Part shown: positions 1 to 64,000 of the stretch, piece after piece
How positions within the stretch are numbered: position 1 is the first letter of the stretch
Layout: every line of letters starts with the position of its first letter
Source: Lysobacter capsici
Lineage (GTDB): Bacteria > Pseudomonadota > Gammaproteobacteria > Xanthomonadales > Xanthomonadaceae
Assembly (NCBI RefSeq): GCF_014779555.2
Contig: NZ_CP094357.1
Location: 1,922,001-1,986,000 of the forward strand
Direction of reading: 5' to 3'
Length of the DNA: 64,000 nt
Position numbers and translations under genes: made by a program
The notes under the pieces: model-generated
The model's input: only the letters and a program-made list of their open reading frames with translations
What the model was told of the DNA's origin: nothing
Database searches by the model: none

Positions 1-2
1 TG

Positions 3-2138
3 ATCGTGGTGGTGATCCTGCAGGCCACGCTCGGCCTGATGCACTTCGAGCACAACCTCTACAACTACGCCAACGCACCGGGCGCGCCGTATTCGGACAT
101 GAACGGCTACGGCCAGTTCCTCGGCGCGCGGCTGTGGTTCCAGACCTACTGGGGCCTGCTGCTGCTCGCGCTGATGCTGCTCGCCGCGGCGTTCTGGGTG
201 CGCGGCGTGGCGCCGAGCCTGCGCGAGCGCATCAAGCTGGCGCGCGCGCGCCTGCGCGGCGGTCGCGGCGTCGCCCTGGCGGTCGCGGTGCTGGCCTGGG
301 TCGCGGCCGGCGGCTGGATCTTCTGGAACACCAACGTGCTCAACCGCTACGTGCCGTCGGACGTGGCGATGGACGAGCAGGCGCGTTACGAGAAGCAGTA
401 CCGCAAGTACCACAACCTGCCGCAGCCGCGCATCGTCGCGGTCGAGAACGAGGTCGACCTGCGTCCGGAAACCCTCAGCGTGCGCACCCGCGGCCACTAC
501 GAAATCGTCAACCAGCATGCCGCGCCGATCGCCGAGTTCCATATCGCGGTCGATCCCGACGCGACGATCGAGAAGCTTGAGTTCGGCGGCGCCAAGCTGA
601 TCCATGACGATGCGCGCGTGGGCTATCGCATCTATCGCCTGGACAAGCCGATGCAGCCGGGCGAACACCGCCAGTTGAACTTCGTCCAGTCCTACGCCCA
701 GCGCGGCTTCTCCAACGAGCCGAGCAACACCCAGATCGTCGCGAACGGCAGCTTCTTCAACTCGTCGGTGTTCCCGAGCTTCGGCTACAGCGAAGGCCGC
801 CAGCTCAGCGACCGCAACGAACGCCGCAAGCGCGGCCTGGGCGAAGCGCCGCGCATGCCCAAGCTCGAGGACCAGGCCGCGCGCGCGAATCACTACATCG
901 CCTCCGATGCGGACTGGATCGACTTCAATACCACCGTGTGCACCGCGCCGGACCAGATCGCGCTGTCGCCGGGTTATCTCAAGCGCGAGTTCCGTCGCGA
1001 CGGCCGCCGTTGCTTCGAATATGCGATGGACCGGCCGATGCTGCCGTTCTACTCGTACCTGTCGGCGCGCTGGGAGGTGCGCCGCGCCGAGCACGCCGGC
1101 ATTCCGATCGAGGTGTACTACGATCCCAAGCACGCCTACAACGTCGACCGCATGATCGACGGGGTCAAGAAGTCGCTGGACTACTTCCAGGCGAACTTCA
1201 CCCCGTACCAGCACCGGCAGGTGCGCATCCTCGAGTTCCCAGGCTATTCGCGTTTCGCCCAGAGCTTCGCCAACACCATCCCGTTCTCCGAATCGATCGG
1301 CTTCGTCGCCGACCTGCGCGATCCCGAGGCGGTCGACTACGTGTTCTACGTGACCGCGCACGAAGTCGCGCACCAGTGGTGGGCGCACCAGGTGATCGGC
1401 GCCAACGTGCAGGGTTCGACGATGCTGTCGGAATCGCTGTCGCAGTATTCGGCGCTGATGGTGATGGAGAAGGAATACGGCCGGGCCAAGATGCGCCGCT
1501 TCCTCAAGTACGAACTGGACCGTTACCTGTCCGAGCGCGGCGGCGAGCGGCTGGAGGAATTGCCGCTGTACCGGGTGGAGAACCAGCAGTACATCCATTA
1601 CCGCAAGGGCTCGCTGGTGTTCTATCGCCTGCGCGAGGAACTGGGCGAGGCGACGGTCAATCGCGCGCTCAGGCGCTTCCTGGAAGACAAGGGCTACCAG
1701 AACCCGCCGTACACCACCTCGGCCGAGTTGCTGGAGTACCTGCGCGCGCAAGCCAAGCCCGAGCAGCAGCAACTGATCACCGACCTGTTCGAGAAGATCA
1801 GCTTCTACGACAACCGCGTGGTCGAGGCGAGTTCGAAGAAGCGTCCCGACGGTAAGTACGAAGTCAGCTTGAACCTGCACGCGGCCAAGTTGTACGCCGA
1901 CGGCAAGGGCAAGGAGACCGCCGCGCCGCTGGACGACTGGATCGAGATCGGCGTGTTCGCGCGCGGGCCGTCGGGCAAGGAAGGCGACGAGAAGGTCTTG
2001 TCGCTGGAGCGTCGTCACATCACCAGGAACGATCAGACGGTGACGGTGGTGGTCGACCAGGCGCCGTACGAGGTCGGGTTCGATCCGTACAACAAGTTGA
2101 TCGATCGGGTGCCGGCGGATAATCGCAAGAAGTTGTGA
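3..2138 (+). CDS. ABC-2 permease / M1-family metallopeptidase fusion, C-terminal part (5' partial)
   Basis: The frame is open to the left edge, so the true start lies upstream. The visible part begins with membrane segments (about nt 120-200 and 265-320), then a large soluble domain with the M1 zinc signature HEVAHQWWAH at nt 1359-1388. A downstream SESLSQY segment supplies the third zinc ligand, a Glu in the HEXXH-X18-E arrangement. Proteins of this build carry an ABC-2 type permease N-terminus fused to an aminopeptidase-like domain in the periplasm or cytoplasm; natural substrates are poorly known. The ATP-binding subunit would be expected just upstream, outside the window. A strong hairpin terminator follows. 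The peptidase call is firm; transport function is inferred from the family. Confidence 0.85.
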   Translation: MVVVILQATLGLMHFEHNLYNYANAPGAPYSDMNGYGQFLGARLWFQTYWGLLLLALMLLAAAFWVRGVAPSLRERIKLARARLRGGRGVALAVAVLAWVAAGGWIFWNTNVLNRYVPSDVAMDEQARYEKQYRKYHNLPQPRIVAVENEVDLRPETLSVRTRGHYEIVNQHAAPIAEFHIAVDPDATIEKLEFGGAKLIHDDARVGYRIYRLDKPMQPGEHRQLNFVQSYAQRGFSNEPSNTQIVANGSFFNSSVFPSFGYSEGRQLSDRNERRKRGLGEAPRMPKLEDQAARANHYIASDADWIDFNTTVCTAPDQIALSPGYLKREFRRDGRRCFEYAMDRPMLPFYSYLSARWEVRRAEHAGIPIEVYYDPKHAYNVDRMIDGVKKSLDYFQANFTPYQHRQVRILEFPGYSRFAQSFANTIPFSESIGFVADLRDPEAVDYVFYVTAHEVAHQWWAHQVIGANVQGSTMLSESLSQYSALMVMEKEYGRAKMRRFLKYELDRYLSERGGERLEELPLYRVENQQYIHYRKGSLVFYRLREELGEATVNRALRRFLEDKGYQNPPYTTSAELLEYLRAQAKPEQQQLITDLFEKISFYDNRVVEASSKKRPDGKYEVSLNLHAAKLYADGKGKETAAPLDDWIEIGVFARGPSGKEGDEKVLSLERRHITRNDQTVTVVVDQAPYEVGFDPYNKLIDRVPADNRKKL

Positions 2139-2267
2139 TGCTGTTTATCCGAGGCAACACGTTGTGATCGGGTGTTCTCAATAAGAAGTTGAGATTCTCG
2201 TGCGGCGAACTGCATGCCCCCTTTGCAAAAGGGGGCGGACGCCCAGCGACGGCACGAAGTAGTAAGC

Positions 2268-2303
2268 GATCCCCCGCGCGCGGGGGATTCGCTTTTTTGG
2301 CCT
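2268..2303 (+). terminator. Rho-independent terminator after the M1 peptidase gene
   Basis: A GC-only stem (GCGATCCCCCGCG / CGCGGGGGATTCGC) is followed by six T. It coincides with a member of the repeated AAAGCGAATCCCC element family described at 18.2 and 32.8 kb, so here the repeat element also acts as a terminator. Confidence 0.75.
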
Positions 2304-2387
2304 TTGTCCTTCTTCTCTGCTGGGAGCCCGGCTTTGGCTCAGGGGCTGACGCGGCAGTGTTGAAACCTGCGTCGTCGTTATGTTTGC

Positions 2388-3005
2388 GCGGTCGCGGCTT
2401 GCGCCGCTCCTACAGGTAGGCCATGTAGCTTTGGCTTGTGCCTGAAGTCGAGCAGTTCATCCAGCGCTGCGACGCTTGGAACTCGCGAGAACAACAGAAC
2501 ACCCGAAGGGCGGCGCACATGGATGTGCGCCGTGCGCCACCGAGACAGGATGTCTCGTGTGGCGCATGCCTGCGAATGCACCGCACGCACGGGCCCTTGA
2601 TTCACAAAAAAGCGTTTTTCTTTGGTTACCTTTCTTTTGTCGCTTTTGACAAAAGAAAGTAACTCGGCCGCTTGCGGACGAAAGCTGTTGATCTTGCCTC
2701 TGGCTTCAAAGCTCTAGAGCTTCAAAGCTTCAAAGCTTCGAAGCCTTTAAAGCCTTTAAAGCTGCAAGCAGGATCAAAAGCGTTCCGCCGCTGAAGCGGC
2801 GGGTCACTTTCTTTTGTCAAAAGCAACAAAAGAAAGGTAACCAAAGAAAAATGCTTTTTTGTGAATCAAGTGCCCGCAAGATCGGTGCTGACGCGGGCAT
2901 GCGCCACACGGGACATCCATGTCCCGGTGGCGCACGGCGTGCATCCTGCACGCCGCCCTTCGGGTGTGCGTTTGCTAACGCAAGTCAGTGGCCTCGCAGC
3001 GCTGG
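2388..3005. repeat. Quasi-palindromic repeat block A (upstream of rhlE)
   Basis: Left arm (about 2388-2665): a REP (GGCTTGCGCCGCTCCTACAG), a segment with GCGCACATGGATGTGCGC, then TTTCTTTGGTTACCTTTCTT and ACAAAAGAAAGT. Centre (2666-2785): runs of CTTCAAAGCT/CTCTAGAG. Right arm (2785-3005): the same motifs in reverse orientation (AAGAAAGGTAACCAAAGAAA, GGGACATCCATGTCCC). The block has an inverted copy at 5325-5935. Short reading frames inside it are translations of palindromes and show no protein features. No transposase is present. Confidence 0.85.
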
Positions 3006-3111
3006 AAGTGGACGACGAAATGGGGCGTAAGCCAAAGCTAGGTGCTCTGGAATTATTGAGATCGCGGACCTGCGTCGGGCTTTGAGTCCGGGCGTTCTGT
3101 ACGAAGCACCC

Positions 3112-3232
3112 CTGTAGGAGCTGCGCAAGCTGCGACCGGCATGTGACCGATCGCGCCGCGGGTTGCGCCAGGTTGCGCGGTGGGTGCGGGTTCGCGGTCG
3201 CAGCTTGCGCAGCTCCTACAGGAGGGCAATCC
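3112..3232. repeat. Inverted pair of REP elements (TGTAGGAGCTGCGCAAGCTG)
   Basis: CCTGTAGGAGCTGCGCAAGCTGCGACC at about 3112-3138 is repeated in inverted orientation at about 3204-3230. Each unit is itself a small palindrome, so the pair can fold into a long hairpin, as BIME/REPIN elements do. The rest of 3006-3775 holds only the promoter region of rhlE; I see no gene there. Confidence 0.7.
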
Positions 3233-3775
3233 GGCATACGTCGACCGGGGAGAAGGGGGGGGGCTGGCAACGACGAAGCCAGAAAACAGCGGCTTGGCCA
3301 TGCAATTTCGGGTGTTTGTTTCCCCGATAAGCAACCGCAACAAGCAGTTCCAGCCGCGCAGACCCACCCGCCACCCAAGTCCCGATCCAGGCAATGGACT
3401 CCAGCCCGGCCAGGGTCCAGCCCCAACCCGGCGACCACATGACCGCCCGCTAACGCCTCCCACCCGGCAAAACTGGCGGTTTGGTCCGGTTTCGCGTACA
3501 GTTCGCGCCGTTCAGCGCACGGCTGCCTCCCCGCAAGGGTACGTTTCCCAGGTTGCCTGTCGCCCCGCACCGAGTTCTCGGATTCGCCGGCGCGACTTTT
3601 TATCCCGCACGTCTTTCGTAGCGCAGACACGGCCCGGAGCTTCCGGCGTCGTCAAATTTAGATACTCGCAGCGCGGTTCAAGGGAACGCTGGGGTCATCA
3701 CGCGATCGTCTCGTTCGCGCGTCCGTTCCGTCGGGCGCGTCGCGTGCGCGCATCGCGAACCACTGGAGTTCCAAC

Positions 3776-5119
3776 ATGACGTTTGAATCGCTTGGGCTTG
3801 CGCCCGCGCTGCTGCGCGCGCTGTCCGAACAGAACTACATCAACCCCACCCCGATCCAGTCCGAAGCGATCCCGCTCGCGCTGGCCGGGCACGACCTGCT
3901 CGGCGGCGCCCAGACCGGCACCGGCAAGACCGCCGCGTTCGGTCTGCCGCTGCTGCACCGTCTGGCCACCACGCCGGGCAACAGCCAGCGCAAGCCGCGC
4001 GTGCTGATCCTGGCCCCGACCCGCGAGCTCGCGCTGCAAGTCAGCGACAGCCTGCGCGCTTACGCCAAGTACCTGCGCATCAACGTGCACGCCATCTTCG
4101 GCGGCGCCGGCATGGGCCCGCAGCTCGACGCGCTGCGTCGCGGCGTCGATGTGCTGGTCGCCACCCCGGGCCGTCTGATCGATCACCTCGAGCGCGGCAG
4201 CGCCAAGCTCGACGCGGTCGAAGTGCTGGTCATGGACGAAGCCGACCGCATGCTCGACATGGGCTTCCTGCCCGCGATCAAGCGCATCCTCGGCCGCCTG
4301 CCGCCGCAGCGTCAGACCCTGTTGTTCTCGGCGACGTTCGAGGCGCAGATCAAGCAGCTGGCACTGGAGTTCATGCGCAACCCGCAGCAGGTGCAGATCG
4401 CCTCCAACAGCGTCGTCGCCGATGCGATCACCCATCGCGTGCATCCGGTCGACGGCGGCCGCAAGCGCGATCTGCTGATCCAGATCCTCGCGTCGCGCCC
4501 GAACGATCAGGTGATCGTGTTCGGCCGCACCAAGCACGGCTGCAACCGTTTGTCCGAGCAGCTCGAGGAAGCCGGTCTGAAGTCGGTCGCGATCCACGGC
4601 AACAAGAGCCAGGCGCAGCGTCAGAAAGCCCTGCGCGATTTCAAGGCGAACAAGGCCCGCGTGCTGGTCGCCACCGACGTCGCCGCGCGCGGTCTCGACA
4701 TTCCGAGCCTGCCGCTAGTGATCAACTTCGATCTGCCGATGGTCGCCGAGGACTACGTCCACCGTATCGGCCGCACCGGCCGCAATGGTCTGACCGGTGA
4801 GGCGCTGTCGCTGGTGTCGCCGGACGAGGGCGGTCTGCTGCGTCAGATCCAGCGCATCCTCAAGGACGACATCGAGATGGTGACGGTCGCCGGCTTCGAG
4901 CCGTCGCGTCCGATCCGCATGGGTTCCGACGCTCCGGGCGCGCGTCGTCCCGGCGCTCCGGGCGGCAACCGCGCCGGCGCCAACGCGCCGCGCAAGCCGG
5001 CGCATCGTCCGCACGGCAAGCCGCCGGCGCGTCATGCGCATGCCGGTCCGAAGCAGCACCGCGGTGGCGGTGCCGGCGCGGGTCAGCCGGGTCAGCGGCG
5101 CGATCGCAACGCGGGTTGA
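3776..5119 (+). CDS. rhlE: DEAD-box ATP-dependent RNA helicase, RhlE type
   Basis: The 447-residue protein unwinds or remodels RNA in the cytoplasm; RhlE-type helicases act in ribosome assembly, RNA decay and cold growth. All core motifs are visible in order: Q motif (PTPIQSEAIP), Walker A AQTGTGKT, PTREL, TPGR, DEAD in VMDEADRMLDMGF, SAT, and motif VI HRIGRTGR. The tail after about residue 380 is Arg/Gly/Pro/His-rich (for example RKPAHRPHGKPPARHAHA), typical of the RNA-binding extension of RhlE. The ATG at 3776 begins MTFESLGLAPALL, the usual N-terminus. It stands alone as a unit with its own terminator and is bracketed by inverted repeat blocks A and B. RhlE is preferred over RhlB or SrmB because of length and tail. 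Confidence 0.92.
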   Translation: MTFESLGLAPALLRALSEQNYINPTPIQSEAIPLALAGHDLLGGAQTGTGKTAAFGLPLLHRLATTPGNSQRKPRVLILAPTRELALQVSDSLRAYAKYLRINVHAIFGGAGMGPQLDALRRGVDVLVATPGRLIDHLERGSAKLDAVEVLVMDEADRMLDMGFLPAIKRILGRLPPQRQTLLFSATFEAQIKQLALEFMRNPQQVQIASNSVVADAITHRVHPVDGGRKRDLLIQILASRPNDQVIVFGRTKHGCNRLSEQLEEAGLKSVAIHGNKSQAQRQKALRDFKANKARVLVATDVAARGLDIPSLPLVINFDLPMVAEDYVHRIGRTGRNGLTGEALSLVSPDEGGLLRQIQRILKDDIEMVTVAGFEPSRPIRMGSDAPGARRPGAPGGNRAGANAPRKPAHRPHGKPPARHAHAGPKQHRGGGAGAGQPGQRRDRNAG

Positions 5120-5146
5120 TTGATCGGCGAGGTTCGCCGGTGATGC

Positions 5147-5177
5147 AAAAAGGGTCGGCTTAGCCGGCCCTTTTTGT
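5147..5177 (+). terminator. Terminator of rhlE
   Basis: AAAAAGGGTCGGC-TTA-GCCGGCCCTTTTT forms a stem with U-tract on both strands, 28 bp after the rhlE stop. Confidence 0.9.
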
Positions 5178-5324
5178 TTGGGCGGGTGTTTGGTCTGGGA
5201 TGGCGACCGTGAATCGCGGTTGGTGTGCTGATGTCTGCGGTTGCATCGCTGCCTCTTTAGCAGCGACGCAGGCCGCGACTGCGGGAATGCAGCTACGAAG
5301 AACGTTTCGTCGTTGCCGTGATGG

Positions 5325-5935
5325 CGCGGTCGCGGCTTGCGCCGCTCCTACAGGTAGGCCATGCCGCTTTCGCTTGAAGCCGCGCAGTTCATCCAGCGCT
5401 GCGAGGCTTGGGACTCGCGAGAACAAATGCACACCCGAAGGGCGACGCGCATGGATGCGCGTCGCGCGCCACCGGGACATGGATGTCCCGTGTGGCGCGT
5501 GCCCACGTCGGCACCGAGCTTGCGGGCCCTTGATTTACAAAAAAGCATTTTTCTTTGGTTACCTTTCTTTTGTTGCTTTAGACAAAAGAAAGTGACCCGC
5601 CGCTTCAGCGGCGGAACGCTTTTGATCTTGCTTGCAGTTTTAAAGGCTTCAAAGCTTTGAAGCTCTAGAGCTTTTGAAGCCAAAGGCAAGATCAACAGCT
5701 TTCGTCCGCAAGCGGCCGAGTTACTTTCTTTTGTCAAAAGCGACAAAAGAAAGGTAACCAAAGAAAAACGCTTTTCTTTGAATCAAAGGCCCGCGCGTGC
5801 GGAGCATTCGCGGGCACGCGCCACACGGGACATCCTGTCCCGGTGGCGCGCGGCGCACATCCATGTGCGCCGCCCTTCGGGTGTGCCTTTGCCAACGCGA
5901 GTTACAAGCTTCGCAGCGCTGGTGATGTACGACGG
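5325..5935. repeat. Quasi-palindromic repeat block B (downstream of rhlE), inverted copy of block A
   Basis: It contains the same modules as block A. Its right arm (about 5695-5795) is a near-exact reverse complement of 2587-2690, including CTTTCGTCCGCAAGCGGCCG. Its left arm (about 5522-5615) is the reverse complement of 2785-2880, including CCGCCGCTTCAGCGGCGG. The CTCTAGAG centre is also inverted. The two blocks therefore bracket rhlE as roughly 600-bp inverted repeats. Confidence 0.85.
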
Positions 5936-5994
5936 AATGAGGCGCAAGCCAAGGCCTGAGCAAGAGCTAAAAAATAGAGGCCGCGCTGAGCTGC

Positions 5995-6085
5995 AAAGGC
6001 GAAGGCAAGCGGTAAGGCAAAGGGCCAGGGGCAAGGCAAGAGCAAGGCAAGGGCAAGGTAGAGGTAAAGGTAAAGATCATCGAAT
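5995..6085. repeat. Degenerate 6-bp tandem array (AAGGCA-type)
   Basis: Hexamers of the type AAGGCA, AAGGGC, CAGGGG, AGGTAA recur in phase over about 90 bp just downstream of the cyclase gene stop. No gene or hairpin terminator is seen. Confidence 0.6.
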
Positions 6086-6115
6086 TGCACCGGCTTGCGC
6101 CGCCGCGATCGGCAA

Positions 6116-7774
6116 TCAAACCTCGCCCAATCGTCCCGCCTCGCGTCGATCGCGCCCATTCTCCTTGGCGCGATACAAGGCCGCATCGGCCCCGTCGAAC
6201 AAGGTCCGCACGTGGGTGTGGACACCCGGCACGCAGGTGTACAGGCCGATGCTCAGGCTGACGCGTTGGTCGGCCGCGCCTTCGCCATAGCGCGCGTCGA
6301 GGCTGCGCATGTCGGCGAGGATCGCGTCGGCGACGCGGGCGGCGCCTTCGACGTGGGTGTCGGGCAGGATCACCGCGAACTCGTCGCCGCCGAATCGCGC
6401 GGCCAGGTCGCGCGGACGGCGCGCGTGCGAGGCGATGATCTGGGCGATCTGGCGCAGCAGTTTGTCGCCGGCGCGGTGGCCTTCGGAATCGTTGTAGGCC
6501 TTGAAGAAATCCACGTCGATCAAGGCCAGCGACATCGGCGCGCGGGTGCGGCGCGCGCTCGACAGTTCGCGCTGCAACACGTGATCGAAACGGCGGCGGT
6601 TGCCGAGTTGGGTCAGGGTGTCGAGGTTGGCTTCGCGCCGCCAATGCCGCAGGTGGCCGATCAGCCAGGCCAGGTAGGCCAGCGCGATCATCACGATCGT
6701 CGTCGCCGGCGGGAACCACACATCGCCCAGGCGCAGCAGCAGCACGCTGCCGGCCGCGGTCGCCAGCGCGGTTGCGCCGAGGGTCAGCAGCGGGCGCTGA
6801 AAACGCGGATGCAGCATCAGCAGGACCACGGCGAACAGCATCGCCGCGGCCAGCAACGCCTGCCACAGCGGCCGCAACGGCACGATCGCGCGGTCGTGCA
6901 GCAGCATCTCGATCACGTTGGCCTGGTACTCGGCGCCGTGCATGCGCAGGTCGTCGGACATCGGGGTGAGGTAGCTCGGCACCAGCCCGGTCGCGGTCAC
7001 GCCGATCACCACCCAGCGCCCGCGCAGCAGGTCGGCCGGTACTTCGCCGTTCAACACGTCCGAATACGAAACCTGGCCGAAGGTGCCCGGCGGTCCGGCG
7101 AAGCGGATGCGCACGTAGTTGTCGCGCGTCCATTGGTAGGGCGAGCCGTGTTCGTCGGCGGGACGGCGCAGGCCGGGCAGCGGGTTAGGCACGCTGGCCG
7201 GTTCCAGGCCGATCAGCGCCAGTGCGAGCGCGGGCCAGCGCGATTCGCCCAGGCCGGCCTTGAGGTACATGCCGCGGGTGGTGCCCTCGGCGTCGAGTTC
7301 GATATCGGTGTGGCCCAGGGTGGTCGCGGCGGTCGCGATCACCGGGGTCGGCAGCACTTCCACCGGCGGCGCGTTCTGGCGCAGCGGCGCGGTGGTCACC
7401 GGCAGGGCGACGCGGCCGAGCCGGCGCATCGCGGTGGCGAGCGCGCGGTCGTGTTCGTCGCCGCTGCGGTCGGCCTCGGCCAGCACCAGGTCCAGCGCCA
7501 CGCCGCGCACGCCGGCGTAGCCGAGGCGGTCGAGCATCTGCGCGTGGATGTCGCGCGGCCACGGCCATTGGCCGATCTCGTTGAGGCTGCGGTCGTCGAT
7601 GGCGACGATCACCACGTCGTCGTCGGGCGCGTAGGTCCAGTGCGACAGGTGCAGGTCGTAGAGAAAATCGTCGAGCCGCCAGGTCGCGCCGCTGACGGTC
7701 AGCAACGCGGCCAGGCCGCCGGCCAGCAGAGCGGCACCGCCACGCATCAGCCTGGACAGCGCGCTCGGGGTCAT
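6116..7774 (-). CDS. CHASE2-GGDEF membrane diguanylate cyclase
   Basis: The 552-residue protein is predicted to make cyclic di-GMP from two GTP. Layout: one N-terminal membrane helix (about 12-29), a large extracytoplasmic CHASE2 sensor (starting DDDVVIVAIDDRSL), three membrane helices near 290-370, and a C-terminal GGDEF domain. The active-site loop is an intact RFGGDEF, with the RxxD inhibitory site (RPRD) five residues before it, so product inhibition is expected. There is no EAL domain. The ATG at 7774 overlaps the stop of the FecR/LysM gene by 4 nt (ATGA), implying translational coupling and shared function. CHASE2 domains next to FecR proteins are more often joined to adenylate cyclases; here the output is GGDEF. 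The ligand is unknown. Confidence 0.92.
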   Translation of the reverse strand: MTPSALSRLMRGGAALLAGGLAALLTVSGATWRLDDFLYDLHLSHWTYAPDDDVVIVAIDDRSLNEIGQWPWPRDIHAQMLDRLGYAGVRGVALDLVLAEADRSGDEHDRALATAMRRLGRVALPVTTAPLRQNAPPVEVLPTPVIATAATTLGHTDIELDAEGTTRGMYLKAGLGESRWPALALALIGLEPASVPNPLPGLRRPADEHGSPYQWTRDNYVRIRFAGPPGTFGQVSYSDVLNGEVPADLLRGRWVVIGVTATGLVPSYLTPMSDDLRMHGAEYQANVIEMLLHDRAIVPLRPLWQALLAAAMLFAVVLLMLHPRFQRPLLTLGATALATAAGSVLLLRLGDVWFPPATTIVMIALAYLAWLIGHLRHWRREANLDTLTQLGNRRRFDHVLQRELSSARRTRAPMSLALIDVDFFKAYNDSEGHRAGDKLLRQIAQIIASHARRPRDLAARFGGDEFAVILPDTHVEGAARVADAILADMRSLDARYGEGAADQRVSLSIGLYTCVPGVHTHVRTLFDGADAALYRAKENGRDRREAGRLGEV

Positions 7775-9474
7775 AAGGCCAGCAGCAACAAGGCCGCGCC
7801 GGCGGCGCCGGCGCCGTAGCACACGCGGCAGGGCAGGCGGATCTGCTGCGCCGGGCCGTACGGGGCGGCGTAGCCGTCGTCTTCGAGCGTCTGCACGCGC
7901 ACGTACCAGGTGCCGCCGCCGGGACGCTTGAGTTCCACCTGCGGTACGTCGACTTCTTGTTCGAGCAGCAGCTTGGCGAAGTCGGGCTTGCGCGCGATCT
8001 GCACGCGGTAACGCTGGCCGGGTTCGCCCTTCTGCCAGCGCAGGGTCAGCAAGCCCTTGGCCGCCTGCGGCGATTCCAATCCCGGATCGACCGGCGCGTC
8101 GCTGACGGTGAACGGCAAGACGTTGCCGAAGCGGCCGCTGCGGCCGGCGGCGTCGCGCGAGGCGACGCGCCAGAAGTAGTTGCCGGGCGGCAGCGCGTCG
8201 TCGGGGCGATAGCGCTGGCCCTTGAGTTCGGTGTCGACCAGCGGTTGTTCGAAGCGATCGTCGCGCGCCAGTTGCAGGCGGGTGCGTTCGGCGTCGGCGG
8301 CGTGCGCCCATTCGAACCGCGGCCGCGGCACGCTGACGGTCTGGCCGTCGAGCGGGCTGATCGTCAGCGGCGGCAAGGGTTGATCGTTGACGGTGAACAC
8401 CCGTTCGCTGTCGCGGCCGCTCAGGCCGTTGGCGGCGATCGCGCGCACCAGCAGGCGCTGGCGTCCGGCCGGCAGGTCGTCGATGCGCACCTGCGGGCTG
8501 TCGACGCGGCTTTCGTACAACAACACTTCCGGCGCATCGTCGCGGACCACTTCGACCCGATAGCCGATCGCGCCGGGCACCGGCGTCCACGCCACGCTGG
8601 CAGGCAGCGGTTCCAGCCGGGTGCCATCGTCGAGCAGGCTCGGCGCGGGCAGCAGGGCGATCGCGGCGGTGGGCGCGGTGCCGGCCGCGGCGACCGTGCC
8701 GAAGCCGGGCAACACCAGCACCTGACTGCGTTGCGAACCGACCTGGACCTTGCCTTCGAGCACTTCGGTCGCATCGGCCGCGCCGTGGTCGCCGGCGCTG
8801 ACGCGGAAATGGGTGCCGCGCACGCTGGAGGTCGCCGACGGGGTTTCGATGATGTAGCGCGAGGCCGGGCCCTTGGCCGGGATCACCCGGTTGCTGGTGC
8901 GGCCGCGCTGCAGGCGCATGCGCGTGTCGACCATGCCGGTGCTGCCGTAGCTGCTGAGTTCGTCGAACACGATGCGGCTGTTGTCCTGCACCATCAGGCG
9001 CGAACCGTCGGCGAATTCGAGGGTCGCGCTGGCGCCCGGTCCGGTTTCCAGCCGGCTGCCGATGCCGATGCGCATGCCTTCGCTGACCAAGCGGGCCGGC
9101 GCGTTGTCGGAGGCCAGCACGTTGACCGCGCCGCGCACCGCGACGACCTTGGCCTTCGCCGGTTCGATCCGCAGCCAGCCGATCGGGAACGCCATGCGCG
9201 TGCCCGGCGGCAGGTGATAGGGGTTGGCGATGCGGTTGTGTTCCTGCAGGCGGCGCCAGTTGATGCCGGCCTTGAGGTGCTTGGCGCCCAGGTCCCACAA
9301 GGTGTCGCCGGGACGGACCCGATAGCTCCAGTCCTGGGCCTGGGCCAGGCCGCAGCCGGCCAGCAGCAGCGCCGACACGGCGAGGCAACGACCCAGGCGC
9401 CGGCGAAGGGCGGCGGCCGCGCGCCGGCCGGCGTGCGTCGCATCAAGGGGCGAGGGCGCAGTAATCGAAGGCAT
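7771..9474 (-). CDS. LysM-FecR domain exported protein
   Basis: A 567-residue envelope protein. A basic N-terminus precedes a hydrophobic stretch ending LLLAGC (Cys41), which fits a lipoprotein signal or a plain Sec signal. Next come a LysM peptidoglycan-binding repeat (about 50-98, YRVRPGDTLWDL), a FecR domain (about 108-230, with GSRLETGPGA and SVRGTHFRVS), then fibronectin-like repeats and a hydrophobic C-terminus containing CRVCYG. FecR domains are periplasmic signal or carbohydrate-contact modules. The start at 9474 (MPSITAPSP) is preferred over upstream extensions because it places the signal near the N-terminus. It overlaps the CHASE2 cyclase by 4 nt and probably feeds it a periplasmic signal (inference). 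Confidence 0.88.
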   Translation of the reverse strand: MPSITAPSPLDATHAGRRAAAALRRRLGRCLAVSALLLAGCGLAQAQDWSYRVRPGDTLWDLGAKHLKAGINWRRLQEHNRIANPYHLPPGTRMAFPIGWLRIEPAKAKVVAVRGAVNVLASDNAPARLVSEGMRIGIGSRLETGPGASATLEFADGSRLMVQDNSRIVFDELSSYGSTGMVDTRMRLQRGRTSNRVIPAKGPASRYIIETPSATSSVRGTHFRVSAGDHGAADATEVLEGKVQVGSQRSQVLVLPGFGTVAAAGTAPTAAIALLPAPSLLDDGTRLEPLPASVAWTPVPGAIGYRVEVVRDDAPEVLLYESRVDSPQVRIDDLPAGRQRLLVRAIAANGLSGRDSERVFTVNDQPLPPLTISPLDGQTVSVPRPRFEWAHAADAERTRLQLARDDRFEQPLVDTELKGQRYRPDDALPPGNYFWRVASRDAAGRSGRFGNVLPFTVSDAPVDPGLESPQAAKGLLTLRWQKGEPGQRYRVQIARKPDFAKLLLEQEVDVPQVELKRPGGGTWYVRVQTLEDDGYAAPYGPAQQIRLPCRVCYGAGAAGAALLLLAL

Positions 9475-9942
9475 CCGTATTCCGGGCTGAGTGAGACGAC
9501 GTGTGCCAGCAAGCAGCCGGCAGGAGGCGCAACAACCTGCAATTATGCGGCTTCGGTCACGTTTTTTCCGCCATCTGCCTGGCCGAGCGTGGCCTGGGGC
9601 GGATGGACGGTGTCGGCCAGTACCTTGATTGCGTATGTCTCCAAAGTGGATGCGACGATCGGCCGGCGTCATGCGGGCTGATTTGCTGCGTACTTCGGGG
9701 CGATCGTAGCGCCGATGCGGGCGAGTTTGCGATGTGGCGGCGGGCGCGAGGTTTCGGGCGCTGCGGCCCGGTCGGCCGGTGGCGATGGGGCCGGCCGGAT
9801 GCGGGCGCCGCTTGGCTTGTCCGGGTGAGAGTTCGTGGCGGTTTTGTGTCGTTGGAAACGGCGATGCGCATGCGCGCCGCTCACTGCAATGACCGCAACA
9901 CTCGCCGGTTCGCACCGGCGAGCGCCCGCGTCATCGCGCGAC
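9475..9942. other. Intergenic region, upstream of the LysM-FecR gene
   Basis: 468 bp without a supported gene. A hairpin (CGCTCGCCGG / CCGGCGAG, about 9904-9922) lies near the end of the DUF885 gene, but its U-tract is poor. The promoter of the FecR-cyclase operon must lie here; a CATAAT on the minus strand near 9545 is a weak candidate. Confidence 0.5.
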
Positions 9943-11808
9943 TCAGCCTTTCTTCGCCGCGATCCAGCGATCGATCTTGCCGTCGAGCACATCCAGCGGC
10001 ACCGAACCGTCCTTGAGCACTTCGGCGTGGAACTCGCGGATGTCGAAACGCGCGCCGAGGGCTTTCTCGGCGCGCTTGCGCAGTTCCATGATCTTGAGTT
10101 CGCCGATCTTGTACGCCAGCGCCTGGCCGGGAATGGCCATGTAGCGTTCGGCTTCGGCGGTCGACTGGGTTTCGCTTTCGGCCGAGTTGGCCAGCATGTA
10201 GGCGATCACCTGTTCGCGGGTCCAGCCCTTGCTGTGCAGGCCGGTGTCGACGACCAGGCGGATCGCGCGCCACAACTCGTTCTGCAGATAACCGAAGCGG
10301 TCGTACGGGGTTTCGTACACGCCCAGGGCGGTGCCGAGCGATTCGGCGTACAGGCCCCAGCCTTCGCTGAAGGCGGTCTCGCCGCCGAAGCGGCGGAACT
10401 TCGGCAGGTCGGTGAGCTCCTGCTGCAAGGCCAGCTGGAAGTGATGGCCCGGGATCGCCTCGTGCAGGTACAGGTCTTCGGCGTCCCAGGTCTTGCGCGT
10501 GGGCAGGTCGAAGGTGTTGACGTAGAAGATGCCCGGACGCGTGCCGTCTTCGCTGGGCCGCATGTACGAGCCGCCCGCGGCCGATTGCGCGCGATAGGCC
10601 TCGACCGGGCGGATCTCGAACGGCGCCTTCGGCGTGAGCGAGAACAGTTGCGGGATCTTCTGGTTGATCTTCGCTTCCAGGCCGCGGTAATGCGCGAGCA
10701 GCGCCGGTTCGTCCTTGAAGGTGAAACGCGGGTCGTTCTGCATGAACTTGAAGAAGTCCTGCAGCGTGCCCTTGAATTTCAGCTCGACCAGGATCGAGTT
10801 CATCTCGCCGTGGATGCGCGCGACTTCGTCCAGGCCGATCTGATGGATCTGCGCCGGCGTCATCGAGGTGGTGGTCGAACGACGCGCGTTGAACGCGTAC
10901 CACGCCTCGCCGTTGGGCAATGCGCTCATGCCGGCGGTGTCGCGGGTGTGCGGCAGGTAATCGTCGCGGATGAAATCGCGCAGACGCCGGTAGGCCGGCA
11001 TCAGCTGGGTGTCGATCATGCGGCGGTAGTCGTCGCTGAGCCGGGTCTTGTCGGCCTGCGAAAACGAAGCCGGCAGATTCGCGATCGGCTTCCAGAACAG
11101 GCTGTCCTCGGGCTTGTCCTTGACCAGCGCATCGAGCTGCGACACCACCTTGACCATCAGCGGCCTGGGCTGGACCACGCCGCGCTTGATGCCTTCGCGG
11201 CTGTTGGCGATGAGCTGGTCGAACACCACCGGCACCAGCGCGCCGCGCTTGAGCCAGTTGTCGTAGTCGGCGACGGTCTTGAACGGCTGCGACCCGGTGC
11301 CGGACCCGAGCTGGGCGACGCTGGAGGCGAAATTGCCGAACTGGTTGATCGGCTGCAGCCAGGTCGGGTAGCGATCGGATTCCAGGTCCATCTTCGCGTT
11401 GCGCACGAAGATTTCGTAGCTCAGCAGGTCCTGCGCGGACAGGCCTTGCGAGCCGACCGCTTCGATGGTCTTGAGCCAGCGCTGGGTGAATTCGCGACTT
11501 TGCTTGCGGAACTGCGAACTGGCGAAGTTGGGCAGCTGATCGTTGTAGCGCGCATCGCCTTGCGCGGTGGCGCGCAGCGGGTTGAGCTTGAGCTGTTCTT
11601 CCCAGTACTGCTCGTACAGACGCTTGAGTTTTTCGCCCTTGGTCTGCACGGTGACCGCGGGCGCGGCTGTCGCGGCCGGCGTGGATTGGGCGAACGCGGG
11701 CAGGGCCAGGCACAGCGTGCCGGCCAGGGCGAGCGATACGGCCGCGCGCAAGGCGAGCGCGGGCGCGCGGCGGGGCGTGCTGGAACGACGGAACGGGGAC
11801 GGGCGCAT
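9943..11808 (-). CDS. DUF885 family exported protein (metallopeptidase-like)
   Basis: About 621 residues with a Sec signal peptide (AAVSLALAGTLCLALPAFAQ), so periplasmic or secreted. The family is conserved in proteobacteria and actinobacteria. It carries an HExxxHH-like motif, here LHEAIPGHHFQLALQQEL, preceded by an FYVNTFDLPTRKTWD segment and followed by ETAFSEGWGLYAESLG, which together look like a zinc-peptidase active site. No substrate is established to my knowledge. The start at 11808 (MRPSPFRRSS) gives a normal signal peptide; a longer start at 11880 is possible but adds only basic residues. It appears monocistronic. Confidence 0.85.
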   Translation of the reverse strand: MRPSPFRRSSTPRRAPALALRAAVSLALAGTLCLALPAFAQSTPAATAAPAVTVQTKGEKLKRLYEQYWEEQLKLNPLRATAQGDARYNDQLPNFASSQFRKQSREFTQRWLKTIEAVGSQGLSAQDLLSYEIFVRNAKMDLESDRYPTWLQPINQFGNFASSVAQLGSGTGSQPFKTVADYDNWLKRGALVPVVFDQLIANSREGIKRGVVQPRPLMVKVVSQLDALVKDKPEDSLFWKPIANLPASFSQADKTRLSDDYRRMIDTQLMPAYRRLRDFIRDDYLPHTRDTAGMSALPNGEAWYAFNARRSTTTSMTPAQIHQIGLDEVARIHGEMNSILVELKFKGTLQDFFKFMQNDPRFTFKDEPALLAHYRGLEAKINQKIPQLFSLTPKAPFEIRPVEAYRAQSAAGGSYMRPSEDGTRPGIFYVNTFDLPTRKTWDAEDLYLHEAIPGHHFQLALQQELTDLPKFRRFGGETAFSEGWGLYAESLGTALGVYETPYDRFGYLQNELWRAIRLVVDTGLHSKGWTREQVIAYMLANSAESETQSTAEAERYMAIPGQALAYKIGELKIMELRKRAEKALGARFDIREFHAEVLKDGSVPLDVLDGKIDRWIAAKKG

Positions 11809-11971
11809 GCGGCATCGATCCGGACGGATGGAATGGCAGACTCGCGCGCGCCGTGGGCGAGGGCATGAGCCGAAGGTCATGCGCGATCGCGCGTGGGGGC
11901 GATGGCGGTCGCGTTTGGCGATGCGCGCGGTGACTCCAGCGTAGTCACGCGCCGCGAATGAGGGTTTCGCA

Positions 11972-12062
11972 CTGTAGGAGCGGCGCGAGCCGCGACCGCA
12001 TCCTCGCAGGTTCGCCGCGACCGTTTGAATGCGCGGTCGCGGCTCGCGCCGCTCCTACAGGG
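11972..12062. repeat. Inverted pair of REP elements (TGTAGGAGCGGCGCGAGCCG)
   Basis: CTGTAGGAGCGGCGCGAGCCGCGACCGC is followed 30 bp later by its reverse complement. It has the same architecture as the pair at 3112-3232. It lies between two minus-strand genes in a 317-bp gap that otherwise shows nothing. Confidence 0.75.
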
Positions 12063-12125
12063 GGCGACCAACTCGCGTGGCGACCGGGCTTTATGCCGGC
12101 CGCGAGCGCGTTCGATACGCGACGC

Positions 12126-13040
12126 TCAATCGTCCAGATCAGGCAGGCGCAGGCGGGTGGTGTAGAAATCGCTGGGCTGGCCGATGTCGCGCGCGAAGAA
12201 CAACAGGCCGCGATCCCACAGCACGGTGGGATGGAATTCGTCCCAGGCGGTGTTGACGCAGGGGCCGAGGTTCTTCGGCGCGCCGAAGCTGCCGTCGCGC
12301 TGCTGCCGCGCCGCGTACAGATCGCCCCAGCCGTAGCCCAGGTCGGGCAGCGGATCGCCGGGAAAATCCAGGCGGGTGAACAGCAGGACGCGGCCGTCGG
12401 GCGAGATCTCCGGATTGAATTCCCAGCGCTGCGCGCTGTTGACCGCGCCGGCGATTTTCTCCGCCGGTGCGTAGTGGCCGTCGCGTTGGCGGCGGCTGCG
12501 GTAGATGTCGAATTCGCCGTCGCGGTCGCTGGCGAAATACACCGTGCCGCGCAGGTCCATGCTCGGATACAACTCATCGCCGCCGCTGTTGACCGCCGCG
12601 CCCAGGTTTTGCGGTTCGCTCCATCCGCGCGCGCCGCGGCGGGCGATCCACACGTCCATTTTCGCCGCCACGCCGTCGGCGCGCGGCCGTTCGGAGGAGA
12701 ACACCAGGTAACGACCGTCGGGCGATACGAACGGGTCCATGTCGCTGTGGACGCCGGAGAACGGCGCGACCTGCGGCGTGCTCCAACCTGATGGCTGCCG
12801 CTGCGAGGTCATGATGGTCGCGCGTTCGCGCGTGCCCGGCCACCAGCCGGTGGTGGTCGCCCAATAGGCGCGCAGCCGGGTCGGGGTGAAACTCAGCCGC
12901 CATTCCCAGCGCGGGGTGGAGATGGTGCCTTCTTCGAATTTGCGCACCGGCGGACACGATTGAGCGGCGTGGCCGGGCATCGCGATGATGGCGAGCGCGC
13001 AGGCGCTGACAGCGACGGCAAGATGCGAGCGAAGCGACAT
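12126..13040 (-). CDS. PD40 (WD40-like/TolB-type) beta-propeller exported protein
   Basis: About 304 residues with an N-terminal signal peptide (MSLRSHLAVAVSACALAIIAMPGHAAQ). The mature part has PD40 propeller repeats: DPFVSPDGRYLVFSSER, NPEISPDGRVLLFTR, and FASDRDGEFDIYRS. Such domains occur in TolB and in periplasmic peptidoglycan- or carbohydrate-linked proteins, where they bind partners. No catalytic domain is seen. It is divergent from the sensor kinase gene with a 133-bp shared promoter region, but nothing in the sequence shows a functional link. The ATG at 13040 is chosen for the signal peptide; longer frames run into the neighbouring gene. Confidence 0.78.
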   Translation of the reverse strand: MSLRSHLAVAVSACALAIIAMPGHAAQSCPPVRKFEEGTISTPRWEWRLSFTPTRLRAYWATTTGWWPGTRERATIMTSQRQPSGWSTPQVAPFSGVHSDMDPFVSPDGRYLVFSSERPRADGVAAKMDVWIARRGARGWSEPQNLGAAVNSGGDELYPSMDLRGTVYFASDRDGEFDIYRSRRQRDGHYAPAEKIAGAVNSAQRWEFNPEISPDGRVLLFTRLDFPGDPLPDLGYGWGDLYAARQQRDGSFGAPKNLGPCVNTAWDEFHPTVLWDRGLLFFARDIGQPSDFYTTRLRLPDLDD

Positions 13041-13173
13041 GGCGGCATTCCTGTGGGAAGTGGCCGCAGCCTGCGCCGGCGAATGCGGGTTGCTCATGCT
13101 GCTGGGACGAATGCGCGGTTCGCCGGGACCAATGCGGCGTCCGCGATTGCCAGCGCGGCGACGCCGGTCCAGC

Positions 13174-14256
13174 ATGGCCGGCATGCGCAATCGACTGTCG
13201 CTGCTGCTGGTGGTGCTGGGCTGGTGGACCCTCAACGCCTTGGTCTGGGTCGGCCAGGTCGCGACCATGCGCGAAGCCGCCGGGCAGGCGCCGCAATGGG
13301 CGGACACGCTGCGCCAGCAATTGGCCAGCGCCTGGCTGTGGGTGCCGATCACGCTGTTTCTATTGTGGGTGGTGCGCCGCTATCCGTTCGAACGCGGCCG
13401 CCATGCGCGCGCGGCGCTGGCGCAGGCCGCGGCGGTGGCGCTGGTGATCGTGCTGCGCGCGTTGGCGGTGATCGGCTTGAACGGCTGGATCGGCTGGTAT
13501 GCGGTGTTGCCGCCGTTGGGCGAGGTGCTGATCGCCAGCGTGCTCAACAACCTGCTGATGAGCTGGATGATCGTCGGCGTCGCGCATGCGCTGGTGTACG
13601 CGCGCCGCGCGCGCCGCCGCGAGCGTCAGGCGATGCAACTGGAAGCGCGGCTGGCGCGGGCGCGGCTGGATGCGCTGACCGCGCAGCTCAACCCGCATTT
13701 CCTGTTCAATGCCTTGAATTCGATCGCCGAGATGGTGCATCGCGATCCCGACGGCGCCGATCGCATGATGGTCGATCTGGGCGCGCTGCTGCGCCACAGC
13801 CTGGACAGTTCGCGCAGCCAGGAAATCGCCTTGCGCGACGAACTGGCCGCGCTGGATCATTACATCGGCATCGAGAAGATCCGGCTCGGCGATCGCCTGC
13901 AAGTGCGGTGGTCGATCGATTCGACGCTGCTCGATGCGCAGGTGCCGCAGTTGCTGCTGCAACCGCTGGTGGAGAACGCGATCCATCATGCGGTGGCGAC
14001 CCGCACCACGCCCGGTCAGGTGTCGGTGCGCGCGCAACGCGATCATGCCGAACTGCTGCTGGAAGTCAGCGACGACGGCGGCCAACGCAGCGCGCCGCCG
14101 GGCGCCGGCCTGGGCCTGGGCAATACCCGCGAACGCCTGCGTTGTCTGTACGGCGAGGATCATCGGTTCGAGATCGGCGCGCGCGCCGGTGGAGGCACCC
14201 AGGTCTGCCTGCGGCTGCCGTTGCGGATGGCGCCGGCCGGCGGGGTGGCGGCGTGA
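13174..14256 (+). CDS. LytS/YpdA-type sensor histidine kinase
   Basis: About 360 residues. Four membrane helices occupy roughly residues 10-150 (for example LLLVVLGWWTLNALVWVG), followed by a cytoplasmic kinase of the His_kinase family. The phospho-acceptor motif is QLNPHFLFNALNSIAEM, the N box is LLLQPLVENAIHHAV and the glycine box is GAGLGLGNTRERL. It would autophosphorylate and pass phosphate to the LytTR regulator encoded immediately after it. The start is ATG 13174 (MAGMRNRL) or 13183; both put the first helix at the N-terminus, and no clear Shine-Dalgarno decides. Its ligand is unknown. Confidence 0.88.
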   Translation: MAGMRNRLSLLLVVLGWWTLNALVWVGQVATMREAAGQAPQWADTLRQQLASAWLWVPITLFLLWVVRRYPFERGRHARAALAQAAAVALVIVLRALAVIGLNGWIGWYAVLPPLGEVLIASVLNNLLMSWMIVGVAHALVYARRARRRERQAMQLEARLARARLDALTAQLNPHFLFNALNSIAEMVHRDPDGADRMMVDLGALLRHSLDSSRSQEIALRDELAALDHYIGIEKIRLGDRLQVRWSIDSTLLDAQVPQLLLQPLVENAIHHAVATRTTPGQVSVRAQRDHAELLLEVSDDGGQRSAPPGAGLGLGNTRERLRCLYGEDHRFEIGARAGGGTQVCLRLPLRMAPAGGVAA

Positions 14257-14282
14257 GCGCGTTCGGCGTGAATGGCCCCGGC

Positions 14283-15023
14283 ATGAGCGCGCCGCTGCGC
14301 GCGGTGGTGGTCGACGACGAGGCGATGTCGCGCGCGCGACTGCGTCGTCTGCTGGGGCAGCAGCGCGATGTCGAGGTGGTCGCCGAATGCGCCGACGGCG
14401 ACAGTGCGTTGGCGGCCTTGCGGCGCTTGCGTCCGGACGTGGTGTTTCTGGATATCCGTCTGCCCGACCTCAACGGCTTCGGTGTGATCGATGCGTTGCC
14501 GCCCGAACAGCGGCCGCAAGTGGTATTCGTGACCGCGCACGCCGAGCATGCGCTGCGCGCGTTCGATGCGCAGGCGATCGATTACCTGCTCAAGCCGTAT
14601 TCGGCCGAACGCCTGCAGGCGGCGTTGGAGCGCATTCGCCGCTTGCGCGCGCCGACGCCGGCGGCACCGTTCGTCGCATCGGCCGAGGGTTTCGCGCAGC
14701 GGCTCGCGGTGCCGGTCGGCGCGCGTCTGCGCCTGCTCCCGGTCGAGACGATCGAATGCGTGATCGCGCAAAGCAACTATGTCGAGCTGCGCGCCGAGGG
14801 TCAGACCTATGTGCTGCGCGAGACCTTGAGCGGTCTGCATGCGCGGCTGGACCCGCGCCGCTTCGTGCGCATCCATCGCTCGCGGATCGTGCGCGTGGAT
14901 GCGGTGCGCGACATCGAGCATCTCGACGGCGGGCGCTATGTGCTGCGGCTGGCGAACGGATTGCGTCTGGCCAGCGGCGCGAGTTATCGCGAACGGGTGC
15001 GCGAGGCGATGGGGTTGGGGTGA
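14283..15023 (+). CDS. LytTR-family response regulator
   Basis: 246 residues: receiver domain with acidic pair Asp11-Asp12, phospho-acceptor Asp57 (VVFLDIRLPD) and conserved Lys in YLLKPY, then a C-terminal LytTR DNA-binding domain (about 145-240, IECVIAQSNYVELRAEG ... FVRIHRSRIVRV). It is the cognate partner of the preceding kinase. An alternative GTG at 14253 overlaps the kinase stop (GTGA) and would add ten residues; the ATG fits family N-termini better, while the overlap would couple translation. Targets cannot be read from this window. Confidence 0.9.
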   Translation: MSAPLRAVVVDDEAMSRARLRRLLGQQRDVEVVAECADGDSALAALRRLRPDVVFLDIRLPDLNGFGVIDALPPEQRPQVVFVTAHAEHALRAFDAQAIDYLLKPYSAERLQAALERIRRLRAPTPAAPFVASAEGFAQRLAVPVGARLRLLPVETIECVIAQSNYVELRAEGQTYVLRETLSGLHARLDPRRFVRIHRSRIVRVDAVRDIEHLDGGRYVLRLANGLRLASGASYRERVREAMGLG

Positions 15024-15088
15024 TCGCGTTGCGAATTTAGCGATGCGACGCGGATCGTGCCCGCGGGTCGCGCCTGTATCCGTGACTG

Positions 15089-15140
15089 TCCCGTGCCCGT
15101 GCCTATGTCCGTGTCCGTATCTGTATTTGTATCCTTATCC
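15089..15140. repeat. Degenerate 6-bp tandem array (TCCGTG/CCCGTG type)
   Basis: Hexamers CCCGTG, CCTATG, TCCGTG, TCCGTA, TCTGTA, TTTGTA run in phase for about 50 bp after the response-regulator gene. The composition is pyrimidine-rich on one strand, like the purine-rich array at 5995. Confidence 0.65.
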
Positions 15141-15155
15141 ATCGTCGCTTCATGT

Positions 15156-15293
15156 CCGTCATCCCCGCGAAGGCGGGGATCCAGAGGCTTCAGCGCCATC
15201 CCTCAATTCGTCATTCCCGCGAACGCGGGAATCCAGTGACTTTGATCGTGGTTGCACGAAAGTCACTGGATTCCCGCGTTCGCGGGAATGACG
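15156..15293. repeat. Three REP hairpins (CGTCATTCCCGCGAACGCGG type)
   Basis: Units at about 15156-15186 (CCCCGCGAAGGCGGGGATCCAG), 15209-15239 (TTCCCGCGAACGCGGGAATCCAG) and 15263-15293 (the latter inverted). Units two and three form an inverted pair extending through AAGTCACTGGATTCCCG. The same family recurs at 59239-59326 and is common in xanthomonads and other proteobacteria. Confidence 0.85.
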
Positions 15294-15370
15294 GTCTGGG
15301 GGATGAAGTTCCGGCTGGAACGTTGCGTGGTTTATTGCGATGACGCTATTGAAAAGCGTCAACCGCAGCC

Positions 15371-16183
15371 TCAATCCGCCGCCGCCTCATCGCGCAACTG
15401 CTTAGCCCGCGCATGGCCCAGATAGCCGTGAATCCACACCCGCAGCAGATAGATCAACGGAATCATCGCGAACGCCGCCAGCATCTTGTAGCCGTAGTTG
15501 ACCGTGCTGATCGCCAGGAACTGCGGGATCGGCCAGTGCTGCGGGCCGAGCACGAAGGCGATGTACAGCACCACGAAGCTGTCGACCAGTTGCGACACCG
15601 CGGTCGAGCCGGTCGCGCGCAACCAGATGTGCTTGTCGCCGGTGGCGCTGCGGATGCGATGGAACACCGCCACGTCGATCAGCTGGCCCAGCATGAAGGC
15701 GACCAGCGAGCCGCCGATGCTCCACATGCCTTGGCCGAAGATCGCCGCGAACGCGGCCTGATAGTCGGGCACGCCCTGCGCCTGCGCGGCCTTGACCCAC
15801 CAGCCGGCCGGCGCCAGCGCGATCGCGGCGAACGCGAACACAAAGCCGTAGGCGATCAGGATCGCCGCCAGCCACGAGATCAGGCGCACGCCGCGACGGC
15901 CGAAGAATTCGTTGATGACGTCGGTCATCAGGAACACCACCGGCCACAGCAGGGTGCCGGCGGTGAAGTTCAACGAGCCGGTCTGACCGAACAGATTCCA
16001 TTGCAGCGGGGCGATGCCGAGGGTGTCCTCCAGGGCGAAGATCTTGACCCCGATGAACTCGGCCAGCGCCGCGTTGACGCAGAAGAACGCCGACAACACG
16101 ATGAACAAGCGCAGCGAGCGGTCCTGCAAGGTGCGCGTGCCTTCGCCGCCGGCGAACGGAATGCTGGACTCGCCCGCGCTCAC
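15371..16183 (-). CDS. yhhQ: Queuosine precursor transporter, YhhQ family
   Basis: 270 residues, at least six membrane helices, Vut_1/YhhQ family: inner-membrane uptake of queuine precursors (preQ0/preQ1) for tRNA queuosine synthesis. Family marks include FIGVKIFALE, FLMTDVINEFFGRRG and GQLIDVAVFHRIR. No ATG lies near the expected N-terminus. The GTG at 16183 overlaps the stop of the preceding sugar dehydrogenase (GTGA), giving a start before the first helix and implying translational coupling. The link to a sugar dehydrogenase is probably operonic convenience. Confidence 0.88.
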   Translation of the reverse strand: MSAGESSIPFAGGEGTRTLQDRSLRLFIVLSAFFCVNAALAEFIGVKIFALEDTLGIAPLQWNLFGQTGSLNFTAGTLLWPVVFLMTDVINEFFGRRGVRLISWLAAILIAYGFVFAFAAIALAPAGWWVKAAQAQGVPDYQAAFAAIFGQGMWSIGGSLVAFMLGQLIDVAVFHRIRSATGDKHIWLRATGSTAVSQLVDSFVVLYIAFVLGPQHWPIPQFLAISTVNYGYKMLAAFAMIPLIYLLRVWIHGYLGHARAKQLRDEAAAD

Positions 16184-17385
16184 CGCTTCGGCCTCACGCG
16201 ATAGATCACGCCGCTCTTGTCGTCGGTGAACAAAAAGCTGTCGCGGCCGGTGTGCAGCACGTCGCAGGGACGGCCGAGCACCTTGCCGTCGGCGAGGAAA
16301 CCGGTGATCAGATCGCCGCCGCTGCGGCCGTCGGCCTTGACCCGCACGAGGCGGTAGCCGTGGTTGAGCGCGAGCTTGCTGGCGCCGTGCAGCGCGACCA
16401 CGAACTCGTCGCTCAACTGGCCTTTGTCGCTGGACGGAAACCAGGCCAGGCCCAGCGCGGACGCGTGCGAGGGGAAATACGCGAAGGTCTTGGGCGCGCT
16501 CGCGCAGCCGCTCTTGCGCGGAAACTTCGGATCGGCCGCGACCTTGCCGTTGCTGTAATAGCAATACGGCCAGCCGTAATCGGCGCCATCGTTGACCACG
16601 AACATGGTTTCGTCGGGCTTCTGGTCGCCCAGGTGATCGGAGCCTTGGTTGGTCGCGTACAACTTGCCGTCGCGGTACAGCAGGCCGACCGCGTTGCGCA
16701 GGCCGCGCGCGTAGATGCGGCGCTGGCTGCCGTCGGGATTCATCTGCAGGATCGCCGCGCGCACGTCTTCTTTTTCCACGCAGGCGTTGCAGCTGCTGCC
16801 GACCGAGACGTACAGCTTGCCGTCGCCGAACGCCAACGTGCGGGTCAGGTGCCAGCCGCCGTATTTGTAGCTCAGGCCGTAGTCGGGAAAGCTGGCCAGC
16901 ACTTCGGGTTCGGATGAAGGCTTGAGGTCGCCGCTGCGGTAGCGATAGCGCAGCAGCTTGTCGGTGTTGGCCAGGTACAGCCACGACTGGCCGGCGGCGT
17001 CGGTGTGGAAGGCGACGCTGTTGGGATTGCGCTGCTTGTCCAGGTACACCGAGACCTTGCTGTAGCGCTCGGTCTTTTCGTCCCAGCCGTCGAGCGCGTA
17101 CACGCGGCCGAGCTTGTTGTCGCTCAGGTTCTGCATGTCGGTGACGAACACTCGGCCGTCCGGGCTGCGGGCGAAGAAACGCACGCGCTTGAGCCCTTGC
17201 ACCACCGGCATGATTTCGAGATTGGCCGGCAGGTTGAGCGAGAAGCTGCGGCCGTCGTCGAGCTTGACTGGGTGCGGGGTGAGCGGCGCGGCCGCGGCGT
17301 GAGCGGTGTCGGCGAATATCGCGCCGCCGCACAGCAACGCGGTCGCGGCGAGGGTGCGGGCCAGGCTGGCCAAAGCAAAGGTCAT
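16180..17385 (-). CDS. PQQ-type soluble sugar (aldose/sorbosone) dehydrogenase, exported
   Basis: 401 residues with a signal peptide (LAATALLCGGAIFADTAHA), so periplasmic. The mature part resembles the glucose/sorbosone dehydrogenase six-bladed propeller: RVRFFARSPDGRVFVTD, YVSVGSSCNAC, GLRNAVGLLYRDGKLYATNQGSDHLG, and ADYGWPYCYY near the cofactor site. It would oxidise aldoses using PQQ; PQQ synthesis genes are not in this window. Its ATG overlaps the stop of the DUF502 gene by 4 nt (17382-17385), and its own stop overlaps yhhQ, so the three genes form one tightly coupled operon. Confidence 0.85.
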   Translation of the reverse strand: MTFALASLARTLAATALLCGGAIFADTAHAAAAPLTPHPVKLDDGRSFSLNLPANLEIMPVVQGLKRVRFFARSPDGRVFVTDMQNLSDNKLGRVYALDGWDEKTERYSKVSVYLDKQRNPNSVAFHTDAAGQSWLYLANTDKLLRYRYRSGDLKPSSEPEVLASFPDYGLSYKYGGWHLTRTLAFGDGKLYVSVGSSCNACVEKEDVRAAILQMNPDGSQRRIYARGLRNAVGLLYRDGKLYATNQGSDHLGDQKPDETMFVVNDGADYGWPYCYYSNGKVAADPKFPRKSGCASAPKTFAYFPSHASALGLAWFPSSDKGQLSDEFVVALHGASKLALNHGYRLVRVKADGRSGGDLITGFLADGKVLGRPCDVLHTGRDSFLFTDDKSGVIYRVRPKR

Positions 17386-18062
17386 GAACTGCGCTCCGAA
17401 TCGGCGGTGGCGCCCGCTGCGGGCGCGGAGAAGGGAATGGTCGAGGGCGAGACCGCGCCGCCGGAGATGATGAAGCTCATCGCCTGATCGACGGTCCAGT
17501 CGGTCGGGGTGATCAGTTCCACCGGCACGATTTCCAGATAACCCGAGGTCGGGTTGGGCGTGGTCGGCACGTACACCGCGGCGAGTTCGCGGCCGGTGCC
17601 TTCCTCGCGCATGACCTTGGTGACGAAGCCGATCGACTTCATCTCGTTATGCGGGAAATCCACCAACACCACGCGCTGGGTGCCGTCGGGCTTGGTCTGC
17701 AGGATGTCGAGCAACTGCCGCGCGCTGCCGTAGATGGTGCTGGCCAGCGGGATGCGCTTGATCATCGCCTCGAACCAGCGCAGCACGGTCTGGCCGACCA
17801 CGCGCCGCGCCATCGCGCCCGACAGCAGGATCACACCGACGGTGGCGATCAGGGCGATCGCGGTCTGCACCCACTGATCGTCCAACCAGCCCAGGGCCTG
17901 CGGCGAGGTGGTGGCCAGATTGTTGAGCAGAGGGCCGATCAGCGGACGGCTGGTGTCGGACAGCAGGACGAATACGAACTTGACCACGACCCAGGTCAGC
18001 CAGATCGGCAACAGGGTCAACAGGCCGGTGAGGAACAGGCGTTGCAGATTGGGCGGGCGCAT
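17382..18062 (-). CDS. DUF502 family inner-membrane protein
   Basis: 226 residues, two membrane helices near residues 10-35 (LFLTGLLTLLPIWLTWVVVKF) and 60-85, then a soluble part with the family pattern (IYGSARQLLDILQ, VVLVDFPHNEMKSIGFVT, VYVPTTPNPTSGYL). DUF502 proteins are widespread with no proven biochemical role. First gene of the operon with the sugar dehydrogenase and yhhQ. The start ATG at 18062 is the only one giving the canonical MRPPNLQRLFLTGLLTLLP beginning. Confidence 0.88.
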   Translation of the reverse strand: MRPPNLQRLFLTGLLTLLPIWLTWVVVKFVFVLLSDTSRPLIGPLLNNLATTSPQALGWLDDQWVQTAIALIATVGVILLSGAMARRVVGQTVLRWFEAMIKRIPLASTIYGSARQLLDILQTKPDGTQRVVLVDFPHNEMKSIGFVTKVMREEGTGRELAAVYVPTTPNPTSGYLEIVPVELITPTDWTVDQAMSFIISGGAVSPSTIPFSAPAAGATADSERSS

Positions 18063-18210
18063 GGCGCGGATTGTAGGGGAGGGAACTGGTTTGCGTGGTG
18101 TCGGGGCGGTGCCTGGTTTGGCGGTGCTGGTCGGGAGGTGGTGCGTGGGTTGGTGGGATGGCGCGGTGGAGGCGCGGCGGAGCTTAGGTAGTTACACGTT
18201 GTTGCGCGGG

Positions 18211-18472
18211 CTAAAAGCGAATCCCCCGCGCCGGTCGATACGGGGCTCCGGGGCGCGGCGTCGGGCGCTCGCCCCCTTTTGCAAAGTGGGCGATGGTTTT
18301 CGTGGCTTCGTTCGGATGTGGGAGCTGCGACGACGCGATCGCTTGTATGAGGTTGGCGTCAAACGCACTCGATCAGGCGCGCCATCCATCGCCCACTTTG
18401 CAAAAGGGGGCGAGCGCCTTGCGCAGGCACGAAGTCAGATCACTATCGCGGCGCGGGGGATTCGCTTTCACG
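18211..18472. repeat. Inverted pair of AAAGCGAATCCCC-type elements
   Basis: Left arm 18211-18298 runs AAAGCGAATCCCCCGCG ... CCCCCTTTTGCAAAGTGGGC. Right arm 18388-18472 is its inverse, GCCCACTTTGCAAAAGGGGG ... CGCGGGGGATTCGCTTT. About 90 bp of unrelated sequence separates them. They lie between the ends of two genes on opposite sides of an otherwise empty 433-bp gap. Relatives are at 2213-2303 and 32827-33105. Confidence 0.8.
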
Positions 18473-18495
18473 CAACACCAAGACCAAAAACAGCC

Positions 18496-20517
18496 TCAGC
18501 GTTCACGCACCAACCGGAACCCCACATCGTCATACCCGCGCCCCGCGCTCAGCGGACGCTGCGCGCTGCCGCTGCGCCATGACCCGCCACCGACCTGACG
18601 CTGTTGGCAGTTGCGGCCGCAATCGGCCGACCACATCGACAAGGCGCGGCCGCTGCTGCCTGGCATGCGCTGGGCTTCGTCGGCGGTCGGCAGGCGATAG
18701 CGGCGGCCGGTCTGCTGGCTGTACCACTGCGCATAGGCTTCGGCGTCGGCGATCGAAACGCACACCACCGGTTCGGCCTCGGTCTGATCGAAGCCCGGCG
18801 CGCGCCAGTCCTTGGGCGCGATCACCCGCAGCAGCGACACGCGTTCGCGGCACAGCGCCGGCGCGCGCTGATGGGCGCTGACGAAACGCGCGTACTCGCC
18901 GCGGCTGACCGGACGCGGGTTGAAGCTGACCGCGACGCTGGCGGCCGGCGCGACCGCGCTGGTGGCGACGCCGCGCGCGACCGGCGAGTCGCCGGCGATG
19001 CCGCGCGCCTGCGCGACCAGGCGGGTCGACACCGCGCGCGGCAAGCCGAATTCCTCGGCCAGGGCGATGACCTTGCCGGCATCGGCGCCATCGCCGCGGC
19101 GCGCGGCCTGTTCGAGCCGGGTCTGCAACGCCTGCGCGGCTTTCTCGCGCAGGCCGCGCTGCGCCGGCGAATCGGCGGTGCCGGTCTGCTGGCCCAGGGC
19201 GGTGGCGTTGACCAGATGCTCGCGCGCGCGCTGGTCGCGGCCTTCGCGCAGATCGCGCGCCATTTCCTCGGAGAACGCCTGGGTCAGTTCGTCGACCACC
19301 ACCGCGACTTCCGGATTGGTGCTGTCCAGATGCCAGGCGGTGAGCAGGCTGTTGTAAGCGTTGGCGTCGGCCGGCGAGGCCAGCCGGCCTTGCGCGATGT
19401 AGCCGCGCGCGGCCTGCAGCGAATCCTGCAGCGGCGCCTGCGGCAGCGGCGCCATCATCGCCTGGGTCGGGTCTTCGCTGGCGCTCGGCGCGGCGGTCTT
19501 GTTGGCCGCGTCGGGCGCGACCCGGAAGAAGCCGTCCTGCTCGACCCGGTTCAAGGCGAAGGCGATGGTGACCACCGCGATCGCCAGCACCGCCAGCCCG
19601 GCCCACGCCGGCGTGGCCCAGCGCTTGAGCGGACGCAGCCGGCTGGCCATGCGGCCGAAGCCGCTCATCTGGCCGCGGTGTTTGATCTCGGCCAGCGCGG
19701 TGGCCATTTCGGCGGCGTCGTCGAAACGCTGATCGGGCTGCTTGGCCAGCGCGCGGTTCATGAAGCGCTGCCAGTGCTTGAGCGGCGGCGGCAGTTTCGG
19801 AATCGGGTTCTGCGCGTGCATCACCGCCATCGACAGCGCGTCGGGCGCTTCGAACGGCAGCCGGCCGGTCAGCATTTCCCAGCACAGCACGCCGAGGCTG
19901 TAGAGGTCGGCGCGGCCGTCGACTTCCTCGCCGCGCGCCTGCTCGGGCGCCATGTAGGCGGTGCTGCCCACGGCCAGGCCGGTCGCGGTCATGCGCGCGC
20001 CGAAGCCGCGCCGCAGGGCGATGCCGAAGTCGGCCAGCAATGGCCGCTCGGTGACGTCGAACAACACGTTCTCGGCCTTGACGTCGCGATGCACGACGCC
20101 GCGCGCATGCGCGTATTCCAAGGCCGACAGCAGCGGTTCGACGATCGCGATCACGTCGGTTTCGCCGCGCGCGAAGCCTTGCTCGATGCGCTTGCCCAGA
20201 TGGCCGCGCGGCAGGAACGGCATGGCGTAGTAGGGCAGGCCGTCGCGGGTGCGGCCGACTTCGTGGATGCCGACCACATGCGGATGTTCCAGCCGCGCGA
20301 TCGTGCGCACTTCGTTCTCGAAGCGGCGCCGGCTGACCTCGTCGGCCAGGGCGTGCGGCAGCATGATCTTGATCGCCACTTCGCGCCCAAGCGCGATCTG
20401 CTCGCCCAGGTAGACCGTGGACAAGCCGCCGTGGTTGATGATCTCGCGCAACCGATAGCCCGGAATTTCCGGCATCGGAACGCTATTGGCATCGTTTTGT
20501 GGTGTGAAAGTCGACAT
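18496..20517 (-). CDS. Membrane Ser/Thr protein kinase with C-terminal FGE-sulfatase-like domain
   Basis: 673 residues. Hanks-type kinase at about 20-280: Gly loop NHGGLSTVYLG, Lys50 in VAIKIML, catalytic HRDVKAENVLF, DFG in LADFGIAL, and APEQ. It is followed by one membrane helix near 315 (WAGLAVLAIAVVTIAFAL), a periplasmic helical linker, and a C-terminal SUMF1/formylglycine-generating-type domain (about 540-673, SRGEYARFVSAHQRAP ... YDDVGFRLVRER). In other kinases of this build the FGE-like module is a ligand-binding or structural domain, since true FGE catalytic cysteines are often absent. The start ATG at 20517 gives MSTFTPQND; a longer start adds only a few residues. No partner phosphatase is nearby. 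Confidence 0.88.
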   Translation of the reverse strand: MSTFTPQNDANSVPMPEIPGYRLREIINHGGLSTVYLGEQIALGREVAIKIMLPHALADEVSRRRFENEVRTIARLEHPHVVGIHEVGRTRDGLPYYAMPFLPRGHLGKRIEQGFARGETDVIAIVEPLLSALEYAHARGVVHRDVKAENVLFDVTERPLLADFGIALRRGFGARMTATGLAVGSTAYMAPEQARGEEVDGRADLYSLGVLCWEMLTGRLPFEAPDALSMAVMHAQNPIPKLPPPLKHWQRFMNRALAKQPDQRFDDAAEMATALAEIKHRGQMSGFGRMASRLRPLKRWATPAWAGLAVLAIAVVTIAFALNRVEQDGFFRVAPDAANKTAAPSASEDPTQAMMAPLPQAPLQDSLQAARGYIAQGRLASPADANAYNSLLTAWHLDSTNPEVAVVVDELTQAFSEEMARDLREGRDQRAREHLVNATALGQQTGTADSPAQRGLREKAAQALQTRLEQAARRGDGADAGKVIALAEEFGLPRAVSTRLVAQARGIAGDSPVARGVATSAVAPAASVAVSFNPRPVSRGEYARFVSAHQRAPALCRERVSLLRVIAPKDWRAPGFDQTEAEPVVCVSIADAEAYAQWYSQQTGRRYRLPTADEAQRMPGSSGRALSMWSADCGRNCQQRQVGGGSWRSGSAQRPLSAGRGYDDVGFRLVRER

Positions 20518-20682
20518 TCGCGGCCCCGTGTCGCGACTGCACAGCATACGCTGCCGCAGTGCCCGCGTGAGGCTTAGTGTGTCTTTTCTGTGCCTTTACT
20601 TACAAGTAGCGGCGCAGCCGGAGTTGCGAAATCGCGTCGGTCGCCATACCCGAACGGCGTGCAACGAATGGCGACCGGGGTC

Positions 20683-21141
20683 TCATTGCGCGACCCGGTC
20701 GCGTTTGCGCCGTACGTACAACTGCTTGCGGACCTTCGCCACGACCTCGCCGGAGGCGTCGACCACGTCGGTGTCGAACCAGCGCAGGTACTTGTCGCCG
20801 CCGGCGGTGGCCGCGCGCAATTCCTCCAGCACCGTGTAGTCCAGGTCGAACTGGGCGTGCACGGTGCCGCGGCCGGGTTTGACGAATTCGATCGCGCCGG
20901 CGCGGTCCCAGACGATGTAGTCGCGGCCCAGCGCGTTCATCGCCAGCAGCATCCAGAACGGATCGGTCATCGAGAACAGGCTGCCGCCGAAGTGGGTGCC
21001 GACGTAGTTGCGGTTCCAAGGCCGCATCCGCAGTTCGACCCGGGCATGGCGGTAATCGTCGGCGATCCGGACCACCCGGATGCCGGAAAACAGGAACGGC
21101 GGCCACAGGTTCAGGCCGAGTCGCAGGGTGTTGGCTTTCAT
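20683..21141 (-). CDS. DUF4442 hotdog-fold protein
   Basis: 152 residues with hotdog/thioesterase-like features: FSGIRVVRIADDYRHARVEL, then NRNYVGTHFGGSLFSMTDPF, the helix carrying the usual substrate-binding segment. DUF4442 proteins are predicted acyl-CoA thioesterase relatives, probably cytoplasmic, with unknown substrate. The C-terminal KQLYVRRKRDRV is basic. The 165-bp gap to the kinase gene contains nothing recognisable. Confidence 0.82.
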   Translation of the reverse strand: MKANTLRLGLNLWPPFLFSGIRVVRIADDYRHARVELRMRPWNRNYVGTHFGGSLFSMTDPFWMLLAMNALGRDYIVWDRAGAIEFVKPGRGTVHAQFDLDYTVLEELRAATAGGDKYLRWFDTDVVDASGEVVAKVRKQLYVRRKRDRVAQ

Positions 21142-21266
21142 GGGCGAGGCAGTGGCTAGGGCGGGCCTAGCCTGCCATACGGGTGCGTATAGTCAAGTCG
21201 CGGATGCCGAAGCGGCCGGTTCGGGCCGCCTCGGCCTGCCGGGCGAGCGGCCCGGCACGGCGCGGC

Positions 21267-22148
21267 TCAGAACAGCAGCGACGCCATCTTGCGGCGGTAG
21301 CGGCCGATCAGGTCTTCGTCGGCGACCACCCGGAACGCGTCGATCAGCGCCTTGCGCGGCAGGCCGTCCTGGTAGGCGCGGTCGCGCCGCAGCAGTTCGA
21401 TGAACTGCTCCAGCCCGGCTTCGTCGCGGCCGGCGGCGATCTGGCGCGCGCCGAGCAGGTAGCGCGCCTGCAGGTCGTCGGGCTGGGCGGCGATGGCCGC
21501 TTCCAGGGTTTCGATCGGCGGCGCGTCGCGGGTCACGGCGAGGAAGTTCAGGCGCGAACGCGCGCGCAGGGTGCGGTCGTCGGTCGCCAGGTTGGCGGGC
21601 AGGGCGTCGAGCAACTGCTCGGACTCGGTGGCCGCGCCGGTGGCGAGCAGGGCCAGGGCCAGGTCGAGCTTGAGTTCGGACTTGTCGGGGTGCTCGGCGA
21701 CTTCGTGACGCAGGCGCACGACCTCGGCGTGCAGGTCGACCGGCGGCGCTTCGACCGGCGCTTCTTCCTCGACCGCGGGCGCGGCCGGCTCGATGCCGTG
21801 ATGCTTGAGGAATTCGCGCACCGCGCTTTCCGGCAGCGCTTCGGCGAAGCCGTCGACCAATTGCCCGTCCTTGACCAGGAACACGGTCGGGATCGAGCGG
21901 ATCTGGAACGCGGCGCCCAGCTGCTGTTCGGCCTCGACGTCGACCTTGGCCAGTTCGAACGCGCCGTTGTAGTCGGCGGCGAGTTTTTCCAGGATCGGGC
22001 CGAGCGTCTTGCACGGTTGGCACCACTCGGCCCAGAAGTCGATCAGGACCGGCACCTGCAGAGATTTCTGCAGCACCTCTTCCTGGAATCGCTCGGTGGT
22101 GGCGTCGAATACGTGGGGCTTGGCGGGTGCGGTCATCGGCGGGCTCAT
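21267..22148 (-). CDS. cnoX: Thioredoxin-TPR co-chaperone, CnoX (YbbN) family
   Basis: About 293 residues: an N-terminal thioredoxin domain with WCQPCK (Cys43, Cys46) and the cis-Pro segment RSIPTVFLVKDG, a Glu/Pro-rich linker, then C-terminal TPR-like helices. CnoX proteins hold unfolding proteins under oxidative stress and hand them to GroEL or DnaK. E. coli CnoX lacks the CxxC pair, so this one may keep reductase activity, as described for alphaproteobacterial relatives. Start ATG 22148 (MSPPMTAPAK) or 22136 (MTAPAK); no strong ribosome site chooses between them. Confidence 0.83.
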   Translation of the reverse strand: MSPPMTAPAKPHVFDATTERFQEEVLQKSLQVPVLIDFWAEWCQPCKTLGPILEKLAADYNGAFELAKVDVEAEQQLGAAFQIRSIPTVFLVKDGQLVDGFAEALPESAVREFLKHHGIEPAAPAVEEEAPVEAPPVDLHAEVVRLRHEVAEHPDKSELKLDLALALLATGAATESEQLLDALPANLATDDRTLRARSRLNFLAVTRDAPPIETLEAAIAAQPDDLQARYLLGARQIAAGRDEAGLEQFIELLRRDRAYQDGLPRKALIDAFRVVADEDLIGRYRRKMASLLF

Positions 22149-22251
22149 GGTTCGTACGCGGGGGTTGCTCCCCGAGGTGGGGACGGTGCGCGCCGCAGGC
22201 AAGCGGATGAAGGCAAGCGCGGCGCGCGGCAGCGCACGCTAGCATGGCGCG

Positions 22252-22905
22252 ATGAATCGCTCATCGACATCGCCCGCATCGACATCGTCTCCATCGACCG
22301 CGCCGCCGCGGACGCGCGCCGCGCGCTGGATCGCGGTGGCCGCCGGGCTGTGCTGCCTGGCGTCGCTGTACGGATTCGGCGCCGTCCTGGACGGTTATTC
22401 GCAGCGTCTGCATCCGCCGGGCCTGCTCGGCGCGCGCGGCATCGAACTCGCCGCGGCCTTCAATCTGCTCGGTTTCGCCCTGCCGGGGCTGGCGCTGGCC
22501 TGGGTCGGCTGGCGTCTGCGCGAACGTCTCGCCCAACGCAGCCGCGCGACCCGCATCGGCGCATGGATGTGGAGTGTGTCGGCCCTGGCCTGGGCGGCGC
22601 AGGGCGCGTTCGTGCTGGATCCGGCCAATCTCGACGCGCAATCCAGCCGCCTGCATGCGGCGATGTGGTTGCTGTGGGCGCTGGCCTTCGTCGCCGGCGC
22701 GTTGCTGGTGGGACTGGATGCGATCCGGCGACCGGGCGAACGCGGCCTTGCGTTGATCGCGTGGCTGGCGGCCGCGGCGATGGTGATCGTGCTCAGGGAC
22801 GGCCAGTTCGGCCTGATGAGCGGGCCGGTCGCGCAGCGGCTGGCGTTGGGCGCGTGGCTGGTGGCCTATGTCGCGATGATGTGGCGCGAACGCGGGCAGC
22901 GGTGA
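22252..22905 (+). CDS. DUF998-like integral membrane protein
   Basis: 217 residues, with six apparent membrane helices after a Ser/Pro/Thr-rich N-terminus (WIAVAAGLCCLASLYGFG, AFNLLGFALPGLALAWVGW, MWSVSALAWAAQGAFVLDP, and others). Length and pattern resemble DUF998 proteins, whose function is unknown. It is divergent from cnoX (103 bp apart). The first ATG at 22252 gives a long polar N-terminus; a later start is possible but none stands out. Confidence 0.65.
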   Translation: MNRSSTSPASTSSPSTAPPRTRAARWIAVAAGLCCLASLYGFGAVLDGYSQRLHPPGLLGARGIELAAAFNLLGFALPGLALAWVGWRLRERLAQRSRATRIGAWMWSVSALAWAAQGAFVLDPANLDAQSSRLHAAMWLLWALAFVAGALLVGLDAIRRPGERGLALIAWLAAAAMVIVLRDGQFGLMSGPVAQRLALGAWLVAYVAMMWRERGQR

Positions 22906-23044
22906 GCGCGGGCCGTTCGTCGCGCGTGCGGCGGGCGATGTCTTCAGGTTGAGCGGCGTCGATCGGCTATCGGCCGACGCGCGCCGGATTGCCCGGCGCG
23001 CGTTCGAATCCTTATCGCGGAAATCCCGGATCGATGCGGCCGCT

Positions 23045-23266
23045 TCACTCCGGCGCGGGGCAGAACCGGGTCATGCACCACTGGCGTTCGCGCTGGCACA
23101 GGCTCAATTGCGCCGGCGTCTGCGCCGCGGCGCGGCAGGCGCTGTATTCGGCGGCGCATTCCAGGCATTGCGGCGGCAACGCGGCATAGGCCGGCGCGAT
23201 CGAGGCCAGGCCGAAGCCGCTCAGGCCGGCGAGTACGGCGGTGAATACGAGGCTGGATGTCTTCAT
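23045..23266 (-). CDS. Small exported Cys-rich protein
   Basis: 73 residues: a good signal peptide (MKTSSLVFTAVLAGLSGFGL to about residue 28, ending AYA-A) and a mature chain of about 45 residues with six Cys (CLEC, YSAC, LSLC, QWC, FC). ATG 23266 is preceded by AAGGAA at good spacing. Six Cys in so short a chain suggests three disulfides in the periplasm or outside. No known family recognised. It is the last of three short minus-strand Cys-containing genes. Confidence 0.65.
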   Translation of the reverse strand: MKTSSLVFTAVLAGLSGFGLASIAPAYAALPPQCLECAAEYSACRAAAQTPAQLSLCQRERQWCMTRFCPAPE

Positions 23267-23359
23267 GGGTGGCGTTCCTTGCGGTGGGTGGGCGCCGCGA
23301 CGTCGCGGCGTGATTTCAGCGGTCGATCAAGCCAGGCGTCTGCCGGCCGGCCCGGCTCG

Positions 23360-23578
23360 TCATGACGCCAGTGAATCGTCCGGAAGCCGGCAATGGCCGC
23401 GCTTGCACAGGCGGTATATCACGGCGCAATCCAACGGCCGGGCGGGATGGTCGAATTGGTTTTCCGGCCGCCATTGCGCGAACACGCCATCGCAGTCGCG
23501 GGCTTGGCTGGCCCGCAGCGCGGCGACGAAACCGAACCCGGCTGCGGCGATCGCGATGGACGTCGTGGAGCGCCGCAA
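23360..23578 (-). CDS. Small exported Cys-containing protein (TTG start)
   Basis: 72 residues from a TTG at 23578, the only usable start after the upstream in-frame stop (23624-23626). The N-terminus MRRSTTSIAIAAAGFGFVAA looks like a signal peptide cleaved after ASQA. The mature part has four Cys (DCDG, LDCAV, RLCKRG, GHCRL). No Shine-Dalgarno is evident, so the call is tentative. It is on the same strand as, and 93 bp upstream of, the 73-residue Cys-rich gene. Confidence 0.45.
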   Translation of the reverse strand: MRRSTTSIAIAAAGFGFVAALRASQARDCDGVFAQWRPENQFDHPARPLDCAVIYRLCKRGHCRLPDDSLAS

Positions 23579-23743
23579 TGCGCTGCTTATCGAGGCTTGC
23601 CTGAGTCGAGCGGAGCGACCGGATCAAGAGCCGATGCCGCAACAAGGCCAGTCGTGATCGGCGCCAACCGCGGATCGGAATCCGCGGCGGCCTTGTTGCG
23701 GCAACGGCAAAACAGCGTGGGCGAATCAGAGGTTGTGGCCCGG

Positions 23744-23863
23744 TCACGCGGCGGTTTTCAGGCAGCGCTCGCAGCGATCGAAACCGTATTGGCACGACAG
23801 CTCGGCGGGTGCCGGCGGGGAAGTGAAGGCGACGGGCGCGCCGATCAACGTCCAGGATTTCAT
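23744..23863 (-). CDS. Very small Cys-containing ORF (39 aa)
   Basis: A 39-residue frame starting MKSWTLIGAPVAF and ending with a CxxxxxxCxxC pattern (SCQYGFDRCERC) plus LKTAA. The ATG at 23863 is preceded by AAGGGAG at about 7 nt, one of the better ribosome sites in this region. There is no convincing signal peptide. It heads a run of three short minus-strand genes with Cys pairs. It could be a peptide precursor or a spurious frame; codon evidence is too short to decide. Confidence 0.35.
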   Translation of the reverse strand: MKSWTLIGAPVAFTSPPAPAELSCQYGFDRCERCLKTAA

Positions 23864-24345
23864 CGCGAACTCCCTTTCCAGGCGGCCGTGGACGGGCCTG
23901 TTGCGGTGGCGATCCACGTTTGCACAGCCGCGACGGCGGCGCTGTGACTTATGTCATTCCAGGGCCGTGACCTTCGTGACCGAGTTCACGGGCACGGCAA
24001 TGCGCGCGCGATCTGCGCTGTCGGCGCCGTGAAATATGCGTTGGCGGCTGCGCCGAGCCTGCCTGCATCTCGCGAGGGCCTCACCGCGAATCGGCGCGCG
24101 ACGATGCGCGCCGATTCGCGGCGCAAGCGATACAACGACGCGTTCGACACCGTGACCGATGCAACAGTGGCGCGGGCGCCAATCGGGCTGGCGATTCGCG
24201 CCGGCAAACCGCGCGTGGCCGACCGCAGTCGCATCCGTCGCCAGGCGCGGGTCATCGCAAAAAAACGACGCCCCGACCGCGACGCGGCCGGGGCGCGCGG
24301 ACCGAATCCGCACGCGACCGCGCGCGGACCCGGCGAACGATGAGG
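23864..24345. other. Gap with terminator of the amidohydrolase gene
   Basis: 482 bp with no supported gene. At 24256-24298 lies GCGCCCCGGCCGC / GCGGTCGGGGCG followed on the minus strand by TTTTTTT, the amidohydrolase terminator. Confidence 0.75.
24256..24298 (-). terminator. Terminator of the amidohydrolase gene
   Basis: On the minus strand a GC-rich hairpin (CCCCGGCCGCGTCGCGGTCGGGG) is followed by a short spacer and seven T, 48 bp after the stop codon. Confidence 0.85.
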
Positions 24346-25662
<1,317 letters not shown>

Positions 25663-26030
25663 GAGCGATTCCGGCAGGAGGGCGGGATCGAACCCGCGGT
25701 GGAGATCCGCCGCTGCGCGCGCGGCGAATCGCGATTTGCATTGGCCAGGGGAATCGCGCAACCATCCCCCGCGCGACCGTCGAAGCTTCTGGAGCATGCA
25801 ATCGACCGTGGCGATGGGTCAACGTGACTAACGTACTAGGGGCGATTGTCCGGGTCGGCGCGGGTATCGCGCGAGATGGGCGCGGCGTCGTCGATGCTCA
25901 TCGGCTCAGTGGGATTTCCCTTGGGCTCTGCCTTGATCCGAATCCGTCGCGCGATCCGAGTCTTTCAACACGGCCCTGAGCGAGTTCGGGGTCGAATCCC
26001 GAGCCTCATTCAATTCCAGGAGCGATACCC
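25663..26030. other. Divergent intergenic region
   Basis: 368 bp between the amidohydrolase and the 96-residue exported protein gene. No gene, hairpin or repeat stands out. A clear ribosome site (CCAGGAGCG) for the next gene lies at its right end. Confidence 0.5.
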
Positions 26031-26321
26031 ATGAAACGCATCAACATCCTGATCGCCGCCTTGTTCGCGTTGTCCAGCGCCAGCGCATTCGCCGAAGGCG
26101 ACGATCAGCACGGCGGCCAAGGCCAGGGCGGCACCGATCGCAGCAACTTGCAGGCGCCGTTGATCTGTCGCACGGGTGAAAACGCGGTTCCGGTGCAGGG
26201 CGCGGACGGCAAGGTCGCGTGGAAGTGCTCGAGCCCGTCCGTACTGGCCCGGACGTACTTGCCGACCAGTTGTCGGGCCACCAACAGCATCGACTGGACC
26301 TGCCGCGGCGCTAATTCTTGA
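26031..26321 (+). CDS. Small exported protein, Gly/Gln-rich N-terminus, four Cys
   Basis: 96 residues: signal peptide MKRINILIAALFALSSASAF-A, then EGDDQHGGQGQGGTDRS, then a domain with four Cys (ICRTG, WKCSS, TSCRA, WTCRG). ATG with AGGAG 9 nt upstream. Likely secreted or periplasmic with two disulfides. No family recognised. Confidence 0.7.
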   Translation: MKRINILIAALFALSSASAFAEGDDQHGGQGQGGTDRSNLQAPLICRTGENAVPVQGADGKVAWKCSSPSVLARTYLPTSCRATNSIDWTCRGANS

Positions 26322-26526
26322 GCCCGCGGCCGCAGCGCCGCGGATGCGGGGCTGCGGCCGTGTTGCGGCGCGGCATGCAACGAGACGCTGCACATTGCTA
26401 GCGAGTACTGCGGTCGAAACCTTCGCGGCATGCAAGCCGATCGGGCGAGCATCAACCTGGCCAGACCACTGACTGCTTGCGGCGCTCAGGCCGCAGCCGG
26501 CCGTTAGCCGGCTCGAAGGTCGCGAG

Positions 26527-27225
26527 TTACAGCCAGTAACACCAGGCAGGAAAGGCTTCTATCGAACGCGGCCTGTATTGGTCGTCGCCGCGCGGTATTT
26601 CTCGGCAGCGAAAGCGGCACCTCATGGCATCGGTCGAGGATTTCCAATAGACGGGCTGCCAATCGTCGAGAGCATCGAACTGTTCGGAGCCGGCGGCGAT
26701 CTCGTAGTCGGTCCGTACCGCGCACATGTATTGATCGAGGATGTTGGGGTGCGCCGTGGTCACATACATTGAGCGCCATTGCTCCGGATCTTCGGGATGG
26801 CCGAGCATTCCGCTTGCATCGATTTCGTAAACATCGTTGTATTCGTGCTCGATGAACCAATGCCATTGCGGTCGCGCGAATTGCTCCCACGCGTGGCCAC
26901 CCGCGGCGGTGAGGCCATAGTAAGTGCCGCCGAAATTCGTCCGGGGCTTGCCCAGTTCGGCGCGGATCGTCGCCAGATCCCCAGGCAGCGCCTCGGTTTT
27001 TTCGTGGCAGCGCTGTAGCGCGATCCAGCCTCGCTCAGCGAGCTCGTGCAGGGTTTGCGCCAATTCGTCGAATCCCATGCCATGGCCTTGGCAATTGAGC
27101 GCCATGTCGATCGTGTTGACGTCCCAAGGCGGGCCTTCGGGCAGGGCGATGAGGGACAAGGGAAGTTTGAACCGGACTGCCTGGGTCAGCAGCCAGTATT
27201 CGCCACGAGTGAGGCGTACAGACAT
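26527..27225 (-). CDS. Hypothetical protein, 232 aa
   Basis: A soluble-looking protein rich in aromatic residues (MSVRLTRGEYWLLTQAVRFK; GGTYYGLTAAGGHAWEQFAR). No signal peptide or membrane helix. The N-terminal third resembles a winged-helix pattern: FDELAQTLHELAERGWIAL, then a LTAAGG turn as in bacterial helix-turn-helix folds. I do not recognise a family. The composition is less GC-biased at third positions than neighbours, which hints at later acquisition. Confidence 0.65.
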   Translation of the reverse strand: MSVRLTRGEYWLLTQAVRFKLPLSLIALPEGPPWDVNTIDMALNCQGHGMGFDELAQTLHELAERGWIALQRCHEKTEALPGDLATIRAELGKPRTNFGGTYYGLTAAGGHAWEQFARPQWHWFIEHEYNDVYEIDASGMLGHPEDPEQWRSMYVTTAHPNILDQYMCAVRTDYEIAAGSEQFDALDDWQPVYWKSSTDAMRCRFRCREIPRGDDQYRPRSIEAFPAWCYWL

Positions 27226-27606
27226 GGAGTCGAGGGCCGATGGCGGCCGGGTTGCGAATGCAATACTTCGAATGAAGCGATCGGGACGCTACGCCGGCTG
27301 CCCGGCGCGGTCAAGCGATGCGTGAACGGTCGACAGTAGCGATCCTGCGCCCCATGACCATACGCCAGGCAATGGGGAGTAACCCTGTCGTCAGCGTGGG
27401 CATGACGTGCGCCACGCATGCAAAGCGGCATCGGCCGATCACGTTTTCGCGACGACGTTAGCCGATTGTGGCCGTTCATCCGATTTGCGACGCTTGTCGC
27501 GGGCGAAAGGCTCGTGCAAGGTAGCGCTCGCCTGAGGCCGTACGGACCGGGACTTCAGGCGGTCAACGCAGCGCGAATCCGGTTCGCCAGCGCGAGTCGA
27601 ACCCCA
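27226..27606. other. Divergent intergenic region
   Basis: 381 bp between the divergent hypothetical gene and the small exported protein gene; lower GC than the surroundings. No RNA gene, hairpin or repeat identified. Confidence 0.5.
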
Positions 27607-27810
27607 ATGAACAAACTCCTTCTCCAGATCGCCGCGGCCGCCGTCGTGGTGGTGTCGTTTTCCGCATCGGCCGTCGACGTGCGGTCGGCGCCTGCGCCGA
27701 GCAACAGCGGCGGCGGGTTCCAGACCTTGCCCAAGAGCTGCCCGGCGGGCAAGACCGCACGCATCATCTATGACGAGAAAGGCACGCCGGTCGGCGTGGT
27801 CTGCGTCTAA
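27607..27810 (+). CDS. Small exported protein, 67 aa
   Basis: Signal peptide MNKLLLQIAAAAVVVVSFSA (cleavage near ASA-V), then a short mature chain ending CPAGKTARIIYDEKGTPVGV-VCV with two Cys. It is followed after 20 bp by a good terminator, supporting a real transcription unit. No strong Shine-Dalgarno before the ATG. Function unknown. Confidence 0.65.
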   Translation: MNKLLLQIAAAAVVVVSFSASAVDVRSAPAPSNSGGGFQTLPKSCPAGKTARIIYDEKGTPVGVVCV

Positions 27811-27828
27811 CGCGGCAGGTAGCTCCAG

Positions 27829-27859
27829 ATTGGGCGAACCGTGAGGGTTCGCCTTTTTA
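27829..27859 (+). terminator. Terminator of the 67-aa exported protein gene
   Basis: GGGCGAACC-GTGA-GGGTTCGCC followed by TTTTT. Confidence 0.88.
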
Positions 27860-28009
27860 CATGGCGCTTGAAGACGAAGCCGCGGCATCCGCCGCGGCTT
27901 CGTCGCATCCCTGCGGGCGCGGTATCGATGCGCGCGACGGGCCGGGCCTATCGGTCGGTGTCGGTCCGCATAGCGCGCGCGGCGCGGCGCGCCGACTCAG
28001 GTCGTCGCC

Positions 28010-29734
28010 TCAGGCCGTAGTAAGCGCGCGATTGCCGTCGACCACGCGGTCGCGGCCTTCGCCCTTGGCGCGGTACAGCGCGGCGTCGGCGATCTGCAGC
28101 AGTTGCTGCGGGGTTTCGCGATCGTCCTGCGAGGTCGCCAGACCGATTGAGCAGGTCGCCGGGCCGAAGGTCTGGCGCAGGTGCAGGATCGTGGTCGAAC
28201 CGATCGCCGCGCGGATCTGCTCGGCGCGCTTGAGCGCGGTGGCGGCATCGGTTTCGGGCAGCACGATGGTGAATTCCTCGCCGCCGTAGCGGCAGGCGAT
28301 GTCTTCGTTGCGGACCAGGTCGTGCAGCACTTGCCCGACCCGCGCCAGCAGCGCGTCGCCGGCGGCGTGGCCGTGGGTGTCGTTGAAGCGCTTGAAGTGG
28401 TCGATGTCGAGCATCAGCACCGACAGCGGCAGTTTGCGGCGCTGGCAGCGCAGCAGTTCGCGCTGCAGGTTCTCTTCCAGATAGCGGCGGTTGAATAGGC
28501 CGGTCAGCGGATCGCGCAAGGACTGCACGCGCAGGGTTTCGCGCAGTTGCAGGTTGACGATGGCCTGGCTGAGTTGTTCGGCGATGGACTGGATCAGCAG
28601 CAGGTCGGCGTCCTGGGGCGGTTGCTCGCCGCTCAGGCACAGCAGGCCCAGCGAGGTGTTCTGCGCCATCAGCGGCACGCACAGGTTCCAGCGCGGGTCG
28701 TCGCCGCCGCGCGCCGGTTCCAGGTGATTGCAGCGCACCGCGCCGCGATCGCCCTGGACCTGCTGCAACTGGCCGCGGCGCAGCGCCCAGCAGTCGTTGG
28801 GATGGAGCAGGTCGGCGCTGACGATCTTTTCCTCGCCGAAGCGCGCGGCGGTTTCGGCCAGGTTCTGCGAGGCGCGCAGGATGTAGCAGCGTCCGCCGAT
28901 GCTCGGGATCAGGTCGGCGATCAGGTGCGCGGTCATGTCCATCGCTTCGTGCAGGTTCTGGCAGCTCTGCAGCAGGCCGGCGTAATGGCTCAGGCTGCGG
29001 TGGCGCTCGGTCAGCAGATGGCGTTCGGACGCCGAGGCTTCCAGGTCGATCAGGGCCTGGCGGGTCTCGCGTTCCAGCTCGCGGCTGCGCCGGTTCTCGC
29101 GCCACAGGCTGTACATCAGCAGCGCCAGCAGGACCATCGCCAGGCCGATGCCGAGCACCACCAGCGCGGTCAGCAGGCTGGCGCGATGTTCGCTGCGGGC
29201 GTGGCGCGCGGCCAGCAGCGCGCGCTCGCGCTCGCGCATGACCTGGGCGAGCGCGGTCAGCTCGCGCATCTGCTCGTAGCCCTTGCTGGTCTGGGCGTCG
29301 ATCCGCGCCTGCGCCGGGTCGCGGCTGTGCAGTTCGACCAGGCGGTCGATCTCGGTCAGGCGCGCGCGCACCTTGCGTTCGAGGTCGCGGGCGAGGTGGT
29401 TCTGCTGCGGGTTGTCGGCGGTCAGGGCGATCAGTCGGCCGGCGCTGCTGAGCGCGCCGGGGATGCTGGTCAGGTATTCGGCGTGCAGGGTCGAGCGGTC
29501 GGTGAGGCGGTAACCGCGGGCGCTGGATTCGACCGTGCGGGTCGCCGCCACGGTCGCTTCGATCTCGCCGAGCACCTGGTAGGAATGCTCGACCCACTGC
29601 GAACTGCTGGCGAATTCGCGCAGACCCCACACCGTGGCCACGCCGACGGCGGCCAGCAGCAGCGCCGACAGCAGGAACGCTGGCAGGCGGTAGGCGCGAT
29701 AGGGCTGCGGGCGGGTGGGCTGAGACGGGAGCAA
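28010..29734 (-). CDS. CHASE3-GAF-GGEEF diguanylate cyclase
   Basis: 574 residues. Membrane helix near 20-40, periplasmic CHASE3-like helical sensor (about 45-185; [13 protein letters not shown] is a CHASE3 hallmark), second helix ([20 protein letters not shown]), GAF domain (about 245-405), and a GGDEF domain. The active loop is CRYGGEEF with an RxxD inhibitory site (RNED) five residues before, so an active, product-inhibited c-di-GMP synthase is expected. The only start near the N-terminus is TTG 29734; no in-frame ATG precedes the first helix. Divergent from leuS. Confidence 0.9.
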
Positions 29735-29977
29735 GGCGGGCTCGGGCGACGTTTCGGCGCAGGCATCATCCCATACGGTGGCCTGGCTGCCGCGGATTCG
29801 GCCGATAACGCACGCCGATGGGCTCAGTTAACGTGCCAGCCTGAGTGGTTACGGGGATTGTTCGATTCGACGACCGCGCCGCCGCGACCGATCGATCCAG
29901 GCCGTCGCGGCCCGAATGGCGGGCTTTTGTGCGCTGCGGTAGGCTTGCCGGTCCTGTCCTCTCGCCATTGCCCACCC

Positions 29978-32746
29978 GTGTCCGACGCCGCCCCCGCCCC
30001 GCACGACCCCAAGAACGAACACCACGGCTTCGATCCCAGCGCCCTGGAAGCCGCCGCCCAACGCTATTGGGACGCCACGCGCGCGTTCGAGGTGGACGAG
30101 CGCTCCGACAAGCCCAAGTACTACTGCCTGTCGATGCTGCCGTATCCGTCCGGCGCGCTGCACATGGGCCACGTGCGCAACTACACCATCGGCGACGTGA
30201 TCAGCCGCTACAAGCGCATGACCGGGTTCAACGTGCTGCAGCCGATGGGCTGGGACGCGTTCGGCCTGCCGGCCGAGAACGCCGCGATCAAGAACAAGAC
30301 CGCGCCGGCCAAGTGGACCTACGCCAACATCGCCCACATGAAGGCGCAGCTCAAGACCATGGGCTACGCGATCGACTGGTCGCGCGAATTCGCCACCTGC
30401 ACGCCGGACTACTACGTCCACGAGCAGCGCATGTTCGTGCGGCTGATGAAGAAGGGCCTGGCCTATCGCAAGAACTCGGTGGTGAACTGGGATCCGATCG
30501 ATCAGACCGTGCTGGCCAACGAGCAGGTCATCGACGGCCGCGGCTGGCGCACCGGCGCGTTGGTGGAGAAGCGCGAGATTCCGCAGTGGTTCCTCAAGAT
30601 CACCGACTACGCGCAGGAACTGCTCGACGGCCTGGACACGCTGCCGGGCTGGCCCGAGGCGGTCAAGACGATGCAGCGCAACTGGATCGGCCGCAGCGAG
30701 GGCCTGGAGATCCGCTTCGACGTGCGCGACGAAGCCGGCAACCCGGTTGATCCGCTGACCGTGTTCACGACCCGTCCGGACACCTTGATGGGCGTGACCT
30801 ACGTATCGATCGCCGCCGAACATCCGCTGGCCGCGCACGCCGCCAAGACCGACGCCGATCTGGCCGCGTTCATCGCCGAACTGCGCAAGGGCGGCGTGTC
30901 CGAAGCCGAACTGGAAACCCAGGAAAAGCGCGGCCGCGACACCGGCCTGCGCGCGATCCATCCGGTCACCGGCGAACAAGTGCCGGTGTTCGTCGCCAAC
31001 TTCGTGCTGATGAACTACGGCACCGGCGCGGTCATGGCCGTGCCCGGCCACGATCAGCGCGACTGGGAATTCGCCAAGCGCTACCACCTGCCGATCAAGA
31101 CCGTGATCGTGCCCGACGCGGTGCGCGATGCGCTGGCCGAGATCGGCCGCGACGTCGCCCGTCATCCCGACGCGATGAGCAGCGCGCTCGGCGGCGGCCC
31201 GTCGATCGACGTGTACGACACCGGCGCGGCGGTGCAGGTGGTCGAACAGTTCCAAAGCGCGATACAGGAACAGGGTCCGTGGACCGAGCGCGGCTGGCTG
31301 GTCAATTCCGGCGAGTACGACGGCATGGATTTCCAGCAGTCGCTCGACGCGCTGGCGACCCGCTTCGAAGCGCAAGGTCGCGGCAACCGCCGGGTCAACT
31401 ACCGCCTGCGCGACTGGGGCGTGAGCCGTCAGCGTTATTGGGGTTGTCCGATCCCGGTGATCCTGTGCGCCAAGTGCGGCGACGTGCCGGTGCCGGAAGA
31501 TCAGTTGCCGGTGGTGCTGCCGGAAGACGTCGAATTCAGCGGCGTCGCCTCGCCGATCAAGTCCGACCCGCAGTGGCGCAAGACCACCTGCCCGAGCTGC
31601 GGCGGCGATGCCGAGCGCGAGACCGACACCTTCGACACCTTCATGGAGTCGAGCTGGTACTACGCGCGCTACACCTCGCCGGGCGCGGCCGATCAGGTCG
31701 ACGAGCGCGCCAAGTACTGGACGCCGGTCGACCAGTACATCGGCGGCATCGAGCACGCGATCTTGCATCTGATGTATTTCCGCTTCTATCACAAGCTCAT
31801 GCGCGACCAGGGCCTGGTCAACAGCGACGAGCCGGCGACCAACCTGATGACGCAGGGCATGGTGATCGCCGATACCTTCTACCGCACGCAGGCCGATGGC
31901 CGGCCGGACTGGATCAATCCGGCCGATGTGGAGATCCAGCGCGACGAGCGCGGCCGCATCACCGGCGCGCTGCTCAAGGCCGATGGCCAGCCGGTGGAGA
32001 TCGGCGGCACCGAGAAAATGTCGAAGTCGAAGAACAACGGCGTCGATCCGCAGCTGATGGTCGGCAAGTTCGGCGCCGACACGGTGCGCCTGTTCTCGAT
32101 GTTCGCCGCGCCGCCGGACCAGTCGCTGGAATGGAACGAGGCCGGCGTGGAAGGCATGGCGCGGTTCCTGCGCCGGGTGTGGGTATCGGTGCACAAGCAC
32201 GTCGCCGACGGCGCCGCGCCGGCGCTGGACCTGGCCTCGCTCGACGCCGCGCAGAAGACCCTGCGCCGCCAGCTGCACGAAGCGATCCAGAAGGTCGGCG
32301 ACGATTACGGCCGCCGCCACAGCTTCAACACCGCGATCGCCGTGGTGATGGAGCTGCACAACCACCTGTCCAAGTTCGACGACCTCAGCGACAACGGTCG
32401 CGCGTTGCGTCAGGAAGTCCTGGCGTCGATCGTGCTGCTGCTCAACCCGATCACCCCGCACACCAGCCATGCGTTGTGGCAGGTGCTGGGCCATGCCGAG
32501 ACCCTGATCGAAGACCTGCCGTTCCCGCAGGCCGACAAGTCCGCGCTGACCCGCGACACGGTGACCCTGGCGGTGCAGGTCAACGGCAAGCTGCGCGGCA
32601 CGATCGAGGTTCCGGTCGGCATCGCCAAGGAGGACGCCGAGCGCCTGGCCCTGGCCGAGCCGAACGTGGTCAAGTTCATGGAAGGCCTGAGCGTGCGCAA
32701 GGTGATCGTGGTGCCGGGCAAGATCGTCAATATCGTCGCGTCGTAA
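29978..32746 (+). CDS. leuS: Leucyl-tRNA synthetase
   Basis: 922 residues; charges tRNA-Leu with leucine. Class I motifs: HMGH at residues 62-65 ([17 protein letters not shown]) and KMSKS at 680-684. The CP1 editing domain is present ([13 protein letters not shown]), as are the zinc-type Cys pairs in [13 protein letters not shown] and CPSCGGD. GTG 29978 is the start ([20 protein letters not shown]); the frame is open much further upstream, but that part overlaps the cyclase gene and is spurious. It is about 60 residues longer than E. coli LeuS; much of the excess is an insertion around residues 380-430 ([19 protein letters not shown]). Confidence 0.96.
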
Positions 32747-32770
32747 GTTGCGCGGCGGGGCGGGGGACGG

Positions 32771-32830
32771 CGAAAAGCGAAAAGCGAAAAGCGAAAAGCG
32801 AAAAGCGAAAAGCGAAAAGCGAAAAGCGAA
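32771..32830. repeat. Heptanucleotide tandem array (CGAAAAG x8)
   Basis: Eight perfect copies of CGAAAAG (32771-32826) run straight into CGAATCCCCC, the 5' end of an AAAGCGAATCCCC element. It lies 25 bp after leuS. The perfect copies suggest recent expansion. Confidence 0.95.
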
Positions 32831-33105
32831 TCCCCCCTCGGTCCCCCTTTTGCAAAGGGGGAAGACGAGCACGGGCTTTGCCGAGAGGTGAAGCGATTGA
32901 GGTAGTTGCAAAGCCAAGGCAGCAGTAGCGAAGCCCCGCGAGTTGCCGAGCGAGGCGTTGCGAAACGAAGCGGTGCTTTCAGCCCCGTCGGCACCGCCGC
33001 AACGGCCGCCACCCGACGCCATCACTCTCGCTTTCCCCTATGGAAAAGAATCGCTGTTGCTTTCCCCCCCTTTGGAAAAGCGGGGCAGGGGATTCGCTTT
33101 TGCCT
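32827..33105. repeat. Inverted pair of AAAGCGAATCCCC-type elements between leuS and GST gene
   Basis: Left unit (about 32822-32865) contains GCGAATCCCCCCTCG and CCCCCTTTTGCAAAGGGGG. The right unit (about 33060-33105) contains CCCCCCTTTGGAAAAGCGGG and GGGGATTCGCTTTT in inverse order. This is the third locus of the family in the window. The remainder of the 416-bp gap holds no gene. Confidence 0.75.
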
Positions 33106-33162
33106 CTGCCTTTGCCTCAGCCCTCCCAGCCCCACCAGCACCCAATTCCCCAAGCCGCCTCC

Positions 33163-33816
33163 ATGACCCCCATCCTCTACTGCCACCCCGACTCCGGCTT
33201 CAGCTACAAAGTCGCGCTGGTCCTGCGCCTGCTCGGCATCGAATTCGAACAACGCCAGGTCAACATCCGCATCCCGCGCGACCAGCGCTCGCAGGAATTC
33301 CGCGACCTCGCCGTCCACGGCGAAATCCCGGTGCTGCGCATCGACGGCCTGGTGCTGTGCCAATCGAATGTGATCCTCGACTATCTCGCCGTGCGCGAAA
33401 GCCGCCTCGACGGTGCCGATCTCGAACATCGCCTGCACGTGCGCGAATGGCTGGCCTGGGAAGCCAACCGGATCAGCCTCAACCTCGCCCACTCGCGCTA
33501 CGGCCGCCAGATCGGCCACTACGACCCGGCCGTGCTGGCCTGGTACGACCGCCGCTCGATCGCCGACCTCGACCGCCTGCAGGCGCAGCTGAGCCAGACC
33601 GCGTGGCTGGCCGGCGCCGCGCCGACCATCGCCGACGTCGCCTGCAGCGGTTACCTGCTGTACGCGATCGAGCCCTGGGCCGACGCGGCCGGTTTCCCGC
33701 GGCGGCTGTGGAGCGAACGCTGGCCGGCGGTCGATGCTTGGCTCGAACGCCTGCTCGCGTTGCCGGGCGCGCAATCGCCGCAGGCGCTGTTCGCCGGGCA
33801 CGAGATTCGCTACTGA
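33163..33816 (+). CDS. Glutathione S-transferase family protein
   Basis: 217 residues, cytoplasmic. The N-terminal thioredoxin-like domain starts MTPILYCHPDSGFSYKVALV and contains the glutathione-contact segment GEIPVLRIDG and the QSN (for QSxAI) turn. The C-terminal helical domain has PTIADVACSGYLLYAIE, the usual GST N-capping box. It would conjugate or reduce with glutathione; the substrate is unknown. The ATG at 33163 is chosen because the longer frame runs back into repeat sequence. Confidence 0.88.
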   Translation: MTPILYCHPDSGFSYKVALVLRLLGIEFEQRQVNIRIPRDQRSQEFRDLAVHGEIPVLRIDGLVLCQSNVILDYLAVRESRLDGADLEHRLHVREWLAWEANRISLNLAHSRYGRQIGHYDPAVLAWYDRRSIADLDRLQAQLSQTAWLAGAAPTIADVACSGYLLYAIEPWADAAGFPRRLWSERWPAVDAWLERLLALPGAQSPQALFAGHEIRY

Positions 33817-33930
33817 ATCGAGCCGGATCGATCGCGCCGTGCATCAGAACCGCATCGCGCACACCACCCAGGCCCGCGCGGTTCAGCCTTGCTATTGATG
33901 CCCGCAGCCGCGTCGTCCAGACTTCGCCCC

Positions 33931-34455
33931 ATGACGCCTCGCTCTCCCTTCCTGTTCAAAGCGGCTGCCCGCACGTCGCTTTTGGCCCTCGTGCTGGCTT
34001 TGTCGGCCTGTGGATTCCAGCTGCGCCAGGCCCTGACCCTGCCGCCCGACCTCGGTCCGGTGCGGGTGGTCTCGGCCGATCGCTACAGCCCGCTGGCCGA
34101 ATCGCTGGCCCAGGCGCTGACCCGCGCCGGCGCGGTGCCGGCGCAGCCCGATTCCAGCGAGGTCGCGGTGCTCGACCTGATCTCCGAGCGCTGGGGCGAC
34201 AGCCCGGCCGCGCTCGACGAACTTGGCCGCGTGCAGGAATACAGCCTGCGCTACGCGGTGGTGTTCGAACTGCGCAAGGCCGACGGCAAGGCGCTGGTGC
34301 CGCGCCAGACCATCGAACTGTCGCGCGACTACGTGTCCAACCCGACCAACGCCATCGGCACCGAGGGCGAGCGCGAAATCCTGATGCGCGAAATGCGCCG
34401 CGACATGAGCGCCGCGGTGCTGCGCCGGATCGGCGCGGTCAGCGAGCGGCGCTGA
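33931..34455 (+). CDS. lptE: LPS-assembly lipoprotein LptE
   Basis: 174 residues. Lipoprotein signal with lipobox LSAC (ALVLALSACGFQLRQ), the canonical beginning of LptE. It plugs the LptD barrel and helps export LPS to the outer leaflet. The context leuS-lptE-holA-nadD is the usual gammaproteobacterial order. The last part (YVSNPTNAIGTEGEREILMR) matches the family pattern. holA follows after 25 bp, so the two are probably co-transcribed. Confidence 0.93.
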   Translation: MTPRSPFLFKAAARTSLLALVLALSACGFQLRQALTLPPDLGPVRVVSADRYSPLAESLAQALTRAGAVPAQPDSSEVAVLDLISERWGDSPAALDELGRVQEYSLRYAVVFELRKADGKALVPRQTIELSRDYVSNPTNAIGTEGEREILMREMRRDMSAAVLRRIGAVSERR

Positions 34456-34480
34456 GCCGCCCGCGCCGCCGACCCTCGCG

Positions 34481-35527
34481 ATGGAACTGACCCCCGAGCG
34501 CCTGCTCGGTCAACTCGACAACGAAGCGCTGCGGCCGGTCTATCTGATCGCCGGCCCCGAACCGTTGCGCGTGCTCGAAGCCGCCGACGCGGTGCGCGCC
34601 GCCGCGCGCAAGCAGGGCATCGCCGAACGCGAAATCTTCGAAGCCGAAGGCAACCAGCGCGAACCCGACTGGAACGCGATGTCGGCCTCGTTCCGCGCGC
34701 CCAGCCTGTTCGCCAGCCGGCGCCTGCTGGAACTGCGCCTGCCCAGCGGCAAGCCGGGCAAGGAAGGCGCCGAAGTCATCAGCGATTTCTGCGCCGATCC
34801 GCCGCACGACGTCAGCCTGCTGATCACCGCAGGCGACTGGAGCAAGCAGCACGGCGGCAAATGGAGCGAAGCGGTCGGCCGGATCGGCCACATCGCGGTC
34901 GCCTGGGCGATCAAGCCGCACGAACTGCCCGACTGGATCGAACGCCGCCTGCGCGCGCGCGGCCTGCGCGCCGACCGCGACGCGGTGCAGAGCCTGGCCG
35001 ATCGGGTCGAGGGCAACCTGCTCGCCGCCGCGCAGGAAGTCGACAAGCTCGCCTTGCTGTCCGACGGCGAAACCCTGGACCTCGAACGCATGCAGGCGCT
35101 GGTCGCCGACGCCGCGCGCTTCGACGTGTTCCGCGTGCTCGACGCGGCCATGAACGGGCAGGGCGCGCAGGTCTCGCGCATGCTCGCCGGCTTGCGCGCC
35201 GAGGGCGAGGCGGTGCCGGCCCTGCTCGGCATGGTGGTGATGGAACTGCAGCGCACCGCCGCGCTGGCGCGGGTCAGCGCGCGCGGCGGCAATATCGCCT
35301 CGGAATTCAAGGCGCAGCGGATCTGGGATTCGAAGCAGCCGATGTACCGCCGCGCCCTGCAGCGTCACGACGCGCGGCGTTGGGAACTGCTGCTGGCCCA
35401 GGCCGGCCGGGTCGACCGCATGGCCAAGGGCCGCGAGGCCGGCGACGCCTGGGTCGCGCTGGAACGCCTGCTGCTGGCGGTCGCCGAGCCGCGCGCGCTG
35501 CGCCTGCTCAGCGTCTCGGCCGGCTGA
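34481..35527 (+). CDS. holA: DNA polymerase III delta subunit
   Basis: 348 residues, usual length. The delta subunit opens the beta clamp within the clamp loader. Starts MELTPERLLGQL with RPVYLIAGPEPLRVLEAADA, the degenerate P-loop-like region seen in HolA. The C-terminal collar region is present. It sits between lptE and nadD. Confidence 0.95.
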   Translation: MELTPERLLGQLDNEALRPVYLIAGPEPLRVLEAADAVRAAARKQGIAEREIFEAEGNQREPDWNAMSASFRAPSLFASRRLLELRLPSGKPGKEGAEVISDFCADPPHDVSLLITAGDWSKQHGGKWSEAVGRIGHIAVAWAIKPHELPDWIERRLRARGLRADRDAVQSLADRVEGNLLAAAQEVDKLALLSDGETLDLERMQALVADAARFDVFRVLDAAMNGQGAQVSRMLAGLRAEGEAVPALLGMVVMELQRTAALARVSARGGNIASEFKAQRIWDSKQPMYRRALQRHDARRWELLLAQAGRVDRMAKGREAGDAWVALERLLLAVAEPRALRLLSVSAG

Positions 35528-35561
35528 GCCGGGACATGAGCCGGCGACACGGAGTCCGCGC

Positions 35562-36215
35562 ATGAGCCTGCTGGTCTTCTACGGCGGCACCTTCGATCCG
35601 ATCCACGACGGCCACCTGGCGATCGCCTGCGCCGCCCGCGACGCCCTGCGCGCGCGGGTGCGGCTGATGCCGGCCGCCGACCCGCCGCATCGCGCGCCGC
35701 CCGGCGCCAGCGCCGAGCACCGCGCGCGCATGCTCGATCTGGCCGTGGCCGGCGAACGCGACCTGGTCGTCGACCGCCGCGAGCTGGGTCGTGAAGGCCG
35801 CTCCTACACGGTCGAAACCCTGCGCGAGGTCCGCGCCGAGGTCGGCCCGGAGCAGCCGCTGGCCCTGCTGGTCGGCGCCGACAGCTTTCTCGACCTGCCG
35901 CAGTGGCGCGAATGGCAGGCGCTGTTCGATCTGGCCCATTTCGTCGTCGCCGAGCGCCCGGGCAGCCCGCTCGACCCGGCCCGCATAGAATTCGCAGCAG
36001 GCCGTGAGACGACCGACGTCGAGGCCCTGCGCGGCACCCCGGCCGGCCGGGTCTACCGCCTGCACCAGCCGCTGCACGCCGAATCGGCCAGCCAGGTGCG
36101 CTCGCTGATCGCCGCCGGGCAGGCCTGGCGCCAGTACGTCCCGGCGCCGGTGGCCGCCTACATCGAGCGCCACGGCCTGTACGGCGTCCCGGCCGTGCGC
36201 GGCGCGCCGGTATAG
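35562..36215 (+). CDS. nadD: Nicotinate-nucleotide adenylyltransferase
   Basis: 217 residues; makes deamido-NAD from nicotinate mononucleotide and ATP. Nucleotidyltransferase motif GGTFDPIHDGHL at residues 6-17, GRSYTVETL and the C-terminal SASQVRSLIAAG (ISSTxIR-like) motif are in place. A GGAG lies upstream of the ATG. It starts 34 bp after holA. Confidence 0.95.
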   Translation: MSLLVFYGGTFDPIHDGHLAIACAARDALRARVRLMPAADPPHRAPPGASAEHRARMLDLAVAGERDLVVDRRELGREGRSYTVETLREVRAEVGPEQPLALLVGADSFLDLPQWREWQALFDLAHFVVAERPGSPLDPARIEFAAGRETTDVEALRGTPAGRVYRLHQPLHAESASQVRSLIAAGQAWRQYVPAPVAAYIERHGLYGVPAVRGAPV

Positions 36216-36223
36216 GCCTCCGG

Positions 36224-36229
36224 TATAAT
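36224..36229 (+). promoter_or_regulatory. Possible -10 element upstream of rsfS
   Basis: A perfect TATAAT lies 38 bp before the rsfS start and 8 bp after the nadD stop. No clear -35 precedes it. It suggests rsfS can be transcribed independently of nadD. Confidence 0.4.
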
Positions 36230-36267
36230 CCCGGCACACATTCCCGATAACGCAGAGCCGCATTCTC

Positions 36268-36702
36268 TTGACCAGCCAAGCCCAAGTCATCAAGACCCAG
36301 TTGCCGAACCCGCCGCCGCCGACCGAGCTGATCCTCAAGACGGTCCACGCCGCGGTCGAAGAACTCAAGGCCAAGGATGTCGTCGAGATCGACGTACGCG
36401 GCAAGAGCAGCGTTACCGACTACATGATCGTCGCGTCCGGCACCTCCACCCGCCACGTCAAGTCGATCGCCGACGAAGTGGTCAAGTTCGCCAAGAACCT
36501 CGACGTCATGCCGCTGGGCGTGGAAGGCGAGCGCGAAGCCGAATGGGTGCTGGTCGACCTCGGCGACGTCGTCGTCCACGTCATGCTGCCGCGCGTGCGC
36601 GAGTTCTACGCGCTCGAGCGCCTGTGGACGGTCGGCGACCAGCCGCCGCCGCCGGAAGGCTACGAAGGCAAGTTCGAGACCGACGACGAAGACCGCTTCT
36701 GA
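36268..36702 (+). CDS. rsfS: Ribosome silencing factor RsfS
   Basis: 144 residues from a TTG start. RsfS binds uL14 on the 50S subunit and blocks subunit joining under starvation. Core motif: DVVEIDVRGKSSVTDYMIVASGTSTRHV. The tail is acidic (EGKFETDDEDRF). In related genomes rlmH follows directly; here a terminator follows and rlmH lies 22 kb away. Confidence 0.94.
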   Translation: MTSQAQVIKTQLPNPPPPTELILKTVHAAVEELKAKDVVEIDVRGKSSVTDYMIVASGTSTRHVKSIADEVVKFAKNLDVMPLGVEGEREAEWVLVDLGDVVVHVMLPRVREFYALERLWTVGDQPPPPEGYEGKFETDDEDRF

Positions 36703-36735
36703 TAGCGGCTACGAGCGGAACGTTTCGCAACGAAT

Positions 36736-36767
36736 AACGACGGCGCCCACGGGCGCCGTCGTCGTTT
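36736..36767 (+). terminator. Terminator of rsfS
   Basis: AACGACGGCGCCC-AC-GGGCGCCGTCGTCGTTT, a long perfect stem 34 bp after the stop. Confidence 0.8.
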
Positions 36768-36843
36768 CAAGCCCCGTCGATTCAAGCCCCGTCGATTCAA
36801 GCCCCTCTCCCGCAAGCGGGAGAGGGGTTGGGGTGAGGGGCTC
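36767..36843. repeat. 15-bp direct repeat followed by CCCTCTCCC palindrome
   Basis: TTCAAGCCCCGTCGA occurs twice plus a partial third copy (36766-36805). It leads into CCCTCTCCCGCAAGCGGGAG and GGGTTGGGGTGAGGG, a repeat often seen between genes in xanthomonads and pseudomonads. Confidence 0.75.
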
Positions 36844-36861
36844 TCACGATCGCCAGACAAA

Positions 36862-36891
36862 GAAAAAGGGCGCCCAAGGCGCCCTTTCTCG
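36862..36891 (-). terminator. Terminator of the BI-1 family gene
   Basis: GAAAGGGCGCC-TT-GGGCGCCCTTTTTC read on the minus strand, 21 bp after the BI-1 gene stop. Confidence 0.88.
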
Positions 36892-36911
36892 TCAACCGCA
36901 ACCCGACCGAA

Positions 36912-37673
36912 TCAGTTACGCGACTGAATCTTCGACAGCAAGCGCAGGAACTCGATATACAGCCACACCAAGGTGACCATCAGCCCGAACGCGCCGTACC
37001 ACTCCATGTACTTCGGCGCGCCCTGCTCGACGCCGGTCTCGATGAAATCGAAGTCCAGCACCAGGTTAAGCGCAGCCACCACGACCACGAACAGGCTGAA
37101 ACCGATCCCGATGATCCCCGACTGGTGGATATACGGCACCTGGATGTTGAAGAAGCTCAGCGCGAAGCTGACCAGATAGAGCAGGGCGATGCCGCCGGTG
37201 GCCGCGACCACCCCGAGCTTGAAGTTCTCGGTCGCCTTGATCAGGCCCGAACGGTAGGCGAACAGCAGCGCGAACAGGGTGCCGAAGGTCAGCATCACCG
37301 CCTGGATCACGATGCCCGGGAAGCGTGCCTCGAACAGCGAGGAGATCGCGCCGAGGAAGAAGCCCTCGACCAGCGCGTACAGCGGCGCCGTCACCGGCGA
37401 CCAGGTCTTCTTGAAGGTGGTGACCAGGGCCAGCACCAGGCCGCCGATCGCGCCGCCCCAGATGTACGGACCGGCGCCGATCACGCCCTGCTCGGTGATC
37501 TGCACCTGGCTCCAGGCGAAGGCCGCGGTGAGCACGGTCAGCAGCAGCAGGAAACCGGTCTTGTTGACCGTGCCGTTCAGGGTCATCACCTGATCGCCGC
37601 CGCGCACGACCGCGCCGCTGCCCAGGTCGAGGAAAGTCGATTCCTTCAATGCGGGATTGCCGCTGCGCATCAT
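36912..37673 (-). CDS. Bax inhibitor-1 / YccA-like membrane protein
   Basis: 253 residues with seven predicted membrane helices. The family includes pH-gated calcium leak channels and YccA, a modulator of FtsH proteolysis. Family segments: APLYALVEGFFLGAISSLFE and the final acidic/aromatic YIEFLRLLSKIQ. An AAGGAG lies 7 nt upstream of the first of two adjacent ATG codons (37673). It faces the rsfS cluster convergently. Confidence 0.87.
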   Translation of the reverse strand: MMRSGNPALKESTFLDLGSGAVVRGGDQVMTLNGTVNKTGFLLLLTVLTAAFAWSQVQITEQGVIGAGPYIWGGAIGGLVLALVTTFKKTWSPVTAPLYALVEGFFLGAISSLFEARFPGIVIQAVMLTFGTLFALLFAYRSGLIKATENFKLGVVAATGGIALLYLVSFALSFFNIQVPYIHQSGIIGIGFSLFVVVVAALNLVLDFDFIETGVEQGAPKYMEWYGAFGLMVTLVWLYIEFLRLLSKIQSRN

Positions 37674-37897
37674 GGTCTTGCTCCTTGAAAACGTACCGCG
37701 CACAGGCCGCGATACTTGAGAATGAATATCTACTTGGGGCCGAAGCATACACGGCGCAAGCGTCGCCGCGCCTGGGCGCAAGCGGCCGGCGCGCGAGCCG
37801 CCCGAATCGATCGCATCGGCCTCATTGACAGCGGCGAAAGCGCCCACCACACTATGCGGCCTTTCGCGGGGTTGGCGTGCCGCGGGAGTCCCGGCTT

Positions 37898-37974
37898 CGG
37901 GGTATAGCTCAGCCTGGTAGAGCGCCAGCTTTGGGAGCTGGATGTCGTGGGTTCGAATCCCTCTGCCCCGACCA
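37898..37974 (+). tRNA. tRNA-Pro (TGG)
   Basis: 77 nt. Acceptor CGGGGTA/TGCCCCG, anticodon loop TTTGGGA, T-arm GGGTTCGAATCCC, encoded CCA. First of a four-tRNA cluster. Confidence 0.95.
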
Positions 37975-38015
37975 TCCGTCGAACAGGCCGAGCGTCAGTT
38001 AAGATTCTCCGACTG

Positions 38016-38092
38016 GCGCCCGTAGCTCAACCGGATAGAGCACCGGCCTTCTAAGCCGGTGGTTGCAGGTTCGATTCCTGCCGGGCGCGCCA
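38016..38092 (+). tRNA. tRNA-Arg (TCT)
   Basis: 77 nt. Acceptor GCGCCCG/CGGGCGC, anticodon loop CTTCTAA, T-loop GTTCGATTC, encoded CCA. Confidence 0.95.
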
Positions 38093-38131
38093 CGTCGTAA
38101 AGCGTTAAGATGTAGCTTGTAGATGCATATG

Positions 38132-38208
<77 letters not shown>

Positions 38209-38216
38209 AATTTTAG

Positions 38217-38246
38217 TTGTGCGGCACCACGTAGTTCGGTTATAGT
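38217..38246 (+). promoter_or_regulatory. Sigma-70-like promoter of tRNA-Lys
   Basis: TTGTGC, 18-bp spacer, TATAGT, ending 17 bp before the tRNA. It suggests that tRNA-Lys has its own promoter within the cluster. Confidence 0.5.
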
Positions 38247-38263
38247 GTCGCTCCGGTTTTATC

Positions 38264-38339
38264 GGGCTGTTAGCTCAGTTGGTAGAGCAGTTGACTCTTA
38301 ATCAATAGGTCCAAGGTTCGAATCCTTGACAGCCCACCA
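38264..38339 (+). tRNA. tRNA-Lys (CTT), integration target
   Basis: 76 nt. Acceptor GGGCTGT/ACAGCCC, anticodon loop CTCTTAA, encoded CCA. Its 3' part from 38289 is duplicated at 42967-43022, so the intact gene carries the left end of a genomic island. Confidence 0.95.
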
Positions 38340-38344
38340 AATAA
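38289..38344 (+). repeat. attL: 56-bp core in tRNA-Lys 3' end
   Basis: A 56-bp perfect direct repeat of 42967-43022, from the anticodon stem (AGTTGACTCTTAATCAATAG) through CCA to CAAATAA. This is the usual footprint of tyrosine-recombinase integration in a tRNA 3' end. Confidence 0.93.
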
Positions 38345-38380
38345 ACAAGGACTTAGCGGAAACGCTAGGTCCTTTTTTAT
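38345..38380 (+). terminator. Terminator downstream of tRNA-Lys
   Basis: AGGACTTAGCG-GAAA-CGCTAGGTCCT followed by TTTTT. A diverged relative follows the right att copy (43025-43062). Confidence 0.85.
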
Positions 38381-38399
38381 TGCCTCCTGACAATTCTCC

Positions 38400-39143
38400 T
38401 GACAATTAGGGCGTTTTTTGGCGGCTCGCGCCAGTTTGTCGATCGGATGGACTGGTGCAGGAACCAGCTTGATTTCGTCGTCGTAGATTGCGAACGACTG
38501 CTCCGTGGCGTGGCCCGACGCGTCCTTTTTCTCGGCGCGGGTGCCCTCGGTGTTGCTGATGCCGCGGCGCTTCAATCCATGCATCGCGAACGTGTCTTCC
38601 CTCTGCGATAACGCCGGCGACGACCGCCGCGGCCACTAGCCGCTTCCATGCCGAGTGCAGACTGGATCTCGCCAAGGGCGCGCCGTCTTCGCCGTACAGT
38701 AGCGGTCGATTCTCCGCACGCATCGGCGTCACGCCCTTCTTGGCGCTGATCAGCGCACTGCGTCGCGCCTGCAGCTCGGCAACAGCCGCGAGCAGGCGAG
38801 GGTTCCAGGCGGTGATGTTGGTCAAGCTGCCTTTCCGGCGCCTGTTCTGCAGCCCCTCCTTGAGGATGTCGGCGTCATTGAGATCGCAGACCTCAACGCC
38901 TCGCAGGCGGCAACTGAACGCGATTTCGGCCACCGCGGCGAGGTAAGGCGGTTGGCTGCCCTTGGAATGGGGCTTGAGCTGGCCGCGCTCGCGCGCGAAA
39001 GCGACAAGCGAGACGTACGCCTGGTCTTTCGGGAACTGCCGCTTCTTCCGCTCTTTGGTTTGCTTCACGCCGCGGCCGGGATTGTTTTGGCAGTGACCGT
39101 GGCGTATGCCCCAGGCGCACAAGCGCCGCAGGTACCGCAGCAC
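38400..39143 (-). pseudogene. Tyrosine recombinase (phage integrase) remnant, frameshifted and N-truncated
   Basis: Minus-strand frames encode the core and catalytic part of an integrase: LRRLCAWGIRHGHCQNNPGRG (residues split across the core), IAFSCRLRGVEV, then, in another frame, FAMHGLKRRGISNTEGTRA and SGHATEQSFAIYDDE with the tyrosine. The two frames join if one base is removed near 38596-38597 (AEG|DTFAMHG). This indicates a single-base insertion. The N-terminal arm-binding domain is missing; homology stops at about 39143, where a plus-strand phage remnant begins. It lies right beside attL and reads toward it, as expected of the enzyme that inserted the island. It is probably inactive. 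Confidence 0.85.
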
Positions 39144-39145
39144 GT

Positions 39146-39444
39146 GGTTCGCCTTGGACGAATATCAGCGCAACAACGCGCTCAAGAACTATGAGCAGGC
39201 ATTGCTCGATCGCCGCGGCTACCTGATGGACAGCCTGGCCATGGCGATCCGCACCGGTGCCGACGTCGAGGCGGTGCAGGCGAAGATCCGCGCGTTCACT
39301 CAGACGAACCCCGAGATCGCCATCACCGCCAAATCGATCGAGCGGAGCCTTGGCGCCTGCGCGCGGTACAGCTCGCGCGCTGAGGGCGGCGTGGTGCTCA
39401 ACGCCCGCCTAGCCGCGCGGGTACGCCAAGCCGTCGGCGACTAG
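39146..39444 (+). pseudogene. C-terminal fragment of a large phage-type protein
   Basis: About 98 residues (WFALDEYQRNNALKNYEQAL, YLMDSLAMAIRTGADVEAV, SRAEGGVVLNARLA). The pattern resembles the extreme C-termini of very large phage virion-associated or polyvalent proteins, from memory and not verified. No start codon, signal or body of the gene precedes it; the sequence to its left belongs to the integrase remnant. It is therefore best read as a deletion scar between two prophage genes. Its stop shares CTAG with the convergent gene. Confidence 0.5.
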
Positions 39445-40184
39445 TCGGGCCGAGCGGCCTGCCCTAAGGCTGCTTTGATTTGTCGGACTGCAGGGCCCAA
39501 GAGAGCTGTGCCGGACTCGTCACGACGGCCGTCATCGATGGCGTTAAGCGTTTGCGCCATCGTGCTAAGGCCGTAGTCGATGAGCTCCAGGTCTTCGGCC
39601 TCAAATTCCCAGAAAAGCTGGTCCAGGCTTTGCGGCTTACCCTTGGCGTACATTTCGGGCAGTTTCTCGATAGCCACGGTCGCAATCTGATGGAGTTCGA
39701 TCAGTCCCGCAAGGCGATCCGGAGGCAAATTCACGAGCACGTCTTGAACGCTGGCCCAGTGGGCCACGGCGTTTTTCGCCATGACAATGCTGATTTTTAC
39801 AGCATCGGGCAGGGTCTTCTGCTGAAACAGCGCGAGTTCATAGGGCAGAAGTTTCGGCGCAGGCTCTTCGATCGGAAGCTTGTCGGCGATCTGATCCATC
39901 GTCGCCTCAGTTCCGGCGCCTGTTGCCAATTGTCTGACGAATACGATGTTTTCGTAGAGCGGTTGGAAGATGGGAATGTAGATTCTCTCGAGCTGAGCTT
40001 GTTTCACGCGCATCTGGTAAATCCACAGCCCGAAGGCTCCGATGACTGCTAGCACGGTAGACGATAGTGCCGCGACTACCGCCGCCGTGTTGGTCTCGAA
40101 TGGGCGGAGCCAGGGCTGGTTGAGCAGCAGCATGAAAAGGCAGCCGGCGGCGGCGCCCGCGAGCGCTGTGAGGACGTATTTCAA
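39441..40184 (-). CDS. Island membrane protein, 247 aa (TTG start)
   Basis: The start is a TTG with AAAGGAG 6 nt upstream, a strong site. Two N-terminal membrane helices (LTALAGAAAGCLFMLLL and about 35-58, ending GLWIYQMRVK) are followed by a cytoplasmic, mostly helical domain of about 185 residues (LERIYIPIFQPLYENIVFVR; ELIDYGLSTMAQTLNAIDD). No family recognised. The two-part build (N-terminal anchor, helical tail) resembles the three paralogs downstream, but the AHxxW...REWK signature is absent. Lower GC than core genes. Stop codon overlaps the convergent phage fragment. Confidence 0.75.
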   Translation of the reverse strand: MKYVLTALAGAAAGCLFMLLLNQPWLRPFETNTAAVVAALSSTVLAVIGAFGLWIYQMRVKQAQLERIYIPIFQPLYENIVFVRQLATGAGTEATMDQIADKLPIEEPAPKLLPYELALFQQKTLPDAVKISIVMAKNAVAHWASVQDVLVNLPPDRLAGLIELHQIATVAIEKLPEMYAKGKPQSLDQLFWEFEAEDLELIDYGLSTMAQTLNAIDDGRRDESGTALLGPAVRQIKAALGQAARPD

Positions 40185-40201
40185 GGCGATCTCCTTTCGC
40201 T

Positions 40202-40465
40202 TTATTCGTCGTTGAGGCCTTTGGCCACGGCGTGGTTGTAGTAGGGACGCTCGCGGTCTTCCAGGATGTCGTAGAACCTGGCTAAGTCGTGCGGCGCCGG
40301 CTGCCGCCAGATCTGCGCCACTTCGGTGCCTTTCATCTTGAGCTGGTAGATGACCGAGTTCGCCGGCGGATCGAAGGGGCCGCGGCCGTTCGGGTTACGG
40401 TATGGCGCCCACCGGTCCCAGCGGAATCGCTTCGACGGTGGGGGGATGTGGACGGGCTCGGGCAT
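40202..40465 (-). CDS. Island hypothetical protein, 87 aa
   Basis: A soluble, Pro/Arg-rich start (MPEPVHIPPPSKRFRWDRW), then VIYQLKMKGTEVAQIWR and DLARFYDILEDRERPYY. No signal peptide or membrane helix. It lies 17 bp upstream of the 247-residue membrane protein gene, same strand, so the two probably form an operon. The ATG at 40465 has no strong ribosome site. No family recognised. Confidence 0.6.
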   Translation of the reverse strand: MPEPVHIPPPSKRFRWDRWAPYRNPNGRGPFDPPANSVIYQLKMKGTEVAQIWRQPAPHDLARFYDILEDRERPYYNHAVAKGLNDE

Positions 40466-40546
40466 GCCGAAATACTAGCGCCGGGCGTCTCAATTAGTAA
40501 GAATACTCACAAAGCCGACGTCCGCCGACGGCACAAGGGGCAGGGT

Positions 40547-41206
40547 ATGGATACCGATGAATTCCTCAAACTGCTGGGGCAGCCATTTGGACTGGGGGCC
40601 GGGGCAGTCGTCGCCGTTTATGTAGTTCAATGGGTTCTAAGGCGGCTCGGCGCCGGCGGCGACGCGTATGCGGCGAAGAAGGGGCAAAACCTTGCCACCA
40701 AAGAAGACCTAGCGGATGCAGTCAAGCAGCTCAAAGAATTCGAGGAGACAAGAGCCGCGGTCGCTCACGAGGATTGGGTTGCGCGGGAGTGGAAAGCAGT
40801 TCGGGCACGACATCTAGAAGCGTTCGAAGGTGGGTTACAGGAGAGCTACGACTACGCTCAGGACCTGATGCAAGCTGCCATTTTTACCGCCAAGGAGGGG
40901 CTTGCCCGGAACGACGGCGGCGTCGCAATACGCTTGCGAACTCTGCAAAAGCTTTACTACCCAGAGCTTGCGGAAACATTAACGAAGTTCCAAGGCATTG
41001 CCGAAAGACTTCGAATTTTAGGCGCTCAGTACGAGTTCTTGAGGCGTCAGGAGCCACCGCCGCTTGATCGCATCGAGAAGGTTCTGTCGACCATAGAAAT
41101 TGGGGATGCCGACCTTCGAGTAGCGCTTGAAGAGTGCTCCAGCGCTCTCGCTGAGGTGGCAAAGATCGTCTTCAACGTAACGCGCGGGGACGCCAGGCAG
41201 CGATGA
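40547..41206 (+). CDS. Island membrane-anchored paralog 1 (AHxxW/REWK family)
   Basis: 219 residues. Membrane helix at about 14-33 (FGLGAGAVVAVYVVQWVLRR), basic cytoplasmic stretch with KKGQNLATKEDL (a motif I recall in many uncharacterised one-helix proteins), coiled coil, signature AHEDWVAREWKAVRARHLE at residues 73-91, then LYYPEL at 136-141 and a helical C-terminus. AAGGGG precedes the ATG. First of three tandem paralogs. Divergent from the 87-residue gene. Function unknown; lower GC and island location point to horizontal transfer. Confidence 0.8.
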   Translation: MDTDEFLKLLGQPFGLGAGAVVAVYVVQWVLRRLGAGGDAYAAKKGQNLATKEDLADAVKQLKEFEETRAAVAHEDWVAREWKAVRARHLEAFEGGLQESYDYAQDLMQAAIFTAKEGLARNDGGVAIRLRTLQKLYYPELAETLTKFQGIAERLRILGAQYEFLRRQEPPPLDRIEKVLSTIEIGDADLRVALEECSSALAEVAKIVFNVTRGDARQR

Positions 41207-41243
41207 CACCCCAGCCCGCTGGCCCGGGGTGTCATCAAGGTGG

Positions 41244-41264
41244 CATCGGCGGGGTGTGTAAGTG
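41244..41264 (+). promoter_or_regulatory. Repeated upstream box, copy 1 (CATCGG-N4-GTGTGTAAGTG)
   Basis: CATCGG, 4 bp, GTGTGTAAGTG, matching 17 fixed positions at identical spacing to copy 2 at 42156-42176. It lies 146 bp before paralog 2. It could be a regulatory site or a relic of the duplication. Confidence 0.45.
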
Positions 41265-41410
41265 ATTGATCCGTTTGACGCGCGCTGTCGTGCTGTGTCG
41301 CGCTATGTCCCTGAAAACGCTCTACTTACGAGACCTTGACATGGTTGAGCGTAAGGCCTTGACTGACATTTAGGCGTGGCGGCGCAAGCCCGAGACAGAA
41401 AGGAGAAGGT

Positions 41411-42118
41411 GTGAACAAGGAAATGGTTGCCGAGATCGCCAAGTTACAGGCTGGGCAGTGGACGACCATCGACACTGCTCTGGTTCTGACGATGGTCCTG
41501 ACGGCCGTGGTCTGTACCGTCGCCGCTTTTGCCGCGCCTTACCTTGCGAAAAGGGGGGAGATCCAGGCGACAAAGGACAGGTTCGAGGAAATCTTAGGTC
41601 AGCTGCGCAAGAACACAGAAGCCACCGAGCAAATTCGAACGGAGATCGCACATCAAGACTGGACGGCGCGGGAATGGAAGGCAACGCGCGGTAAGAAGCT
41701 TGAGGAACTGCTTTTGTTGGTCAGCGCGATGGACCGCTGGCACGATGAGCTTTGGAGCCTAACCATCCGGCGCGACTATGGGCAGCCGCCTGGTGTCGAC
41801 CCCTCTGATCATGTGATCGCATTGCAGCTTATGTACTTCCCCGAGCTCCGAGATGTTGTACCACCCTGTGTCGGATTGTTTGCGAAGGTGAGGGCCGAGA
41901 TTTTCGAGTTTCGGGCTCGTAACACAAGGATTTCGCAGAGCGACTGGGAAGCTGGCATTGACCGGGTAATGCTCCGAATGGCCAAACACTTTGACGAGGC
42001 CAGCATTGCGAGGCGCACACTCCAAGAAAGAGTGGTTGACGTGATGGTGGCGACCTTTGGCGATCAAGCGAAACCACCATCGCCTGCCGCAGCGATTTCC
42101 GCAGACGATGCGCGATAA
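41411..42118 (+). CDS. Island membrane-anchored paralog 2 (AHxxW/REWK family)
   Basis: 235 residues from GTG 41411 with AGGAG 6 nt upstream. Membrane helix 22-45 (ALVLTMVLTAVVCTVAAFAA), YLAKRGEIQATKDRFEEI coiled coil, signature AHQDWTAREWKATRGKKLE at 80-98, MYFPEL at 141-146, and a helical C-terminus with an Ala/Pro tail. It aligns residue for residue in position with paralog 3. Function unknown. Confidence 0.82.
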   Translation: MNKEMVAEIAKLQAGQWTTIDTALVLTMVLTAVVCTVAAFAAPYLAKRGEIQATKDRFEEILGQLRKNTEATEQIRTEIAHQDWTAREWKATRGKKLEELLLLVSAMDRWHDELWSLTIRRDYGQPPGVDPSDHVIALQLMYFPELRDVVPPCVGLFAKVRAEIFEFRARNTRISQSDWEAGIDRVMLRMAKHFDEASIARRTLQERVVDVMVATFGDQAKPPSPAAAISADDAR

Positions 42119-42155
42119 TGTCTGCGCCATCGGGGCGCGTGTATGGTCAACGCAT

Positions 42156-42176
42156 CATCGGAATAGTGTGTAAGTG
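42156..42176 (+). promoter_or_regulatory. Repeated upstream box, copy 2 (CATCGG-N4-GTGTGTAAGTG)
   Basis: Same as copy 1; here only 29 bp before the start of paralog 3. Confidence 0.45.
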
Positions 42177-42205
42177 CCAGATTCAACTGATGATGGGGGG
42201 AGGAT

Positions 42206-42880
42206 ATGGATAAGGCGCTGGCGGAGGAAATCGCCCAGATCGTGCTGAGAGGGCTTTGGGCAAGCAAGGGCGAGTTCTTCCTCGCAATGACTATCTGGGC
42301 GCTCGTCAGTGGCTTATTCGCTTTCTTCGGCGCGTACTTGGCCAAGCTGGCGGAGGGGCGGGTCGCGGACAGGCGGTTCGAGACCCTCACCGCCCAGCTC
42401 GCAGTGACGACCACGACGGTCCAACGGATTCAGACTGAAGTGGCCCACGGTGAGTGGGCGCAGCGCGAATGGAAGTCGATTCGGCAGCGGAAGCTGGAGG
42501 AATTGCTCGGCGAAGCCGGGGCCGTCGAGGCCTTCTTGGATCATTGTCGTAACCAGCTGCCGCAAGCTCAGCCCCCGACACCCCCGCCCTTGCCGCTGGA
42601 CAAGTTCGAGGTGCTGGTACACCTGTACTTCCCCGAGTTGCTCGATACTGGGCGCGCTTTCGCCACGTCGGCTAGGGCTGCGGTAATCACCCTGCATGAG
42701 TTCTGCATAGCCAACGGGGAGGCTGGCGGCCAAGATCCAATCGGCCTCTTTAACCAACACAACATTGCGATCATGGCGGCGCGAAGATCGGTTATAGATC
42801 GGCGCGCTGCTCTGGATGTGGCCGCCGTCCAGGTCGTACGCACCATCTTTGCTGGGCCGCCCGATGCTCCTGAAAATTAA
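42206..42880 (+). CDS. Island membrane-anchored paralog 3 (AHxxW/REWK family)
   Basis: 224 residues; GGGGAGGAT ribosome site. Membrane helix 24-46 (FFLAMTIWALVSGLFAFFGA), YLAKLAEGRVADRRFETLTA, signature AHGEWAQREWKSIRQRKLE at 80-98, Pro-rich loop (QPPTPPPLP), LYFPEL at 140-145, and a C-terminal helical region. Third gene of the tandem set and last in the island; attR follows after 86 bp. Function unknown. Confidence 0.82.
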   Translation: MDKALAEEIAQIVLRGLWASKGEFFLAMTIWALVSGLFAFFGAYLAKLAEGRVADRRFETLTAQLAVTTTTVQRIQTEVAHGEWAQREWKSIRQRKLEELLGEAGAVEAFLDHCRNQLPQAQPPTPPPLPLDKFEVLVHLYFPELLDTGRAFATSARAAVITLHEFCIANGEAGGQDPIGLFNQHNIAIMAARRSVIDRRAALDVAAVQVVRTIFAGPPDAPEN

Positions 42881-42966
42881 CTTGACTGATCCTTGCGCGC
42901 AGGCTTGCGGTGAGCGGTGCTCCTGAAAAATAACAGGGCTAACCTATTGATTTTCAAGTTGCAGCA

Positions 42967-43022
42967 AGTTGACTCTTAATCAATAGGTCCAAGGTTCGAA
43001 TCCTTGACAGCCCACCAAATAA
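42967..43022 (+). repeat. attR: 56-bp duplicate of tRNA-Lys 3' end
   Basis: Identical to 38289-38344. Only the 3' part of a tRNA is present (no D-arm or 5' acceptor strand), so it is not a functional tRNA. It marks the right boundary of the island. Confidence 0.93.
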
Positions 43023-43024
43023 GA

Positions 43025-43062
43025 AAAGGGACTTGGCCGCAACGCCAAGTCCCTTTTTCTTT
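43025..43062 (+). terminator. Terminator beside attR (probably the ancestral tRNA-Lys terminator)
   Basis: AAAGGGACTTGGC-CGCAAC-GCCAAGTCCCTTTTT; a diverged relative of the hairpin after tRNA-Lys at 38345. Confidence 0.85.
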
Positions 43063-43199
43063 GTCCGGAGTTTCTTCGCCTGCAATTTCTTGGTCTGGAA
43101 ATTCCTTCTGAATTTACGGCTCTGTTCGGCACCGCCGCGCACTGCGCATCGCGCAATACGGAGGCCGCATCACTGCCGGCCTCCCGTCGGTTGTATCGC

Positions 43200-43466
43200 T
43201 CAGTCGAAAACCTGTTCCTTGGCGAGCGCGATCAGCCGGTCGTACTGCTCGAGGAAGCCCGCGGGCGCTTTTCCGCCCTGGGTGAATGCCGCTCGCATGC
43301 TGTCGGCCACGGCCGTGTATTCGCTGGCGATGCGCCGGCGATAGTCGGTATCGGCCGTTCTGATCATGGCCTTGAGCAAGACGTCGTGGGCCGCCAAGGT
43401 GGCGAAAATCTTGTCCATGAGGTTGATCTCATGAGCCGAGGGGGCGTTGCGGTCGTTGCCGGACAT
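43200..43466 (-). CDS. Small helical cytoplasmic protein, 88 aa
   Basis: Starts MSGNDRNAPSAHEINLMDKI, with no signal peptide or membrane helix, and is rich in helix-forming residues (FATLAAHDVLLKAMIRTADT). GGAG lies 7 nt before the ATG. No family recognised. Confidence 0.65.
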   Translation of the reverse strand: MSGNDRNAPSAHEINLMDKIFATLAAHDVLLKAMIRTADTDYRRRIASEYTAVADSMRAAFTQGGKAPAGFLEQYDRLIALAKEQVFD

Positions 43467-43696
43467 GGGAACTCCAATTGCCGTGACGGGAAGGCGCGCC
43501 GTGATGGGCGAGCCTGAAGGACTCTGCAGGTTCCCGTCAGTTTACGGTTCCCGTGCCGAGCCCGGCCATGCCGGGTCCCGCGGCCGATTCCGACCACGCC
43601 GCGCAGACCTTCGTTTGTGTAAGAACGCGATGTCGATTCGCGCCCTGCTGGTTCGTCGGACTCAGTGAGGGCTTCACCTCGCTTAGGAGATCACCC

Positions 43697-44140
43697 ATGA
43701 GTGGCACCGTCCGCCTGCATCGCGTCTTTACCGCCCCGGCCGAGCGCGTCTACCGCGCCTTCCTCGACGCCGCCGCCCTGTCCAAATGGCTGCCGCCGGA
43801 CGGCTTCACCTGCACCGTGCATGAGCTGGAGGCGCGGGTCGGCGGCAAATACCGCATGACCTTCACCAATCTGTCGTCCGGCAACGGCCACAGCTTCGGC
43901 GGCACGTATCTGGAACTGGTGCCGAACGAACGCATCGTCCACGACGACCGCTTCGACGATCCCAATCTGCCGGGCACGATGGTCACCACGATCAGCTTGC
44001 GCGCGGTCTCGTGCGGCACCGAAGTGCAGATCGTGCAGGAGGGCATTCCCGACGTGATTCCGGTCGAGCAGTGCTATCTCGGTTGGCAGGAATCGTTGAC
44101 CCTGCTGGAGCGCCTGGTCGAGCCGACGATTCCGGATTGA
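43697..44140 (+). CDS. SRPBCC (AHSA1/START-like) domain protein
   Basis: 147 residues, one SRPBCC fold: starts GTVRLHRVFTAPAERVYRAF and SKWLPPDGFTCTVHELEARV, with GGKYRMTF and GWQESLTLLERLVE at the end, as in AHSA1-like proteins. Such domains bind hydrophobic ligands or chaperones; the specific role is unknown. AGGAG precedes the ATG. Ends about 230 bp before a bidirectional terminator. Confidence 0.88.
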   Translation: MSGTVRLHRVFTAPAERVYRAFLDAAALSKWLPPDGFTCTVHELEARVGGKYRMTFTNLSSGNGHSFGGTYLELVPNERIVHDDRFDDPNLPGTMVTTISLRAVSCGTEVQIVQEGIPDVIPVEQCYLGWQESLTLLERLVEPTIPD

Positions 44141-44370
44141 TGCTCGCTTGTGCGCGAGCGCGCGGTCCGGGATTCGGGTCCTGAGTTGCGCATCCCGTCG
44201 AACGGCATCGGCACGAGGCGTGACGAACTTGCCGTGATGAGGATCGAGGACGTCGCGATCGCGCGAGTCCGATCACGACCATGGGCGCCGGCACCCGATC
44301 AGCCGGCGCGCATCCCGGTGCGAGTCTTCACCGATCAACTGCCGCGATGGATCGCCGGATGCGACGCAAC
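44141..44370. other. Intergenic spacer after the SRPBCC gene
   Basis: No gene, repeat or RNA seen; together with the following terminator it fills the 330-bp gap to the next gene. Confidence 0.5.
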
Positions 44371-44404
44371 GAAAAGGCCCGGCATATCCGCCGGGCCTTT
44401 TCCG
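44371..44404. terminator. Bidirectional terminator
   Basis: AAAAGGCCCGGC-ATATCC-GCCGGGCCTTTT serves the SRPBCC gene on plus and the 76-residue exported peptide gene on minus. A near-identical hairpin ends the paralogous gene at 45984. Confidence 0.88.
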
Positions 44405-44470
44405 TTCAGTGGGTCGCCCAGGATTGCGGCGACGTGCCATCGCCGCGGCGGCGGCTGAACGCTTGCGGGA

Positions 44471-44701
44471 TCATGGGGTGTAGCAGGGGCCGCCGCCGAT
44501 CGGGCACGACTTGACGAACACCCATTTGTAATTGGTGCAGGTGTAGTAGTTACGCCGTCCGTTCTGCACGACGGTCGTCGTGGCGCCGTTGGGACTGCAC
44601 GACTGTCCCGCCACCTGCGCGCTTGCGGTACCGCCAGCGCCGATCATCAGCCCCGCCGCGAACACCGCGGCCGCCACCTTCTTCATCATCGTCGAATTCA
44701 T
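44471..44701 (-). CDS. Small exported peptide, paralog A of an inverted pair
   Basis: 76 residues; signal peptide (MMKKVAAAVFAAGLMIGAGG, cleavage near ASA-Q) and a mature chain of about 48 residues with four Cys: QSCSPNGATTTVVQNGRRNY, YTCTNYKWVFVKSCPIGGGP, C. Start 44701 has GGAG 6 nt upstream. About 70 per cent identical by eye to the product of 45679-45906 on the other strand. Probably two disulfides. Family unknown. Confidence 0.75.
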   Translation of the reverse strand: MNSTMMKKVAAAVFAAGLMIGAGGTASAQVAGQSCSPNGATTTVVQNGRRNYYTCTNYKWVFVKSCPIGGGPCYTP

Positions 44702-45678
44702 CACTTGCTCCATGTGCATAACAATGTCGCTGGATTGGTTCGCGGACATTCGCGGGACATGCGACATGCAACCTGGATCCGCGTATGCCGGCACGGGCAG
44801 CCAGCGCTTCTGTCCGTTGTCGGGTATCGCGCTTCGCGCATCGGATGCAGTCGGCGAAGCTCGAGCCGGGACACGTGACGAATCAGGGATAACCTATTTT
44901 TCATTCGCTGTCAGACGTTCGCGTGCACGGCGCAAAACGAAAGCGTGATCTTCATCGGCACTTCGCGTCCGTGGACATGTCGATCGCGTATCCGCTCGCG
45001 ATTGCTTGCGCGCCGATTGCGCTCTTCGCATTTCGCGGCTGAATGTTCGATCGATAGACGCATGTGTCATCGCATCGGCGCAGTCATGCGGCGGCTGATC
45101 GTCGAAATGGAAAGACGCTTGGCTTACTGCGGTCGCTTTTTTCTTTGTTCGCTGCGGGCAAGTGGCGATGCGTATTGCTGCATTTCTGACGAATCGGAAT
45201 CGGCCGCAGAAGACCGGTTTTGTTCGCAGCGATGAGGCAGTGATGATCGATCCGAAGGTCGAGCGGACTCGGTCAGAACCCATCGATCATTCGATCCGCC
45301 GCCATCGCCAACGCATCCACGATAGCCGGAGCAGCCGATGGCCTCGTCGAATGTGTGGGTGTCGCAAGCGTGATGGTCCGCGAATATCCATTCGATGGAG
45401 CTACGGATAAAAGTGTCGATGAGCATCACGCTTTGGACGTGATCGACAGACGCCAACCGCGCACAACGGCCGAAAAATCGGCTATCCCTGTTCGTCACGT
45501 GTCCAGGTCTGAACTCCGCCGATTCATTCGTCGCCCCCACGACAGCACCGGTACCCGACTACGGACAGAATCGCTGGCTGTCCGTGCTGCCATTCGCGGT
45601 CGCGAGTTTCATTCGCATGCGGCCGCGAATGCCCGCGAATCGTTCCAGCGACATCATGTTATGCAAAGGGAGCAAGGA
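44702..45678. other. 977-bp spacer between the inverted paralogs
   Basis: The ends of this spacer are themselves inverted repeats. AGCGCTTCTGTCCGTTGTCG (about 44803-44826) matches the inverse of GACTACGGACAGAATCGCT (about 45557-45575), and both are embedded in similar upstream regions. This shows that the duplicated unit includes the promoter region. The middle (about 44890-45500) has lower GC and no gene I can support. Confidence 0.65.
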
Positions 45679-45906
45679 ATGAATCGGACTATGATGAAGA
45701 AGATGGCGGCCGTGGTGTTCGCGGCGGGTCTGGCGATCGGCGCCGGCGGCACCGCGAGCGCGCAGGTGGGCGGCCAGTACTGCAATCCCAACGGCGCCAC
45801 CACGACCATCGTGCAGGGCAGCTGGAGGTACTACTACACCTGCAGCAGCCACAAGTGGGTGTTCGTCAAGGCATGCCCGATCGGCGGCGGGCACTGCATC
45901 TTCTGA
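45679..45906 (+). CDS. Small exported peptide, paralog B of an inverted pair
   Basis: 75 residues; signal peptide (MMKKMAAVVFAAGLAIGAGG, cleavage near ASA-Q); mature QYCNPNGATTTIVQGSWRYY and YTCSSHKWVFVKACPIGGGH with four Cys. Ribosome site AAGGGAGCAAGGA. It is followed by a terminator similar to that of paralog A. Confidence 0.75.
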   Translation: MNRTMMKKMAAVVFAAGLAIGAGGTASAQVGGQYCNPNGATTTIVQGSWRYYYTCSSHKWVFVKACPIGGGHCIF

Positions 45907-45983
45907 TCGTAATCATGCGGGCCGTTCCGGTCGGTGCGTGGCGACAGTCATGTCGCCGCGAATCCTGGACGGTCCCATGAATC

Positions 45984-46018
45984 GAAAAGGCCCGGCACAG
46001 ATGCCGGGCCTTTTTGTT
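45984..46018 (+). terminator. Terminator of paralog B gene
   Basis: AAAAGGCCCGGC-ACAGAT-GCCGGGCCTTTTTG, nearly the same hairpin as at 44371. Confidence 0.9.
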
Positions 46019-46204
46019 TGCGCCAACTCATCGTGCTGTCGGAGCGAGCGATTGGTTGCATGGGGCGGAATGCATCAGTTCGATCGAGCCGTCGGCGCCG
46101 CACGATCGGCGCCGCGATTCCATTCACTCGATCGCGACGCTCTGGGATTTCGCGCAAATACTGACGTTGCGTTTCATTGCGCGCCTGACCTGGCGGCACT
46201 TCAC

Positions 46205-47167
46205 CTATCGCGCGGTAGCGAAGCGATCCGCGAGCGCATCGGTCGCGGTGACCAGCGCATCCACGATCGCCGGATCCGCCGCGCTGTGTCCGGCCAGGAC
46301 GATCTTGAGTTCGGCTTCCGGCCACGCCGCGGCCAGGTCGATCGCGCTCTTCGCCGGACAGATGATGTCGTAGCGACCTTGCACGATCGTCGCCGGAATC
46401 TGGCGGATGCGATCGACATCGCGCAGCAGCTGATCGGGCTGCAGGAACACCTGATGACGGAAGTAATGCGCCTCGGCGCGCGCGACGCTGATCGCCACCT
46501 GCGGCTGTTCGAAATTGCCCGCTTCGTTCGGATCGTGGATCAAGGTGGTGCTGCCGCCTTCCCAGTACCCCCACGCCTGCGCCGCGGCCAGGCGCACCTC
46601 CGGATCGTCGCTGTCGAGCCGGCGCCAATAGGCTTCGGTCAGATTGTCGTGTTCGGCTTCGGGAATGTGGGCGAGGTAGTGCGCCCAGCGTTCCGGGAAG
46701 ATCCAGCGCGCGCCGCCGTCGAGTTCGTTGAACCAGCGCAGTTCGCCCGGCCGTCCCAGGAAAATGCCGCGCAGCACCAGGCCGAGCGTGCGTTCGGGAT
46801 GGGCCTGGCTGTAGGCGAGGGCGAGGGTGGAGCCCCACGAACCGCCGAACACTACCCAGCGCTCGATGCCGAAATGCTCGCGGATCGTTTCGATGTCCGC
46901 GACCAGATGCTGGGTGGTGTTGTCGCGCAATTCCGCGTGCGGCGTCGACTTGCCCGCGCCGCGCTGATCGAACAGCACGATCCGATAGCGCCTCGGGTCG
47001 AAAAAGCGGCGGTGATACGGCGACACGCCCGCGCCCGGCCCGCCGTGCAGGAACACGACCGGCAGGCCGTCGGGATTGCCGCATTCTTCGATATGCAGCT
47101 CGTGCAGGTCGTCCACGGCCAGACGGTGAGTGCGGTAGGGCTCGATCTCGGGAAACAGTTCGCGCAC
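46205..47167 (-). CDS. pip: Prolyl iminopeptidase (alpha/beta hydrolase)
   Basis: 320 residues; removes N-terminal proline from peptides. Oxyanion segment HGGPGAGVSP, nucleophile elbow GGSWGS, FDQRGAGKSTPH and the catalytic His in LAGHSAAD near the C-terminus are typical of the S33 family. The start is GTG 47167 (MRELFPEIEPYRTHRL); the frame is open upstream but codes for nothing family-like there. Convergent with the exported peptide gene. Confidence 0.92.
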   Translation of the reverse strand: MRELFPEIEPYRTHRLAVDDLHELHIEECGNPDGLPVVFLHGGPGAGVSPYHRRFFDPRRYRIVLFDQRGAGKSTPHAELRDNTTQHLVADIETIREHFGIERWVVFGGSWGSTLALAYSQAHPERTLGLVLRGIFLGRPGELRWFNELDGGARWIFPERWAHYLAHIPEAEHDNLTEAYWRRLDSDDPEVRLAAAQAWGYWEGGSTTLIHDPNEAGNFEQPQVAISVARAEAHYFRHQVFLQPDQLLRDVDRIRQIPATIVQGRYDIICPAKSAIDLAAAWPEAELKIVLAGHSAADPAIVDALVTATDALADRFATAR

Positions 47168-47427
47168 GGGAAGGGATTCCGTTGGGTTTCGCCGAGCATA
47201 GCCGCGCGGTCGCGCGGGTGTCTTTGCGGGCTCGGTGGCGATCACGCACGAGTGCGCGGCGGTGTCGGACCAGGGCGGCGGCCGGCGGGTGCGGTGGGCT
47301 GCGGCGTTTGTGGTCGCAGCGTAGGCCGGGGGCGCGCCGATCGTCCCGGCCACCGCGATCGCGGGGCGATTTTTCGCCGCGCGCCGGCTAGAATGCGCCG
47401 GCCGCCTCGTTTCGATGCCGGCGCTGC

Positions 47428-47513
47428 GCGAAAGTGGCGGAATTGGTAGACGCACTGGATTTAGGTTCCAGCGGGTAACCCCCGTGCGGGTTCGAGTCCC
47501 GCCTTTCGCACCA
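47428..47513 (+). tRNA. tRNA-Leu (TAG)
   Basis: 86 nt with long variable arm (GCGGGTAACCCCCGTGC). Acceptor GCGAAAG/CTTTCGC, anticodon loop TTTAGGT, encoded CCA. Placement just before tig is common in gammaproteobacteria. Confidence 0.95.
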
Positions 47514-47919
47514 AGGCGTCTGGCCTGAAGGCCATCCGCCTCGAACGCCCCAATGGCAGGCGATTCCGGCCGGGGCTTTCCCCGTTGTGGCATCAGGGCC
47601 GCTCGTTGCGGCGAATCCCGCGGTCAGTCTCAGCCTCCAGCGCCCCACCGAGACAGGATTGGCCCTGCCAGGGCCGCGCCGCCGCCCGCCTGCGTCCCAC
47701 CCAAAGCGTCCGTACCCCCATCCCGATCGCCAAAACGCGACCAATCGCCCGCAAAACCCCGCCCAAGGCCGATCCGGCGGCCGTTGACGCTGGCAGCGGC
47801 GGCCTTTATCGGCCAAACTAGCAAGTTCCGCTGACCGGGACTGCTGCCGCCCAGGCCAGCGGCCGGACAGGATCATCAACATCGTCGCCGCGGCAGGTGC
47901 CGCGGTCGCAGGAGTGGAT
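47514..47919. other. Leader region of tig
   Basis: 406 bp, C-rich on the plus strand, with no gene. A good ribosome site (GCAGGAG) is at its end. Confidence 0.5.
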
Positions 47920-49221
47920 ATGCAAGTTTCGCTCGAATCGCTGGGCTCGCTGGAACGCCGTCTGACCTTCAGCCTCCCCGCCGAAAATCTGGAAACCCAG
48001 GTCGGTGGCCGCCTGCGCGAAATCGCGCGCGACGCCAAGATCAAGGGCTTCCGTCCCGGCAAAGTGCCGACCAAGGTGATCGAGCAGCGCTTCGGCGCCC
48101 AGGTCCGCGCCGAAATCCTCGACGGCCTGCTGCGCGAAAGCTTCAGCAACGCCGTGCGCGAGGAAAAGCTGCAGATCGCCGGTAACCCGCGCATCGAGCC
48201 GGCCGCCGAGGGCGGCGAAACGCTGTCGTACATCGCCACCTTCGAAGTCGTGCCGGATTTCGGCGACATCGACGTGAGCAAGCTGCAGGTCCTTCGCCAC
48301 ACCGCCGAAGTGACCGACACCGACATCGACGCGATGATCGAGAACCTGCGCCTGCAGCGCCGCACCCTGACCACGGTCGAGCGCCCGGCCCAGGCCGGCG
48401 ACGTGGTCGAGCTGGAAACCTGGAGCCAGGTCGGCGACGAACGCCTGCCGGCCGAGGGCGCCGAGTACGGCAGCACCCAGATCGGCTCGGAATCGATGTT
48501 CAAGCCGCTCGAAGACGCCATGATCGGGGTCAAGGCCGGCGAGGAAACCGTCGCCGAGGTCGAATTCCCGGCCGACTGGCGCGCGCCGCAGCTGGCCGGC
48601 CAGAAGGCCAGCGTGCATCTCAAGCTCAACCACGTGTCCGAGCCGGTGCTGCCGGAGGTCGATGCGGCCTTCATCAAGAGCTTCGGCGTGAAGAGCGGCG
48701 ATGTCGAGCAGTTCCGCAACGACATCCGCACCAACCTGGAGCGCGAGCTCAAGGGCGCGCTGATGACCCGCCTGCGCCGCGAAGTCGGCGAGCAGCTCAT
48801 CGCCGCCTACGAGTCGGTCGAAATGCCGCCCAAGCTGGTCGAGAACGAAGCCCGCGACATGGTCTGGCAGACCGTCGAGCAGGCCCGTCGCCAAGGCCGT
48901 CAGATCGAAGCCCCGGCCGATGCGCACCTGAACTACATGGACGCCGCCCGCAAGCGCGTGCTGGTCGGCCTGCTGGTCGGCGAGATCGCGCGCCGCAACG
49001 AGCTGCGTCTGGAGCCCAAGCGCGTCAACGAGACCCTGCGCCTGATCGCCTCGACCTACGAGGAGCCGCAGCAGGTGATCGACCTGTACCGCAACGACCA
49101 GCAGCTGATGGCCGGCCTGCAGAACCGGGTGATGGAAGAGCAGGTGATCGATTGGATCGCCGAGCGCGCCCAGCACACCGAGCAGCCGCTGTCGTTCAGC
49201 GAGGCGATCCGCCCGAACTGA
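47920..49221 (+). CDS. tig: Trigger factor
   Basis: 433 residues, usual length. Ribosome-bound chaperone and peptidyl-prolyl isomerase. N-terminal ribosome-binding signature KGFRPGKVP (residues about 43-51), FKBP-type PPIase domain (about 160-245) and helical C-terminal arms. ATG 47920 lies 6 nt after AGGAG; the in-frame GTG at 47914 is inside the ribosome site. First gene of the tig-clpP-clpX-lon-hupB cluster. Confidence 0.96.
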
Positions 49222-49334
49222 GCGGCGTCGCGCACGGCCGGCGCGATCGCTCGCGCCGGCGCTTCCGGACCCGTTGCGGACGCTGTCCGGAACGGGCGCG
49301 GGGAACCGCCAAAACGTTTTTAGCAATCGCGCCT

Positions 49335-49360
49335 CTTGCGCTGCGGTCCGGCCGGCCCCA
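49335..49360 (+). promoter_or_regulatory. Heat-shock (sigma-32)-like promoter of clpP
   Basis: CTTGCG, 15 bp, CCCCA(AGT), about 65 bp before clpP. The -10 is a good match to the CCCCAT core; the -35 is partial. The same CTTGC-N16-CCCCA geometry is found before lon (52126). Confidence 0.5.
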
Positions 49361-49424
49361 AGTTGGCCGGACCGCGCTGCGTTTATCAGCGCACTTCTAC
49401 GTCAGCCAATAGGTGCCGTTGAAC

Positions 49425-50051
49425 ATGGACAACCGAACCAAAGCCTTGAACCTGGTGCCGATGGTGGTCGAACAGACCAGCCGCGGCGAGCGCGCGTACG
49501 ACATCTACTCGCGCCTGCTCAAGGAACGCATCATCTTCCTGGTCGGCGGCGTCGACGACCACGTCGCCAACGTCATCGTGGCGCAGATGCTGTTCCTGGA
49601 AGCCGAAAATCCCGAAAAGGACATCAGCCTCTACATCAACTCGCCCGGTGGCGTGGTCACCGCCGGCATGGCGATCTACGACACCATGCAGTACATCAAG
49701 CCCGACGTGAGCACGATCTGCATCGGCCAGGCCGCCAGCATGGGCGCCTTGCTGCTGGCCTCGGGCGCCAAGGGCAAGCGTCTGGCGCTGCCGAATTCGC
49801 GCGTGATGATCCATCAGCCGCTCGGCGGCTTCCAGGGTCAGGCGACCGATATCGACATCCACGCCCGCGAGATCCTGACCCTGCGTCAGCGCCTCAACGA
49901 GATTCTGGCCAAGCACACCGGCCAGGACCTGGAGACGATCGCCCGCGATACCGAGCGCGACAACTTCAAGAGCGCCCAAGCCGCACTCGAATACGGCCTG
50001 ATCGATCAGGTCGTGGACCGTCGCCCCGAAGAGTCGGTGCAGCCGTCCTGA
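49425..50051 (+). CDS. clpP: ATP-dependent Clp protease proteolytic subunit
   Basis: 208 residues. Tetradecameric serine protease paired with ClpX. Catalytic triad Ser105 ([10 protein letters not shown]), His130 (MIHQPLGG) and Asp179, with the same spacing as E. coli. ATG 49425 ([17 protein letters not shown]) fits the family; a GTG at 49413 is less likely. Confidence 0.97.
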
Positions 50052-50255
50052 GTCAGGCCGCGGACCCGGTAATGACGCAAACCCTTGATCGCGCTGGGAA
50101 TCCAGGGCGAGGCCCACGCGACAGGGTAGGCCGGGGACGCTGTGTTATTCTCGGGTCGGCATAACTGAATCAGCGTTGGCGGCGCTTGCCGCCAAGGCTT
50201 TTTGGGCATATTAAGAACCAGGCTTCACACTGAGCAGCAACGGACCCCACCAAGC

Positions 50256-51545
50256 ATGACCGACGATCGACAAGGACGCAGCACGGGCGACAGCAACAAG
50301 ATCCTGTATTGCTCGTTCTGCGGTAAAAGCCAGCACGAAGTCCGCAAGCTGATTGCGGGTCCGAGCGTCTTCATCTGCGATGAATGCGTCGAGCTTTGCA
50401 ACGACATCATCCGTGAGGAGCTCGAGGAAAAGGCGCAGTCGGCACGCAGTCATCTGCCCAAGCCGCGCGAGATCCTCGAGGTGCTGGACCAATACGTGAT
50501 CGGCCAGCTGCGCGCCAAGCGCACGCTTGCTGTGGCCGTGTACAACCACTACAAGCGCATCGAGAGCCGGCAGAGGAACGACGACGTCGAATTGTCGAAG
50601 TCGAACATCCTGCTGGTCGGCCCGACCGGTTCGGGCAAGACGCTGCTGGCCGAAACGCTGGCGCGGCTGCTCAACGTGCCGTTCACGATCGCCGACGCCA
50701 CCACCCTGACCGAAGCCGGTTATGTGGGCGAAGACGTCGAGAACATCATCCAGAAGCTGTTGCAGAAGTGCGATTACGATGTCGAGAAGGCCCAGCAGGG
50801 CATCGTCTACATCGACGAAATCGACAAGATCTCGCGCAAGAGCGACAACCCCTCGATCACCCGCGACGTGTCCGGCGAAGGCGTGCAGCAGGCGCTGCTC
50901 AAGCTGATCGAAGGCACTGTAGCCAGCGTGCCGCCGCAGGGCGGGCGCAAGCATCCGCAGCAGGAATTCCTGCAGGTCGACACGCGCAACATCTTGTTCG
51001 TGGTCGGCGGCGCGTTCGCGGGCCTGGACAAGATCATCCAGCAGCGCAGCACCGAAGCCGGCGGCATCGGTTTCGGCGCCAAGGTCAAGAGCAGCGAGCG
51101 CAAGGTCGAGATCGGCAAGATCCTGGCCGAAGTCGAGCCCGAGGACCTGATCAAGTTCGGCCTGATCCCCGAGTTCGTCGGCCGCCTGCCGGTGGTCGCC
51201 ACGCTCGAGGAACTCGACGAAGCGGCGCTGATCTCGATCCTGACCGAGCCCAAGAACGCGATCACCAAGCAGTTCCGCAAGCTGTTCGAGATGGAGAGCG
51301 TCGAGCTCGAGTTCCGTCCCGACGCGCTCGCGGCGATCGCGCGCAAGGCGCTCAAGCGCAAGACCGGCGCGCGCGGCCTGCGCACCATCGTCGAATCGGT
51401 GCTGCTGGACACGATGTATGAACTGCCGTCGCTGGAAAACGTCAGCAAGGTGGTCGTCGACGAGTCGGTGATCGAGCACAAGTCCGAGCCGTATCTGATC
51501 TATCAGACGCCGCCGGCGCAGCCGAAGGTCGCCGCGGCCGAGTAA
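50256..51545 (+). CDS. clpX: ATP-dependent Clp protease ATP-binding subunit ClpX
   Basis: 429 residues. AAA+ unfoldase that feeds ClpP. Zinc-binding domain Cys19/22/41/44 (YCSFCGK ... ICDECVELC), Walker A GPTGSGKT, Walker [17 protein letters not shown] pore loop and the IGF loop (GGIGFGAKV) that docks to ClpP are all present. Follows clpP by 204 bp and ends with its own terminator. Confidence 0.97.
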
Positions 51546-51584
51546 GCGGCGGCAGCGCGAGGCTGCGGCCATCGCGGGCGATAA

Positions 51585-51620
51585 CGAAAAGACCAGACGC
51601 TCGCGTCTGGTCTTTTTCGT
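51585..51620 (+). terminator. Terminator of clpX
   Basis: AACGAAAAGACCAGACG-CTCG-CGTCTGGTCTTTTTCGTT. Confidence 0.92.
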
Positions 51621-52205
51621 TGTGGGGACGCGCGATCAGGGACGCGTTGAGGCGGTGGTTGGCCCGCAAGGCAGTCTCGGGCTCGGATTTCATCACCCAG
51701 GCCGCGGCAAACACCCGGCGCTTTTCAGCTTGCGCTGACCTGGGCCGAAAACATCGGCGGTGAGGCGCTTTACGGAGCCTCGAATGCCGCGATTCATCGG
51801 GTCTGCGCGACCGCTGGCGGCGCCACTGGCATGGGCGAAGCAGGGAAGCCCCGAAACCATCCCGGCACCGCCGGCAGAGGCAGCCAGGCCCGGGGATGAA
51901 TGGTGGGCCGCGGCATCCCGCCGACCTGTCCGATCCGCGCCCGGATCGGCGTGTGTTCAGTCAAGAACGGCGTAAGGTGCGAATCAGGCGCCCGCGTTAC
52001 CGGCCGCGTGCCGGTCCGCGCTTGCCGACTGTGGACAAGGCTGGAGCTTTGCATGCCGAAAACGCTTCAATCCACTGATTAACAACGGTTTTAAAGGACA
52101 ACGGACCGCCGCTGCACACGCCGCGCTTGCATCGCTCAGGCGGCAACCCCATAAATCGGTCATGGCGGCCGTAGTGGCCGCAGATCGTATTCATCTGGAG
52201 TCCGC
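51621..52205. other. clpX-lon intergenic region
   Basis: 585 bp without a supportable gene. It carries the sigma-32-like promoter of lon near its right end. Confidence 0.55.
52126..52154 (+). promoter_or_regulatory. Heat-shock (sigma-32)-like promoter of lon
   Basis: CTTGCA, 15 bp, CCCCATAA, ending 51 bp before the lon ATG. This agrees with the known heat-shock control of lon in E. coli. Confidence 0.6.
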
Positions 52206-54638
<2,433 letters not shown>

Positions 54639-54715
54639 CTCGGGCCGCTGGTCGGAATCCATCGTCCCGGGGCAATAAAAATCGCTGAAAGCCGCGCCAC
54701 AGCTAGCTTTCAAGC

Positions 54716-54744
54716 TTGCGCCCCCAAAATGCCGCTGGTATAAC
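54716..54744 (+). promoter_or_regulatory. Sigma-70-like promoter of hupB
   Basis: TTGCGC, 17-bp spacer, TATAAC, about 134 bp before hupB. It implies a long leader. Confidence 0.6.
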
Positions 54745-54877
54745 GACCGCAACCGCGCTGCAGCATCCCCACAACAAATCTGCAGAACGGCACACTTGAT
54801 CGGAACGTTCGCCTCCTGCGGCGTTCGTTCCGATTCTCAGAACACGCGGTCACACCGCACAGGGAGTCAAGAAACTA

Positions 54878-55150
54878 ATGAACAAGGCCGAACTCGTAGG
54901 CGCCGTTGCCGAAACCGCCGAGCTGTCGAAGACCGACGCTACCGCCGCCGTCGATGCACTGATCGACGTCGTCACCAAGGCGCTCAAGAAGGGCGACACT
55001 GTCACGCTCGTAGGCTTCGGCACCTTCCAGGTGCGCCAGCGCGCCGCGCGCCAGGGCCGCAACCCGAAGACCGGCGAGACCATCAAGATCGCGGCTTCGC
55101 AGAATCCTTCCTTCAAGGCTGGCAAGGCGCTGAAGGATGCTGTAAACTAA
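54878..55150 (+). CDS. hupB: DNA-binding protein HU-beta
   Basis: 90 residues, starts [20 protein letters not shown]. Nucleoid protein that bends DNA as a dimer. Beta-arm motif [21 protein letters not shown] with the intercalating NP pair. Directly downstream of lon, the standard location. Confidence 0.97.
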
Positions 55151-55211
55151 GCAGCTCGCCGACGATGCCAACGCATCGAAGGCAGAATCGAAGCAACGAA
55201 CCCAGATGCTC

Positions 55212-55286
55212 GGGTGCTTAGCTCAGCGGTAGAGCGTCTCCTTTACACGGAGAGGGTCGGGGGTTCGAAACCCTCAGCACCCACCA
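55212..55286 (+). tRNA. tRNA-Val (TAC)
   Basis: 75 nt. Acceptor GGGTGCT/AGCACCC, anticodon loop TTTACAC, encoded CCA. Confidence 0.95.
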
Positions 55287-55377
55287 GACTCTGGTCTTTC
55301 TGCCGCCCAGTCCGCCTGAACACGGATTGCCCAGCAAGACGCGAGTCGGGTTCGTACTTCGAAAGTTTCAAAGCAGC

Positions 55378-55454
55378 GGAGTGGTAGTTCAGTCGGTTAG
55401 AATGCTGGCCTGTCACGCCGGAGGTCGCGGGTTCGAGTCCCGTCCACTCCGCCA
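55378..55454 (+). tRNA. tRNA-Asp (GTC), copy 1
   Basis: 77 nt. Acceptor GGAGTGG/CCACTCC, anticodon loop CTGTCAC, encoded CCA. Followed by a terminator hairpin at 55461-55493. Confidence 0.95.
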
Positions 55455-55460
55455 GTTTTG

Positions 55461-55493
55461 CCAGAGGCGCCGGGAACGGCGCCTTTGTTTTTA
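55461..55493 (+). terminator. Terminator after tRNA-Asp copy 1
   Basis: AGAGGCGCCG-GGAA-CGGCGCCTTTGTTTTT. Confidence 0.8.
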
Positions 55494-55569
55494 TATAAGT
55501 GAGAGCCCTGTATTTTCGGTCGCGACCCGGCCGGCGGATTCGGGGTTAACTGCAAAAGTTTCAAAGCGC

Positions 55570-55646
55570 GGAGTGGTAGTTCAGTCGGTTAGAATGCTGG
55601 CCTGTCACGCCGGAGGTCGCGGGTTCGAGTCCCGTCCACTCCGCCA
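55570..55646 (+). tRNA. tRNA-Asp (GTC), copy 2
   Basis: Identical in sequence to copy 1, 192 bp downstream, with conserved flanks (AGTTTCAAAGC before, hairpin after). Confidence 0.95.
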
Positions 55647-55652
55647 GTTTCT

Positions 55653-55686
55653 CCAAAGGCATCGGCAACGATGCCTTTGTTTTTTC
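55653..55686 (+). terminator. Terminator after tRNA-Asp copy 2
   Basis: CAAAGGCATCG-GCAA-CGATGCCTTTGTTTTTT. Confidence 0.85.
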
Positions 55687-55725
55687 CAGGTTTTGCGCGG
55701 CACCGGCAACGGCGCCTGCGTTTTA

Positions 55726-55756
55726 AAAAGGCGCCCCGCAACGGGCGCCTTTTTTC
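55726..55756 (+). terminator. Second terminator before ppiD
   Basis: AAAAAGGCGCCC-CGCAA-CGGGCGCCTTTTTTC. The rest of 55757-56030 is the ppiD leader and holds no gene. Confidence 0.85.
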
Positions 55757-56030
55757 TTGCTTCGAGATTGTGGTGGCGGCGTTTGTCCGGATCGCGATGG
55801 CGCCTGGTCTGAATCCGGCCGGGGCCGGCGAGGATCGGGCAGGGCAGCAGCGGCGACCGATTCGCCGGACGGAACCCCGGCGCATCGCCCCCTGGCCCTT
55901 AGCCTCTGGCGTCCGTCCTGGCGTGGCGGTCCCCGACCGTCCCCGCGAATGCGACCGACGTCGCCCCCTCCCGCCCACGGCCCGGAACCGCGCTAAACTG
56001 TCCGGCTTACGACTGAACGCGACCCGGACA

Positions 56031-58022
56031 ATGCTGCAGACACTTCGCGACAAGACCTCTGGCTGGATCGCCACGGTGATCCTGGGACTGCTGATCATTC
56101 CCTTCGCCTTCGTCGGCATCGAGCAATACCTCGTGCAGCGCGTCGACAGCGCGGTCGCGCGCATCGAGATCGCGCCGACGTGGTGGCGTTCGGCGCCGTC
56201 GTGGTGGCCCGCTTCGATGCTGTGGAAGCACGAGTCGATCGATCGCTCGCAGTTCGACGAGCGTTTCCAGCAAGAACGCGAACGTCGCCGCGCCCAGCAG
56301 GGCGAGCAGTTCGACGCGCGCGAGTTCGAGACCCTGGAAAGCAAGCGCGAAGTGCTGGAGCTGTTGATCGACGAACGCGTGCGCAAGCTCGCCGCCGACG
56401 TCGACGGCCTGGCGGTCAGCGACGCGCTGGTGGTCAAGACCATCCAGAGCATTCCCGACTTCCAGGACGGCAACGGCAAGTTCAGTCAGGAACGCTACGT
56501 GCTCGGCCTGCAGATGCGCCAGCCGGCGCAGACGCCGGCGCAGTTCGAACAGTTCGTGCGCGAACGGCTGATGGAAGGCCTGCTGACCAGCAGCGTCGGC
56601 CAGAGCAACTTCCTCACCCACAGCGAGATCGATCGACTGGTCAAGCTGATGGGCGAAAAGCGCGACGTCAGCCTGGTGATGCTGCCGGCGCCGGCCGCGG
56701 ACACCTCCGAAGTCGCCGCCGCCGATATCCAGAAGTGGTACGACAGCCACGCCAAGGATTTCCGCGCGCCCGAGAGCGTCAACATCGAATACGTCGAAGT
56801 GATCGGCGCGAACCTGCCGCCGCCGGCGCCGCCGACCGAACAGGCGCTGCAAGAGCGTTACAAGAACGAGCAAAAGCGCTTCCTCGCCGAAGAACAGCGG
56901 CAGATCTCGCACATCCAGATCAACGTGCCCGAAGGCGCCGATGCCGCCGCGCAGAAGGCCGCCGAAACCAAGGCCAACCAGATCGCCGCGCAGGCCAAGG
57001 CGCCGGGCGCCGATTTCGCCGCGCTGGCGCGCGCCAACAGCGACGACCTGGGTTCCAAGGCCGCCGGCGGCGACCTGGGCTGGGTCGGCAAGGGCGCGAT
57101 TCCCGGTGCGTTCGACACCGCCGCGTTCAAGCTCAAGGCCGGCGAAGTCAGCGCGCCGGTGAAAGACGAAAGCGGTTGGCACGTGATCCTGGTGCGCGAG
57201 ATCAAGAGCGGCCAGCAGCAGCCGTTCGAACAGGTGCGCGAGGCGCTGGTGCGCGAGGAAACCGAGTCGCTGCGCGAGAACGCGTTCAAGGACGTCTCGG
57301 GCAAGCTGGTCGATCTGGTCTACAAGAACCCGACCACGCTCGAAGGTCCGGCCAAGCAGATGAATCTGCCGCTGCTCAAGCTCGGCCCGATCACCCGCGA
57401 CGCCGCCAGCAACACCGGCATCGCCAAGAATCCGGCGGTGATCCGCGCGGCGTTCTCCGAGGCGCGCATCCAGGACAACACGGTCAGCGATCCGATCGAT
57501 ATCGGCCAGGACCACAGCGTGCTGATCCGGGTCGTGGCGCACACGCCCGAGCGCGCGCTGCCGTTGGCTCAGGTCCGCGACAAGGTGATCGCCGCGGTGC
57601 GCGCCGATCGCACCGCCAAGGCCGCCGAGAAGGAAGCCGACGCGCTGGTCGCGCGCATCAACGGCGGCGAGACCATCGCCGCGGTCGCCGCGTCCAAGCA
57701 GTTGCCGGCGCCGGAAACGCTGCCCGACGTCGCCCGCGGCATGCCGCTGCCGACGCCCGAAGTCAGCGAGGCGATCTTCCTGGTCAAGGCACCGGCCGCG
57801 GGCAAGGTCGCGGCCGGCAAGGCCGGGCTGCCCGATGGCCGCATGGTGCTGTTCGCGATCAACAAGGTCGTGCCGGGCAAGGCGTCGGATATTCCGGCGA
57901 CGCAGATGGACATGCTGCGCACCCAGATCACCCAGATGGGCGGTATCGACGAAAGCCGCGAGCTGACCTCGGCGCTGCGCAAGCGCATGCAGATCAAGGT
58001 GATGGACGACAACTTGCGCTGA
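56031..58022 (+). CDS. ppiD: Periplasmic folding chaperone PpiD (SurA N / parvulin)
   Basis: 663 residues. Inner-membrane anchored, helix near the N-terminus (WIATVILGLLIIPFAFVGI), SurA_N-like chaperone region, and a parvulin domain (about 280-380, RQISHIQINVPEGADAA ... DLGWVGKGAIPGAFDTAAF). It assists outer-membrane protein folding at the Sec exit. A Trp-rich segment (PTWWRSAPSWWPASMLW) follows the helix where E. coli has a short linker. Start MLQTLRDKTSG is standard. Location after lon-hupB-tRNA is conserved. Confidence 0.92.
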   Translation: MLQTLRDKTSGWIATVILGLLIIPFAFVGIEQYLVQRVDSAVARIEIAPTWWRSAPSWWPASMLWKHESIDRSQFDERFQQERERRRAQQGEQFDAREFETLESKREVLELLIDERVRKLAADVDGLAVSDALVVKTIQSIPDFQDGNGKFSQERYVLGLQMRQPAQTPAQFEQFVRERLMEGLLTSSVGQSNFLTHSEIDRLVKLMGEKRDVSLVMLPAPAADTSEVAAADIQKWYDSHAKDFRAPESVNIEYVEVIGANLPPPAPPTEQALQERYKNEQKRFLAEEQRQISHIQINVPEGADAAAQKAAETKANQIAAQAKAPGADFAALARANSDDLGSKAAGGDLGWVGKGAIPGAFDTAAFKLKAGEVSAPVKDESGWHVILVREIKSGQQQPFEQVREALVREETESLRENAFKDVSGKLVDLVYKNPTTLEGPAKQMNLPLLKLGPITRDAASNTGIAKNPAVIRAAFSEARIQDNTVSDPIDIGQDHSVLIRVVAHTPERALPLAQVRDKVIAAVRADRTAKAAEKEADALVARINGGETIAAVAASKQLPAPETLPDVARGMPLPTPEVSEAIFLVKAPAAGKVAAGKAGLPDGRMVLFAINKVVPGKASDIPATQMDMLRTQITQMGGIDESRELTSALRKRMQIKVMDDNLR

Positions 58023-58160
58023 GCGCGGGCGGGCTGCGAGCCGTCGCGGATGACGGTGATCGCGGGCACCATCTGGCCTTTCACGCAGGTTCGCACGGTC
58101 CGCCGCGGGGCGTTTTCATAACGCTCCGCGGTGCGCGCGACGCATTCGAGGAGATAAGCC

Positions 58161-58457
58161 GTGGATTACGGCGAGGGCTTGGCCTACGTCTTCTTCCTGG
58201 TTGAGGGCCTGTGTGTGCTGGGCGCCTTGTTGCTGGTCTGGCACCGGTTTCGTCCCTTGCCCCGATGGGCGGCCGCGTTGGGTATCGCGCGCTGGTTGAT
58301 CGTCGCGATCGGTGGATTGGCGGGCGGCTGGGTGATGTATCTGGCGATGACGGCCGTGGATTCATGGGCACGCTTGATGGCCTATGTCGCGGCCCTGACG
58401 TTTTCGCCGGCGATCGCCTCGGCGCTGGTCGCCCTTGCAGTCAGGCCGCGGCGCTGA
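58161..58457 (+). CDS. Small integral membrane protein, 98 aa
   Basis: GTG 58161 with GAGGAG 7 nt upstream. Three membrane helices (AYVFFLVEGLCVLGALLLVW; IARWLIVAIGGLAGGWVMYL; AALTFSPAIASALVALAV). No family recognised; an imperfect terminator follows at about 58509-58537. Confidence 0.7.
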   Translation: MDYGEGLAYVFFLVEGLCVLGALLLVWHRFRPLPRWAAALGIARWLIVAIGGLAGGWVMYLAMTAVDSWARLMAYVAALTFSPAIASALVALAVRPRR

Positions 58458-58508
58458 GGACGGCGTAGTCGATCGGCTGGTTTCGGCATGGCTCGGATTT
58501 ACACGACG

Positions 58509-58537
58509 AAAGGCCTGGCATCCGTCGGGCTTTTTTT
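58509..58537 (+). terminator. Possible terminator after the 98-aa membrane protein gene
   Basis: Imperfect GC stem (AAAGGCCTG / CGTCGGGC) followed by seven T. Confidence 0.5.
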
Positions 58538-58633
58538 ATGCGCCGGCGAAGGCCGGTCCTTCACGGATGTTGGCCGGTCGGCCCGACCTCGCGGCCGTCA
58601 GCGCGATCGCGGTGGCTTGGCTACCATGCGCGC

Positions 58634-59104
58634 ATGAAAAGCAGACTGATCGCCGTCGGCGAACGCGCGCCGCGCTGGGTCGCCGAGGGTTTCGGCGAGT
58701 ACCAGAAGCGTTTGTCGCATTGGTTGCCGCTGGAACTGGTCGAGATCGAACCGGGCCTGCGCGGCAAGGGCCGCGACGCGGTGCGCGCGACCCAGGACGA
58801 AGGCGCGCGCGTGCTCGCCGCGCTGCCGAAAAACGCTTGCGTGGTCGCGCTGGAAGGCCGTGGGCGCTTGTGGACCTCGGAACAGCTCGCGCAGCGTCTG
58901 GAGCATTGGCGCGGGCAGGGGCGCGACCTCGCGTTCCTGATCGGCGGACCGGAAGGGCACGCGCCCGAGGTGCTGGCGCGCGCCGATGAGCAATGGTCGC
59001 TGGGTCCGCTGACCTTGCCGCATATGTTGGTGCGGCTGGTGGCGGCGGAGCAGTTGTATCGGGCGGCGGCGTTGCTGGTGAATCATCCGTATCACCGGGC
59101 CTGA
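58634..59104 (+). CDS. rlmH: 23S rRNA (pseudouridine1915-N3) methyltransferase RlmH
   Basis: 156 residues, SPOUT methyltransferase; methylates pseudouridine 1915 in helix 69 of 23S rRNA using SAM. Family motifs: [32 protein letters not shown] (SAM knot) and the C-terminal [20 protein letters not shown] and HPYHRA. In related genomes it sits next to rsfS; here it is 22 kb away. Confidence 0.94.
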
Positions 59105-59116
59105 GGGCTGGGGTTT

Positions 59117-59214
59117 GGGATTTGGGAATCGGGATTTGGGAATCGGGAATCGGGAGTCGGGAGTCGGGAATCGGGAATCGGGAGTTGGGAGTTGGGAGTT
59201 GGGAGTTGGGAGTC
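59117..59214. repeat. Heptanucleotide array, G-rich (GGGAATC / GGGAGTT), 14 units
   Basis: Fourteen contiguous 7-mers of the form GGGA[ATG]T[CT], sometimes GGGATTT, directly after rlmH. The regular GGG runs every 7 nt could form G-quadruplexes on the plus strand. Confidence 0.95.
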
Positions 59215-59238
59215 GGTTTGCCGAGTCTGTTTTTGCTC

Positions 59239-59326
59239 GTCATCCCCGCGAAGGCGGGGATCCAGGGCTTTATCCAGGCATGACTCTGAAGTCTCTGGAT
59301 CCCCGCTTTCGCGGGGATGACGAGCA
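59239..59326. repeat. Inverted pair of REP hairpins (CCCCGCGAAGGCGGGG type)
   Basis: CGTCATCCCCGCGAAGGCGG at 59239 and its inverse (CCGCTTTCGCGGGGATGACG) at about 59306-59326. Same family as 15156-15293. Confidence 0.88.
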
Positions 59327-59342
59327 AATGCGAGGATGCTTC

Positions 59343-59461
59343 GTCGTCGGTCGTCGGTCGTCCGTCATTCGTCATCCGTCATCCGTGATCTGTGATCTGT
59401 AATGCTTTATCGGTCATCGGTCATCGGTCATCGGTGATCGGTCATCCGTCATCCGTCATCT
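59343..59461. repeat. Heptanucleotide array (GTCATCG / GTCATCC), about 17 units
   Basis: Units GTCGTCG, GTCATCC, GTGATCT, GTCATCG and GTCATCT follow in 7-bp phase with one irregular unit. No coding sense. Confidence 0.92.
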
Positions 59462-59487
59462 GTTGATTGTTAGCTGCTAACTTTTCG

Positions 59488-59526
59488 TCATCAGGCATCA
59501 GGCATCAGGCATCAGGCATCAGGCAA
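59488..59526. repeat. Heptanucleotide array (CATCAGG), five units
   Basis: Five copies of CATCAGG followed by a degenerate AACACCAACAGCC repeated twice. The whole interval 59105-59704 is repeat DNA without a gene. Confidence 0.92.
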
Positions 59527-59647
59527 CACCAACAGCCAACACCAACAGCCCTACGCACCTTCGACTGTCATGCGAGAACACATCGTTGTCGCCGCGCTGC
59601 CGCAAACATCGACGCCCGATTCCCAATTCTCGATTCCCCATTCCCGA

Positions 59648-59686
59648 ACCAAAAAAAGCCCGGGCCAAGGCCCGGGCTTTTTGGTT
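59648..59686 (-). terminator. Terminator of the TonB gene
   Basis: AAAAAGCCCGGGCC-TT-GGCCCGGGCTTTTTTT on the minus strand. Confidence 0.92.
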
Positions 59687-59704
59687 CAACGCGCGAAAGA
59701 AACC

Positions 59705-60370
59705 TTACTGCTCCAGCTTGAACTCGATCGGCACGCGGCCGCGGGCCTGGACCGGCTGGCCGTTGCTCATCGCCGCCTGGAACTTCCAGCGCGACTTGAC
59801 CACCCGGATCGCGGCCTGGTCGAGCAGGCGATGGCCGCTGCTGCGCACCACGGTCACGTCGATCGGCTTGCCGTCGATGCCGACCAGGATCTCCAGTTCG
59901 ACCACGCCGGTGAGGTTTTCGCGCACCGCCTGCGGCGGGTAGGTCGGCGGCGGGCTGCTGAGCGCCTGCAGCGATGCGCCGGTGAGCACCTGCGGGCCGA
60001 CGTCGATCGACGGCGGAGTGAACGCGGCCACGGTGTCGGAGCCGAGCACGTCGCCGATCTGCGGGGTGTCGTTGACCACGATCGGCGGCGGTTCGACCGT
60101 CTGGGTCTGCTGGATCGTCGGCCGCGGCTTGGGATCGCGGACGACCTGCTGCACCGGCAGCGGCGGAGGCGGCGGCACGATGATCTTTTTCTCGGGTTTG
60201 ACCAGGATGACCTGGATGGCCTCGCTGATCGGTTCTTGAATCAGCCTGGGCGCGCTCAGCGGAACCAGCATCAACATCAGCATGGCCGCGTTGAAGGCGA
60301 TGGCGCCGGCGTTGGCGGCGATGCGGGTGCCGTCGAGCTGGGTGGAGTGGGAAGGGATCGCGCGAACCAT
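59705..60370 (-). CDS. TonB-like energy transducer
   Basis: 221 residues. One N-terminal membrane helix (AGAIAFNAAMLMLMLVPLS), Pro-rich periplasmic spanner (KIIVPPPPPLPVQQVV), and a C-terminal TonB domain (TYPPQAVRENLTGVVELEIL). It transmits proton-motive force to outer-membrane receptors. A strong ribosome site (AAGGAGG) precedes ATG 60370. No exbB/exbD nearby; xanthomonads carry many tonB paralogs. The exact receptor is unknown. Confidence 0.9.
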   Translation of the reverse strand: MVRAIPSHSTQLDGTRIAANAGAIAFNAAMLMLMLVPLSAPRLIQEPISEAIQVILVKPEKKIIVPPPPPLPVQQVVRDPKPRPTIQQTQTVEPPPIVVNDTPQIGDVLGSDTVAAFTPPSIDVGPQVLTGASLQALSSPPPTYPPQAVRENLTGVVELEILVGIDGKPIDVTVVRSSGHRLLDQAAIRVVKSRWKFQAAMSNGQPVQARGRVPIEFKLEQ

Positions 60371-60740
60371 GTGCTGCCTCCTTGGATTGTCTACACATCA
60401 CAGACAACGACTGGATACCGCCAACGGGGTCGAATCAGAAAGCGGTCTCGTGTCACAAAGTTGCGCCGGCGCGGGGCGGTAATGCAAGCGGTTCTCGTTT
60501 GCGACTTTGGTCGCTGGCGATACCCGGGCAATCGCCACGGCCGCTGGCATCGGCGCGGCGGCGATGCGGGATTTCGCCAGGGTTTTTCGAGAGTCGGCGG
60601 AGTGGGCGAGCCTCGCCGATGTGCAATCCGCATGTGGCGTATCGCTGAACGGATGGCAACGAAGCTCGCCTCGGCATGCGCTTGGCCACTTGCGCGAGCC
60701 CGACCGCCGCGATCGTTGCGGCGGTAACTTTCATCGCCCG
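60371..60740. other. TonB promoter region
   Basis: 370 bp without a supported gene, repeat or RNA. Confidence 0.5.
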
Positions 60741-60783
60741 GGCCACAAAAACGAAGACCCGCTTGCGCGGGTCTCGTCTTCGA
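60741..60783 (-). terminator. Terminator of the SIMPL operon
   Basis: On the minus strand: CGAAGACGAGACCCGC-GCAA-GCGGGTCTTCG followed by TTTTTG. Confidence 0.85.
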
Positions 60784-60810
60784 TCATCGATGGCGTCGTC
60801 CCCGGCGCGA

Positions 60811-60999
60811 CTATTCGCCGGCCGGGTCCTGATCGGCGCCGGGCTTGCGCTCCAGGCCGCCCTCGTCGGGATTGGGCGGTTTGCGCGGATGCGGCTGGCG
60901 CGCGTCGTCGGGGTCGCGCGGCTGCGGTTCCGGGTAGCCGGGGTTGCGCCCCGGCTTGGGGTCGGACGCCGGCGGCGTGGTCTTGTCGGGGCCGGCCAT
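60811..60999 (-). CDS. Small Pro-rich disordered protein, 62 aa
   Basis: Begins 2 nt after the SIMPL gene stop. The composition is dominated by Pro, Asp, Gly, Lys and Arg (MAGPDKTTPPASDPKPGRNP ... KPGADQDPAGE), with no signal peptide or helix; it is predicted to be intrinsically disordered. It sits between the SIMPL gene and a clear terminator, so it is inside the transcript. The ribosome site is weak. Function unknown. Confidence 0.55.
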   Translation of the reverse strand: MAGPDKTTPPASDPKPGRNPGYPEPQPRDPDDARQPHPRKPPNPDEGGLERKPGADQDPAGE

Positions 61000-61001
61000 G
61001 C

Positions 61002-61808
61002 TTACTTGCCCAGCTCGAACACCACGTCGAGGCTCATCGACAAGGTGTTTTCGCCCGGCGACACCGAGGTGTCGGCGGCGGCGCCGGCCTTCTCCATGCG
61101 CATGGCCATCATCGGCATCGGCATCGGCGGGGCGAAGCGGCCGCCTTCGCTGACGCTGACGATGCGGCGCACCTTCATGCCGAGGGTCTTGGCGTACATC
61201 TCGGCGCGGGCCTGGGCCTTCTCGATCGCGCCGCGGCGCGCTTCGTCGAAGGCGACGTCCTTTTCCTTGTCGTCGATGTCGAAGGTCGGGCCGTTGATCT
61301 GGTTGGCGCCGGTGGCGACCAGCGAATCGAGGATCTTGCCGAGCTTGGACAGATCGCGCACGACCAGGTTGACGTTGTTGTTGGCCTGGTAGCCGGTGAT
61401 CGCCGGCGGCTGGTTCTCGACGTAGCGGTACTGCGGGCTGAGGTTGATGCCGCTGGTCTGGATGTCGCGCTCGGCGATGCCGGCGGCCTTGATCGCGGCG
61501 ACGACCTTGGCCATCTGCTCGGCGTTCGCGCGCATCGCGGCGTTGGCGTCGGCCGCCTGGGTCACCACGCCGGTCGAGATCGTGGCGATGTTCGGGGTGC
61601 GCTTGGCGTCGGAGGTCGCCGATACCGACAGCAGGGTGCTGTCGTTGGCGACATAGCCGGACGGGGTCTGGGCGGAAGCGGTCATGGCGGTTGCGGCTCC
61701 GAAGGCGAGGGCGGCGGCGAGCGCCAGCGGGCGCAGCGAGTTGCGGATGGATGCGTTGCCGATGGAGCGGGAACGGGCAACGGTGTACGTGGACGACGAC
61801 CGGGTCAT
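61002..61808 (-). CDS. SIMPL (DUF541) domain exported protein
   Basis: 268 residues; signal peptide ([20 protein letters not shown]). SIMPL/DUF541 fold: [59 protein letters not shown]. In bacteria these periplasmic or secreted proteins form oligomers; some affect stress tolerance. ATG 61808 is preceded by AAGGAG 6 nt upstream. Divergent from maf. Confidence 0.9.
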
Positions 61809-61932
61809 GTGCAACTCCTTGGTGGACGAGGCTAGGGTCTTGCTGAACAGGTTAACGAACCGTGATTCGGTGCGGGGTTTGCTCCAAATGGCGTGGGCTG
61901 GCGCTCAGTCAGCCCGGGTTATGCTTTTGCGC

Positions 61933-62502
61933 ATGCTCTATCTCGCCTCCCAGTCGCCGCGGCGACGCGAATTGCTCGGCCGCCTCGGCCTGGAATTCGG
62001 CCTGCTCGAACTCGATGTCCCCGAACACCGTCAGCCCGGCGAGCCGGCGTTCGACTATGTGCGCCGTGTCGCCCGCGAGAAGGCCGGCGCCGGCCTGCTC
62101 AAGGTCATGGGCAATCCCAACGCGGTGGTGCTGGGTTCGGACACCGAGGTCGTGCTCGACGATGAAGTGTTCGGCAAGCCGCGCGATCCGGCCGATGCCG
62201 CGGCCATGCTGCGGCGCCTGTCCGGGCGCACCCATCAGGTGATTTCGGCGGTCTCGCTGGTGTCGCCTTCGCGCGAAGCGCAGGCGGTGTCGATCTCGGA
62301 CGTGACGTTCGCCGAACTCGACGAGGCCACGATCGCGCGCTACGTCGCCAGCGGCGAACCCGACGGCAAGGCCGGCGCGTATGCGATCCAGGGCGGCGCG
62401 GAGGTGTTCGTGACCCGCCTGGCCGGCAGCTATTCCGGGGTGATGGGGCTGCCGCTGCACGAAACCGCGCGCCTGCTGCGCGAGTTCGGTTACGGCGCCT
62501 GA
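61933..62502 (+). CDS. maf: Maf-like nucleotide pyrophosphatase
   Basis: 189 residues. Hydrolyses dTTP/UTP or modified nucleotides to monophosphates. Motifs [42 protein letters not shown] and [17 protein letters not shown] 61933 fits the family; an in-frame ATG at 61921 would add four residues. rng follows on the same strand, as in other xanthomonads. Confidence 0.93.
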
Positions 62503-62614
62503 CGGCACGGGCGCGGCGTGGGCGCCGTGCATGACAATACTTCGACGGCGTGGAACTTAAGGTGCCGCGCCCCCTTCCCATCCAGTACGTCTGACTTAGG
62601 ACCCGCGCCGCCTC

Positions 62615-64000
62615 ATGACTGAAGAGATCCTGGTCAACGTCACTCCGCGCGAAACCCGCGTCGCCGTCGTCGAGAACGGCATGCTGCAGGAACTGCACAT
62701 CGAGCGCGGCTGGCGCCGGGGCGTGGTCGGCAACATCTACAAGGGCAAGGTGCAGCGGGTGATGCCGGGCATGCAGGCGGCGTTCGTCGAGATCGGCCTG
62801 GAGCGCGCGGCGTTCCTGCACGCGGCCGACATCGTCAAGTTCAATCAGCTCAGCGAAGGCGAGGGCGAAGGCGATGCCGCGCCGCTGCCGCCGACCCCGA
62901 CTCGGCCGATCGCCGAACTGCTGCGCGAGGGCCAGGACATCATCGTGCAGGTGGTCAAGGACCCGATCGGCAGCAAGGGCGCGCGCCTGACCACCCAGCT
63001 CAGCATTCCCTCGCGCTATCTGGTGCTGCTGCCGCGCACCCGCGTGGTCGGGGTGTCGGCGCGGATCGAGGACGAGGCCGAACGCGCGCGTCTGAAGTCG
63101 CTGGTCACCACCCTGGCGCCGAGCGGCGACCATCACGGTTACATCGTGCGCACCAACGCCGAGGGCCAGCCCGAGGAAGCGCTGGCCGAGGACATCGGTT
63201 ACCTGAGCCGGGCCTGGGCCTTGATCGCCGAGAAGTCCGGCAGCTGCAAGGTCGGCGAGCGCGTCTACGAGGACCTGAGCCTGCCGCTGCGCGCGGTGCG
63301 CGACCTGATCCGCCGCGACGTGGAGAAGGTCAAGGTCGACTCGCGCGAGACCTGCGAACGCCTGCGCAGCTTCGCCGCCCAGTACATGCCGGGCCTGGCC
63401 GAGAAGATCGAGCACTACACCGGCGCGCGGCCGATCTTCGACCTGTACGGGGTCGAGGACGAGATCCAGCGCGCGCTCGACAAGGAGGTGCCGCTGAAGT
63501 CCGGCGGCTATCTGGTCATCGACCAGACCGAGGCGATGACGACCATCGACGTGAACACCGGTTCGTTCCTGGGTCAACGCAATCTGGAGGAAACCGTTTA
63601 CCGCACCAACCTCGAGGCGGCCCAGTCGGTCGCCCGGCAACTGCGGCTGCGCAACCTGGGCGGAATCATCATCATCGACTTCATCGACATGACCGACCAG
63701 GAGCACCGCCGGCAGGTGCTGCGCCAGTTGGAAAAGGCGTTGACCCGCGATCATGCCAAGACCACGGTGTACGAGTTCTCGCCGCTGGGTCTGGTCGAGA
63801 TGACCCGCAAGCGCACCACCGAGAGCCTGGAGCGCCAGCTCAGCGAGGCCTGCCACGAATGCGGCGGCCGCGGCACCTTGAAGACCCCGGAGACGGTGAC
63901 CTATGAAATCTTCCGCGACATCGTCCGCCAGGTGCGCCAGTTCGACGCCGCGCGCCTGCTGGTGATCGCCTCGCCGAAAGTGGTGGCGCGCATCACCGAC
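62615..64000 (+). CDS. rng: Ribonuclease G (3' partial)
   Basis: The first 462 residues are visible; the gene runs off the window (E. coli RNase G has 489). Endonuclease for 16S rRNA 5' maturation and mRNA decay. S1 domain with GNIYKGKVQRVMPGMQAAFV, catalytic region TTIDVNTGSF and GGIIIIDFIDM (Asp residues for magnesium), and zinc-link CHECGGRG. Starts MTEEILVNVTPRETRVAVVE, the standard N-terminus. Confidence 0.95.
   Translation, partial: MTEEILVNVTPRETRVAVVENGMLQELHIERGWRRGVVGNIYKGKVQRVMPGMQAAFVEIGLERAAFLHAADIVKFNQLSEGEGEGDAAPLPPTPTRPIAELLREGQDIIVQVVKDPIGSKGARLTTQLSIPSRYLVLLPRTRVVGVSARIEDEAERARLKSLVTTLAPSGDHHGYIVRTNAEGQPEEALAEDIGYLSRAWALIAEKSGSCKVGERVYEDLSLPLRAVRDLIRRDVEKVKVDSRETCERLRSFAAQYMPGLAEKIEHYTGARPIFDLYGVEDEIQRALDKEVPLKSGGYLVIDQTEAMTTIDVNTGSFLGQRNLEETVYRTNLEAAQSVARQLRLRNLGGIIIIDFIDMTDQEHRRQVLRQLEKALTRDHAKTTVYEFSPLGLVEMTRKRTTESLERQLSEACHECGGRGTLKTPETVTYEIFRDIVRQVRQFDAARLLVIASPKVVARITD

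Follow-up and report, generated by a model that had tools for sequence, protein, structure and literature searches.

Three paralogous genes for one-helix membrane proteins lie beside attachment sites in a probable prophage remnant of Lysobacter capsici

The island at tRNA-Lys and its genes

The window analyzed here is a 64,000-nucleotide stretch of the Lysobacter capsici contig NZ_CP094357.1. Three consecutive plus-strand genes, termed A (P0001), B (P0002), and C (P0003), encode proteins of 219, 235, and 224 amino acid residues, respectively, and lie on a tRNA-Lys island, as the original prediction had proposed. This island is a 4,678-bp insertion between perfect 56-bp repeats of the tRNA-Lys 3' end (Table 1). 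In a genome of the same genus (G003, locus L042), the corresponding site is empty, and the left flank (96.1%) reaches the right flank (86.4%) within 4 bases. A second hairpin, similar to that behind the tRNA, is found behind attR at 43024-43057; the scan for terminator hairpins yielded 10 sites vs. 5.2 expected from shuffles.

Table 1. Features of the tRNA-Lys island; coordinates are those of the window, and L numbers denote other loci that were compared.
Feature	Coordinates	Strand	Evidence or remark
tRNA-Lys (CTT), integration target; 3' part is attL	38264..38339	+	ARAGORN
attL, 56-bp perfect direct repeat	38289..38344	+	Empty site in L042
Terminator-like hairpin behind tRNA	38347..38374	+	Consensus scan
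Tyrosine integrase lacking its N-terminal part, with broken frame	38406..39143	-	phrog_1 integrase, 1.5e-10
3' end of giant phage gene, PLxRFG/DarB-like C-terminus, remnant	39106..39444	+	NF032893, 2.1e-11 (score below curated cut-off)
P0005, 247 aa, hydrophobic stretches in N-terminal region	39441..40184	-	Homologue near REWK gene in L014
P0006, 87-aa protein	40202..40465	-	33-residue C-terminal match also in L004
Conserved leader before gene A, candidate promoter/operator	40476..40517	+	92.9% identical in Root690
Gene A (P0001), one-helix membrane protein	40547..41206	+	
A-type tail: inverted repeat, GTGTAAGTG, arm-like sequence; ends in vestigial tRNA-Val core	41207..41345	+	
Vestigial tRNA-Val att core ACCTTGACATGGT	41333-41345		Counterpart with 52-bp perfect repeat in L004
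Gene B (P0002), one-helix membrane protein, GTG start	41411..42118	+	AF2 model, pLDDT 79
B-C gap	42119..42205	+	att core missing; about 51 bp like start of A-type tail
Gene C (P0003), one-helix membrane protein	42206..42880	+	AF2 model, pLDDT 81
86-bp Lys-type tail with CTCCTGAAAA repeats, candidate integrase arm sites	42881..42966	+	
attR, 56-bp perfect direct repeat	42967..43022	+	

The first reading of the sequence had missed a broken P2-type integrase and the remnant of a PLxRFG phage gene as well as two further genes of the island, P0005 and P0006. By tblastn, the broken integrase matches the Smp131 integrase at 45.6% over residues 1-169 only (1e-41), and it has a continuation in another frame at 38270-38584. 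The PLxRFG remnant matches positions 4544-4637 of the 4647 positions of phrog_10089 (4.7e-6). No P2-type structural or replication genes were found among the island proteins searched (P0001-P0007). Given that the broken integrase is joined to the 3' end of the PLxRFG gene, parts of both prophage ends probably survive while the body is gone; with its body deleted, the island is a remnant and not a prophage. An excerpt of a previous report places related P2-type (Smp131-like) prophages of Xanthomonas at tRNA-Lys (PMC3931495).

The signature described for the three proteins was confirmed as AHEDWVAREWKAVRARHLE at residues 73-91 of A, AHQDWTAREWKATRGKKLE at residues 80-98 of B, and AHGEWAQREWKSIRQRKLE at residues 80-98 of C, and so was the downstream motif, which reads LYYPEL in A, MYFPEL in B, and LYFPEL in C (approximately residues 136-146, from the alignment). 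Each protein possesses one strong hydrophobic stretch near its N-terminus, in agreement with the single membrane helix predicted, and in all 13 family members tested the 15 residues after this stretch were richer in K/R than those before it. Single BLASTP comparisons gave E values of 6e-14 (A/B), 2e-20 (B/C), and 9e-8 (A/C), which supports paralogy, and purine-rich stretches resembling ribosome sites were seen by eye before all three start codons. After the REWK part of the signature, the mutual identities among A, B, and C are 15-23%. No sigma-70 consensus promoter was found in the leader of gene A by a consensus scan.

For P0001-P0003, all matches in Pfam, PHROGs, and NCBIfam were weak and stayed below threshold (best E 0.019), and PADLOC returned no match at E <= 1, so that none of these libraries offers a family for the three proteins. 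The description of a one-helix family with no recognized catalytic domain in a mobile island holds. A PDB sequence search (A2 query) hit an alcohol dehydrogenase (0.015) and a nucleoporin (0.56), both of which were weak and judged to be chance matches. Foldseek of P0002 against viral models gave no hit at E <= 0.001. The AF2 models rest on alignments of 10 sequences, and confidence is low in the membrane part (pLDDT approximately 51-67 over residues 1-50).

Attachment cores behind the genes

Similar to the window, two other Lysobacter islands contain the family in tandem: yr284 (L004) in the order C-A and Root690 (L005) in the order A-B, compared with A-B-C in the window. In these three islands, an integrase core site closely follows 6 of the 7 family genes, and the type of the gene goes with the type of the core. 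All three copies of type A are followed by a tRNA-Val core. The A tail of yr284 is the right end of a tRNA-Val island with a 52-bp perfect repeat, and the cores after A in the window and in Root690 (8775-8788) are vestiges that none of 300 mononucleotide shuffles, a weak control, matched as well. In a three-way alignment of the A tails, homology ends at the tRNA-Val core. The vestige between A and B of the window had escaped the first reading. Moreover, a match to the Val core at the right end of the Root690 island was trivial, as it stems from the shared tRNA T-arm.

Three of the four copies of types B and C are followed by a tRNA-Lys core that starts 86 bp past the stop codon each time. The tRNA-Lys right end follows C in the window and B in Root690, and in yr284 a decayed tRNA-Lys core lies between C and A, 3' of C. 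The B/C-type copy that has no core is B of the window. When the B-C gap was compared with the three A tails, 2, 1, and 15 of 500 shuffles were as good, whereas with the two Lys-type tails 499 and 213 of 500 were as good, which means no resemblance; these shuffles were also mononucleotide and hence a weak control, and 16 core-by-gap comparisons were made in the core search. As the B-C gap has no att core, the stacking step there rests on the 51-bp resemblance.

Given the att cores behind the genes and the vestiges between the copies, the array is best interpreted as a stack of right ends from prophages of two integration specificities. The tandem order thus would result from the stacking of right ends of related tRNA-Val and tRNA-Lys prophages and not from an operon. 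Very probably, the island is a decayed Smp131-like (P2-type) prophage at tRNA-Lys, its paralogs are cargo carried last before attP, and their tandem arrangement reflects stacked right ends. The right ends may have been stacked by integration at secondary sites or by exchange of attP-int modules in phage recombination. A complete phage with a family gene beside attP was not found, and queries with P0001, P0002, and the homolog from viral contig L026 found nothing in an annotated phage collection.

Relatives, selection, and sequence turnover

With a three-sequence profile, the family turned up in 3 of the 20 genus genomes and in 4 of 397 from the order; wider profiles found it in 2 of 398 genomes from the phylum, 7 of 369 from the class, and 6 of 375 at the family level, where the genome draws overlap and every draw includes the window's own genome. 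Six of the class matches were from other genomes, of which five covered the C-terminal half only and one an N-terminal stretch. In addition, a scan of genome contigs identified four loci with the family. Of the scans of viral contigs, one yielded L026 and L027 and three others were completed without a relative, and a plasmid search with P0002 had no match. One copy was present in the stretches read at L006, L007, L014, L015, L017, L026, and L027. Shorter relatives share the C-terminal half; their profile matches the full-length family at 98.4% (E 7.4e-15). Several relatives, for the most part short ones (L021, L022, and L023), adjoin genes that we take to be core genes. Scattered core-gene contexts had been named as evidence against the original prediction, and they are thus seen in part. 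In literature searches on P2-type hotspots, DUF4145, CBASS 1TM, Lysobacter prophages, tandem att accretion, and integrase/attP exchange, neither the arrangement nor the proteins were recognized among the matches listed.

Of six gene pairs tried, dS could be estimated in three. The dN/dS was approximately 0.24 for A (window vs. yr284, at a dS of 1.6 that is near saturation), 0.29 for C, in the part downstream of REWK only, and 0.30 for A of yr284 vs. the A fragment of Root690. In the remaining pairs, including both pairs of B, dS was saturated, so that dN/dS of B is not estimable. A and C are under purifying selection, while the adjoining integrase is broken. Gene A of Root690 is frameshifted in a run of C, so not every copy has been kept.

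Between the window and Root690, the host flanks are 97 and 91% identical, the DNA of the dead integrase 87%, and that of the PLxRFG remnant 88%. For the cargo, identity is 75% over 211 bp for A and 83% over 83 bp for B, which is all that aligns. The cargo has thus diverged further than the adjoining dead DNA, which fits better with cargo replacement by recombination than with slow decay. The C protein of yr284 is 74% identical to B of Root690 and 26% to C of the window before REWK, and 61% identical to C of the window and 33% to B of Root690 after it. Judging by these identities, it is a mosaic with a module swap at REWK. Within the window, C before REWK is closest to B (32 vs. 27% to B of Root690) and B after REWK is closest to C (23 vs. 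21% to C of yr284). Thus, local duplication or conversion may play some part, and the types are not cleanly separated.

We consider doubtful a further reading, in which the gene, its arm sites, and half of attP form a mobile cassette, and recombination by the integrase at the crossover would let a temperate phage swap integration specificity and add cargo at once. In the same reading, the chromosome would keep alternating att half-sites like growth rings, each behind one anti-phage membrane gene, and shuffling of the cytosolic halves at the REWK stalk would alter what is recognized.

Candidate functions and known systems

The explanation that we prefer as a whole, comprising the origin above and the mode of action below, falls slightly short of an even chance. 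Tentatively, each gene alone is proposed to encode a prophage-borne anti-phage or superinfection membrane protein. The protein would consist of one N-out/C-in helix, a coiled-coil stalk with the REWK region, and a cytosolic four-helix bundle that includes the YFPEL motif. An infection cue would be sensed by this bundle, after which oligomers would perturb the inner membrane or keep phage DNA from entering. The sensing, oligomerization, membrane effect, and defense are all conjectural. With the same reservation, the function is suggested to be defense or superinfection exclusion by a family that is outside the libraries searched.

Enrichment beside defense genes had been proposed as a supporting sign, and the support obtained is circumstantial. 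Defense neighbors occur at 3 of 10 full-length loci (Root690, L026, and L027), with no credible ones at the other 7, a count given with no background rate and obtained from PADLOC scans of selected neighbors: 4 in the window, 1 in yr284, 4 in Root690, 4 in L006, 1 in L007, 4 in L014, 2 in L015, 2 in L017, 2 in L026, and 1 in L027. In phage contigs L026 and L027, a PD-T7-4 protein is encoded two genes upstream of the REWK homolog (2.5e-75 and 6.3e-75, respectively). The row contains PD-T7-4, a 69-aa protein, and the REWK homolog as its third gene, and the gene ends overlap by a base, which for L027 presupposes that translation begins at the ATG at 7905. The homolog there adjoins presumed recombination genes and not an identified attP. 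In Root690, PD-Lambda-5 A (4.1e-61) and B (3.3e-115) are within the same att segment, and PDC-S39 (4.2e-205) is directly left of the preceding att copy. Moreover, in genome G008 a retron II-A reverse transcriptase (2.5e-103), accompanied by its NDT partner (3.5e-76), is encoded directly left of a tRNA-Lys-related att copy with 12 mismatches in 56. At eight att copies that are not in a tRNA, the next gene encodes a defense-model protein in two (PDC-S39 and the retron) and is a REWK gene in one; beside the remaining five there is an HNH-like gene (one; sub-threshold, 4.6e-4), a small uncharacterized gene (two), or no clear gene (two), in a count that left the genes beside the copies at L057, L058, and L061 unscanned. 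Finally, a short relative at L070 (1387-1866) stands behind a ThsB-like TIR protein (2.4e-66) and a PDC-M50A protein (3.7e-28), and weakly matches the PADLOC model PDLC00665, '1TM Effector' (1.4e-5). That model was matched by 1 of 20 wider family members and by none of the window's three proteins; the other four PADLOC families reached by these 20 members had weak single-member matches (best 0.0048).

Four other explanations were weighed; their probabilities partly overlap and should not be expected to add up to one. The genes could be prophage morons that serve lysogen fitness, envelope stress signaling, or antagonism, with the bundle as a chemoreceptor-like sensor of small molecules. We regard this as unlikely: no signaling output domain was recognized, and hypervariability and nearby defense genes would be more typical of genes in phage-host conflict. 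Still less likely, the genes may serve the element itself in excision, maintenance, or exclusion limited to related P2-type phages. Their fixed place beside the att core and the link between gene type and att type speak for such functions, whereas the purifying selection on A and C despite a broken integrase and a lost phage body speaks against them. This explanation overlaps in part with the preferred one, and exclusion of related phages by itself is compatible with all results.

The multi-subunit system of the original prediction, a hetero-oligomeric membrane complex with P0001-P0003 as diversified subunits, is very unlikely. Three consecutive genes on one strand with stalk and signature at equal positions, and tandem pairs in two other islands, would suit it, but A and B are separated by an att vestige and B and C by a stretch resembling an A tail, the tails of A and C differ in att type, the set and order are not constant (A-B-C, C-A, A-B, or one copy in the stretches read), and little is shared among the three after REWK. 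Ordinary local tandem duplication and divergence inside a decaying island is extremely improbable, since, against the tandem arrangement and B/C identities (32% before and 23% after REWK) slightly above those of the closest cross-island partners in two of the halves, the whole-protein tblastn scores of A, B, and C are higher to a copy of another island than to one of their own, and an A-type tail with a Val core lies inside the Lys island.

With gene type tied to att type and an exact distance kept in the Lys-type copies, a layered record of prophage right ends replaces the reading as a three-part machine and shows how the cargo genes of a prophage can accumulate and outlive their phage. If the proteins are anti-phage, they would form a family with a swappable recognition half that the libraries searched do not contain, and further members could be sought at the position immediately inside attR of Lysobacter P2-type prophages. 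Given the single-gene arrangement, the function is directly testable.

Similar to the REWK family, the '1TM Effector' of PDLC00665 is a one-helix protein. We take this model to represent a CBASS effector; no cyclase (CD-NTase) model was found among P0001-P0007 (Pfam, NCBIfam, and PADLOC) or the neighbors scanned. Different from the four-helix ligand-binding domains of Tar and PcaY_PP, the predicted bundle of the family is cytosolic by its charge pattern, and different from chemoreceptors, the family has neither a second strong membrane helix nor a recognized signaling domain. The fold comparison with Tar and PcaY_PP gave identities of approximately 5-16%, and the four-helix bundle is a common arrangement. 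PD-T7-4 (DUF4145), which an excerpt of its report describes as the product of a functional screen (PMC9519451), is linked to the family as the first gene of the three-gene row with the REWK homolog, but is a different protein: the REWK protein of L026 has no DUF4145 match, and PD-T7-4 was matched in L026 and L027 only and by none of P0001-P0007.

The island shares with P2-type (Smp131-like) prophages of xanthomonads a related integrase and att sites at tRNA 3' ends, and Smp131 itself (L028) also has further genes on the side of attP away from int, as far as the excerpted account goes (PMC3931495). Among ORFs of 80 aa or more in the Smp131 stretch, none matches the REWK profile at E <= 0.01. 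Different from these prophages, the body of the island is deleted and the end of a PLxRFG gene is carried. According to excerpts of two reports, P2-type prophages and satellites carry variable cargo at fixed places, often for defense and with some transmembrane proteins; the spots are the interval between replication endonuclease and portal genes and fun in Escherichia coli P2, and the cI-integrase interval in Vibrio (PMC9122126, PMC9519451). The island is similar to these P2/P4 defense hotspots (Rousset 2022; Vassallo 2022) in having variable cargo at fixed prophage places, and differs from them in that its spot is just inside attR and that vestiges of two att types are stacked there.

Ends of the island and use of the tRNA-Lys site

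Terminator-like hairpins that resemble each other were found behind both 56-bp repeats of the tRNA-Lys island, at 38347-38374 behind attL and at 43024-43057 behind attR. This pairing suggests that the island element may have brought along its own tRNA terminator. The 3' end of tRNA-Lys was repeatedly used as an integration site in Lysobacter (L062 of G010, L056-L059, L061 and L063), and several Lysobacter genomes each contained two or three att-like copies there. In G008 a type II-A retron (RT and NDT; L063:2576-4452, minus strand) immediately adjoined a tRNA-Lys-like att copy. A 163-aa fragment at L059:3566-4057 (plus strand) matched the beginning of the PDC-S06 ATPase model (2.4e-28); by eye, the tRNA-Lys island around it carried an integrase of the same appearance that seemed intact.

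Genes in and beside the island

In Lysobacter Root690, the copy of REWK gene A (L005:8001-8519 onward) contained a frameshift within a run of C; an error in sequencing, gene decay and phase variation are all possible causes. The family of the 247-aa island membrane protein P0005 was present in 5 of the 375 genomes of the taxonomic family, its own genome counted, and two of the five (G000 and G204) had a REWK gene nearby. At tRNA-Glu in L014, a REWK gene and the P0005 homologue were found near a gene set (L014:1421-4769) made up of a pair of radical-SAM-like genes plus one with His-Ser repeats, which we take to be a His-Xaa-Ser maturation system.

To the right of the island, by eye, two small paralogues had signal-peptide-like starts, Cys pairs and the motif NGATTTxVQ..YYTC..KWVFVK.CPIGG. 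A similar protein was found in Root690 (L005:12515-12922).

Coordinates of individual genes
Feature	Position	Strand	Remark
Secreted-looking small paralogue 1	window 44471-44794	-	by eye
Secreted-looking small paralogue 2	window 45355-45906	+	by eye
P0005 homologue	L014:5643-6356		counterpart of window 39441-40184 (-)
Protein with hydrophobic N-terminus	L017:2240-2791	-	adjoins REWK relative

Defence-like neighbours of REWK relatives

A ThsB-like TIR protein, a PDC-M50A membrane protein and a short REWK relative were encoded in a row at L070:354-1866. The model search gave no match above the cut-off for the L017 protein with a hydrophobic N-terminus, which by eye only was likened to CBASS Cap15-type proteins.
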